Virus record (IMG/VR): IMGVR_UViG_3300025810_000025
Location: 1 to 36,407 of that record
Source: a virus
Length of the DNA: 36,407 nt
Reading direction: 5' to 3' (one strand)
Positions 1-36,407 of this stretch are shown in pieces; position 1 is the stretch's first letter; every line of letters starts with the position of its first letter. The notes under the pieces are model-generated. The model was not told the origin of the DNA and did not search any database. It saw only the letters and a list, made by a program, of their open reading frames with translations. Position numbers and translations under genes: made by a program.

Positions 1-80
1 ACGGACCTTCACGGCCTTTGTTATAGAAAAGGATTGTCCTACGTTTACTAAGAGGGACTGAAACTATTAGGTAATGGATG

Positions 81-94
81 TATATAATAATAAA
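81..94 (+). promoter_or_regulatory. Putative T4-like late promoter box
   Basis: TATATAATAATAAA, matching the TATATAA/TATAATAATAAA boxes found before many genes here. It lies 37 nt before the ATG at 132. Assigned by recurrence and resemblance to the T4 late promoter TATAAATA. Confidence 0.45.
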
Positions 95-131
95 TCTAAC
101 TACGGCAATGTATTTAAATGGAATGGTGAAT

Positions 132-278
132 ATGAAGACTAAAAAGCTAACCGAAAAGGCTATATGGTTTTTGATGAACACGGTATGTGTTGGCTTAGGT
201 GCTACACTGGTCTGGGGGATAATCCTGGCAATCGGAAACGTCTCCGAGGCTGACTGGGTACAATGGCTTCTACCGTAA
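132..278 (+). CDS. Small single-pass membrane protein, unknown function
   Basis: Predicted 48-aa protein with a basic N-terminus (MKTKKLTEKA), one hydrophobic segment at about residues 11-33 and a short acidic, Trp-containing tail. I prefer the ATG at 132. An in-frame ATG at 78 also exists, but starting there would translate through a TATATAATAATAAA box at 81-94 that looks like a late promoter. No family is recognised. A 7-bp inverted repeat follows the stop directly. Its small size and position beside other tiny membrane proteins suggest an accessory role at the host membrane, which is inference only. Confidence 0.5.
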   Translation: MKTKKLTEKAIWFLMNTVCVGLGATLVWGIILAIGNVSEADWVQWLLP

Positions 279-317
279 CTAGTGGGACTATGTGCTGCAA
301 TGTGCGACCGCCACTAG
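279..317 (+). other. Inverted repeat / hairpin after a small gene
   Basis: CTAGTGG (279-285) pairs perfectly with CCACTAG (311-317) around a 25-nt loop. It begins right after the stop at 276-278. There is no T-tract, so it is not a canonical intrinsic terminator. It could be an RNA stability element or an attenuator. Confidence 0.4.
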
Positions 318-362
318 AAAAATGTGCTGAACTTCGGAATACTTAGAATAAACTCAACTCTT

Positions 363-390
363 TTTTACAAACCTTTTAATTTTACAAACC
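363..390 (+). repeat. Direct repeat TTTTACAAACC x2 at a start codon
   Basis: TTTTACAAACC occurs at 363-373 and again at 380-390, 17 nt apart, with the second copy abutting the ATG at 391. It could be a protein-binding site or part of the promoter and leader of the 79-aa gene. Function unknown. Confidence 0.4.
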
Positions 391-630
391 ATGTCAAGAA
401 ACTTGAATGACTGGATGGCTAAAGACCCCGTTAAGGGTAACCGTTATAAGCTTTGGAAACTCTTCCCTGGCTCCGTGTTTACTATCTCTACTCCGCTTGG
501 ACCCATACCGCTTAAGGTGATGGAACAAAAGGGTACTCTTACAAAGTGCGATAAGGGAGATGGAACGACATTCCTTGATTCTTCGGTGGAAGTAGTCTAT
601 ATAGCTACCGAGGAAACGGTCACGGAATAA
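391..630 (+). CDS. Hypothetical protein
   Basis: A 79-aa soluble protein starting at an ATG directly behind a TTTTACAAACC repeat. The middle (GSVFTISTPLGPIPLKVMEQKGTL) is beta-rich with several Gly and Pro turns, suggesting a small beta-barrel or SH3-like fold. The C-terminus is acidic and Val/Thr rich. No family is recognised and no SD is visible. It lies upstream of the tRNA-Ile gene. The opposite strand has an open frame of similar length, but codon use and the clean start favour this strand. Confidence 0.5.
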   Translation: MSRNLNDWMAKDPVKGNRYKLWKLFPGSVFTISTPLGPIPLKVMEQKGTLTKCDKGDGTTFLDSSVEVVYIATEETVTE

Positions 631-687
631 ACTCACACATACTTTCGAGTTCTGCACCTCTACATAGGTCATAGGTGCTATCAATCT

Positions 688-761
688 GGGGATGTAGCTC
701 AGTTGGTTAGAGCAGGACTCTTATACAGTCAAGGTCATGGGTTCAAGTCCCGTCATCCCTA
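688..761 (+). tRNA. tRNA-Ile (anticodon TAT)
   Basis: Cloverleaf read by eye. The acceptor GGGGATG/CATCCCT has a terminal G-T pair, the D-stem is GCTC/GAGC and the T-stem ATGGG/CCCGT with loop TTCAAGT. The anticodon loop is CTTATAC with TAT at 722-724. The anticodon stem GGACT/AGTCA has one G-A mismatch at the 27-43 position. Discriminator A; 3' CCA is not encoded. It would read AUA, which most bacteria read with a lysidine-modified CAT tRNA, so a genuine TAT anticodon is uncommon. Confidence 0.88.
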
Positions 762-811
762 CAACTCGTGTGAGAGTAATTAATGTTACTGTTATGTTAC
801 ATTAAACCATG

Positions 812-861
812 GGGATCTCAGAAGTTTTTTCAATAGATAAAGAAAAAGCCTATGAGATCCC
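812..861 (+). promoter_or_regulatory. Start-codon hairpin with internal late-like box
   Basis: GGGATCTCA (812-820) is perfectly complementary to TGAGATCCC (853-861), which includes the TG of the ATG at 852. An inner stem TTTTTTC/GAAAAAG (825-831/842-848) can stack inside it. The loop holds TAGATAAA, one mismatch from the TATATAA-type late box. Transcripts entering from upstream would bury the start codon. Transcripts starting inside the loop would lack the left arm. Confidence 0.55.
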
Positions 862-1322
862 TTTTATTTTGTTTACTATCGTTACTATACTTTACCTCAT
901 CGGCGCAATCCAAAGATACCTCAGAAAGTTGGGGTGTAGAGATGGCCGCTAACATATCATACTACAATTCCCTATCAGTAAGTATAGAGAAATCATTTAA
1001 TTACGGTAAGTGGGTTTTTGGTCCTAGGGTAGAGTTACTTAATATCTTTGGATCCGAAACATACCAGGGTGATGATTCAACTTATGCTATGACCAGTCAA
1101 GTAAGAATAAGACTTGCCCAAGTAGAGTATAAGATTAACCCATCTGTTAGAATTGGCATTGCTCCTTTTTGGTTGCTAGGGCCACTACCGCGAAACAGTT
1201 TCTACAAAACACCAACATCGGTGTATGCACATATACAACTTAGAGAAAATCTATCATTGGAAACTTCATTTACTTCTTCACAAAAAGAAGCAGTACAAAT
1301 CTCTGTTAGAAAAATGCTTTAA
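852..1322 (+). CDS. Secreted predicted outer-membrane beta-barrel protein
   Basis: A 156-aa protein with a clear signal peptide: short basic start, hydrophobic core LLFCLLSLLYF, and a SSAQ-type cleavage region near residue 18-20 as is common in Bacteroidota. The mature part has alternating polar/apolar stretches typical of amphipathic beta strands (SVRIGIAPFWLLG, YAHIQLRENLSLETSF). It ends in ISVRKML rather than the usual terminal aromatic. I infer a small outer-membrane barrel. Phages can use such proteins to alter the host surface or exclude competitors, but the exact role is not visible. The start codon sits in a 9-bp inverted repeat, suggesting translational control. Confidence 0.6.
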   Translation: MRSLLFCLLSLLYFTSSAQSKDTSESWGVEMAANISYYNSLSVSIEKSFNYGKWVFGPRVELLNIFGSETYQGDDSTYAMTSQVRIRLAQVEYKINPSVRIGIAPFWLLGPLPRNSFYKTPTSVYAHIQLRENLSLETSFTSSQKEAVQISVRKML

Positions 1323-1341
1323 ACCAAAAAAGGTTCTTCCA

Positions 1342-1353
1342 TATAATAATAAA
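1342..1353 (+). promoter_or_regulatory. Putative late promoter box
   Basis: TATAATAATAAA, 7 nt before the ATG at 1361. The same box occurs at 83-94 and 3963-3974. Confidence 0.5.
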
Positions 1354-1360
1354 CAAAGTT

Positions 1361-1672
1361 ATGGCAAAACTACTAAAGAAAAAATACCGCAGAGAAAAAG
1401 ATGAGTTAGTTAAGGCTCTTTTTAAGGATGGGCGAAGAACTGTTGTTCTATGTATTGAAGTTTTAGAAACATCTAAGTTAAAAGGGTACCTCATCTATGA
1501 GTGCACATACCTAGATAACGGTAAGGAAAAGGTTATCAACATTATTGCACAAGACATTACTGATGCTATGTCAAAGTTGGATGGGATGGTAGATTCAGGC
1601 ATTCCTCAACAAACTGCTAACCTTATCTTAGGTAGTGAGTCATTTGTACAAAACAGATTAACCGATGAATAA
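1361..1672 (+). CDS. Hypothetical protein (upstream of thioredoxin)
   Basis: A 103-aa protein with a very basic N-terminus (MAKLLKKKYRREKDELVKALFKDGRR), then alternating beta strands (TVVLCIEVLE, GYLIYECTYLDNGKEKVINIIAQD) and a helical C-terminal third. The fold looks like a small alpha/beta protein; no family is recognised. It has a late-type box immediately upstream and overlaps the thioredoxin gene by 8 nt, so the two are probably co-translated. Nothing shows a shared function. Confidence 0.6.
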   Translation: MAKLLKKKYRREKDELVKALFKDGRRTVVLCIEVLETSKLKGYLIYECTYLDNGKEKVINIIAQDITDAMSKLDGMVDSGIPQQTANLILGSESFVQNRLTDE

Positions 1673-1952
1673 AATGACACAAGAAGATTTGAATGGCCCA
1701 CGGGTATTAGTTGACTTTTGGGCATCATGGTGCGGACCATGTAAAATGATGAAACCTAGAATGGAAAAATTTGCAGAAGAACAATCCGAAGTAGAGGTAG
1801 TCTTTGTAAATGTAGACCAAGAAACTGAATTGGCTCAAAAGTATGGAATCAGATCTATTCCTACTACGGTCTATATGGAAAATGGCGAGGTTAAAGGTAA
1901 GAAGATTGGTAACCTTAGTGATGCACAAATTAAAGAATTAGCTCAAGTATGA
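1665..1952 (+). CDS. Thioredoxin
   Basis: A 95-aa thioredoxin-fold protein. The active site WCGPC is at residues 22-26, preceded by LVDFWAS. The buried-Asp strand (VLVDFW) and the cis-proline loop SIPT (Pro66) are present, and the C-terminal GEVKGKKIGNLS hairpin fits the family. It is slightly shorter than cellular thioredoxins (about 105 aa), missing part of the first beta-alpha unit. It would reduce disulfides in host or phage proteins; in phages it could support ribonucleotide reductase or a polymerase, but neither gene is in this window. Alternative ATG at 1674. It overlaps both neighbours (8 nt upstream, 4 nt ATGA downstream). Confidence 0.93.
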   Translation: MNKMTQEDLNGPRVLVDFWASWCGPCKMMKPRMEKFAEEQSEVEVVFVNVDQETELAQKYGIRSIPTTVYMENGEVKGKKIGNLSDAQIKELAQV

Positions 1953-2137
1953 ACCTCATCCAAATAGCCATGCTATATTCCCTAGTTGGAATAGCCTGTG
2001 CCTTTTCTTTTGAGAACATTTATTCACGAATGGAAATGGAACCTCCTTCAGTAGGAGAAAGGGTTATGTGGATTTTCCTATGGCCTTTCTTTGTATTAGT
2101 TTTCATTTGGGGAATGTTTTTTAAAGATGACGACTAA
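1949..2137 (+). CDS. Small two-pass membrane protein
   Basis: A 62-aa protein with two hydrophobic helices (about residues 3-20 and 39-57) separated by a short polar loop containing SRMEMEPPSVGER. It ends FFKDDD. The ATG overlaps the thioredoxin stop in an ATGA junction, so it is translationally coupled to it. No family is recognised. The thioredoxin linkage could mean electron transfer to the membrane, but that is speculative. Confidence 0.6.
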   Translation: MNLIQIAMLYSLVGIACAFSFENIYSRMEMEPPSVGERVMWIFLWPFFVLVFIWGMFFKDDD

Positions 2138-2196
2138 AACTCTTTCAGAAAACTATTCTACCTGTTATAATTATACTGTAACAAACAAATTAAAAA

Positions 2197-2418
2197 ATGG
2201 ATAAAGTATTCGCCCCCCTTGGAACTGCATTTCTACTCCTAGTAGGTGTAGCCATATTGGCCCTCATCGCGGCGTGGCCTGTTCAATTACTGTGGAACTC
2301 ATGTTTAGTGCCTGCAGTAAATCCTATCAATGAAATCACCTTTTGGCAGGCTTTAGGTATTAACCTTTTGGCAAGCCTAATGTTTAACTCAGGTGTACGA
2401 TCCAAAAGCAGTGAATAA
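2197..2418 (+). CDS. Small membrane protein with LWN...ITFWQALGINLL motif
   Basis: A 73-aa protein with two hydrophobic stretches (about 8-33 and 47-64) around a conserved-looking segment LLWNSCLVPAVNPINEITFWQALGINLL. From general knowledge, short membrane proteins with a 'LWN..P...ITFWQA.GL' pattern recur in many phages, but their function is unknown to me. A TATAATTATA stretch at about 2166-2175 could be its promoter. No SD. The tRNA-Leu gene follows within 10 nt. Confidence 0.6.
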   Translation: MDKVFAPLGTAFLLLVGVAILALIAAWPVQLLWNSCLVPAVNPINEITFWQALGINLLASLMFNSGVRSKSSE

Positions 2419-2426
2419 TAATGAAT

Positions 2427-2515
2427 GCCGCTGTGGTGAAATTGGTAGACACGAGGGACTTAAAATCCCTTTCGCCGAACGGTGAGTGCCGGTTCGAATC
2501 CGGCCAGCGGTACCA
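2427..2515 (+). tRNA. tRNA-Leu (anticodon TAA)
   Basis: A class II tRNA with a long variable arm (TCGCCGAACGGTGAG region). Acceptor GCCGCTG/CAGCGGT, anticodon stem AGGGA/TCCCT, loop CTTAAAA with TAA at 2461-2463. T-arm GCCGG/CCGGC with loop TTCGAAT. Discriminator A and encoded CCA (2513-2515). Reads UUA, a frequent codon in this AT-rich genome. Confidence 0.95.
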
Positions 2516-2533
2516 ATCTTTTAAACAACTATT

Positions 2534-2803
2534 ATGACAGAAACACAATTTAAATCTGGAGAGAAGGTAATGTACCTTAAGAAAATGGCAATTGTTCCAC
2601 ATCCTGAAGGTAAGACTGACCGCAACGGAGAAGTACTTCCTGTATTCAGGGATACTTGGAAAGAAGGAGTTATCCTTTCGTACAGTAGCCATAACAACAA
2701 ATACTGGGTTCGTCCTGCCAACTGGGAAAGTTATAAAGATGCAATCTGCGGAGAACGTTATTATGACTTCCAAGCCGATGCTGAAGATATTAAGCCTATC
2801 TAA
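2534..2803 (+). CDS. Hypothetical protein
   Basis: An 89-aa soluble protein beginning MTETQFKSGEKVMYLKKMAIVPHPEG. The first half looks like an SH3-type small barrel (GEKVMYL, GVILSYSSHNNKYWVRP). The second half is mixed with many aromatic residues (NWESYKD, ERYYDFQ). It follows tRNA-Leu by 18 nt with no SD and ends 2 nt before the next ATG, so it forms a pair with the acidic 87-aa protein. Family not recognised. Confidence 0.55.
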   Translation: MTETQFKSGEKVMYLKKMAIVPHPEGKTDRNGEVLPVFRDTWKEGVILSYSSHNNKYWVRPANWESYKDAICGERYYDFQADAEDIKPI

Positions 2804-2805
2804 TA

Positions 2806-3069
2806 ATGACTATTAAGGTTAAAGAAACTCACGAATACGAAATGCCAATGAATATTGAAGTTTTAGAATCAAAAGAAGTTTGGTGGGCGACCACTATAGA
2901 GTATGATATTCGTACTGATGATGGCGAAGAGCTAACCTTCCGAGTAGCTGAAACGCCTAAAGGGACAGACTTCTATGTTCTTACCGACGACGGTTGGGAA
3001 AGTCTTGAAGATGATAATCCGATCCATGACGCCTTCTATGAAGAATGGTGTGAAGGTACACTGGATTAA
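2806..3069 (+). CDS. Hypothetical acidic protein
   Basis: An 87-aa, strongly acidic protein (C-terminal half rich in Asp/Glu: DDGWESLEDDNPIHDAFYEEWCEG) with beta-strand-like segments around residues 15-60. It starts 2 nt after the preceding stop, so it is co-transcribed. High acidity in a small phage protein can mean a DNA mimic or a binder of a basic partner, but I see no motif that shows this. A structured intergenic segment follows. Confidence 0.55.
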   Translation: MTIKVKETHEYEMPMNIEVLESKEVWWATTIEYDIRTDDGEELTFRVAETPKGTDFYVLTDDGWESLEDDNPIHDAFYEEWCEGTLD

Positions 3070-3076
3070 ATAACTT

Positions 3077-3172
3077 GGAAAGGGTAGTGAAGCTGTTAGG
3101 TTGGTACCATTGAAAAAGGGTTCATAGTAAAGCCAACAAACCAGGAACCCCGAAAGACCCGAAGCCCTTTCC
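3077..3172 (+). ncRNA. Candidate structured RNA with possible pseudoknot
   Basis: A 96-nt intergenic segment closed by a perfect 8-bp stem GGAAAGGG (3077-3084) / CCCTTTCC (3165-3172). Inside, GTTGGT (3100-3105) can pair with GCCAAC (3132-3137). GGGTTC (3118-3123), in the loop of that helix, can pair with GAACCC (3145-3150) outside it, giving an H-type pseudoknot. No ORF or tRNA fits. It lies 8 nt before tRNA-Arg. Assignment as ncRNA is inferred from pairing alone. Confidence 0.4.
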
Positions 3173-3180
3173 TCTATCAT

Positions 3181-3254
3181 GGACCAGTAGCTCAGTTGGA
3201 TAGAGCATCTGCCTTCTAAGCAGACGGTCACAGGTTCGAATCCTGTCTGGTTCA
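3181..3254 (+). tRNA. tRNA-Arg (anticodon TCT)
   Basis: Acceptor GGACCAG/CTGGTTC, D-stem GCTC/GAGC, anticodon stem TCTGC/GCAGA with loop CTTCTAA (anticodon TCT), T-stem ACAGG/CCTGT with TTCGAAT loop. Discriminator A; CCA not encoded. Reads AGA. Confidence 0.96.
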
Positions 3255-3270
3255 CACTAAAAAAATCGTA

Positions 3271-3327
3271 GTACCGCAAGGGAACAAGGTGAAAGGTACA
3301 CTCACCGCAGGTTAAGCGATATCCTGC
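3271..3327 (+). ncRNA. Candidate structured RNA between tRNA-Arg and tRNA-Gly
   Basis: A compact gap with several possible helices. GTACC (3271-3275) pairs with GGTAC (3295-3299). GGTGA (3288-3292) pairs with TCACC (3302-3306), which interleaves as a pseudoknot. GCAGG (3307-3311) pairs with CCTGC (3323-3327). An alternative first hairpin is CC-GCAA-GG, a GNRA tetraloop. No reading frame of note. It could be a small RNA or a tRNA-processing element. Confidence 0.35.
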
Positions 3328-3331
3328 ATAT

Positions 3332-3407
3332 GCGGAAGTAGCTCAGTTGGTAGAGCGATAGCCTTCCAAGCTATAGGTCGCGGGTTCGAACCCCGTCTTC
3401 CGCTCCA
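3332..3407 (+). tRNA. tRNA-Gly (anticodon TCC)
   Basis: Acceptor GCGGAAG/CTTCCGC, D-stem GCTC/GAGC, anticodon stem ATAGC/GCTAT with loop CTTCCAA (anticodon TCC), T-stem GCGGG/CCCGT with TTCGAAC loop. Discriminator T (usual for bacterial Gly) and encoded CCA (3405-3407). Reads GGA. Confidence 0.96.
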
Positions 3408-3411
3408 AGTA

Positions 3412-3422
3412 AATATATAAAT
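3412..3422 (+). promoter_or_regulatory. Putative late promoter box
   Basis: AATATATAAAT, 16 nt before the ATG at 3439 and 4 nt after the tRNA-Gly CCA. Confidence 0.45.
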
Positions 3423-3438
3423 CAAATTAATTAAAGAT

Positions 3439-3882
3439 ATGATAAACATTTATGGAACTGGCGAATGGGCCAAGAAAATTACCTCACTTCTTAATGTGGG
3501 AGAATATGGTCAATATGATTCTACTAATTATGACCAAGCACAAGCAGACTTACCTTGGGTGATTGCATTAGAAGAAGGGAATGACCGTCTTACTGTTGCT
3601 AATGGAATATTGGATGGATCTACCTTTTATGAGCTTTTTGATGGATGTAAAAACCTCAACGACGTAACAGTTGGTGAAGGCTTAGTTGTTGGTTGCTGTT
3701 CTTTAGTTAGACCGGGTACTGTTATTGGTGACCAGGTTTACATTGGTGCTAATTCAGTAATTGATATTAATTGTACCATTGAGGATGGTGTAACCATTGG
3801 AGATAATGTAACCGTGTATGAGGGTGTTACTATTCCTGCTAATACTGAGGTACCTTCTGGTTCGGTTGTGAAAAATTCCTAA
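3439..3882 (+). CDS. Hexapeptide-repeat (left-handed beta-helix) acyltransferase-like protein lacking His
   Basis: A 147-aa protein. The N-terminus MINIYGTGEWAKKITSLL resembles the nucleotide/sugar-binding start of NeuD/PglD-type acetyltransferases. From about residue 72 there are [LIV]-G-x(4) hexapeptide turns (VIGDQVYIGANSVIDINCTIEDGVTIGDN), i.e. a left-handed beta helix. It is shorter than NeuD enzymes (about 210 aa). The family's catalytic His is replaced (IDINCT where a VEHDC-like motif is expected), and I find no histidine in the whole protein. It could be an inactive relative, a structural helix or a sugar-binding protein. It is followed by a strong terminator. Confidence 0.7.
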   Translation: MINIYGTGEWAKKITSLLNVGEYGQYDSTNYDQAQADLPWVIALEEGNDRLTVANGILDGSTFYELFDGCKNLNDVTVGEGLVVGCCSLVRPGTVIGDQVYIGANSVIDINCTIEDGVTIGDNVTVYEGVTIPANTEVPSGSVVKNS

Positions 3883-3909
3883 TCCTTCGAGGTTCTATTC
3901 TCTTAGGTT

Positions 3910-3934
3910 AAGACCGGTTTATCCGGTCTTTTTT
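3910..3934 (+). terminator. Intrinsic terminator
   Basis: AAGACCGG (3910-3917), loop TTTAT, CCGGTCTT (3923-3930), then a T-tract to 3934. It follows the hexapeptide-repeat gene by 27 nt and ends the first operon-like stretch. Confidence 0.85.
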
Positions 3935-3962
3935 AGTCTGTAAACAATACTAAGAAATTGCA

Positions 3963-3974
3963 TATAATAATAAA
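3963..3974 (+). promoter_or_regulatory. Putative late promoter box
   Basis: TATAATAATAAA directly downstream of the terminator and 38 nt before the ATG at 4013. Same box as at 1342-1353. Confidence 0.5.
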
Positions 3975-4012
3975 TGGTGCTGTTCACATCATAAAAATAA
4001 AACAAAAGAAAT

Positions 4013-4357
4013 ATGGAAACACTTTATTTTACTTTAGGTATACTTACGGTCCTGGTCATCATCGGGGTTGTGGGTGTTGTTAAGGTTTGGAACAAAGTTT
4101 CGGCTTTAAGCTTAATTGAGAGAGATCTCACAGATCACATCAACGAGATAGCGGATGATGTAAATGATGAACTAGGAAAAATGCACGATGAATTGCATAA
4201 CAGAATGGATCAATTAGAACGCGACTTCCAAGGAGAAGCCAGTGAAATTGTAAGTATGATGGATTCACGATTTGATAAATTTGAAAACAAAGTCAATATA
4301 AGACTAGAGAAGGTTGACGCCACTATAGGAAATCTCTTAGTCAAATTCAATAAATAA
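4013..4357 (+). CDS. Membrane-anchored coiled-coil protein
   Basis: A 114-aa protein with one N-terminal hydrophobic helix (residues 5-25, LYFTLGILTVLVIIGVVGVV). A long heptad-patterned, acidic helix follows (LIERDLTDHINEIADDVNDELGKMHDELHNRMDQLERDF... to the C-terminus). The topology suggests a tail-anchored-like rod on the inner membrane. No family is recognised. Lysis regulators and spanin-like proteins can have this layout, but there is no lipobox or partner to support that. Two tRNA genes follow. Confidence 0.6.
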   Translation: METLYFTLGILTVLVIIGVVGVVKVWNKVSALSLIERDLTDHINEIADDVNDELGKMHDELHNRMDQLERDFQGEASEIVSMMDSRFDKFENKVNIRLEKVDATIGNLLVKFNK

Positions 4358-4376
4358 CAAACCGTGAACAGTACCT

Positions 4377-4449
4377 TGTCCCTTGGTGTAATTGGCAACA
4401 CGTCTGATTTTGGTTCAGAAGAGTGTAGGTTCGAGCCCTGCAGGGACAA
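4377..4449 (+). tRNA. tRNA-Gln (anticodon TTG)
   Basis: Acceptor TGTCCCT/AGGGACA (T1-A72 as is typical of tRNA-Gln), D-stem GTGT/ACAC, anticodon stem TCTGA/TCAGA with loop TTTTGGT (anticodon TTG), T-loop TTCGAGC. Discriminator A; CCA not encoded. Reads CAA. Confidence 0.93.
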
Positions 4450-4453
4450 CATA

Positions 4454-4528
4454 CGGGATGTGGCCTAGTCCGGTTACGGCGCCTGGTTTGGGACCAGGAG
4501 ATCGCAGGTTCGAATCCTGCCATCCCGA
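4454..4528 (+). tRNA. tRNA-Pro (anticodon TGG)
   Basis: Acceptor CGGGATG/CATCCCG (C1-G72 as in bacterial tRNA-Pro), D-stem GCC/GGC, anticodon stem CCTGG/CCAGG with loop TTTGGGA (anticodon TGG), T-stem GCAGG/CCTGC with TTCGAAT loop. Discriminator A; CCA not encoded. Reads CCA. The bS21 gene begins 14 nt downstream. Confidence 0.95.
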
Positions 4529-4530
4529 CA

Positions 4531-4540
4531 AATATATAAA
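4531..4540 (+). promoter_or_regulatory. Possible late box or tRNA-mRNA spacer before bS21
   Basis: AATATATAAA lies only 2 nt before the bS21 ATG. If it is used as a promoter, the transcript would be leaderless or start inside the gene. The box may instead be only the spacer of a tRNA-Pro/bS21 cotranscript. Confidence 0.3.
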
Positions 4541-4542
4541 GT

Positions 4543-4743
4543 ATGATAATAATTAAAAGAAACGAAAAAGACTCTATTGACAAAATGCTTAAACAGTATA
4601 AGCGTAAGACCAAGAGAATTAAACAGGTACAGTCGATTAGAGATAGGAAGGAATACGAAAAGCCTTCATCTGTTAAAAGAAAACAAAAGCTTAAGGCTAT
4701 TTACAAACAGAAGCTTAGATCCGAACAAGAAAAAAATTCATAA
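4543..4743 (+). CDS. rpsU: Ribosomal protein bS21 homologue
   Basis: A 66-aa, highly basic protein matching the whole bS21 family: MIIIK start, then the KxYKRK helix (residues 17-22), then RDRKEYEKPSSVKRKQK and a basic C-terminal helix with AIYKQKLR (Tyr54). Length is normal. bS21 sits on the 30S platform near the anti-SD. In Bacteroidota it helps hold the anti-SD so that SD pairing is disfavoured. A phage copy could replace the host protein and bias initiation towards phage mRNAs (inference). No SD precedes it. The ATG lies 14 nt after tRNA-Pro, so 3' processing of the tRNA would free the mRNA 5' end. A weak AATATATAAA box ends 2 nt before the ATG. Confidence 0.92.
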   Translation: MIIIKRNEKDSIDKMLKQYKRKTKRIKQVQSIRDRKEYEKPSSVKRKQKLKAIYKQKLRSEQEKNS

Positions 4744-4755
4744 AAAGTTTTCAGA

Positions 4756-4779
4756 TCCCAATTATTTGTATTATATTTA
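4756..4779 (+). promoter_or_regulatory. Putative early/middle promoter element (copy 1)
   Basis: A 24-nt stretch beginning TCCCAATTATTTG and ending TATTATATTTA, identical to 10128-10151 upstream of the DNA ligase. Both are preceded by TTTTCA. The TATATTTA end is one base from the Bacteroidota -7 element TAnnTTTG, and it differs from the late boxes. It lies 20 nt before the ATG at 4800. Confidence 0.6.
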
Positions 4780-4799
4780 AACTATAAACAAATTCTATT

Positions 4800-5270
4800 A
4801 TGGATAAAGACATTGTAATTTTTGACCTTGACGGAACTCTTGCCGATATTGATACTCGGAGAAGTTTTTCTACTAAGGACAATGGAAAAATGGATTGGGA
4901 TAAATTCTTTGATCCCGCTAACATCAGTATGGACCAGCCTAATGTACCTGTTATTGCAACTGCACAGGCTCTCCATGACAAAGGCTTTCAAATCGTAATC
5001 TTTTCTGGTAGGAGTAAAGCTACCAAAGATGCCACTAAAGATTGGCTTAATCAATTTAAAGTACCGTTTAGTATTCTTAAGATGAGACCTACTGGTGGTA
5101 ACTTCAAATTTATGGCCGATGACAAGCTAAAGAAGATGTGGTTGGATGATCTGTTTCCTGGAGATAAAAAAGACAGGATCCTTTGTGTATTTGATGATAG
5201 GCAAAAGGTCGTGGATATGTGGAGGGATAACGGTATAGATTGTTTTCAAGTTGCACCTGGTGATTTTTAA
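4800..5270 (+). CDS. HAD-family 3'-phosphatase (T4 Pnk phosphatase-domain-like)
   Basis: A 156-aa HAD hydrolase. Motif I is FDLDGTL (nucleophile Asp9, general acid Asp11), motif II IFSGRS (Ser69), and motif III a Lys in the MADDKLKK region. Motif IV, FDDRQKVVDMW with the terminal CFQVAPGDF, closely resembles the C-terminal half of T4 polynucleotide kinase/phosphatase. The kinase P-loop domain is absent, so this is a stand-alone phosphatase, probably removing 3' or 2',3'-cyclic phosphate from nucleic-acid ends. It shares its upstream element with the ligase gene, fitting an end-repair role. No RNA ligase is seen in the window. Confidence 0.85.
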   Translation: MDKDIVIFDLDGTLADIDTRRSFSTKDNGKMDWDKFFDPANISMDQPNVPVIATAQALHDKGFQIVIFSGRSKATKDATKDWLNQFKVPFSILKMRPTGGNFKFMADDKLKKMWLDDLFPGDKKDRILCVFDDRQKVVDMWRDNGIDCFQVAPGDF

Positions 5271-5272
5271 TT

Positions 5273-5497
5273 ATGGCAAAGCTTACCAAACAACAGTTGA
5301 GACTACTTAAGGTTTATAAAAACCAATACGTAGGTCATGGGTTAAGAGAAGGTCAATCATATATGAATGCCTTATATGATATTAGCCCAACCGTACATGA
5401 TAGCATTTTGGCAACAGATGCCGATTGCTTTTATAATGACAATAAAATAACAAAGTTTTTTAAAGAACTTACAAATGATGAACAAGAAACTGTATAG
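5273..5497 (+). CDS. Hypothetical protein
   Basis: A 74-aa protein starting 2 nt after the phosphatase stop, so cotranscribed. It is helical, with a basic start (MAKLTKQQLRLLKVYKNQY) followed by GLREGQSYMNALYDISPTVHDSILATDADCFYNDNKITKFFKEL. This is a short, common type of phage protein without any recognised family. It overlaps the PspC-domain gene by 20 nt at its 3' end. Confidence 0.55.
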   Translation: MAKLTKQQLRLLKVYKNQYVGHGLREGQSYMNALYDISPTVHDSILATDADCFYNDNKITKFFKELTNDEQETV

Positions 5498-5645
5498 AAG
5501 AAAAGGGTACATTGGTGGTGTATGTGCGGGGTTAGGTGAATGGAGTGGATTGCCTTCTATCTTATGGAGGATTCTTTTCCTATTTACCGCCGGATCATTC
5601 TGGGCATATTTATTAATCTGGATATTTACTGAAGAAAAAGAATAA
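5478..5645 (+). CDS. PspC-domain mini membrane protein
   Basis: A 55-aa protein translated from 5478 (an adjacent ATG lies at 5475). The N-terminal half RRKGYIGGVCAGLGEWSGLPSI carries the PspC signature (basic start, GGVCAGLGEW). It is followed by one strongly hydrophobic helix (LWRILFLFTAGSFWAYLLIWIF) and an acidic tail TEEKE. PspC proteins belong to the phage-shock membrane-stress response. A phage copy next to a peptidoglycan hydrolase might buffer envelope stress during late infection. It overlaps the preceding gene by 20 nt and ends 3 nt before the next ATG. Confidence 0.8.
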   Translation: MNKKLYRRKGYIGGVCAGLGEWSGLPSILWRILFLFTAGSFWAYLLIWIFTEEKE

Positions 5646-5648
5646 GTT

Positions 5649-6221
5649 ATGTTTTTTAAATACAATAAAGACAAGCTTCTATTTGATGAGGTTTGTTTAA
5701 AGACATGGACACTTTACCTAGCAGCTATTTTAATTGCAATCGGATCTCTTGGCTACTTTATAGGTAAGTCAAAAGCAAAAGAAGTTGTAGTTGAACAATT
5801 GCGAGAGGGTGAGGTTGAAATTATTATTGCGGAAGTGGATAGCTTTAGCGTTGAATCTTTTACACAGATGTTAAAAGATCTTAATGTACAATACCCACAC
5901 ATAGTTATGGCGCAGTCAATTGTTGAAACCGGTCGCTGGAAAAGTCATATCTTTTTAGAGAACCATAATCTCTTTGGTATGAAACAAGCAAGACGTAGGA
6001 TCACTACTGCCGAAGGCACCTCAAGAAATCACGCATACTATAATCATTGGAGGGAATCCGTGTATGACTATGCATTTTACCAATGTAGGTATTTAAGTAA
6101 GATTAATTCTGAGGAAGAGTATTTTGAATATCTAGGAGCGAGTTATGCAGAAGCCCCTAACTATGTAAGTGTGCTGAAGTCCACAATTGAAAAAGAGAAC
6201 CTTAAGGCTCTCTTTAATTAA
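5649..6221 (+). CDS. Membrane-anchored glucosaminidase (GH73/FlgJ-like), probable lysis enzyme
   Basis: A 190-aa protein with an N-terminal transmembrane anchor at about residues 20-37 (TLYLAAILIAIGSLGYFIG) and a linker. From about residue 68 it has a glucosaminidase domain. MAQSIVETGRWKSHIFLENHNLFGMK contains the probable catalytic Glu93 and the N-x-F-G-[MI]-K motif of GH73 enzymes. YNHWRESVYDYAFYQCRYL and YAEAPNYVSVLKSTIEK complete the fold. It would cleave the glycan strands of peptidoglycan from the periplasmic face, acting as a signal-anchored endolysin or local remodelling enzyme. No holin is clearly adjacent. It ends at a bidirectional terminator. Confidence 0.88.
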   Translation: MFFKYNKDKLLFDEVCLKTWTLYLAAILIAIGSLGYFIGKSKAKEVVVEQLREGEVEIIIAEVDSFSVESFTQMLKDLNVQYPHIVMAQSIVETGRWKSHIFLENHNLFGMKQARRRITTAEGTSRNHAYYNHWRESVYDYAFYQCRYLSKINSEEEYFEYLGASYAEAPNYVSVLKSTIEKENLKALFN

Positions 6222-6225
6222 ACTG

Positions 6226-6253
6226 AAAAGGAACCTTGCGGTTCCTTTTTTTA
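6226..6253. terminator. Bidirectional intrinsic terminator
   Basis: AAGGAACC (6228-6235), loop TTGC, GGTTCCTT (6240-6247), flanked by A-rich sequence on the left and a T-tract on the right. It would stop transcription in both directions between converging genes (+ ends 6221, - ends 6251). Confidence 0.88.
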
Positions 6254-6667
6254 TTTCTCTAATTCAGCTCTTAAGTAATGCTTAGCCTTGACTAAGTATT
6301 CTTTGGCTAGGATAACTTTTGATTGCCACCAATGAGGTAAATCTACTTCACCTTGCATTTCTAATTGCTTCATCATTTCACCTAGTTCTTTGGCGTATCT
6401 TTCAATTACACTAAGGTCATTGGCTAACATACCAGGTTCATTATCAACATGACCTACATCAGTGTCTTCTGTTACGTTTGAAGTTTTCCAGTGTTCACTA
6501 TCATTAGCACCACGAGTTGGGTGTACATCATTAAAGCCTTGGTATTCAGGAGTACCAAATGCATTGGTTTCTGTACCTGCCATTTCATCCCAGTAATTCT
6601 TAAAGTCTTTTACTGTTCCTTTATAGTGGCGGATTTTACTTAAATCGTCTCTTTCTTGATTATCCAT
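6251..6667 (-). CDS. Hypothetical, possibly virion-associated protein
   Basis: A 138-aa protein. The first part is hydrophilic and low in structure (YWDEMAGTETNAFGTPEYQGFND...). The C-terminal 60 residues form helices with the segment LPHWWQSKVILAKEYLVKAKHYL. Marine T4-like phages often have small proteins with a similar 'P-x-W-W-Q-x-K' helix, seen near structural genes, but I cannot assign a function. It is the last gene of the minus-strand block, shares one base with the preceding gene (position 6667), and ends at the bidirectional terminator. Confidence 0.6.
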   Translation of the reverse strand: MDNQERDDLSKIRHYKGTVKDFKNYWDEMAGTETNAFGTPEYQGFNDVHPTRGANDSEHWKTSNVTEDTDVGHVDNEPGMLANDLSVIERYAKELGEMMKQLEMQGEVDLPHWWQSKVILAKEYLVKAKHYLRAELEK

Positions 6668-6915
6668 TATTTGCCGTATTTGTTTTTAAGATCATGTATT
6701 GCAGTTTGAACCTTAAGTCTTTCAAGGTCCATTTTATCTAGCTTAACCCTAAGACTATACAGTTCAATTGCAAAGTTATCCCCGCGATCTTGAGCTGCAC
6801 GATATCTTTGAATGTTTTCCTTTTCTCTTTTCTTAAGCCTTGCCGCAGCTTCACTAGGATTAAATTCATAGTCTTCTGCTTCGGTTAAGTATTCGTTAAA
6901 TTTAGGTATGCTCAT
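6667..6915 (-). CDS. Hypothetical coiled-coil protein with capsid-targeting-like N-terminus
   Basis: An 82-aa protein. MSIPKFNEYLTEAED at the start resembles T4 capsid-targeting N-termini (MKTYQEFIAEA-type: aromatic, E, aliphatic, E-A). The rest is a long charged coiled coil (AARLKKREKENIQRYRAAQDRG... LYSLRVKLDKMDLERLKVQTAIHDLK). It overlaps the upstream gene by 4 nt. It may be an internal head protein or scaffold-associated protein, based only on the N-terminal resemblance. Confidence 0.55.
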   Translation of the reverse strand: MSIPKFNEYLTEAEDYEFNPSEAAARLKKREKENIQRYRAAQDRGDNFAIELYSLRVKLDKMDLERLKVQTAIHDLKNKYGK

Positions 6916-7676
6916 CCTTTTTGTTTTAGTTTTGTTTTAATTCTATTATAGATGGTGTTTGCATTTTTTGAAAATGATCTAAAAAAGTTTTGACCGTTTA
7001 GATCATTCATAACTTCAGTAGCTTGTATGGCTTGTATACTTCTAACTTCATTAGTTCCACCGGCTGACCATGCTACTATTTGCCCACCATCTCTTAACGC
7101 AAATTCCATTTCCTTAAGCGGTAATGTAGTACTTGTGTTTTGATAATCAAGAAAATCCCAAAGAATAATATCATATGCACCAGGTTCACCTGCATAATTG
7201 AAAGTATAGGGATCTGTGACTTGAACCGTATAAGGACTCAGATCCTGTGTTGCAAGATCTATCACCTCTTGGTACTTCTCCATGATTGTTAGAGTACACT
7301 CATTAGCTGCAATTGTATCTACCGGGTTACCAATACCGTAACCAATTAACAAAACACTTAAACCGGGTGATAGCGAGTTATAGAAATCTTGATACTTCTC
7401 CGTGATTGTTAGAGTACACTCATTAGCTGCAATTGTATCTACCGGGTTACCAATACCGTAACCAATTAACAAAACACTTAAACCGGGTGATAGCGAGTTA
7501 TAGAAATCTTGATACTTATTTAGAACTAAATCCGAGTTTGTATTAATTAAGGTGTTGGCGGTATCTTCATATAAAATTTCATACCTCCCACCCTCAGAAG
7601 ATTCAGAAAAGTAGTATGCCCAGTTTTCGTTGATTAATGGGTCTCCGTTTGTATATGATATTCTTCTAAATGCCAT
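6912..7676 (-). CDS. Methyltransferase-like Rossmann protein with a duplicated SAM-binding segment
   Basis: A 254-aa protein resembling class I SAM-dependent methyltransferases. Motif I VLLIGYGIGNP is followed by an acidic strand region, then YDIILWDFLDYQ (motif IV-like) and EMEFALRDGGQIVAWSAGG. Forty residues (KYQDFYNSLS... through CTLTIxE) occur twice in tandem, encoded by an almost identical 120-bp duplication, so motif I is present twice. Without the duplication it would be about 214 aa. The fold suggests methyl transfer or polyamine-synthase-like chemistry; the substrate is unknown. It may be inactive, regulated, or affected by an assembly duplication. Transcribed from the late-type box before 8188. 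Confidence 0.6.
   Translation of the reverse strand: MAFRRISYTNGDPLINENWAYYFSESSEGGRYEILYEDTANTLINTNSDLVLNKYQDFYNSLSPGLSVLLIGYGIGNPVDTIAANECTLTITEKYQDFYNSLSPGLSVLLIGYGIGNPVDTIAANECTLTIMEKYQEVIDLATQDLSPYTVQVTDPYTFNYAGEPGAYDIILWDFLDYQNTSTTLPLKEMEFALRDGGQIVAWSAGGTNEVRSIQAIQATEVMNDLNGQNFFRSFSKNANTIYNRIKTKLKQKG
7268..7517 (-). repeat. 120-bp tandem direct duplication inside a coding region
   Basis: Positions 7283-7397 and 7403-7517 are identical over 115 nt and offset by exactly 120 bp. Similarity extends back to 7268/7388 with only two mismatches (7272/7392 and 7282/7402). In-frame, adding 40 codons. Third-codon positions are also identical, so the duplication is very recent or technical. Confidence 0.95.
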
Positions 7677-7684
7677 ACTTTAAA

Positions 7685-8188
7685 TTACACTTTATAATTT
7701 TTAAGAAGTTCTTTTAGTTCTACAATATCTGCTGGGTTTAATTGTACATAGCTTCTCCCTACATTTATTTGCATACATTTTCTGCCTAAGCCAAAATCTT
7801 CAATATCTTTAGGGCCAGCAAAAGTAGTTACTAAAACATTTTCGTTACCTCTAACTCCACCTTGATTCCAAGAACCAATATCAGTACCTTCATTAATAGT
7901 ACCTTCATTAGTTGCACTATAGTTTTCACATGCTTCATCAATCTTATCGTTAATGTGTTTCTTTGCTTCTTTAATGTAAGCTTCTGCTGTATGATCTGGG
8001 TTATCATTTGTTTCATACATATTTGCCTGTTCAGCTACATGGCTACAGCATTGATCCACAGGACCTACGATGGCATCCATGTTATATCCGGTCTCTACAT
8101 TGTTTACACCGCCTAAAGAAAACGATGCAGCATTATCTCCACCAAATCCTACCGGTACAAAATCTTCAAATAATGGTACTTTTTTCAT
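7685..8188 (-). CDS. Hypothetical protein, first gene of minus-strand late block
   Basis: A 167-aa protein starting MKKVPLFEDFVPVGFGGDNAASFSLGG, an N-terminus similar in style to marine phage virion proteins and to T4 capsid-targeting sequences (K-x-F-E-x-F). It has a Cys pair (QCCSHV), a helical centre (AEAYIKEAKKHINDKIDEACENY) and a beta-rich end (NENVLVTTFAGPKD..CMQINVGRSYVQLNPADIVELKELL). Family not recognised. The start ATGAAA is complementary to ATGAAA on the opposite side of a late box at 8203-8213. Confidence 0.6.
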   Translation of the reverse strand: MKKVPLFEDFVPVGFGGDNAASFSLGGVNNVETGYNMDAIVGPVDQCCSHVAEQANMYETNDNPDHTAEAYIKEAKKHINDKIDEACENYSATNEGTINEGTDIGSWNQGGVRGNENVLVTTFAGPKDIEDFGLGRKCMQINVGRSYVQLNPADIVELKELLKNYKV

Positions 8189-8220
8189 ATGATAGTTATT
8201 TTGATTATATATTCATGAAA
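8183..8220 (-). promoter_or_regulatory. Late promoter box within a start-codon inverted repeat (minus strand)
   Basis: On the minus strand AATATATAATC (plus 8203-8213) lies 14 nt before the ATG. TTTCAT upstream (plus 8215-8220) pairs with ATGAAA at the start codon (plus 8183-8188), so the box is inside a 6-bp A/T-rich inverted repeat. The promoter call is better supported than the hairpin. Confidence 0.45.
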
Positions 8221-8238
8221 CTAAGTCATGAAATAACA

Positions 8239-8250
8239 TATAAAAATAAA
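8239..8250 (+). promoter_or_regulatory. Putative late promoter box
   Basis: TATAAAAATAAA, 9 nt before the ATG at 8260 and divergent from the minus-strand box at 8203-8213. The TCATGAAA direct repeat (8213-8220 and 8226-8233) lies between them. Confidence 0.45.
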
Positions 8251-8259
8251 CAACTTATT

Positions 8260-8457
8260 ATGTCAGATTTTTTTAGAACCTCAATGGGTCGAAAATACTA
8301 TGAATCGGATATTCCTAAACTCGTGTCTGTTTTGGAAAAGATTAGTGCTCAGATGGAAAAGGCTAACCTATTAGAAGAAAAGAAGTTTAAGCTTGATGAA
8401 AAGCTTAAAACATTACAAATGAAAAAGCTCAATGAAGAAAGACAGTCCGATAAGTAA
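8260..8457 (+). CDS. Hypothetical small coiled-coil protein
   Basis: A 65-aa protein beginning MSDFFRTSMGRKYYESDIPKLVSVLEKISAQMEK. The C-terminal two thirds form a Lys/Glu/Leu-rich helix, likely a coiled coil. The in-frame region upstream stays open but crosses the divergent promoter region, so the ATG at 8260, 9 nt after a late-type box, is preferred. It overlaps the next gene by 26 nt. The length and pattern resemble small structural or scaffolding adaptors, but no family is recognised. Confidence 0.55.
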   Translation: MSDFFRTSMGRKYYESDIPKLVSVLEKISAQMEKANLLEEKKFKLDEKLKTLQMKKLNEERQSDK

Positions 8458-8710
8458 GGAGGAATTTCTTAAAGCTTTAGATGAAGGTAAAAAATGCTAC
8501 CTAAAGAAACCTAGATCTTGGCAAAGGGTGTGGTATTGGTGGGAGATAGATAAAAAGGATCCTGATGAAAGATGGTTTATGAACATCTATAGGTCAAAGA
8601 AAAAAGGAGATAACGATTTTAGTAACTCAAGTTGGATAACTGCCAAAGACTTAGATATGTGGTTAAGTCATGCGGAACGTGACGGCTACAAATATTACAC
8701 TAATGAATAA
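8432..8710 (+). CDS. Hypothetical protein
   Basis: A 92-aa protein with unusually many Trp/Tyr residues (SWQRVWYWWEIDKKDPDERWFMNIYRSKKKG ... SSWITAKDLDMWLSHAERDGYKYY). It looks like a small alpha/beta domain that binds a flat ligand or a partner. An AAGGAGG stretch at about 8456-8462 lies inside the frame, not before a start. Co-transcribed with both neighbours by overlap (26 nt and 8 nt). No family recognised. Confidence 0.55.
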   Translation: MKKDSPISKEEFLKALDEGKKCYLKKPRSWQRVWYWWEIDKKDPDERWFMNIYRSKKKGDNDFSNSSWITAKDLDMWLSHAERDGYKYYTNE

Positions 8711-9047
8711 CTTAATACTTGCATTTATTCTTTTCTTTATTGGACAATGTCTAATTTGGTTTCAATCTAATGGTCAATTTGTGTGGCCTTGGTTTAAAGA
8801 AAACCCATGGACTATCTCAATCATATTTGGGACTTTGGCTAGTTACATTTTTATTAAAGCAACAGCAGCTGTAGTTACTCATTTTGGTGGGGTGCTTTGG
8901 CCAGGTAGGTTTATTGGGTTCTCAAGTGGAATAGTTGTCTTTGCTTTATGCACTTACATTTTTCTAGGTGAAGGTATTAACTTAAAAACAATAGTGTCTC
9001 TACTTTTAGCGGTGGCTTTAGTCTGTGTACAGATATTTTGGAAATGA
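8703..9047 (+). CDS. Four-pass membrane protein
   Basis: A 114-aa protein with four hydrophobic helices: about 2-18, 34-54, 66-88 and 94-113. The loops contain WFQSNGQFVWPWFKENPW and THFGGVLWPGRFIGF. The size and four-helix layout are like small multidrug-resistance or EamA half-transporters, but no transport motif is recognised. The start ATG at 8703 overlaps the previous stop by 8 nt. The end overlaps the DnaJ start in an ATGA junction, so translation is coupled. Function unknown. Confidence 0.6.
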   Translation: MNNLILAFILFFIGQCLIWFQSNGQFVWPWFKENPWTISIIFGTLASYIFIKATAAVVTHFGGVLWPGRFIGFSSGIVVFALCTYIFLGEGINLKTIVSLLLAVALVCVQIFWK

Positions 9048-9850
9048 AAGATCCTTACCAAATACTAGGAATTAGCAGAGATGCATCAGATGCAGATATT
9101 AAAAAAGCATATAGGCAATTAGCAAAAGAGCATCACCCTGATAGAGGCGGTGACGAGTCTAAGTTTAAAGATATAGCTGAGGCGTATGACGTATTAACTG
9201 ATCCTAAGAAAAAGGCAAGATTTAATTCAAACCCTTTTAGCAGTTTTGATGATGCGTTCTTTGATGAGTTTGTTAGAAATGCAAACGGCGGTGGATTTTC
9301 TGATATGTTTAATCAAAGGTATGGCTTTAATGGTAAAGGAGGTAATGTAAATGCTCAGGTCTATATTACATTGGAAGAAGCTTATTTAGGTACTAGGAGA
9401 GAAATAAGACTAGGAACAAAAACAGTAAGTGTTAATATTAATCGTGGGGTTAAACCAGGCCAAAAGATGAGGCTTAAGGGATTAGGACAAAGAGGAATGA
9501 CAGAAGAGCAGAACGGGGATCTTATCCTAACTGTTCTTATCCAAGATGATCCAAATTTCTACTTAGATCAAAAAGGGCTACATACAATAAAGCGTGTAAA
9601 TCTTTATGATGCTTTACTAGGAACGAAAGACGAGATTAAAGTATTTGACAAAACCATAAGCTATACTATACCTAAGTGTGTAAGGAATGGAACAATGCTA
9701 AGAATTAAAGGAAAAGGTTTTCCTAGTTATCATAATCCTAACATATATGGTGACTTCTTTGTTAATGTTTTAGTTGATATACCACAAAGTTTAACAGAAG
9801 AACAGGAGGAGTTAGTTAAAAGAATGAAAGATATACAAGATGGCGTTTAA
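9044..9850 (+). CDS. DnaJ/CbpA-like co-chaperone (class II J-protein)
   Basis: A 268-aa protein. The J-domain (residues 1-60, YQILGISRDASDADIKKAYRQLAKEHHPDRGG) has the essential HPD at 31-33. A Gly/Phe region follows (SNPFSSFDDAFFDEFVRNANGGGFSDMF...). Two beta-rich client-binding domains come next (VYITLEEAYLGTRREI and IKRVNLYDALLGTKDEIKVF) and a C-terminal dimer helix. The CXXCXGXG zinc repeats are absent, which makes it CbpA/class II type. It would recruit host DnaK to phage substrates, for example during head or tail assembly. The ATG at 9044 overlaps the upstream stop; an in-frame ATG at 9038 is an alternative. Confidence 0.92.
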   Translation: MKDPYQILGISRDASDADIKKAYRQLAKEHHPDRGGDESKFKDIAEAYDVLTDPKKKARFNSNPFSSFDDAFFDEFVRNANGGGFSDMFNQRYGFNGKGGNVNAQVYITLEEAYLGTRREIRLGTKTVSVNINRGVKPGQKMRLKGLGQRGMTEEQNGDLILTVLIQDDPNFYLDQKGLHTIKRVNLYDALLGTKDEIKVFDKTISYTIPKCVRNGTMLRIKGKGFPSYHNPNIYGDFFVNVLVDIPQSLTEEQEELVKRMKDIQDGV

Positions 9851-10091
9851 TGATGATGAATTTCTAAAAGCCCTATTGGCTCAACTTGAACATGGAGACT
9901 GGGACCATTATATGATCTTATGTTATAATGTAATTACTATGTTTCCTGATCAAGTATTACACTATGATGAAAAAACTGCCAAGCATAAGATCCATAGCTT
10001 AGATAGAATCTTAAAACATTTTGAAGAAAAGGAAGACTATGAAAGATGCGCTAAGATAAAAGAGATACAAGACCAACTAAAAAATTGTTAA
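9840..10091 (+). CDS. Small protein with UVR-like motif
   Basis: An 83-aa protein overlapping the DnaJ gene by 11 nt. The C-terminal LDRILKHFEEKEDYERCAKIKEIQDQLK matches the UVR motif (found in UvrB, UvrC, McsA and some Clp adaptors), where such helices mediate protein-protein contacts. The N-terminal half is helical and acidic (MAFNDDEFLKALLAQLEHGDWDHYM). The tight link to a J-protein suggests an adaptor in the same chaperone or proteolysis step (inference). Confidence 0.65.
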   Translation: MAFNDDEFLKALLAQLEHGDWDHYMILCYNVITMFPDQVLHYDEKTAKHKIHSLDRILKHFEEKEDYERCAKIKEIQDQLKNC

Positions 10092-10127
10092 TAACTTTTT
10101 GAAAAAAGTCCTAGAAAAATTTTCAAT

Positions 10128-10151
10128 TCCCAATTATTTGTATTATATTTA
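10128..10151 (+). promoter_or_regulatory. Putative early/middle promoter element (copy 2)
   Basis: A 24-nt stretch identical to 4756-4779, again preceded by TTTTCA, 23 nt before the DNA-ligase ATG. Two independent copies before two nucleic-acid repair genes argue for a real regulatory element. Confidence 0.6.
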
Positions 10152-10174
10152 TAATATACAAATTTAAACGGAAT

Positions 10175-11497
10175 ATGACTGAATACACAAATCTCAATTA
10201 TCTGCAATCCTTCCTAGAAGAAATGCAATCATCTTCTTCAGGGAATCATAAAATTGCAACCCTCAAAAAATATGCTGACAACTCTGAGGAGAATGAGGAT
10301 AGGGAATTTCTCCAAAAGGTTTTCTTCTATACCTACAATCCTTACTATAAGTACAATGTTACTCCAAAGAACTGTAGAAAGAATTCAGATCTTCTAGGAC
10401 ATCGCTTTACTTACGGTAGCATCTTCACATTATTAGACGATCTTAGAAACCGGGTCTGTACTGGTCACTCTGCAATTGCTAATGTAAACCGCTTCATTCA
10501 AGAATGGCCAGAATGGGAGACCGTTATTTATTCAATTCTTAACCGGGATCTGAATATGGGCTGTGGCACTACCTCTATCAATAAGGCAATCCACCCAGAA
10601 CTTATTCCTACCTTTAAGGTGGCTTTGGCAAATGCCTACAACCCAAACAGAGTGGATTTTCAAAGTGGAGAATGGTACGGTTCTAGAAAATTGGATGGTG
10701 TCCGTTGTATCTGCCGTAAGGAAATGAACACAGTTACATTCTTCTCAAGGAACGGAAAAGAATTTGAAACTCTAGGTAAACTTGCCGATGAAATTTCTAA
10801 GATAGGTGGAGACTTTATCCTAGATGGAGAAATCTGTATGGTTGATAAAGATGGTAATGAAGACTTCCAAGGAATTATGAAACAGATCCGAAAGAAGAAT
10901 CATCAAATTGAAAATCCTAAGTTCTTTGTATTTGATTACTTAACCTTAGATGAATTTGATGATAAGGTTGGTACCACACCTCTTACTGAAAGACTCCGCA
11001 ACGGATATGACCGCCTACCAGAAAATATTAACTCTGATATGTTGGAATTCTTACCGCAGGTTCAATTGACTACCGAAGAACAGTTTACCGAAATGGTCAA
11101 AGAAGCCGAAGAGGCTGGGTTTGAAGGTATCATGGTTCGTAAGGATATCGGTTATGAAGGTAAGAGAAGCCACAACCTACTGAAAGTTAAGAAATTCCAT
11201 GATGCTGAATACACGGTATTGGAATGTGCTAACGGCACAATGAGATGGACTGAAAATGGTCAACAGATTGAAAAGGAAGGTCTGAGTAATATCATTATTG
11301 AACATAAAGGTTACCGGGTATCAGTAGGATCTGGGTTCTCAAAGGAACAACGAGAATACTATCTTACTCGCCATGATGAACTTATCGGTAAGACTGTAAC
11401 TGTTCAATACTTTGAGGAATCTCAAAATCAGATGGGAGGCTACTCACTCCGCTTCCCGGTAGTGAAACACATATACGAGAATGGTAGAGACTGTTAA
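10175..11497 (+). CDS. ATP-dependent DNA ligase
   Basis: A 440-aa protein with all nucleotidyltransferase motifs. Motif I is KLDGVR with the adenylated Lys at 172. Motif III is FFSRNGKEF, IIIa FFVFDYL, the acidic motif DGEI (217-220), motif IV/V EGIMVRK (317-323) and LLKVKK. A C-terminal OB-fold follows (TVQYFEES...GYSLRFP). The N-terminal 150 residues are an alpha-helical DNA-binding domain (YSILNRDLNMGCG is typical of phage ligases). The size is close to T4 gp30 (487 aa). It seals nicks in phage DNA during replication and recombination. It has its own 24-nt promoter-like element. Confidence 0.95.
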   Translation: MTEYTNLNYLQSFLEEMQSSSSGNHKIATLKKYADNSEENEDREFLQKVFFYTYNPYYKYNVTPKNCRKNSDLLGHRFTYGSIFTLLDDLRNRVCTGHSAIANVNRFIQEWPEWETVIYSILNRDLNMGCGTTSINKAIHPELIPTFKVALANAYNPNRVDFQSGEWYGSRKLDGVRCICRKEMNTVTFFSRNGKEFETLGKLADEISKIGGDFILDGEICMVDKDGNEDFQGIMKQIRKKNHQIENPKFFVFDYLTLDEFDDKVGTTPLTERLRNGYDRLPENINSDMLEFLPQVQLTTEEQFTEMVKEAEEAGFEGIMVRKDIGYEGKRSHNLLKVKKFHDAEYTVLECANGTMRWTENGQQIEKEGLSNIIIEHKGYRVSVGSGFSKEQREYYLTRHDELIGKTVTVQYFEESQNQMGGYSLRFPVVKHIYENGRDC

Positions 11498-11544
11498 CTG
11501 GTCTATACCATATCTCACCTCTGGTGGGAGAACACTTACGCACT

Positions 11545-11556
11545 AATAAATATATT
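11545..11556 (+). promoter_or_regulatory. Putative late promoter box
   Basis: AATAAATATATT, 23 nt before the preferred ATG at 11580. It lies only 2 nt before the alternative ATG at 11559, which argues for the later start. Confidence 0.4.
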
Positions 11557-11579
11557 GTATGAAACTATATGAAGGATAT

Positions 11580-12146
11580 ATGAACAATAAAGACATCACT
11601 ATATTTGATGTTGATGATACTCTTGTTGTAACTAAGAGCAAGATTAAAGTTCATAATCCTAAAACTGGTTTTTCTACAGAGCTTACACCACAAGAATTCA
11701 ATACATTTCAGCAGAGACCTAATGATAAGATGGATTTTTCTGATTTTCAAAATCCTAATATACTTAAAGGTGGCATGATTATTGAATGGGTGTTCAATAT
11801 TTTAAAAAGGACAATAGCAAAAGGTAAGCCAGTAGGTATTATTACAGCAAGAGATAGTGCTGACCTTATCTATGATTTCTTATCTCATCATGGAATTAAG
11901 ATTAACCCAGATTACATATTTGCTATTAATGATCCTAAGCTAGGCTTTACTGGATCTACTGCTCAAAAGAAAAAAGAAGCCTTTATGAAATTTGTCCAAA
12001 TGGGCTTTAGGAACTTTAAGTTCTTTGATGATGATAAGGAAAATGTCAATATTGCAAAAAAATTGGCAAGAGAGAATAAAGACATTAAAATGGACGCCAC
12101 TCTAATCAAGCAGAAATGGATACCAAAATTCAGCGACTTCAAATAA
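11580..12146 (+). CDS. HAD-superfamily phosphatase
   Basis: A 188-aa HAD hydrolase. Motif I is FDVDDTL near the N-terminus, motif II GIITARD, a Lys in the PKLGFTGSTAQKKK region, and motif IV FKFFDDDKENV. I chose the ATG at 11580 because AAGGAT precedes it and a late-type box ends 23 nt upstream; the ATG at 11559 would add seven residues (MKLYEGY). It resembles phage HAD proteins thought to act on nucleotides or RNA ends. It differs from the Pnk-like phosphatase at 4800, lacking its GDF end. It overlaps the deaminase gene by 31 nt, suggesting a nucleotide-metabolism pair. Confidence 0.8.
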   Translation: MNNKDITIFDVDDTLVVTKSKIKVHNPKTGFSTELTPQEFNTFQQRPNDKMDFSDFQNPNILKGGMIIEWVFNILKRTIAKGKPVGIITARDSADLIYDFLSHHGIKINPDYIFAINDPKLGFTGSTAQKKKEAFMKFVQMGFRNFKFFDDDKENVNIAKKLARENKDIKMDATLIKQKWIPKFSDFK

Positions 12147-12589
12147 AGATAGAAGCATTTACCGATATTCTTAAAAGTATAAGAAACTTATCTAATTCAT
12201 CCACTACAAAGGTTGGGTGTATGGCTTTAAGAAAAGACTTTAGTAAAATTGCTAGCTTTGGCTATAATGGATCTTATAGCGGAGCTGGCATTAATGATGT
12301 AACAGGAACAGAAGAAGAGTCCCTCACACCTGGTGAAAGTGGGTTTATCCATGCTGAGGTAAATATGATTGCTAAGTTTAAGGAATATGATCCTGAAAAC
12401 TATATCATTCTGCTTACCCTCTCACCGTGTAAGATGTGTACAAAGATACTAGTGAATGCCGGCTTTAAACATGTATATTGGATTGATGATTACCGAGACA
12501 TGGATCATTTAGTAATTTTCGATAGATGCGACATCACACACGGAAATATTTCTAAACTTATAAACGACTACCATTCTATAAAGGGCTGA
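12116..12589 (+). CDS. dCMP/cytidine deaminase family protein
   Basis: A 157-aa zinc deaminase. The HAE motif (His79, catalytic Glu81) and PCKMC (Cys105, Cys108) form the zinc site. VGCMALRKDFSKIASFGYNGSYSGAGI is the usual strand-turn before it. This is the order and spacing of the dCMP deaminase family, of which T4 Cd is a member. It would make dUMP for dTMP synthesis. The 31-nt overlap with the HAD gene and shared promoter support a nucleotide pool role. Possible alternatives are a tRNA or riboflavin-type deaminase, but the length and insert fit dCMP deaminase best. Confidence 0.88.
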   Translation: MDTKIQRLQIKIEAFTDILKSIRNLSNSSTTKVGCMALRKDFSKIASFGYNGSYSGAGINDVTGTEEESLTPGESGFIHAEVNMIAKFKEYDPENYIILLTLSPCKMCTKILVNAGFKHVYWIDDYRDMDHLVIFDRCDITHGNISKLINDYHSIKG

Positions 12590-12607
12590 ATATATACAAA
12601 AAATAGT
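12584..12607 (+). promoter_or_regulatory. Putative late promoter, 24-nt conserved module (copy 1)
   Basis: A 24-nt block containing GAATATATACAAAAAATAG is identical to 18645-18668. It includes the Gly-stop codons of the upstream gene. It is the likely promoter of the gene at 12688 and of the fibre. Confidence 0.5.
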
Positions 12608-12687
12608 ATGTCCTCTTGGTCGTTGAAGCATTAACTTTTAAATTAACCCTAGACTTTTTTGTTTACTTAAAGAAGAATAGGATCAAT

Positions 12688-13197
12688 ATGTCAAAGACTA
12701 GACTAGGCTTTTATGATGAGGCTAGTCAAAAAACAGAATACACTGACTTTAATAGTGTGGAGGAATTGGATGCTTTCTACCAAGAGCATTATATCCCTTT
12801 TGATAACTGTTTTGTTGGTGATATAGTTTCAATTGAGTTATTTTTAGCTGCTAGTGATTTATATGACTTTGTTACAGAGTACAGAGCCTCTGATTTAACA
12901 GGTGACTTTAGACTTACTACAGGTTCAGACTTTGATTTACAGAGAAATACACAAAGAGCAGTTTTAACTAAGAGACAAAAATCTTTCATTGATAAAGCAG
13001 TACAGGACTATAGGAAGTACTATAATGAAATTTATAGGATATATAAAACTGGGATTTATTCACCGTGTTATGCCGAGCCTGGTTGGTCGGAAGGTACATG
13101 GTATCTCAACCAATTAAGGTTAGCGTTAACTTCTAATAATAATGTAGCAGAATTTCCTTATGATGATGCTAACATTATTAATGAACCGCCAGAATAA
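12688..13197 (+). CDS. Hypothetical protein upstream of the collagen-like fibre
   Basis: A 169-aa protein (MSKTRLGFYDEASQKTEY...). The ATG at 12688 follows AGGAT by about 5 nt. A TTG start 72 nt earlier would add an odd hydrophobic stretch, so it is not used. The first half is mixed and the second is helical and aromatic (AVQDYRKYYNEIYRIYKTGIYSPCYAEPGWSEGTWYLNQLRLAL). Family not recognised. It lies 20 nt before the fibre gene and shares its late-type promoter, so it may be a fibre chaperone or a virion protein (inference). Confidence 0.6.
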   Translation: MSKTRLGFYDEASQKTEYTDFNSVEELDAFYQEHYIPFDNCFVGDIVSIELFLAASDLYDFVTEYRASDLTGDFRLTTGSDFDLQRNTQRAVLTKRQKSFIDKAVQDYRKYYNEIYRIYKTGIYSPCYAEPGWSEGTWYLNQLRLALTSNNNVAEFPYDDANIINEPPE

Positions 13198-13217
13198 ATA
13201 AAAAAAGACTAAAGTAA

Positions 13218-16200
13218 ATGGCATTCAATTTAAAAGAATATATCATCTATAGAACAGAAGTTAAAAGAGAACTTTTTAACGGTGAAGTAGATAATAATTT
13301 TAAAGCAGTAGCAAACCCGTGGGTTGACGATAGAACCTATGAAGAGGGTCATATTGTATATCACCCGGTGGAGGTCATTGAACCTACTGGCGGTACGAGT
13401 GTATCATCGGAGGCTTTAGTTTGGTGGAGAGCCAATAAGAGAACTACGAGAGGTGTATTTGATCAAAATGAATGGGATATCATTGGAGGTATTGGATCTG
13501 GTGATATTACAGTAGGTGCTAGTCCAGGGTTTGGAAAAGTTGTACTTAACTATACCGGTGCAACTGGGACTTTCCAAACAACTGATGATGGTACTCTTTT
13601 TTCAACTACACCTAATGATACGTTCAGATTGATCGCTGGGCCTGGTATGAGTTTGCAGTATGATACCTCAACAAATTCTATAAAGTTAGTAAATACTGGT
13701 GCAAGCGGTGAAGTTAATCAAGGTACTAATATTGGAGTAGGAGGTAATAATCTTTTTGCTGGGATGTCCGGCACTACACTAACCTTTAGAGGGTTAACTG
13801 CTACTAATACAACAGGGACTCCACTAACCGCTAATGTAGATGGGGTTAATAATAATGTAGTTTATAACTTTGATGAAGGTGAAGTAGACTTAGCTAATCT
13901 TAACAGCGGATCTCCTACTATAAGTATGCTTTCTAATGTTAATGCACCGAGTCCGTCAAATTCAGATATTTTACAATGGAATGGAAGTAATTGGGTAAAC
14001 GTATCGCCTGCTGCTGCCGGCTTAACTGGTGATACTGGTGCTACTGGGCCACAAGGACCTACTGGTGCGACTGGGCCAGTTGGTGCTACTGGGCTTGGCG
14101 CTACTGGTGTTCAAGGACCACAAGGTCCACAAGGTCCACAAGGACCACAAGGTGAAACCGGAGCAACTGGTCCACAAGGTCCACAAGGACCACAAGGTGA
14201 AATTGGAGCAACTGGTCCACAAGGTGAAACTGGAGCCACAGGTGCTGGTGATACTGGAGCAACTGGTCCACAGGGACCACAAGGTCCACAAGGTGATACT
14301 GGAGCAACTGGTGCAGATGGTACTTTTGGTGGAGCTTCATTTAGTTATCAATTTAATACAGAAACTTCAGTAACTGATCCAGGTTTTGGGTATGTTGGTT
14401 TAAATGATGCTGCTGACCAAAACGATTCAACGATAATGATGATTAATGACTTCGGTGAAACAGGGATTGATATATCATCATTCCTACAGACAATAGATGC
14501 GTCAACATCAATACCAAAGGGTCATGTTAGGCTTAGTTCGGCAGCTGATCCAACTGAATTTATACTTTTTCAAATAAGTGATCTTACTGATAATACTGGT
14601 TGGTGGGACATTGATGTTGTTCCAACTGCATCAACAGATCCTAATCCATTTACTTTGGATGAAGAGTTAATCGTTTCCTTTGTTGTGACTGGTGATAAAG
14701 GAGAAACTGGAGCTACTGGTGCCACTGGTTTAACTGGTGCCACTGGTTTAACTGGTGGAATTGGGGCAACTGGTCCACAAGGGCCACAAGGACCAGAAGG
14801 ACCACAAGGACCGCTAGGAGAAATTGGTGCCACTGGTCCACAAGGACCACAAGGTGAAATTGGTGCCACTGGTCCACAAGGTCCACAAGGACCACAAGGT
14901 GAAACTGGTGCCACTGGTCCACAAGGTCCACAAGGACCACAAGGAGAAACTGGAGCAACAGGGATTGGTGCAATTGGTGCTACTGGCGCAGATGGGAGCG
15001 TTGGTGCTACTGGAGTCCAAGGACCTACTGGTGCTACTGGGCCTGCTGGGGCCGTTGCCGGATCTGTAGCATACGGTGAATTAACTCAAGTCGGTGGAGT
15101 TCCTACTTTAGCATTAAGCACTACATACCAAGGTTGGTTAGGTACAGCAGGTGAATTAAATCAGATGACTAGCGTTGCATCTGGTGGAGGTCAACAAGGT
15201 AATACATTAGTTATTGATGCTGCCGAAGCTGGCGTATACCAAATAAGTGCTGTGTATAATTTAGATATTGCACAAGCAGGTCTTATTTCAGCAGCGGTAT
15301 TTGTAAATGGTATAATAGATTCAGCTACTGAAACTAGCAGAAGTTATTCCAATAATTCAAACGGATCATTTAGTATTACTGATTTAGTTGATCTTAGTGG
15401 AGGTGATGTTATAGATCTTAGATTTAAAATAGATTCTGGTACTAGTACGTTAACGCCTATTAATATTGGTTTTAATTTAACAAAGCTAGTAGGTAATGGT
15501 GATATTGGTGCTACAGGTGTTCAAGGACCGGTTGGGGCTACTGGTGCAGGTGCTACTGGTCCACAAGGACCACAAGGTCCACAAGGTGATACTGGAGCAA
15601 CTGGTCCACAAGGTCCACAAGGACCACAAGGTGCTACTGGTCCACAAGGACCACAAGGTCCACAAGGACCACAAGGTGATACTGGAGCAACTGGTCCACA
15701 AGGTCCACAAGGACCACAAGGTGGAATTGGAGCAACTGGTCCACAAGGACCACAAGGACCACAAGGTGATACTGGAGCAACTGGTCCACAAGGTCCACAA
15801 GGACCACAAGGACCACAAGGTGATACTGGAGCAACTGGTCCACAAGGACCACAAGGTGATACTGGAGCAACTGGTCCACAAGGTCCACAAGGACCACAAG
15901 GTGATACTGGAGCAACTGGTCCACAAGGTCCACAAGGTGATACTGGAGCAACTGGTCCACAAGGTCCACAAGGTCCACAAGGTATTGGTAGTGTAGGTGC
16001 CACTGGTGTTCAAGGACCTATTGGAGCCACAGGACCTGCAGGGTCTGGCGGTTCAGGCTTTGGAGATAATAACCCAATCGCAGAAGGATCTATTTATTTT
16101 AAAAGTGGAGTAACTCCGTATACAGGTGGTGTAAGTTTCCAATCAGGTGGTGCTGCTTCGGAAGGTTGGAGCGCATACGATTGGACTAATGCAATTGCTT

Positions 16201-16622
16201 CTCTATCAGGGACTCCACCAACATTAGGTAGATCGTATGGAACTCATATGATACCGTTAGTTTACGATGTTCCTTCCAGTGATACTATTCGCTATAGGTT
16301 AAGAATAACCGGTAGTAAACCTTCAATAACTGGAGGCACACCTATTCTTTATGTAGGTTTATTTAAGTGGACTTGTGGATCATTTAATGGTAGTAATGAT
16401 TTCCAATTAAGCCAAATAGGAGTGACGGATAATACCGGAAACTGGTCAAATCATGTTGATGCCCTTTACTATAAGTGTGATACTTTAAACTTTACCCCAA
16501 CCACAACTACTAGCGCTGTTAATGACAGGCTTATTATTGGGTGGGCAGGTACCGGAGATATTGCTAATAGTCAGCCTTGGAGTTTAGTTTGGAAGCTATG
16601 GGTTGAAGAGGTCAGTCCGTAA
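13218..16622 (+). CDS. Collagen-like tail/head fibre protein
   Basis: A 1134-aa protein. The N-terminal about 100 residues look like a virion-attachment and CBM5/12-type module (YEEGHIVY ... WWRANK ... [10 protein letters not shown]). Then come a beta-rich linker and three collagen-type Gly-X-Y blocks at about 268-370, 492-615 and 759-948, mostly [12 protein letters not shown]-like. Between them lie a globular domain (about 375-490) and a C1q/TNF-like jelly roll (about 617-758, [12 protein letters not shown]...AVFVNG). A beta-sandwich head closes the protein (950-1134). Such fibres trimerise through the Gly-X-Y parts and bind cell surfaces through their globular domains. The repeats are nearly identical at DNA level, so length change by recombination is likely. 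Confidence 0.9.
14019..14330 (+). repeat. Collagen-like coding repeat block 1
   Basis: In-frame runs of GGN-CCA-CAA units (Gly-Pro-Gln) mixed with Gly-x-Thr-Gly-Ala-Thr. The start is approximate; the end is set where Gly-X-Y periodicity stops. Confidence 0.9.
14691..15065 (+). repeat. Collagen-like coding repeat block 2
   Basis: A second run of 9-nt units with Gly-x-Ile/Thr-Gly-Ala-Thr interruptions, ending before the C1q-like domain. Boundaries approximate. Confidence 0.9.
15492..16060 (+). repeat. Collagen-like coding repeat block 3
   Basis: The longest block, with near-identical units of Gly-Pro-Gln runs plus GATACTGGAGCAACT (Asp-Thr-Gly-Ala-Thr). From about 15556 to 15985 every Pro read is CCA and every Gln CAA. 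Nearby units are identical in DNA. Confidence 0.92.
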
Positions 16623-16635
16623 ACAATTTTCTTTT

Positions 16636-16668
16636 TCCTAGTATAATAATTACTAAAGGATAATAGTA
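16636..16668 (+). promoter_or_regulatory. Late promoter box inside SD-sequestering hairpin
   Basis: TATAATAATTA (16642-16652) is the late-type box. TCCTAGTA (16636-16643) can pair with TACT (16651-16654) and AGGA (16657-16660), leaving two bulged A. AAAGGA (16655-16660) is the SD of the ATG at 16668. The hairpin would close the SD on read-through RNA. Confidence 0.5.
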
Positions 16669-17159
16669 TGGATAATTTGGAAAAGGAACAGCTTCAGTGG
16701 ATAAAGGGTGATAAGATAGGTACTGTTGAAGTCATTAGTGGAAATGATGGTGAATGGACTACATTTGAAAGTGGATCTAGAATTGCAACATCTCTTATTA
16801 GTGAATTCTTAATGCCAATTGATGGTGAACCTCTTGACTTTAGCCCACCAAACCCGGCATTAACTAAAGCTGCCGAGACTTATAAAGAAAAGGTAACTAC
16901 ACAACCTAAAGTAGCATCACCTATTAGAACTCTTTTTGATAAACAGAAAAAGAATGATAGTGTAAAGCTTAATCTTACGTTTCCAATAGATGTACCTAAA
17001 AAAGCTATATATGAAATTATTAGCACATCATTTGACTTGGATGAAGTTAATGAAGAATTAGAATCTTATATTAAAGATCAAATATCAGAAGATCTAGTAA
17101 AGGATAGCTTATTTGAAAGTATTAAGCAACTAATTAAGTCCAGATACCAGGCCAATTAG
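16668..17159 (+). CDS. Hypothetical protein
   Basis: A 163-aa protein with an N-terminal beta-rich region (KIGTVEVISGNDGEWTTFESGSRIATSLISEFLMPIDGEPL), a low-complexity linker (AAETYKEKVTTQPKVASPIRTLFDKQKK) and a helical, acidic C-terminal domain ending FESIKQLIKSRYQAN. A segment DVPKKAIYEIISTSFDLDEVNEELESYIKDQI looks like a multimerisation helix pair. It is preceded by SD AAAGGA and a late-type box. No family is recognised. It begins a run of unknown genes between the fibre and the tail genes. Confidence 0.6.
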   Translation: MDNLEKEQLQWIKGDKIGTVEVISGNDGEWTTFESGSRIATSLISEFLMPIDGEPLDFSPPNPALTKAAETYKEKVTTQPKVASPIRTLFDKQKKNDSVKLNLTFPIDVPKKAIYEIISTSFDLDEVNEELESYIKDQISEDLVKDSLFESIKQLIKSRYQAN

Positions 17160-17165
17160 CATAGT

Positions 17166-17184
17166 AATATATAATAAAATAAAT
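17166..17184 (+). promoter_or_regulatory. Putative late promoter box
   Basis: AATATATAATAAAATAAAT, ending 3 nt before the ATG at 17188. The TATATAA core is at 17168-17174, about 13 nt from the start codon. Confidence 0.5.
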
Positions 17185-17187
17185 CAT

Positions 17188-17394
17188 ATGACACAGATTC
17201 CAAATCGTAGACAGCGCAGACAAATGTTAAAATATCAAGGTATACTTAAAGCCAAGTCAAAAGCATCACTCAAAGAATGGGCAGAATATGTTCGTGAAAA
17301 CATTAAAGCAGGAAAAGAAATCCATGCAGCTAATGTAGATCGCGCTATATCCGCACAAGGTGAAGAACAAGACCAAAAGGAGGCCAATGGTTAA
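17188..17394 (+). CDS. Hypothetical basic protein
   Basis: A 68-aa, very basic, helical protein (MTQIPNRRQRRQMLKYQGILKAKSKASLKEWAEYVRENIKAGKEIH...), with an acidic tail (GEEQDQKEANG). The Arg-rich start could bind nucleic acid or an acidic virion protein. It overlaps the next gene's start by 8 nt. No family recognised. Confidence 0.5.
   Translation: MTQIPNRRQRRQMLKYQGILKAKSKASLKEWAEYVRENIKAGKEIHAANVDRAISAQGEEQDQKEANG
17376..17383 (+). promoter_or_regulatory. Strong Shine-Dalgarno AAAGGAGG
   Basis: AAAGGAGG, 3 nt before the ATG at 17387. It decides this start over the GTG at 17360, and it is unusual because most genes here have no SD. Confidence 0.6.
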
Positions 17395-17716
17395 GATAGT
17401 TTTAGAACCAGCTAGAAACGGTGTCATAAAGAGAGTCATTGATGATAATCATGGTGGAGGTAAAGAACAGTGGACCTCAACCGATGTTTATGAAGAATCA
17501 GATTCAGACTCAAATAGATATGAATACATTATGAAGTTCTTTTTTGAGCTTTGTGAAGACTTAGGTTTAGAGTGTGGTAATAAATTTGACAAGAATGTCC
17601 TGCAGTTTGATACGGTTTGGGGAACTCACTATGAGCCTAACAAAAAGGAAGTAGAGAGTAAAATAAGAGAGCTCCAGGCTGAGATTGATTTGCTAAAGGA
17701 ATGGAAACAAGCATAG
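17387..17716 (+). CDS. Hypothetical protein
   Basis: A 109-aa protein (MVKIVLEPARNGVIKRVIDDNHGGGKEQW...). The ATG at 17387 has a strong AAAGGAGG. Beta strands in the first half are followed by a helix (YEYIMKFFFELCEDLGLECG) and a C-terminal coiled coil (KKEVESKIRELQAEIDLLKEWKQA). It overlaps its neighbours by 8 and 16 nt. Function unknown; T4-like phages often have small unknown proteins of this type in the same place. Confidence 0.6.
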   Translation: MVKIVLEPARNGVIKRVIDDNHGGGKEQWTSTDVYEESDSDSNRYEYIMKFFFELCEDLGLECGNKFDKNVLQFDTVWGTHYEPNKKEVESKIRELQAEIDLLKEWKQA

Positions 17717-18090
17717 AATTTAATTTCATATATTCTAAAGATGCCGTTAGGGTTAAAAGTTTTTTAGGAACAGTACCTAGAAATATTGAATGTATTAATT
17801 ACATGGATATTTTTAATAAGCTAACTAAAAATGACTTTTACCAATTTGAACCATCTGATGCAGTAGTATCTTCTTATCTTATGAAACAGTTGCAGACTAT
17901 TTTAGATAGGTCTACAACTACATCAATCTTTTATGTACTAGGTAATCTTAATGAAAGAACAGTCATAGGTGTAAAGAACTATGTTGAAACCTTAACAGAT
18001 AGAGATATAGAATATAACATTTATCATTCACCTGATATTAATGTAAACGGAACAGCAGAGTTATTTAAGAACGTGGTAGAATTTGAATGA
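17701..18090 (+). CDS. Hypothetical protein
   Basis: A 129-aa alpha/beta protein: IEFNFIYSKDAVRVKSFLG, SSYLMKQLQTILDRSTTTSIFYVLGNLNERTVIGVKNYVETLTDRDIEYNIYHSPDINV. The alternation of helices with hydrophobic strands (SIFYVLGNL) suggests a small Rossmann-like fold. No catalytic motif is visible. It overlaps the upstream gene by 16 nt and the next by 4 nt (ATGA), so it is part of one translational unit. Confidence 0.6.
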   Translation: METSIEFNFIYSKDAVRVKSFLGTVPRNIECINYMDIFNKLTKNDFYQFEPSDAVVSSYLMKQLQTILDRSTTTSIFYVLGNLNERTVIGVKNYVETLTDRDIEYNIYHSPDINVNGTAELFKNVVEFE

Positions 18091-18650
18091 AAGCACACCG
18101 CATATTTACAAAGGGTCAAACTGTATACTGCCTACTATCATCTCATAGTAGGCCTAATATTTTATTGCCAGTAAAAGGTCTTATTGTAGATACATCATGG
18201 GATCCGGTTAATCCACTCTATAAGATTCGTATTATTAAAATGTATGACAACATGAAATATCTGAAAAGGTATTTCTTTGATATGAATTTTAAGTATGAGT
18301 TTGATAACCGTGCTAGAAAAATGCCACTTAAAAAAGAAGACTTTACAAATACAAGATCTTTGGAAGAACGGTTTGATGAAAAAGATCGTGAAAGATTTTA
18401 TGTAATCGTAGAATCTGTAATGTGCAAAAAGACTAAGAATGATTTAAAAGATCTATTTGAAAAGGTTCAGTTTTATATCATATCAAAAAATCTTAAAGAA
18501 ATTAGAGAGACTTCAGCAAGACCATTTTTTAAAGGATCTTTATCAACCGATAGTACACAGGAATTTAATGTACGGTTTAAAAAAGGATGGTCTGATAAAT
18601 TCCAAAAAGGAGATATCGACATTGATAAGTATCTAAACAGCTTAGGCTGA
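18087..18650 (+). CDS. Hypothetical protein
   Basis: A 187-aa basic protein. The first 60 residues may be a small beta barrel (GQTVYCLLSSHSRPNILLPVKGLIVDTSWDPVNPLYKIRIIKMYDN). The remainder is helical and Lys/Arg/Phe rich (YLKRYFFDMNFKYEFDNRARKMPLKKEDF..., VESVMCKKTKNDLKDLFEKVQFYIISKNLKEIRE). It could bind nucleic acid. The ATG overlaps the upstream stop (ATGA). Its stop codon lies inside the conserved 24-nt promoter module. Family not recognised. Confidence 0.6.
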   Translation: MKAHRIFTKGQTVYCLLSSHSRPNILLPVKGLIVDTSWDPVNPLYKIRIIKMYDNMKYLKRYFFDMNFKYEFDNRARKMPLKKEDFTNTRSLEERFDEKDRERFYVIVESVMCKKTKNDLKDLFEKVQFYIISKNLKEIRETSARPFFKGSLSTDSTQEFNVRFKKGWSDKFQKGDIDIDKYLNSLG

Positions 18651-18668
18651 ATATATACAAAAAATAGT
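18645..18668 (+). promoter_or_regulatory. Putative late promoter, 24-nt conserved module (copy 2)
   Basis: Identical over 24 nt to 12584-12607, containing GAATATATACAAAAAATAG. It sits 8 nt before the ATG of the 615-aa tail protein gene at 18677. Confidence 0.55.
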
Positions 18669-18676
18669 CTCCCTAT

Positions 18677-20524
18677 ATGTCATCACATAAGACCGAAACT
18701 TTAAGTAATAGCAGTGTAAATGCAAATACTCCACCTAACCCCAATTCACCCAGCGCGGTTAGATTAGGCGTTTATGGTGGTGAGTCAGTTGGCATGGCTC
18801 ATGAAATAGAGCAAGAAACTGCTAAGACGTTTTTTTCAGGTAGGGCGCTGCCTGACCAGTTTGGTGTTTCTGAAGGTATGCAAAACATTGAAATACCTAG
18901 ATCTATATTTAATAGGTTTGCTCTATTTAATTTCAGAGGTATGTATGGTGGTTTAACTGGTGATGTTAGTAAAGACTTTTTTGATAGCCCTAATAATTCA
19001 TTAATGGGTGGAACTGATGCAAAGAATATATCCATTGCAAAGATGATGGAATTCTATAATGAAAACTATCCAAGAATATCATATAAGCCACAAGACTTTT
19101 TATACAATAAATACTATAAGCAGATTCCTGTAAATCATTTAGTTACGCTAAGAAGATTCCCAGTTCCTGTAGAAGACAATATTTTTGACCTAAGTAAAAC
19201 ACCTGGACCTAAGGCTAGTGATACGAGCTCAGCAGATGCATTAAAGGGTGGTGGTGGACTAAGTTCAGTAGGCCCTGGTCCAGTACCAGAGGCAGTTGAT
19301 GCAACACAAACTGCTGGTGTGACTGCTGTTACCTATATGGGAGAAAAAGCTGGTAATAAATTAGAAGACCTCTTAACCATGTCTTATGGTTTAACCTATA
19401 AAGAAATCACCAATGAGATGGAAGCCATAGACAGTGGTGATGGTGGATATACACAGCAGCCTTTTTATAGTAAGATGGGAGGTATTGGTAGAGCAACCGC
19501 TGATGCATTCAAAGGAATTAGTTCAAGGCAAAAATTTGCAAGTCAGTTAAACTCCACTGGTGATCAACTAGGTACAACTTATGCTAATTTTGTAATTGGT
19601 CCTGTTAATGTTGTTAATAAAACTAACATTAGAGATAGAGGTTTAAACTTTAGTCAAGATATGAAGCTTAATTTTGAATATGAGCTTAAATCTCTTAACT
19701 ATGTTAATCCTAAAATTGCCATGATTGATATTATAAGTAATATGTTAACAATGACCTATAATAATGGTCAGTTCTTTGGTGGAGGCCAAAGATATTATGG
19801 TAGTGCAGGTGCCGTTGCCAGTCAGTTTGGTGATATTAATAAACTTAAACAAGGTGACTTTAGTGGTTATATTGGAAGTGTTGTTACCGACGTGGAGACC
19901 GGTTTTAAAAATGTATTTGGTGGCGGAACTGGAGATTTTAGTTTAGAGAATGGTATAGATGGTTTACTTAAGGTTGGCAAAACTCTATTAGGTAATATGC
20001 TAGGTGGATTCTTAAGTGAAAATGTGGGAGCTGTTTCAGGTACACAAGCTACTAAAACATTTGTAAGTGGAGAACCTACTGGCGATTGGCATGTAACCGT
20101 AGGAAATCCTCTTAATCCAATTGTTATGATGGGTAATATGTTCTGTGATAATGCTACTATGACTCTAGGTCACGGTTTAGGATATGATGATTTTCCAATG
20201 GAGGTTAAATTTGAAGTAACCCTTAAACACGGTAAGCCTAGAGATAAAGGTGATATAGAAAACATGTTTAATGCTGGGCGCGGTAGAATATATGCATCTG
20301 CTGCAGGTGAAGAAGATATTCTTAACCTGGCAGGGCAAGATGTTGCTACTTACGGTTCTGTTAAAACAGGTAAAGTTAGCTTATCCCCTACACAAGGGAA
20401 TCAAGCTGCTGATATAAAAAATGATAAAATATCTAACATTAAGAAGCAATCAAATGCAAACATTTTCACCGATGATGATGCTGCATATACTTCTAATCTG
20501 GTTAGTATGATGATAGACTCGTAA
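18677..20524 (+). CDS. Putative tail/baseplate structural protein
   Basis: A 615-aa protein. The N-terminus is disordered (NSSVNANTPPNPNSPS). The middle includes VNHLVTLRRFPVPVEDNIF and Gly/Pro-rich linkers. The part MKLNFEYELKSLNYVNPKIAMIDIISNMLTMTYNNGQFFGGGQRYY and the C-terminal VTVGNPLNPIVMMGNMFCDNATMTLGHGLGYDDFPMEVKFEVTLKHGKPRDK look like a tail-tube or LysM-associated beta domain typical of large-myovirus baseplate proteins. It is first in the baseplate operon, directly before the gp53-like gene. I cannot match it to one T4 protein; gp48/gp54-type tube initiators are candidates. Confidence 0.65.
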   Translation: MSSHKTETLSNSSVNANTPPNPNSPSAVRLGVYGGESVGMAHEIEQETAKTFFSGRALPDQFGVSEGMQNIEIPRSIFNRFALFNFRGMYGGLTGDVSKDFFDSPNNSLMGGTDAKNISIAKMMEFYNENYPRISYKPQDFLYNKYYKQIPVNHLVTLRRFPVPVEDNIFDLSKTPGPKASDTSSADALKGGGGLSSVGPGPVPEAVDATQTAGVTAVTYMGEKAGNKLEDLLTMSYGLTYKEITNEMEAIDSGDGGYTQQPFYSKMGGIGRATADAFKGISSRQKFASQLNSTGDQLGTTYANFVIGPVNVVNKTNIRDRGLNFSQDMKLNFEYELKSLNYVNPKIAMIDIISNMLTMTYNNGQFFGGGQRYYGSAGAVASQFGDINKLKQGDFSGYIGSVVTDVETGFKNVFGGGTGDFSLENGIDGLLKVGKTLLGNMLGGFLSENVGAVSGTQATKTFVSGEPTGDWHVTVGNPLNPIVMMGNMFCDNATMTLGHGLGYDDFPMEVKFEVTLKHGKPRDKGDIENMFNAGRGRIYASAAGEEDILNLAGQDVATYGSVKTGKVSLSPTQGNQAADIKNDKISNIKKQSNANIFTDDDAAYTSNLVSMMIDS

Positions 20525-20525
20525 T

Positions 20526-21065
20526 ATGAATATTAAATCGTTAGCATTAAAGAATAAATTAATAGAGGAAAGAACTGGTGAGTTCTATTATGACCTAACT
20601 GCACCATCATTTACGTATGATGCAGACTTAGGTGTTAAGGCATTGCATTATGTACAGATTGACCAAGTAGGTAGAATTGATAAGATATCGGAGCTCTATT
20701 TTGGTAGTGGTGAATTCATAGATGCTATTTGTGTTGTTAACAATATCTTTAACCCTTTTACTATTGCTGAAGGTGATATTCTTGTCATACCTAATTTATC
20801 TAGACAAGATCTTGTTTACTCTAGACCTAATCCTGCATCCAGACCTAATTCAACGCAAGAAGCTTATATTGATACAGGTAGACAGAGTGAAAAGGATCAA
20901 GGAAGAATGCAGAGACTTATTGAAAAAGCAAAGACTAGTAAAGCTGGTGTTAAACAACCTATGCCTCCTAATATGTTACAGCCTGGTCAAGAAACCAAAC
21001 AGTATGAAGGTGGTAAGATTAAGTTAGGAACTAACCTAAACAGTAGAAACACTAAAGCAAACTAA
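20526..21065 (+). CDS. LysM-domain baseplate wedge protein (T4 gp53-like)
   Basis: A 179-aa protein. Residues about 35-85 (ALHYVQIDQVGRIDKISELYFGSGEFIDAICVVNNIFNPFTIAEGDILVIPN) form a LysM-type domain as in T4 gp53 and phage baseplate LysM proteins. The rest is a polar, Gln/Pro-rich tail. Its length is close to T4 gp53 (196 aa). LysM proteins at this place connect wedge and hub. It starts 1 nt after the preceding stop and ends 1 nt before the hub gene. Confidence 0.75.
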   Translation: MNIKSLALKNKLIEERTGEFYYDLTAPSFTYDADLGVKALHYVQIDQVGRIDKISELYFGSGEFIDAICVVNNIFNPFTIAEGDILVIPNLSRQDLVYSRPNPASRPNSTQEAYIDTGRQSEKDQGRMQRLIEKAKTSKAGVKQPMPPNMLQPGQETKQYEGGKIKLGTNLNSRNTKAN

Positions 21066-21066
21066 T

Positions 21067-22548
21067 ATGTCAGCAGTAGAAAGAAACATATTAACGGTCA
21101 TAGAACCGACAATAGAACTTGATGAATTAGAAGTTATTGATGTAGAGAGTGGTACTGAAAACTCGCAAGGAACATCAATGAAAGAAAAGCCTACAAAGTT
21201 TACCTCAATGATACCTATCATTAGAGTAAATGGTTATGATGTACAGGGCGATAGATTAGAAATGTTTGAACTTAGCTGTACTGGGTTTTATCCTACATGT
21301 AGATTTTCTTTTTATGATAGAGACGGTATGTTTACCGCAAGGTATTATCCAAAGGATGGTGACATTATCCAGGTATACATTAGATCACAGGGTAATGAAA
21401 CCACATTTAAACCAATAAGAATTGATTTTACGGTTGAAGATATTAAGCCATTAGGTGGTGGAGGATCTACAAACACAGCATCCCAGTTAATGATTGAAGG
21501 GAGAATGCATGTACCTAACCTATTTACAGAGAAGGTTCAGTTTCAAGATAACACAAGCTGGAATTCTTTACTTTCCGTAGCAGAAGAACTGCAATTAGGT
21601 TTTGCATCAAATGAAGAAGATACTGCAGATCAGCAAACTTGGACAAACCCATATGATACCGCTGAAACTTTCATACAAGATATTACATCTAATTCATATC
21701 TTGATGATGATTCTTTTTTTACATCATATATTGATCCTTACTATTACTTAACCTTTGTTAATGCTAATAAACTATTTGGTCAAGAAGATGATTTAGAAAC
21801 CAGTCAAATGTTTAGTCAAAATGCGATGGATACGATGGGAAGCGGTGATGAAGCTGAAAGCGATTATGAATTTCCTAATATGCTTAGTAATATGATACAG
21901 TTTCAAGGAACTGCTAGATACATTTCAAAATATCAGCAGGTAAATAAGAGCGGTCAGATTAGTAAAAATAATGGTTATAAAAGATATACACAGTATTGGG
22001 ATTTAGAAGCAAAAGAATTTGTTAGTGAATTTGTTGATCCGCTAACAAATGATACACCTGGTATGATACCTGCAACAAAAGGTAGGGTTATTAATGGTGA
22101 AGTAGAAGGACCAAGAAATGATCAAGTTAAGTTTAAGTATTTAGGAACACAGGGTGATAATGTTCATGAAAACTATTACTATGCATCTATCTTAAATTTT
22201 CAAAACTTAGCAGAAATGAATAAATTTGGAATGGTCTTAGAGTTAGATACAATCAATCCTGCTATGCTAAGATATAGTAGAATTTATTGTCAAATCTTAG
22301 AGTTTGCTTCAAATGTTAAAAGTACTCTTACTGCCCCAGAAAATGACGAGAATGTACCTAATGGTTCTCAAAGGAGAAAGGAATCACCTGATAATGTAGC
22401 AAGTGATAAGACTAGCCAAAACGGAATTATTAATGAATATCTTACAGGCTTTTATGTTATAACAGGGATAGAGTATATACTTACAAAACCAGGTGGCCTT
22501 AGACAGAGATTACATTTACGTAGAAGAGAAGTGGTTCCATCTACTTAA
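21067..22548 (+). CDS. Baseplate hub protein (gpD/gp27-like)
   Basis: A 493-aa protein. The region FELSCTGFYPTCRFSFYDRDGMFTARYYPKDGDIIQVYIRS, then IRIDFTVEDI and a long domain with WNSLLSVAEELQLGFASNE and YLTFVNANKLFG, follows the pattern of hub proteins with tube-like beta domains (T4 gp27, P2 gpD). The C-terminus (INEYLTGFYVITGIEYILTKPGGLRQRLHLRRREV) carries the final hub strand. It forms the trimeric hub on which the spike sits; the spike gene follows one gene later. Order and size support this strongly. Confidence 0.8.
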   Translation: MSAVERNILTVIEPTIELDELEVIDVESGTENSQGTSMKEKPTKFTSMIPIIRVNGYDVQGDRLEMFELSCTGFYPTCRFSFYDRDGMFTARYYPKDGDIIQVYIRSQGNETTFKPIRIDFTVEDIKPLGGGGSTNTASQLMIEGRMHVPNLFTEKVQFQDNTSWNSLLSVAEELQLGFASNEEDTADQQTWTNPYDTAETFIQDITSNSYLDDDSFFTSYIDPYYYLTFVNANKLFGQEDDLETSQMFSQNAMDTMGSGDEAESDYEFPNMLSNMIQFQGTARYISKYQQVNKSGQISKNNGYKRYTQYWDLEAKEFVSEFVDPLTNDTPGMIPATKGRVINGEVEGPRNDQVKFKYLGTQGDNVHENYYYASILNFQNLAEMNKFGMVLELDTINPAMLRYSRIYCQILEFASNVKSTLTAPENDENVPNGSQRRKESPDNVASDKTSQNGIINEYLTGFYVITGIEYILTKPGGLRQRLHLRRREVVPST

Positions 22549-22550
22549 TG

Positions 22551-22566
22551 AATAAATAAAATAAAT
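22551..22566 (+). promoter_or_regulatory. Weak late-like A/T box
   Basis: AATAAATAAAATAAAT before the ATG at 22572. It is only partly like the other late boxes. Confidence 0.25.
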
Positions 22567-22571
22567 CTTAT

Positions 22572-23942
22572 ATGCCTACATTAGAGTTATATAACCCATT
22601 GAATCCACAGGGAGTACCGCAGGATTACCTTAATGCCGATAGGTTAGGTAACATTACTGGCCAATTTCCTAGTTCTTATGATTTTGCCAAAACTTTTGTT
22701 ACTCCTGCAACTAATGCACAAGGTGGAGGTAATGGTGTTACTACTTTAGATGATCCAACATACTTAGGTTTTAATATAAGATTTGATGCGGAAAGCCCAT
22801 TATTCAAAGGTGCTGAAGAAGGTAGTCCATCGGTACCTAATACTGCTGGTTCAGGTGGTGCACCAGAAGCAGGGCAAATTAATACCCCCAATGGCGAATC
22901 AGCCGTTGGGTATTTAGAAACGGTTGGTGAAACTACTAGAGCAACCTATCTTAGAGGATTTATTCAAGGTATGAGAGAAATTGAAAAGAAGAGACCTTAT
23001 TACTTCCAAACAATAGAAGGTATTACCGAAGCGTGGAATAAGACAGTTACAATGACACCCTTTGTTGGGTCTGCTGATGGGGAGGGTATTACTGTAGGTT
23101 TACTTGAGGCTATAGATTTAAAAATGTCTGCTCTCTTTAGTCTATATAAAGCTGCATGTTATGATGTTAAATATAGAAGAACGGTATTACCAATAAACTT
23201 AATGTATTTTAATGTTTATGTAGATGTATTAGAGATTAGAAAATTTCATAAAGTTAGAAAAGCTGCTACTGCAGGTAACCCTAATTCGCCAGAGAATGAC
23301 TTAACTAAATTTGTAAATGAAAATACATCAATGATAACATTTAAGTTTACAGAATGTAAATGGGATGCCACTGCAAGCGGTACTGTATTTGCAAATGTTA
23401 CTAATGTTAGTGGAGGAGGTGCTGCTTTTGCTACATCTTCAATGAAATGGTCTTATGGTAATGTTGAAGTAGAATCCCAGTTCTCTGGTTATGACTCTGC
23501 ATTAAAAGATACTGCAAATCTTCAGCCTAAAACTTTAGATGGTCAAATAAGTACTAAGAATAAGCTATTAGAGAAACAGTCATTAGGAGATTTAGCAGAA
23601 TCTAAATTTGAAAGTCTTAAAGATAATGCAGTTAAAGGATTTAAGAATTTTGCAGAAAGAACGGTTAATTCATTTACACAAGGGCTAGCTTTAGGTAATG
23701 TCTTTGGTTTACGAAATGATTTAGTTAATACTGTTAGCAATCCACAGGGTTTAATTAATTCATTGAATGGTGCCGCAATACAAACTTTTGCTGGTCAATC
23801 TGCACAAGGTATTAATCAAAGTATTGATGATAATATTTTTGCTGGGCAAACCCCTTCATTTACAGGAGGGTTAAATTCAACAACATTATTTTCACCACAG
23901 CCTTCTGGACCACCACTTAATTCAACTAATATATTTGGATAA
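22572..23942 (+). CDS. Putative baseplate/tail-tube initiator protein
   Basis: A 456-aa protein. The centre (FIQGMREIEKKRPYYFQTIEGITEAWNKTVTM ... EAIDLKMSALFSLYKAACYDVKYRRTVLPINLMYFNVYVDVLEIRKF ... MITFKFTECKWDATASGTVFANV) has the strand order of tail-tube-like domains used by tube-initiator and terminator proteins. N- and C-termini are Gly/Asn/Gln rich and flexible. Its position between the hub and spike genes makes a baseplate tube role likely, e.g. gp48/gp54-like. Not certain. Confidence 0.6.
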   Translation: MPTLELYNPLNPQGVPQDYLNADRLGNITGQFPSSYDFAKTFVTPATNAQGGGNGVTTLDDPTYLGFNIRFDAESPLFKGAEEGSPSVPNTAGSGGAPEAGQINTPNGESAVGYLETVGETTRATYLRGFIQGMREIEKKRPYYFQTIEGITEAWNKTVTMTPFVGSADGEGITVGLLEAIDLKMSALFSLYKAACYDVKYRRTVLPINLMYFNVYVDVLEIRKFHKVRKAATAGNPNSPENDLTKFVNENTSMITFKFTECKWDATASGTVFANVTNVSGGGAAFATSSMKWSYGNVEVESQFSGYDSALKDTANLQPKTLDGQISTKNKLLEKQSLGDLAESKFESLKDNAVKGFKNFAERTVNSFTQGLALGNVFGLRNDLVNTVSNPQGLINSLNGAAIQTFAGQSAQGINQSIDDNIFAGQTPSFTGGLNSTTLFSPQPSGPPLNSTNIFG

Positions 23943-23945
23943 CAT

Positions 23946-24839
23946 ATGGGTAAATTAACCACAAGGGATTTAAAAGCTGATAATCTTAAAGGGAGTAATT
24001 GGGTTGGTATCGTTGAGGATACTAATGATGATCTATTTGAAGGGAGGATTAAAATTAGAGTCTTTGGTAAAATGGATCAACGCCAAGACCCAGAAGATCC
24101 ACAGAGCGCTTACATTATGCCAACTGCTTCTCTGCCGTGGGCTAGGCCATCCGTTGCATCTTCAGGTGGAAGTAATTCAGGCAGTGGTACATTTTCGGTA
24201 CCTAAACTCGGCACCATATTAAGGGTAACTTTTGATAACGGTAATTACTATTCACCCGTGTATCATGAGTCCCTATACCCTTCTGATGAGACGAAGGCGG
24301 AGATAGAAGCTGCTTATCCTAACTCCCACGTATTAATATATGATACAGCATTTGGTTTAACTGGCGACCTACAATCTGGAAACCCTGAGGTAACAAATGA
24401 AAGAGAAGGTGAACATATAAAGGTTTTCTTTACTGAGGAAAAGGGACTGATGATGGATTATACAACCACAGAAGGACCAACTACAGTTAACATTAAACCT
24501 GATAATTCGGTTGAGATAATAAATGCCAACGGTGATTCTATTGTAATGCTTAATGACGGTAATATTACATTTACACATTCAGCTCAATTTACAATTAACA
24601 GCGGTGCGGATACTGTTGTTAATTGTATTAATGCTAAGATTAATGCATCTGGTGAAACGCATGTTAATTCACCTAGAATCAAGTTAGGTGAGGCCGCTGC
24701 CGAGTCTGTTATTAAAGGTGATACTTTTAGAGCTTGGGTTGATAGTCATACTCACGTTGGTAATTTAGGTGCTCCAACTAGCCCTCCCATGGTACCGTCA
24801 CCTGAACCTGCATATAGCAAGAAGAATACTACTGACTAA
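23946..24839 (+). CDS. Baseplate spike protein (gp5/gpV-like)
   Basis: A 297-aa protein. The N-terminal OB-fold (NWVGIVEDTNDDLFEGRIKIRVFGK) and PSVA...FSVPKLGTILRVTFDNGNYYSPVYHESLYP are typical of phage spike/VgrG proteins. A beta-helix section follows (TVNIKPDNSVEIINANGDSIVMLNDGNITFTHSAQFTINSG...). The C-terminal DSHTHVGNLGAPTSPP has an HxH motif like the iron-binding tip of P2 gpV-type spikes. No lysozyme domain (unlike T4 gp5) is present. It would puncture the outer membrane. The closely spaced hub gene supports this. Confidence 0.9.
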   Translation: MGKLTTRDLKADNLKGSNWVGIVEDTNDDLFEGRIKIRVFGKMDQRQDPEDPQSAYIMPTASLPWARPSVASSGGSNSGSGTFSVPKLGTILRVTFDNGNYYSPVYHESLYPSDETKAEIEAAYPNSHVLIYDTAFGLTGDLQSGNPEVTNEREGEHIKVFFTEEKGLMMDYTTTEGPTTVNIKPDNSVEIINANGDSIVMLNDGNITFTHSAQFTINSGADTVVNCINAKINASGETHVNSPRIKLGEAAAESVIKGDTFRAWVDSHTHVGNLGAPTSPPMVPSPEPAYSKKNTTD

Positions 24840-24848
24840 TATATAAAC
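24838..24848 (+). promoter_or_regulatory. Putative late promoter box
   Basis: AATATATAAAC, beginning at the spike stop codon and 16 nt before the ATG at 24865. Confidence 0.5.
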
Positions 24849-24864
24849 TGATAAACAATACATT

Positions 24865-25167
24865 ATGGCATTAGTACCCCCAACTTTAGAAACCGCATTG
24901 ACTGCAGCATATGCAGCAGCATTAACCGACTTTATTGCTGTTATTAAAGCTAACCCATTAGGTTTAGATTCAGGTGCGGCTAACCTAACAGCAGCAGTTA
25001 CTTCTTCATCTGTTGTGTTTGCTAAATTAGCTACACCTGCTATTGATGCATATATAAGATCTCAAACAATTACTATACCACCAGGACAAGCCGTTGCTAC
25101 TGCAGGTAGCCCTGCTGCTCAAGCCGGTGCCACAACAGCACCATCACCACCTGCTGTCATTGTTTAA
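24865..25167 (+). CDS. Small Ala/Thr-rich helical protein near the spike
   Basis: A 100-aa protein, Ala-rich (TLETALTAAYAAALTDFIAVIKANPLGLDSGAANLTAAVTSSSVVFAKLATPAIDAYIRSQTITIPPGQAVATAGSP), ending in a Pro/Ala tail. It has no His or Cys. Similar short Ala-rich proteins sit beside spike genes in other contractile phages, but I do not know their role. Late box directly upstream. It could be a spike accessory or tape-associated protein. Confidence 0.5.
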   Translation: MALVPPTLETALTAAYAAALTDFIAVIKANPLGLDSGAANLTAAVTSSSVVFAKLATPAIDAYIRSQTITIPPGQAVATAGSPAAQAGATTAPSPPAVIV

Positions 25168-25212
25168 ACAATTAGAATACTTAGGTGTATAACTATTATA
25201 AGTCAACAGAGT

Positions 25213-25223
25213 AATATATAATC
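25213..25223 (+). promoter_or_regulatory. Putative late promoter box
   Basis: AATATATAATC, 26 nt before the ATG at 25250. Confidence 0.5.
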
Positions 25224-25249
25224 TATAATCACGCTTTAATAAAAAATAA

Positions 25250-26422
25250 ATGATTGAACAAGAAATCACGATCCAGCTTAGCGACGATCCATTTGACACA
25301 AAGACAGTAAAGGTACAGGTACCTAAAGGCACAAAACTATTAAGTAACGAATCATATACAGCTGAGGCTATTAAAATGTATCAACTAGCCGATGAGGAAG
25401 TTGACCGACTTCAAAAATCAGAAGAAGCAAATAATTACATAACACAAGGTGAAATAGTCCACATTAAGAAGATTAAGCAAATCATAGATGATGTGGAAGT
25501 TGAAACTAAAGTTGAAGCACTTATTGACATTTCACAGAAGAATACTGCTATTTGTGTGTTAACAAAAGAACCTAAAGAAATTGTAGACCAATTAGAGGTT
25601 GGGATGTCTGTTGATATAAAAGTAAAGAGACAATTAAGAGGGGTTCTTTATGCTTCAATCGCAGATGCATTAGAGGAAGTTAAAAGAAATGAAATCTATG
25701 CTGCAATAGGAGATAAGACGGTAGGATTTACCGGTTATGTTAAGGAACTAATACATGGTGGTTACTGGGTTGAAGTTGGTGGAGTTCAATGTTTTATGCC
25801 AGGATCTTTAGGTGGGTTAAATAAACTTTATGATTTTAATGTATTGGTTGGTAAAGAACTTATTGTAATGCCTATTACATACTCTAACGAAAAACAGACT
25901 ATCGTAGTTTCCCATAGAGAATATTTAAGAACTATGATACCTTCCACTGTTGAGTCGTTAAGAGAAAATATCAAAGATCATATTACAGGGTTTGTTACTG
26001 GTACTACTAAGTTTGGTATCTTTGCTGAATTTAATGAATGTCTTACTGGATTAATTCCTAAGAATGAAATAGATGAAGAGACTTTAGCCAAATTTGAAAA
26101 CCGTGAAATTAAACCAGGTGATGAAATTAGTTTTTGGACTAAAGAAATTATTTCAGAAAAGAAAATCATTTTAAGTCAACAAGGTCCTAAAGTTGATCTA
26201 TGGGACGGTGCTGAAGAAAAGTATAAACCAATGATGGTTACTGAAGGTAAAGTTACCAAGGTTACTAAGTACGGTGCATTTGTTGAATTAGAAAAAGGTA
26301 TTAGTGGACTTATACATAAAACCAAACTTAAAGATACTGAAGTTACTAAAGGAGACATGCTTCAAGTTAAGATCCAAAGTATCAATACATCAGATCGTAA
26401 GATTACAATGAACTTAGTATAA
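25250..26422 (+). CDS. Ribosomal protein S1-like protein with multiple S1 domains
   Basis: A 390-aa protein. An N-terminal beta/helix section is followed by about four S1-type OB domains: about 66-140 (divergent), 152-225 (GFTGYVKELIHGGYWVEVGGVQCFMPGSL), 240-305 (GFVTGTTKFGIFAEFNECLTGLIPKNEI) and 325-390 (EGKVTKVTKYGAFVELEKGISGLIHKTKL ... GDMLQVKIQSINTSDRKITMNL). It is shorter than bacterial bS1 (four to six domains). S1 domains bind single-stranded RNA, and S1 brings mRNA to the 30S. Its place in the late structural region and its own late promoter suggest production with virion proteins. It may help translate late mRNAs or be packaged. The S1 fold is secure; a ribosomal role is inference. 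Confidence 0.85.
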   Translation: MIEQEITIQLSDDPFDTKTVKVQVPKGTKLLSNESYTAEAIKMYQLADEEVDRLQKSEEANNYITQGEIVHIKKIKQIIDDVEVETKVEALIDISQKNTAICVLTKEPKEIVDQLEVGMSVDIKVKRQLRGVLYASIADALEEVKRNEIYAAIGDKTVGFTGYVKELIHGGYWVEVGGVQCFMPGSLGGLNKLYDFNVLVGKELIVMPITYSNEKQTIVVSHREYLRTMIPSTVESLRENIKDHITGFVTGTTKFGIFAEFNECLTGLIPKNEIDEETLAKFENREIKPGDEISFWTKEIISEKKIILSQQGPKVDLWDGAEEKYKPMMVTEGKVTKVTKYGAFVELEKGISGLIHKTKLKDTEVTKGDMLQVKIQSINTSDRKITMNLV

Positions 26423-26424
26423 CC

Positions 26425-26463
26425 TTTATCCTGGTTTGGAATATATAAACAAATCAGGATAAA
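26425..26463 (+). promoter_or_regulatory. Late promoter box enclosed by 9-bp inverted repeat at start codon
   Basis: TTTATCCTG (26425-26433) is perfectly complementary to CAGGATAAA (26455-26463), with a 21-nt spacer containing the late box AATATATAAAC (26440-26450). The right arm contains AGGA, an SD-like site 5 nt before the ATG at 26465. Read-through RNA from the S1 gene would hide the SD. RNA starting at the late box would lack the left arm. Confidence 0.65.
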
Positions 26464-26464
26464 T

Positions 26465-27763
26465 ATGTATTCTAACGAAGAACTTAATGCTATTCATTCC
26501 TCTAAGGTTGGATTTGAATTTGAATTTTTTGCAAACGAAAGTTTAGATTCAGCTAAAGAGAGTCTTTCCAGAACTCTTAATAAGAAAATTAGAATAGAGG
26601 AAAAGGCTCATAGCGATTTTGCTCCAACGGAAGATGTCTTTAAAATGGAGCCGGATAACTCTGGTGGTACAGGGATGATTGAACTAGTCACAGGACCTTT
26701 ACCTTTTGTTGAGGCAAAATTAATAATGGCCAAAACATTAAAATGGATAAGAGAAAATGGATCTACTAACGAGAGATGCTCTATTCATGTTAATCTTGCG
26801 TTTGACGGTAAAAAATTAGGACCTATTACCAATATGACCAAATTGGATATTGGTAAATTTGTTCTTAATTTTGATGAAGACCGCGTTTATGAAGCCTTTC
26901 CTAATAGAAAGGATTCTGTTTATGCAAAGTCAATAAAGTTTATTGTACCTTTAAGTGGAATGACACAGTCATCTCCGGGCAAAAACATCTGGAGAAATTA
27001 CGCATTTGTTAATGATAAGTATTATGGAATAAACTTTACTAAGATACCTAAAGGGTATATTGAGTTTAGGTATTTAGGTGGAAAGGATTATGAAAAGAAA
27101 TATTCCACTATACTTTCAATGACCGAGCATTTTATTACATCACTCTATGAAACTCTTGTTAATCCTAATTACACTGAAGATGATCTAAAGCTTTTGGATT
27201 CTGTATTAGAAAAACACAGACATGTAATAGAGTCCTATAAGACATATAAGGCATTCAAGGAAAAGTTCCCAGATATTCATTTAATGATTGATCTTAAAAC
27301 AGAAGACCAAATAGTGGAAATGTTTTATCCTCGCATAAGAGAAAAGATATTTGAGCTATTAACTAAAGCCGATATGAAAGAAGGTTTAATTAATTATGAC
27401 GCCGATAGTGGTAGAATACAAATTAAGGATGCCAAGCTTATGAGATGCTTTGAAGTTAAAGGAATTGATATTGTAGATTCTGTTATTCAAGGTAATATAA
27501 TTAACTGTGATATCTTTGGATGTGACATTAAAAATAGCTCAGTATTTGAATCTAACTTATTTGGGGCTACTGTAGTTGAGGATTGTAAAATTGAGGAATC
27601 TTATGTTAGCAAAAATGTAGTATGTGAAGATAGTTACGTCTTTGGTAAAAGAGGTGTATTTAGCGGTGAGATGGTAGGTGGCATATTTAGACAAGGTAGA
27701 GCTACAGATTTTGCAAGATTCAGTAAAGATACTGAAGTAATAGAGATAGAAAAAATTAAATAA
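26465..27763 (+). CDS. Amidoligase-family protein with C-terminal beta-helix repeats
   Basis: A 432-aa protein. GFEFEFF (16-22), IELVTGPLPF (72-81, Glu73), CSIHVNLAFDG (His108, Asn110) and YIEFRYLGGKDYEKK (Glu200, Arg202) match the amidoligase/COOH-NH2 ligase family (glutamine-synthetase-like fold), which forms amide or peptide bonds using ATP. Residues about 325-420 (FEVKGIDIVDSVIQGNIINCDIFGCDIKNSSVFESNLFGATVVEDCKIEESYVSKNVVCEDSYVF) are pentapeptide/beta-helix-like repeats. It may modify host peptidoglycan or a virion protein; the substrate is unknown. It lies between an S1-like gene and structural genes, with translation possibly controlled by a hairpin. Confidence 0.72.
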   Translation: MYSNEELNAIHSSKVGFEFEFFANESLDSAKESLSRTLNKKIRIEEKAHSDFAPTEDVFKMEPDNSGGTGMIELVTGPLPFVEAKLIMAKTLKWIRENGSTNERCSIHVNLAFDGKKLGPITNMTKLDIGKFVLNFDEDRVYEAFPNRKDSVYAKSIKFIVPLSGMTQSSPGKNIWRNYAFVNDKYYGINFTKIPKGYIEFRYLGGKDYEKKYSTILSMTEHFITSLYETLVNPNYTEDDLKLLDSVLEKHRHVIESYKTYKAFKEKFPDIHLMIDLKTEDQIVEMFYPRIREKIFELLTKADMKEGLINYDADSGRIQIKDAKLMRCFEVKGIDIVDSVIQGNIINCDIFGCDIKNSSVFESNLFGATVVEDCKIEESYVSKNVVCEDSYVFGKRGVFSGEMVGGIFRQGRATDFARFSKDTEVIEIEKIK

Positions 27764-27765
27764 AG

Positions 27766-28617
27766 ATGGCAAACAAAAGTTGGTGTAACCCAGATGCGGC
27801 TGAATGTTTAGATGCTTTAATCAAACAGATCAATGATGACTTAACTGTAGGTTGTCAAATACCTTTTACGGTTCCTAAAAAAGAATTGGCTAGAATTATA
27901 GATAGGGCAAAGGATTACTTTTATAAAATCTATGAAGATAGTGTAGAAGAAATGTTTATTGCTTTACCTGCATCTGCTTGGGCCGAAAAGGATTTTAGAC
28001 AAGGAATCAGCCATAATAGTGGAGGTAATACTTTATCAGAAGCAGATGTAAATAACTCAAGAGGTGTGGTTAAAATGCCAGATACTGTATGGGCAGTTAA
28101 TAATGTTTTTGAATTAAACGGTTTTTCTGGTGAAGATGGTGGCTTTGGTGATTATTCTTTTTCTGGTATGGACCCAGATTTTGCATTAGATAAATTTATA
28201 TACTCTGACGTTTATGGTGCAGGTATTGGTTCAGAGGAACTTATGTATTATGTAATTAATTCTAAGTTTATTGATAATGCAAGACAGGTATTACAGCCAC
28301 AAATTTCTTATAACTATAATAGATTAACAAAGAAGCTTAGATTTATGGGAAAATTACCAGATCGCGGCGCTTGTGTTTTCCAAGTTTACAATACTATCCC
28401 TGATTGTAATTTATTTCAGGATGAGGCCTTTATCCGTTACTGTATCGGTATGGCCAAAATACAGCTATCTAGAATACTAGGAACTTTCCAATTTAACTTA
28501 CCTGGTAATATTACTATAAACTACGATTTAATAGCTGGAGAAGGACGTGAAGAGATTGATAGGATTGTTGAAGAGATTAAAGGCGATGAAGGTGTTGACT
28601 ACTTCTTCACCGGTTAA
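27766..28617 (+). CDS. Putative virion neck/connector or baseplate protein
   Basis: A 283-aa protein starting 2 nt after the amidoligase gene. The N-terminal helices (CLDALIKQINDDLTV..PKKELARIIDRAKDYFYKIYEDSVEEMFIALPASAW) and C-terminal RYCIGMAKIQLSRILGTFQFNLPGNITINYDLIAGEGREEIDRIVEEIKGD resemble proteins placed near baseplate and neck genes in large myoviruses. The GEGREEIDRI end is recurrent there. The specific T4 counterpart is not clear (gp13/14-type neck protein or a wedge component). Structural by context. Confidence 0.55.
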   Translation: MANKSWCNPDAAECLDALIKQINDDLTVGCQIPFTVPKKELARIIDRAKDYFYKIYEDSVEEMFIALPASAWAEKDFRQGISHNSGGNTLSEADVNNSRGVVKMPDTVWAVNNVFELNGFSGEDGGFGDYSFSGMDPDFALDKFIYSDVYGAGIGSEELMYYVINSKFIDNARQVLQPQISYNYNRLTKKLRFMGKLPDRGACVFQVYNTIPDCNLFQDEAFIRYCIGMAKIQLSRILGTFQFNLPGNITINYDLIAGEGREEIDRIVEEIKGDEGVDYFFTG

Positions 28618-28644
28618 TATAATCTAAGACCCTCAAAAAATGTA

Positions 28645-28671
28645 GAGAATATATAATAAAAGAATATTCTC
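28645..28671 (+). promoter_or_regulatory. Late promoter box overlapped by 8-bp inverted repeat at start codon
   Basis: GAGAATAT (28645-28652) is perfectly complementary to ATATTCTC (28664-28671), which ends 1 nt before the ATG at 28673. The late box AATATATAATAAA (28648-28660) overlaps the left arm and loop. RNA started here would lose the left arm. Confidence 0.6.
28648..28660 (+). promoter_or_regulatory. Putative late promoter box for the gp25-like gene
   Basis: AATATATAATAAA, 12 nt before the ATG at 28673. The consensus matches the other boxes. Confidence 0.55.
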
Positions 28672-28672
28672 C

Positions 28673-29038
28673 ATGATTAAGGAAATTTATAGTAGAGACA
28701 TAGATGCACCTAAGTATAATGATGACATTATCGAAGTGACTGATAAGCTACAACAACTTATCCTTAAAATAGAGAATGTATTATTTACTAGGAGAGGTGA
28801 TGTATTAGGTGCGCCTAATGTAGGGTGTAATCTTGATGATCTTATCTTTTCTTTAGTGCTAAATGAATCTGTTATTGCTCAACGAATCAATACACAGATC
28901 CAAACCTATTGCTTAAACAGTAGCGATGGAAGTTTTGGAGTAGATACTAGAGTACAGTTCTATAGCACGGTTGAAAGAAATGGTGCTTTAGTAGATATTT
29001 ACATTAATGAACAAAGAGTAATTGGTGCTCTATTTTAA
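28673..29038 (+). CDS. Baseplate wedge subunit (T4 gp25/GPW-like)
   Basis: A 121-aa protein of the gp25/GPW family. The core is ILKIENVLFTRRGDVLGAPNVGCNLDDLIFSLVLNESVIAQRINTQIQTYC, containing the G-x-x-P-N-x-G-C-x-L turn and following helix typical of gp25. A beta-strand end follows (VRVQF-like, VDIYINEQRVIGALF). The size agrees with T4 gp25 (132 aa). gp25 is the wedge element linking the hub to the sheath. The gp6-like gene directly follows, as expected for a baseplate core. Confidence 0.88.
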   Translation: MIKEIYSRDIDAPKYNDDIIEVTDKLQQLILKIENVLFTRRGDVLGAPNVGCNLDDLIFSLVLNESVIAQRINTQIQTYCLNSSDGSFGVDTRVQFYSTVERNGALVDIYINEQRVIGALF

Positions 29039-29052
29039 AAATATGATAGTGA

Positions 29053-30909
29053 ATGTCATTCTTCAGTAAAACAAGAATAAAAGCAACGGAGTTATTCTAT
29101 GATGCATTTGAATATCTCCAAAGACAATACGACCAGGCTGGTGAAGTGTTTACGCCTGCGTCCCCGTTTGGTCAGATACTTACTGTAGTTGCTAACTTAG
29201 GCGAGCTTATAATGTTTTACATTGAAGCTGTTGCAACAGAGCTTAATATATCAAGAGCACGTAACATTGAATCAATCTATGGCCTTTCTAGGTTAACTGG
29301 GCACGATCCTACGAGAGGGATATCTGCACAAGGAATAATTGGTTTAAGACTAAACACATCGGCATCAACTCGCGTAGAAGGAGATTATGTACAGATATTA
29401 AATATGGCTCCTCTTGAAATTTCTCAGAATGGCCTTTCTTATTTTATAAAATTTGACAGTGATTATATTAGATTAGAAAAGACCACTCGGCAGTTTACTA
29501 ATGTTCAGCTAATACAAGGAGAGCTAGAAGACCAAACCTTTACTGGTACCGGATTGGCATTACAGAGTTATAACTTAACTACAAAGGAGCCTACTGATCA
29601 ATACATGGTTGAGGTTTATGTAGACGGTAAAAAATGGAAAAAGGTAGATTCTCTTTATGATATGAATAATGGTGAAGAAGCTGCTATGGTTAAAACTAGC
29701 GTAAACGGTGGCTTAACTGTTTTCTTTGGTAATAATCAATTTGGTCAACCGCCTGCATTAGGTTCAATAATTAAGGTAACGTATATAAAGACAAGAGGTA
29801 CTGCCGGTAACATTGGAGGTAAAAATTTAGATCTTAAGTTTAAAGAACCTGGTACCGATCCGCAAGGTAACGACGTAGATCTTAATGAGGTCTTATCATT
29901 AAACATTGTAAGAAATCCAATGTTTGGTTCAGATAGTGAAGATCCTGCATTTACCAGACTAATAGCCCCATATCAAAGTAATTCTTTTGTATTGGCTAAC
30001 CCTAGTAATTACATTTACTATTTAAGCAAGTATGATTACTTTTCTTTTATAGATGCATATAATACTAAAGATGATCAGTATTTAGATGATGACAATATTG
30101 TTTACCTTTTCTTAATACCTGATATTGCTAAAAAGATAACAAGTGACACAGATTACTTTAGTGTATCTGAGGATGAATTTGTTATGACAGCAGATGAAAA
30201 AGAAATGGTATATGATATTCTTAACCAAAGCGGCAGGCAGATTGTTACTGCTGAGGTTAGAATAAATGATCCTATAGTTAAAAAGTATGCTCTTAATATT
30301 GTATTAAGATACGTAGACGGTTTTGATAAAGAAGAGATTCATGCAGAGATTAGAGAAAATCTTAGTACTTACTTTATGACAATCAATAGAAGGGATCGTA
30401 TTCCTAGATCTGATATAATTTCAATTATTGAAAATGTGGATGGTGTTGACTCTGTTAATGTATTCTTTATATCAGCAGAAAATGAAAAGGCAATTAGCAA
30501 TGGCTTTTATGAGGTTCCAGTTTATGGTACCGATCCTGTAACTGACCAAAAGGTACTTATTGAAAATAAAAAGGTACCATTAGCAGAAGGTGAAGATCCA
30601 CAATTAGGATTAGATGAATTTGGTGATGTGGTTATAGGCCCTGATGATTTAGCAATAATCAGAGGCGGTTGGGAAGATCGTAATGGAACTTACTATGAAC
30701 CTATTCCAGAAAAGAATACTATAAGTTCTCTTAACATATTCTTTAAAGGCGCTATTCCAAATAACCTATACAATAAAACACAACAGAGCAAGTTTAATGA
30801 TCTTAAGCGAACTCGTGGAACTACAATTGCAACTTCACGTAATGCAAGAAGTACAAATACTGGAAGGCTACAGGATAGCCCAACATTAAAAGCTATAAGA
30901 GGAAAGTAA
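29053..30909 (+). CDS. Baseplate wedge protein (T4 gp6/J-like)
   Basis: A 618-aa protein. The N-terminus (AFEYLQRQYDQAGEVFTPASPFGQILTVVANLGELIMFYIEAVATELNISRARNIESIYGLSRLTGHDPTRG) and VEVYVDGKKWKKVDSLYDMN, FFGNNQFGQPPALGSIIKVTYIKTRGTAGNI are diagnostic of gp6/J-type wedge proteins. It includes the J-like central region with IVTAEVRINDPIVKKYALNIVLRYVDG and IPRSDIISIIENVDGVDSVNVFF. Length is close to T4 gp6 (660 aa). It forms the baseplate ring with the gp25-like protein. Confidence 0.88.
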   Translation: MSFFSKTRIKATELFYDAFEYLQRQYDQAGEVFTPASPFGQILTVVANLGELIMFYIEAVATELNISRARNIESIYGLSRLTGHDPTRGISAQGIIGLRLNTSASTRVEGDYVQILNMAPLEISQNGLSYFIKFDSDYIRLEKTTRQFTNVQLIQGELEDQTFTGTGLALQSYNLTTKEPTDQYMVEVYVDGKKWKKVDSLYDMNNGEEAAMVKTSVNGGLTVFFGNNQFGQPPALGSIIKVTYIKTRGTAGNIGGKNLDLKFKEPGTDPQGNDVDLNEVLSLNIVRNPMFGSDSEDPAFTRLIAPYQSNSFVLANPSNYIYYLSKYDYFSFIDAYNTKDDQYLDDDNIVYLFLIPDIAKKITSDTDYFSVSEDEFVMTADEKEMVYDILNQSGRQIVTAEVRINDPIVKKYALNIVLRYVDGFDKEEIHAEIRENLSTYFMTINRRDRIPRSDIISIIENVDGVDSVNVFFISAENEKAISNGFYEVPVYGTDPVTDQKVLIENKKVPLAEGEDPQLGLDEFGDVVIGPDDLAIIRGGWEDRNGTYYEPIPEKNTISSLNIFFKGAIPNNLYNKTQQSKFNDLKRTRGTTIATSRNARSTNTGRLQDSPTLKAIRGK

Positions 30910-30910
30910 T

Positions 30911-31180
30911 ATGAATACATTTACAGAAAGAAGAAAAGGTATGCCTAGTGTTTATAAAGCTACTTACGAAGAAGGGTGGGATCTAAAAAATTTAGGTAAT
31001 GACTATAACGAAAACTTAATGAAAAATTCCTTTTCAAATTACATGTTTAGGAATCATAGATTAGCTGCTTTCTTAAATGATTACTTAGGACCTATTATGC
31101 TGTTTTGGATAAACAAAGTAAAGTACCTTAGAATCTATTATAACTTTGGCGTACCTAAAGACTATCAAAAAATAAATTAA
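30911..31180 (+). CDS. Hypothetical small baseplate-cluster protein
   Basis: An 89-aa basic, aromatic protein (MNTFTERRKGMPSVYKATYEEGWDLKNLGNDYNENLMKNSFSNYMFRNHRLAAFLNDYLGPIMLFWINKVKYLRIYYNFGVPKDYQ). It starts 1 nt after the gp6-like gene and ends 1 nt before the gp7-like gene. Its strict position suggests a small wedge component. No family recognised. Confidence 0.6.
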   Translation: MNTFTERRKGMPSVYKATYEEGWDLKNLGNDYNENLMKNSFSNYMFRNHRLAAFLNDYLGPIMLFWINKVKYLRIYYNFGVPKDYQKIN

Positions 31181-31181
31181 G

Positions 31182-34100
31182 ATGGCTAATAATTGGCAAC
31201 ATTTAAATTTCTTTGATAAGAATGGGAAGTATTATAATTTTGATTATGATGCTTCTTCCGATAAATGGACCGGTACCGTTTATCTTCCTGAGGTATCTAT
31301 CGGGTTGTTTGAAGTGGGCCAATTATTTATACTTGAAGAATTTATAGATTCAAATACAAACACCAAGAAATTTGGATTCCCTCACGGTATTGAAGTACCT
31401 AGTGGAACTACAGGTGCAACTAATGGTGTTTGTGAATGGGTAGCCGAATGGCAAACATCAGACCCAACGGAAATCTTTTTATTCCAGTTTGATATGGATT
31501 TTGATACTGGAACCCAGACATCATTAGAGATGGAACAGGATGGGCCACCCTTAGAGATCATAAGTGCATTAGATATTCCATTAGATTATGATCCTACCGA
31601 GACGGTAGATCCGAGTGGGTTGACTATCACAGATAAAATTACGTCAGAAGCATTGCAGATTAATTTTGCAATCAGATCTGAAACTGAAAATACTTTTAAA
31701 AGAACTCTTTTAATTAAGGATAAGTGTACTGATACCGTTATTGCAGAAATTTTAGTATGGGGTGAAACTGTTGGTGAAGATGAGCGTTTAAAAGTTATGA
31801 CTCAGAATATGGGTTATAACATATTGGAATCTGATAGTAGTGTATTTAGGGATACTAATATTAAAGAGTTGTTACCTGATTATGTGGAGGTTAACCTAAA
31901 GAGAAAGGAAATAATGTTAGAAGGTTCTAATGTATACCCTTTCATAGGTTCATACAAAGGTTTGGTCAATGCTATTAAGTTCTTTGGATATGATACATTA
32001 CAAGTAAAGGAATTCTGGAAAAATGTAGATGCAAATTCTCCACAGTTTGGAAAATATGTTCAAGGTAATAACATTAGTGTATTTGATCCAACTGTTAATT
32101 ATAACGACAGGAGTATAACTTTACCTAATAAGAGGTTTAGAAAGACTAGCTTATTTAGTCTTGTTTATAGAATCAATAATATTGTACCTGATAAATATGA
32201 CATTGAAGATTTACCGGTAACTGAAGAAAATTTTGACTTTACTATTGAAGAAATTTTAATTAAGTTATTTGGTCTTAAGAAAAAATTAGAAAAAGAATTC
32301 TTACCACTTAATGCTCATATTAAGGATATTACTGGTGAGGCAGATTTTTTTGGTTTATTGGAGGTAGTAAATACAATAAGTAGAAATGATAAGAGAGAAA
32401 TAGTTGCTGGTATAGATGCAAATTTTAAACTATCAACTGATGATTGTATTTACATAGAAGATCTTAGAAGTTTTTCTTCTTTTTGTTTGGGGAGTGAAGC
32501 AATAGTAGATGAAGCCATTGTTAGTTTCTGTAATGCTTATGTAGCACCGTTCACAGCTGGTGTTGGTAGAAATATTATAGCAGGCCCAGTTAATACCGGA
32601 ACTATATACCCACCACCACCTATAGGACCTGATTTTAATGATCCTATGGGAGCACCGTTTGATGGAACCAATGTAACAGTACAAGCATTGGCCGATGCCT
32701 TTGTTGGATACTTTACTAGGTATGCCCCTAAGTTAAATAAAATAGGTGCATGGCCCGATGGTGAATCTTCTTGGTATCTACCTGACAAACCTGGAATTCC
32801 TGTTGGTGCATTAACAACATTAGAGAATACTTCATTTAATACATTAACATGGAACAATATTGACTTAACATGGAACCAATTAAATGATGCCAATAAATTC
32901 TTTTCATTTGATATAGACCCACAAGGTATAGCAGCAGGTGACATATTTACAATCAATGACCCTGACACTAATACAGGTGCAACATATACTGCTGTTGGTG
33001 GAGATACTGATACTGATGTAGTTAATAATTTATATAGCCAATTGATTGCTCTTAAAACTTCATTTGTTGATCCTTGGGTATTTTGGGATATAAGTAAAGA
33101 GAATACTGTTACTGGTGATGTGGTTAGGGTATTCGGCCAAAACGTAGATAGATTAAAAGTAACATGTCAATCTGTTGTTGGATCACAATTATTATTTAAG
33201 CAGTTACCAGGGGAGACATTATTTACCTGGGATGCTATTGAGCGTGGAAATTTTGATGAAATAGAATGGACTATATTTAAAGACGAGACTGATATATCTC
33301 CTGCATATTTTGAAGTCATAAGAGGACCTATTGCAGACTATAGTAAATTACCTGTAATCTTACCTTATGTAGGAACCTATACAGTTGAAATGAAACTATA
33401 TGATTTGTATAATAACATATCTTCTAAGGTTAAGACTGATTTTATTTGTGTTGAAAGTAGGGAAGTTGAATACTCGGGTTGGTATCAATCACGTAAAGAA
33501 AATTATACATGGTCAAGCGAAGGGCAATTTAAGTGGAATGATTATGGTTCATACTGGAATTTGCCTATAGAACCTGCAATTACTTGGGAAGAAGAAACAC
33601 CTAGCTTATATGAATCGTTAGATCGTGTTAATGCTATACTGAATAATTTTGGATTAGGATCATCTCCTGACTTCCAATTACTTAATTACCAAGATGATGG
33701 TAAGACTAGTTTTTCAGGACCGTATTTCTGGGATAACTTAGATATAGGGGGTTGGAATGATACCTATCACTTATGGTGGGATATGACTAGTACAACTGGG
33801 GATACACCGGCGTTTTTCCAATTTTCTGAAGTAGTACCTGATACTTATCTTAAGATCATTGACACTAAAGGTAATACTGCCGAGCATTATTTTGATTTAA
33901 GTACTACTACATTGGCACAAGCTGCATCAAGTTTAAATGTTAGTAAAGATCCTATCATTAATAAGTATGTTTATAATGTAGTATATGATGCAAGTAGTAA
34001 TCAAAAATTTATACAAGCTGTTTGTAGATATTTTGGAGTACATGGTGATTGGACATACATTGATATTGTATATGCAGACGGTAGTAGAGTATGCCCATCG

Positions 34101-34475
34101 ACAGGAAATACTGGATCAACCGGATCAACCGGATCAACCGGATCAACCGGGTGTCCTAGTTTAATTTATAGAAAAGGTTTACATAAAGCAAGTAACCCAA
34201 CCTGGAATACTGCTAAGTTTATAAATAACGGAAAGACATTACCTAAGATGACTTGGTTGATGTTTGTTTATGATAAATGTAAGATACCTGGTAAAGCTAA
34301 TCCTAGATGGACAATTAAGAATACAACTAACTCTAGAGTGGCCGATATATATTTTGAGAGTAAATACTTGACTTATCTGTTTAAGCATCCAGGTAAATAT
34401 GAGATCACTCTTGAACTTACAGACACGAACGGGAATAAATATAAAAAGGGTAGGAATATCCTGGTAATAAAATAA
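31182..34475 (+). CDS. Large baseplate wedge protein (gp7-like by position)
   Basis: A 1097-aa protein, similar in length to T4 gp7 (1032 aa) and in the same place after the gp6-like gene. The N-terminal part is a small beta domain (HLNFFDKNGKYYNFDYDASSDKWTGTVYLPEV). The middle includes GSYKGLVNAIKFFGYDTLQVKEFWKNVD and helical parts. The C-terminal third contains PKD-like beta domains (PYVGTYTVEMKLYDLYNN and HPGKYEITLELTDTNGN), a stretch of GST repeats and several Trp-rich sections. Such domains may hold tail-fibre attachment. Name by order, not by family-wide match. Confidence 0.65.
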   Translation: MANNWQHLNFFDKNGKYYNFDYDASSDKWTGTVYLPEVSIGLFEVGQLFILEEFIDSNTNTKKFGFPHGIEVPSGTTGATNGVCEWVAEWQTSDPTEIFLFQFDMDFDTGTQTSLEMEQDGPPLEIISALDIPLDYDPTETVDPSGLTITDKITSEALQINFAIRSETENTFKRTLLIKDKCTDTVIAEILVWGETVGEDERLKVMTQNMGYNILESDSSVFRDTNIKELLPDYVEVNLKRKEIMLEGSNVYPFIGSYKGLVNAIKFFGYDTLQVKEFWKNVDANSPQFGKYVQGNNISVFDPTVNYNDRSITLPNKRFRKTSLFSLVYRINNIVPDKYDIEDLPVTEENFDFTIEEILIKLFGLKKKLEKEFLPLNAHIKDITGEADFFGLLEVVNTISRNDKREIVAGIDANFKLSTDDCIYIEDLRSFSSFCLGSEAIVDEAIVSFCNAYVAPFTAGVGRNIIAGPVNTGTIYPPPPIGPDFNDPMGAPFDGTNVTVQALADAFVGYFTRYAPKLNKIGAWPDGESSWYLPDKPGIPVGALTTLENTSFNTLTWNNIDLTWNQLNDANKFFSFDIDPQGIAAGDIFTINDPDTNTGATYTAVGGDTDTDVVNNLYSQLIALKTSFVDPWVFWDISKENTVTGDVVRVFGQNVDRLKVTCQSVVGSQLLFKQLPGETLFTWDAIERGNFDEIEWTIFKDETDISPAYFEVIRGPIADYSKLPVILPYVGTYTVEMKLYDLYNNISSKVKTDFICVESREVEYSGWYQSRKENYTWSSEGQFKWNDYGSYWNLPIEPAITWEEETPSLYESLDRVNAILNNFGLGSSPDFQLLNYQDDGKTSFSGPYFWDNLDIGGWNDTYHLWWDMTSTTGDTPAFFQFSEVVPDTYLKIIDTKGNTAEHYFDLSTTTLAQAASSLNVSKDPIINKYVYNVVYDASSNQKFIQAVCRYFGVHGDWTYIDIVYADGSRVCPSTGNTGSTGSTGSTGSTGCPSLIYRKGLHKASNPTWNTAKFINNGKTLPKMTWLMFVYDKCKIPGKANPRWTIKNTTNSRVADIYFESKYLTYLFKHPGKYEITLELTDTNGNKYKKGRNILVIK
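34113..34148 (+). repeat. Four tandem copies of GGATCAACC (Gly-Ser-Thr)
   Basis: Perfect 9-bp repeats at 34113, 34122, 34131 and 34140 inside the large wedge gene, encoding a GST linker between domains. Slippage would change linker length by three residues. Confidence 0.95.
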
Positions 34476-34482
34476 CAAAGAA

Positions 34483-35130
34483 ATGGCAATTAGCGTAACA
34501 GAAATTCTTGGAACAGATTCATTATCCGGATCTAGACTGGTATTAAACGATAACTTTAATATCTTGACAAGTGAGATTAATGCAATGGAGGTTTACTATA
34601 ATCCAACTGCTGGTACTATTACTAATCTTAATGATCTTAAAACAGAATCATTAAGAGTTGGTTTAAGCACAATCTACTTAGACATTAATGCATCCACCTT
34701 TGATGTTTTAACCAATGTTAATATGACAGGAAATCTTAACCTTAACGGTGGAGGTTTGGTTAGAAACGATGTGGATCCACAAACATTAAATGATACCTTT
34801 GCTGGAGGATCACCTATTAATGTTGGAACAAGCACAGCAGTTCCACCGTATACTATTGAAAGAGTAGGTAATTCCACAGGTACAGCTATTACGGTTTTAC
34901 TTAATGATGGTGTCATTGGTCAAGAAATATTCTTTGTTTATTCTGAAGCACAAACTGGAGCAGTAAATATTAAAGGTGCAGTTAATCCTTTAGTTCTTCC
35001 TGGTGCAGGTGGTACCCCAACTTTGACATTAAATGCTCAAGGTCAATCGGTTCACTTGGTATGTGTTGATGATGGAACAGGAAATGGTGATTGGTACTTA
35101 GTTGGTGGAGTAGGATATACAATTAGTTAA
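34483..35130 (+). CDS. Virion structural protein / fibre hinge-like
   Basis: A 215-aa protein. MAISVTEILGTDSLSGSRLVLNDNFNILTSEINAMEVYYNPTAGTITNLNDLKTESLRVG is a common start of large-myovirus tail-fibre or head decoration proteins. It is followed by beta-rich, Gly/Thr/Asn-rich sequence with an antiparallel fold (GQEIFFVYSEAQTGAVNIKGAVNPLVLPGAGG). The last part ends WYLVGGVGYTIS. It lies between the large wedge gene and the last gene. Role inferred from context and composition. Confidence 0.55.
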   Translation: MAISVTEILGTDSLSGSRLVLNDNFNILTSEINAMEVYYNPTAGTITNLNDLKTESLRVGLSTIYLDINASTFDVLTNVNMTGNLNLNGGGLVRNDVDPQTLNDTFAGGSPINVGTSTAVPPYTIERVGNSTGTAITVLLNDGVIGQEIFFVYSEAQTGAVNIKGAVNPLVLPGAGGTPTLTLNAQGQSVHLVCVDDGTGNGDWYLVGGVGYTIS

Positions 35131-35147
35131 TAAAAAGAAAGTAATAC

Positions 35148-36407
35148 ATGGCAACCACGCCTTTAATTAAAACGCCGCAGGCTGAAGGGGGTACTTTTTA
35201 CACCTTCTCATCTTCTGCACGAGATTTATCAAAGACACTTAATAATGACAGCCTTAAGTTAGTCTTTTCTAAGTTTGTGCTTTTGAATTTGCCTGACTTT
35301 GATAGACTTGATCCTAATACATTTAGTAATTATGAAAACTATATGCAATTTGATACCATAGACGGTATGATTGCAAGCGGTGGGTTAAAAGGAGATCCTA
35401 ATGTTAACTTTACAGAAAGCCTTCAAAATTATGCGCTAAATTTAGAAGAGCTAATTATAAGTGATGTAGGGTATGATAATACTATCCAAAGATCTGTTGC
35501 CGAACGTGTTTTCTTTAAGTGGCTAAAAGAAACTGGTGCTATCCGATTTAGAGAAGCCACTAATCTTGAAAAAACACCAAGTATTACACGCCCTTTATTT
35601 GTTGAAGAAGATCAACAATTAACAGGACCTAGACAATATAGAAAGGTTGTACAATACATAGGCGATATTGATATTGTTAATAATGTTGATAAAGCAGGAG
35701 AAGCTTACACTGAACTTTATATCAATGTTCCTACTGAAGTTGGTAAAACTCCAACTGTTCTGTTTGACTCAATTTCAGATTTAAATTACCAGCCTAGTTT
35801 AAGAATACAAGGCAAGGATGAATTTATATTAGGTAGAAATGCTAGTACAATACAACCACAAGGGTTAAGTATTAATGCATTCTATGATTATGATCAACCT
35901 TTATTAGGAGATCCTGCAAACGGAGGTTATACCGATCCTAATGCAAACTGGATGAATGAGCCTAATCCGCCAACATCAACAGATTCATATTTTACTGAAC
36001 CTGGTTCGTTTATTAGTGCTAACAATGCTAACATTAGAAAATACCCAGCAGATTATGGAAGTCCTGCTGGATATAGTGGATCTGCTTACGTTAGATCTGA
36101 GCTTGATGGTATCTCAGTAGACTTCACACCAGGTGATTATGAGCAAATTGCATCGGACCCTACAATATCTACTATTGCACAATTTAATGGAACTGATCTT
36201 GCAGGTACATTTGAATTTAATGCAGTGTTGGTCTATTATGATTTAGTTGATACAAGCAATACTTCAAATACAGTTACTAACCTATATGGTATTCTTCTTG
36301 TTGATAATATTACTCCAACAACTGATGGTGGTTACATTCAGAGATATCCTAAGTTTAAACCAAATAAAGTTACCGGGCAAAACGGAAACAGTTATGGATT
36401 TAAAATT
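35148..36407 (+). CDS. Virion structural protein, 3' end beyond window
   Basis: An open frame of 420 codons from the ATG at 35148 to the window edge without stop. The N-terminus (MATTPLIKTPQAEGGTFYTFSSSARDLSKTLNNDSLKLVFSKFVLLNLPDFD) and VAERVFFKWLKETGAIRFREATN resemble virion proteins of large phages; a gp8-like wedge is possible by order (T4 has gp6-gp7-gp8). Later regions hold Thr/Asn-rich beta structure. A_T-rich leader with AAAGAAAG before the ATG. The product is incomplete here, so size and end domain are unknown. Confidence 0.6.
   Translation, partial: MATTPLIKTPQAEGGTFYTFSSSARDLSKTLNNDSLKLVFSKFVLLNLPDFDRLDPNTFSNYENYMQFDTIDGMIASGGLKGDPNVNFTESLQNYALNLEELIISDVGYDNTIQRSVAERVFFKWLKETGAIRFREATNLEKTPSITRPLFVEEDQQLTGPRQYRKVVQYIGDIDIVNNVDKAGEAYTELYINVPTEVGKTPTVLFDSISDLNYQPSLRIQGKDEFILGRNASTIQPQGLSINAFYDYDQPLLGDPANGGYTDPNANWMNEPNPPTSTDSYFTEPGSFISANNANIRKYPADYGSPAGYSGSAYVRSELDGISVDFTPGDYEQIASDPTISTIAQFNGTDLAGTFEFNAVLVYYDLVDTSNTSNTVTNLYGILLVDNITPTTDGGYIQRYPKFKPNKVTGQNGNSYGFKI

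Follow-up and report, generated by a model that had tools for sequence, protein, structure and literature searches.

The window, by which is meant the whole 36,407-nt stretch analysed here, is a 36.4-kb viral fragment (IMG/VR record IMGVR_UViG_3300025810_000025) in which a gene for an S1-domain protein is followed, after a gap of 42 bases, by an amidoligase-like gene, with the gap forming the stem of a hairpin (Table 1). The match of the amidoligase-like protein to its Pfam family lies marginally below the cutoff, while the ortholog at locus L076 passes it (E 4.5e-5). Its predicted structure is a moderate model (pLDDT 73.8) with weak matches to glutamine synthetase (E 8.7e-3, probability 0.92) and to pentapeptide-repeat proteins, and the assignment as an amidoligase enzyme is therefore tentative. 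Further upstream, at 10.2-12.6 kb and on the same strand as the amidoligase-like gene, are genes for a ligase, a polynucleotide kinase and a dCMP deaminase, and six tRNA genes (Ile, Leu, Arg, Gly, Gln, Pro) lie close to the left end of the window, at 688-4529. The product of the S1 gene carries its two S1 domains in a phage group that apparently does not use Shine-Dalgarno sequences, and could function in the translation of phage mRNA.

Table 1. Features of the S1-amidoligase locus; positions are those of the window unless a relative is named.
Feature	Position	Strand	Remarks
Late-type box of S1-domain gene, AATATATAA	25213..25221	+	82 sites in related loci
S1-domain protein gene, 390 aa	25250..26422	+	two S1 stretches; PF00575, E 1.3e-21; putative source of read-through RNA
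Hairpin left arm, TTTATCCTGGTTTG	26425..26438	+
Hairpin loop, GAATATATAAA	26439..26449	+
Late-type promoter box in loop, AATATATAA	26440..26448	+	strand-specific intergenic motif
Hairpin right arm, CAAATCAGGATAAA	26450..26463	+
Predicted RNA start from loop promoter	26453..26457	+	T4 spacing, box at -13 to -6
AGGA in right arm	26456..26459	+	pairs with left-arm TCCT; not conserved as ribosome site
Amidoligase-like gene, 432 aa	26465..27763	+	PF12224, E 2.8e-4; proposed regulated gene
Inserted gene, 191-aa ORF (L021/L089)	L021 5387-5962
Inserted gene, 135-aa ORF (L039/L040)	L039 5542-5949

The hairpin is real and bigger than first described. An earlier note, made from the sequence of the window, had reported a perfect 9-bp inverted repeat at 26425-26463; the repeat is indeed there, but the 9 bp are only the outer portion of a 14-bp stem that includes one G·U pair, and the AGGA that the note had placed inside the right arm is found there. 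The minimum free energy of the RNA from 26415 to 26490 is -18.5 kcal/mol (z -4.4), and none of 200 shuffled sequences was equally stable. Of simulated 36-kb sequences, 13.5% (about one in seven) contain a stem of 13 bp or more somewhere, and because such a stem alone is not very rare, it is location and conservation that carry the argument: the hairpin surrounds a promoter box, directly precedes the ATG, and is kept in relatives. The AUG of the window pairs only weakly in the fold, whereas in some relatives, L137 for instance, the AUG itself is paired.

As had also been claimed, the inverted repeat encloses a late-type box, which lies in the loop 25 nt ahead of the amidoligase-like ATG. This box does not match the T4 late consensus TATAAATA, the closest T4-like 8-mer being TATAAACA at 26444-26451, and since AATATATAA differs from that consensus the box is termed late-type rather than filed as a T4 late promoter. 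It is called a promoter on account of its placement in gene gaps, its distribution in G001, a 181-kb relative, and the presence in relatives of a sigma factor of the gp55 family. On the + strand of the window, AATATATA occurs at nine sites, all within or bordering intergenic gaps and mostly with a start codon 22-27 nt downstream; the - strand has two copies, one in a gap at 8213 ahead of the sole - strand operon and one intragenic. In related loci, the box of the S1 gene mostly stands 37-39 nt ahead of the S1 ATG. In G001, the same box precedes the portal and head maturation protease genes, among others, and is nearly absent from about 77-120 kb, where glycosyltransferase and thymidylate synthase genes are found. 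Two box promoters of the window, at 12589 and 18650, have GGCTGAATATATACAAAAAATAGT in common, and the ORF after the former has a TTG start, with its first in-frame ATG only at about 12688.

The gp55-family late sigma factor (phrog_234) was found in G001 (E 3.8e-14) and in the huge phage LR756500 (E 1.7e-12), both being genomes of relatives, while the window is a fragment of its own genome. The likeness to the gp55/gp33/gp45-dependent late promoters of T4 extends to a lone TATA-like element roughly one turn ahead of the RNA start and to AT-rich DNA downstream; the differences are the box sequence itself and the gp45 clamp family (phrog_223), which was not found in close relatives and whose only match was in LR745206, a negative that is not taken as absence because the records of close relatives are mostly fragments. 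If the spacing of T4 late promoters applies (PMC2988020), RNA from the loop promoter would begin at 26453-26457 and have a leader of 8-12 nt. Opening of the start region is predicted to cost 14.1 kcal/mol in a long RNA entering from upstream and 2.0 kcal/mol in this short RNA, in agreement with the expectation that a stable stem would form in the longer RNA only; the corresponding costs are 20.5 and 1.7 in L137, and 16.4 and 1.4 in L127.

Orthologs from IMG/VR supplied 42 distinct leaders with a box, in all of which ATATATAAA is unchanged and the distance from box to ATG is 24-28 nt. The commonest arms among these leaders are TCCTGGTTTG...CAAATCAGGA, and unrelated sequences stand at the same place in L076/L127 (ACCAGGTTTAA...TTAAACCTGGT), L137 (GTAATATTGTAATTTG...CAAATTACAATATTAC, 16 bp) and L143 (TGGGCCGC...GCGGCTTA); in L083/L140 and in L129, the arms are likewise replaced with pairing kept. 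Covariation of MAFFT columns was set aside because a one-base difference in loop length between lineages shifts the left arm in the alignment, and was replaced by an alignment-free arm-swap test in which each left arm is combined with right arms taken from other lineages. For eight lineages, the energies of the lineages' own arms sum to -113.4 kcal/mol, whereas the mean over permutations is -48.0 kcal/mol and none of 20,000 is as low, and for all 42 leaders the sum is -548 against -392 (sd 15), with none of 5,000 as low. Since related leaders are not independent, the weight should be put on the eight-lineage result. Conservation of the structure by compensatory change is evident from this permutation test, and supports maintenance of the stem by selection; as judged from these comparisons, the hairpin has been long maintained while the sequences of its arms were swapped wholesale several times.

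On a tree of the protein, leaders with the hairpin occur on nearly all branches, with a minimum of six changes when weak stems are scored as absent, and leaders that lack a strong stem fall mainly into two groups. One subclade has lost the stem, which is thus not essential. In three leaders that lack a strong stem (L087, L089 and L040), an extra gene is found between the S1 and amidoligase genes, whereas the S1 gene adjoins the amidoligase gene directly in hairpin-bearing leaders. It could be guessed that the insertion caused the loss of the stem, but L038, L041 and L042 have neither an insert nor a strong stem, so insertion is not the sole route. In distant homologs (LR756500 and other huge phages), no hairpin was seen by eye, and the S1 gene of LR756500 does not immediately adjoin the amidoligase homolog. 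A profile scan aimed at remoter relatives mostly returned the same contigs, and a DNA pattern of box plus start yielded few additional relatives.

An internal control is provided by four box promoters that recur in the same contigs. The median duplex energy around the amidoligase box is -15.7 kcal/mol, with 89% of cases below -9, as against -4.1 (3%) for the box of a gp25-like gene, -3.3 (1%) for that of the S1 gene, and -1.7 (0%) for that of a third ORF. Likewise, the median cost of opening the amidoligase start region is 10.4 kcal/mol in the long RNA, 1.6 in the short RNA, and 4.6 when the upstream part is shuffled; the S1 gene and the third ORF have no such excess and the gp25-like gene a slight one. 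Because only the amidoligase box has a strong stem, the stem belongs neither to the promoter as such nor to AT-rich gaps, and a chance repeat is ruled out by this control together with the arm-swap test. As a separate observation, the gp25-like baseplate gene (28673) is preceded by a weaker stem, GAGAATAT at 28645-28652 pairing with ATATTCTC at 28664-28671; here the left arm includes the late box itself, and the stem is partially retained in relatives. A conserved stem is likewise present at the start region of T4 gene 25 (PMC3014915). Moderate stems (-7.6 to -10.4 kcal/mol) surround three boxes of G001, at 28061, 133057 and 156507 (L275 8060, L280 13057 and L281 16506), and are possible further examples of the same switch.

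The AGGA had been taken for a ribosome site hidden by the right arm, and this part of the original description does not hold. The hairpins of L076/L127, L137 and L143 have no AGGA, nor do leaders that lost the hairpin, such as TTAGATAGTGAATG, and Shine-Dalgarno sequences are not enriched in G001, where a tetramer in range is found at 3.7% of 160 starts compared to 4.7% after shuffling; pieces of T4 gave 61% and 15%, respectively. For the 35 starts of the window, the values are 11.4% and 7.6%, a sample too small to decide. Given its absence from hairpins with other arms and from hairpin-less leaders, and the lack of Shine-Dalgarno enrichment, the AGGA is unlikely to serve as a ribosome site, and is best read as the pairing partner of TCCT. 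What is predicted to be buried in the window is the start region; the AGGA is unconserved among relatives.

The nearest phages of known host infect mainly Bacteroidota (the Prevotella Lak phages, Tenacibaculum pT24, and phages of Flavobacterium and Chryseobacterium), and we infer that the host of the window phage belongs to this group as well. Bacteroidota ribosomes are not reliant on Shine-Dalgarno sequences, and the structure of the start region matters (PMC6847099). In Flavobacterium, which is without such sequences, initiation is tuned by start-region structure, and in the case of Flavobacterium johnsoniae by A-rich leaders as well (PMC6847099). That tuning is general, whereas a gene-specific switch is proposed for the window, whose host is itself inferred.

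We favour, with a probability of roughly 0.7, a promoter-choice switch like that of T4 genes e and soc, acting in cis on translation and silencing read-through RNA. RNA entering from the S1 gene and beyond, which would be produced in quantity, has both arms and would form the 14-bp hairpin, hiding most of the 15 nt ahead of the amidoligase AUG, so that little protein would be made from it. RNA from the loop promoter would lack the left arm and, with its short, unstructured leader, would be translated. Since these phages seem not to use Shine-Dalgarno sequences, the block would consist in burial of the whole start region rather than in hiding of a ribosome site.

The geometry of T4 e and soc, which the earlier note had recognized, stands: the box is in the loop, and the predicted 5' end at 26453-26457 drops the left arm. 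In T4, the hairpin switch of e and soc silences early RNA (PMC3014915, PMC2988022). The leader of gene e folds as AATACCTTC-TATAAATACTTA-GGAGGTATT-ATG, and resembles the window in having the late box in the loop, the right arm over the start region and a late RNA that is devoid of the left arm (PMC3014915), as well as a hairpin soon after the upstream gene, with a gap of 37 nt in T4 and 42 nt in the window. Unlike the window group, which has no sign of Shine-Dalgarno use, T4 buries a strong Shine-Dalgarno sequence (AGGAGG); its long RNAs are early, whereas the S1 gene upstream in the window has its own late box; and its gene encodes a lysozyme for lysis rather than an amidoligase-like protein. 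Other systems in which the upstream-made RNA is untranslatable and the late RNA free are T4 soc, gene 49 and I-TevI, I-TevII and I-TevIII (the late box of I-TevII being flanked by folding arms, CCTCGTAT and ATACGAGG) and mobE of Aeh1, but these belong to phages of enterobacteria and Aeromonas, concern other genes, and have Shine-Dalgarno-based starts.

What the switch would discriminate between is less certain. The original proposal that the silenced RNA is early read-through from the S1 gene is not supported: a conserved late box precedes the S1 gene itself, and RNA reading through from that gene is thus probably late as well. It is conceivable, though we hold it somewhat below an even chance, that the hairpin is a Shine-Dalgarno-free switch between two late RNAs, by which the amidoligase would answer solely to its own late promoter and its dosage would be set within the late programme, the early/late boundary being unaffected by the hairpin. 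A narrower version of the promoter-choice reading, strict timing of the T4 type, in which the hairpin would silence read-through RNA of the early or middle period and hold the gene off until the late promoters become active, seems rather unlikely. This is the documented logic of T4 e, soc, 49 and I-TevI, and the nucleotide-metabolism genes upstream are on the same strand, but late boxes at 12589, 17166, 18650, 24838 and 25213 intervene before the amidoligase, that of the S1 gene being conserved, and no convincing early (host-type) promoter could be placed ahead of the S1 gene. Counts of the host-type pattern used to locate early transcription, TTG-N19-23-TANNTTTG, were slightly above those in shuffled sequence and mostly within coding sequence, and are uninformative. 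That the purpose is to stop a protein-modifying enzyme from being produced from the wrong RNA is speculation.

One consideration that speaks against silencing is that a ribosome finishing at the S1 stop codon, 2 nt from the left arm, could melt the stem. If terminating ribosomes did so, the two genes would be translationally coupled, with the amidoligase yield of the bicistronic RNA following that of the S1 protein, and the stop codon is indeed within a few nucleotides of the arm in the window and in its closest relatives. Across hairpin-bearing lineages, however, this gap ranges from about 2 to 29 nt, and T4 gene e, at a similar distance from the upstream stop (nudE-e, 37 nt), is reported to be silent on the long RNA, making coupling improbable.

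A near-perfect dyad on both sides of a promoter could also be a two-fold repressor site in the DNA, as in the autorepression of T4 I-TevI, which represses its own late promoter, but the wholesale replacement of arms with pairing retained makes such an operator very unlikely. Moreover, in 31 of 35 hairpin leaders the sense strand gives a more stable fold than its complement, which points to selection at the RNA level, and 23 distinct stems contain 21 G·U pairs against four A·C mismatches, many of the G·U pairs tracing to one ancestral site. Equally improbable is a role for the hairpin at the end of the S1 RNA, in processing, stability or termination, for although it starts 2 nt past the S1 stop in the window and hairpins can protect 3' ends, its position is tied to the box rather than to the stop, and the right arm reaches the AUG in L137 and L076/L127, which a 3'-end role would not need. 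An intrinsic terminator was rejected, there being no T run after the hairpin and no entry for it in a terminator scan.

The principle of a promoter within a hairpin is already known from T4; new are the strength of the comparative evidence and the setting, namely uncultured, T4-distant phages with another box, another gene and no indication that Shine-Dalgarno sequences are used. A search of the literature available to the analysis found no paper describing such a switch in phages of this kind, which is not proof of absence. By sequence comparison alone, the T4 arrangement is seen to extend far beyond the close relatives of T4, to uncultured phages of a marine family related to huge phages of Bacteroidota, in which it has been kept as the underlying sequence was replaced, and a predicted late promoter motif can now be proposed for this phage group. 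If the interpretation is correct, the switch operates without a Shine-Dalgarno sequence, and the locus would then make it possible to test cleanly whether translation can be silenced by start-region structure alone in bacteria that lack Shine-Dalgarno sequences.
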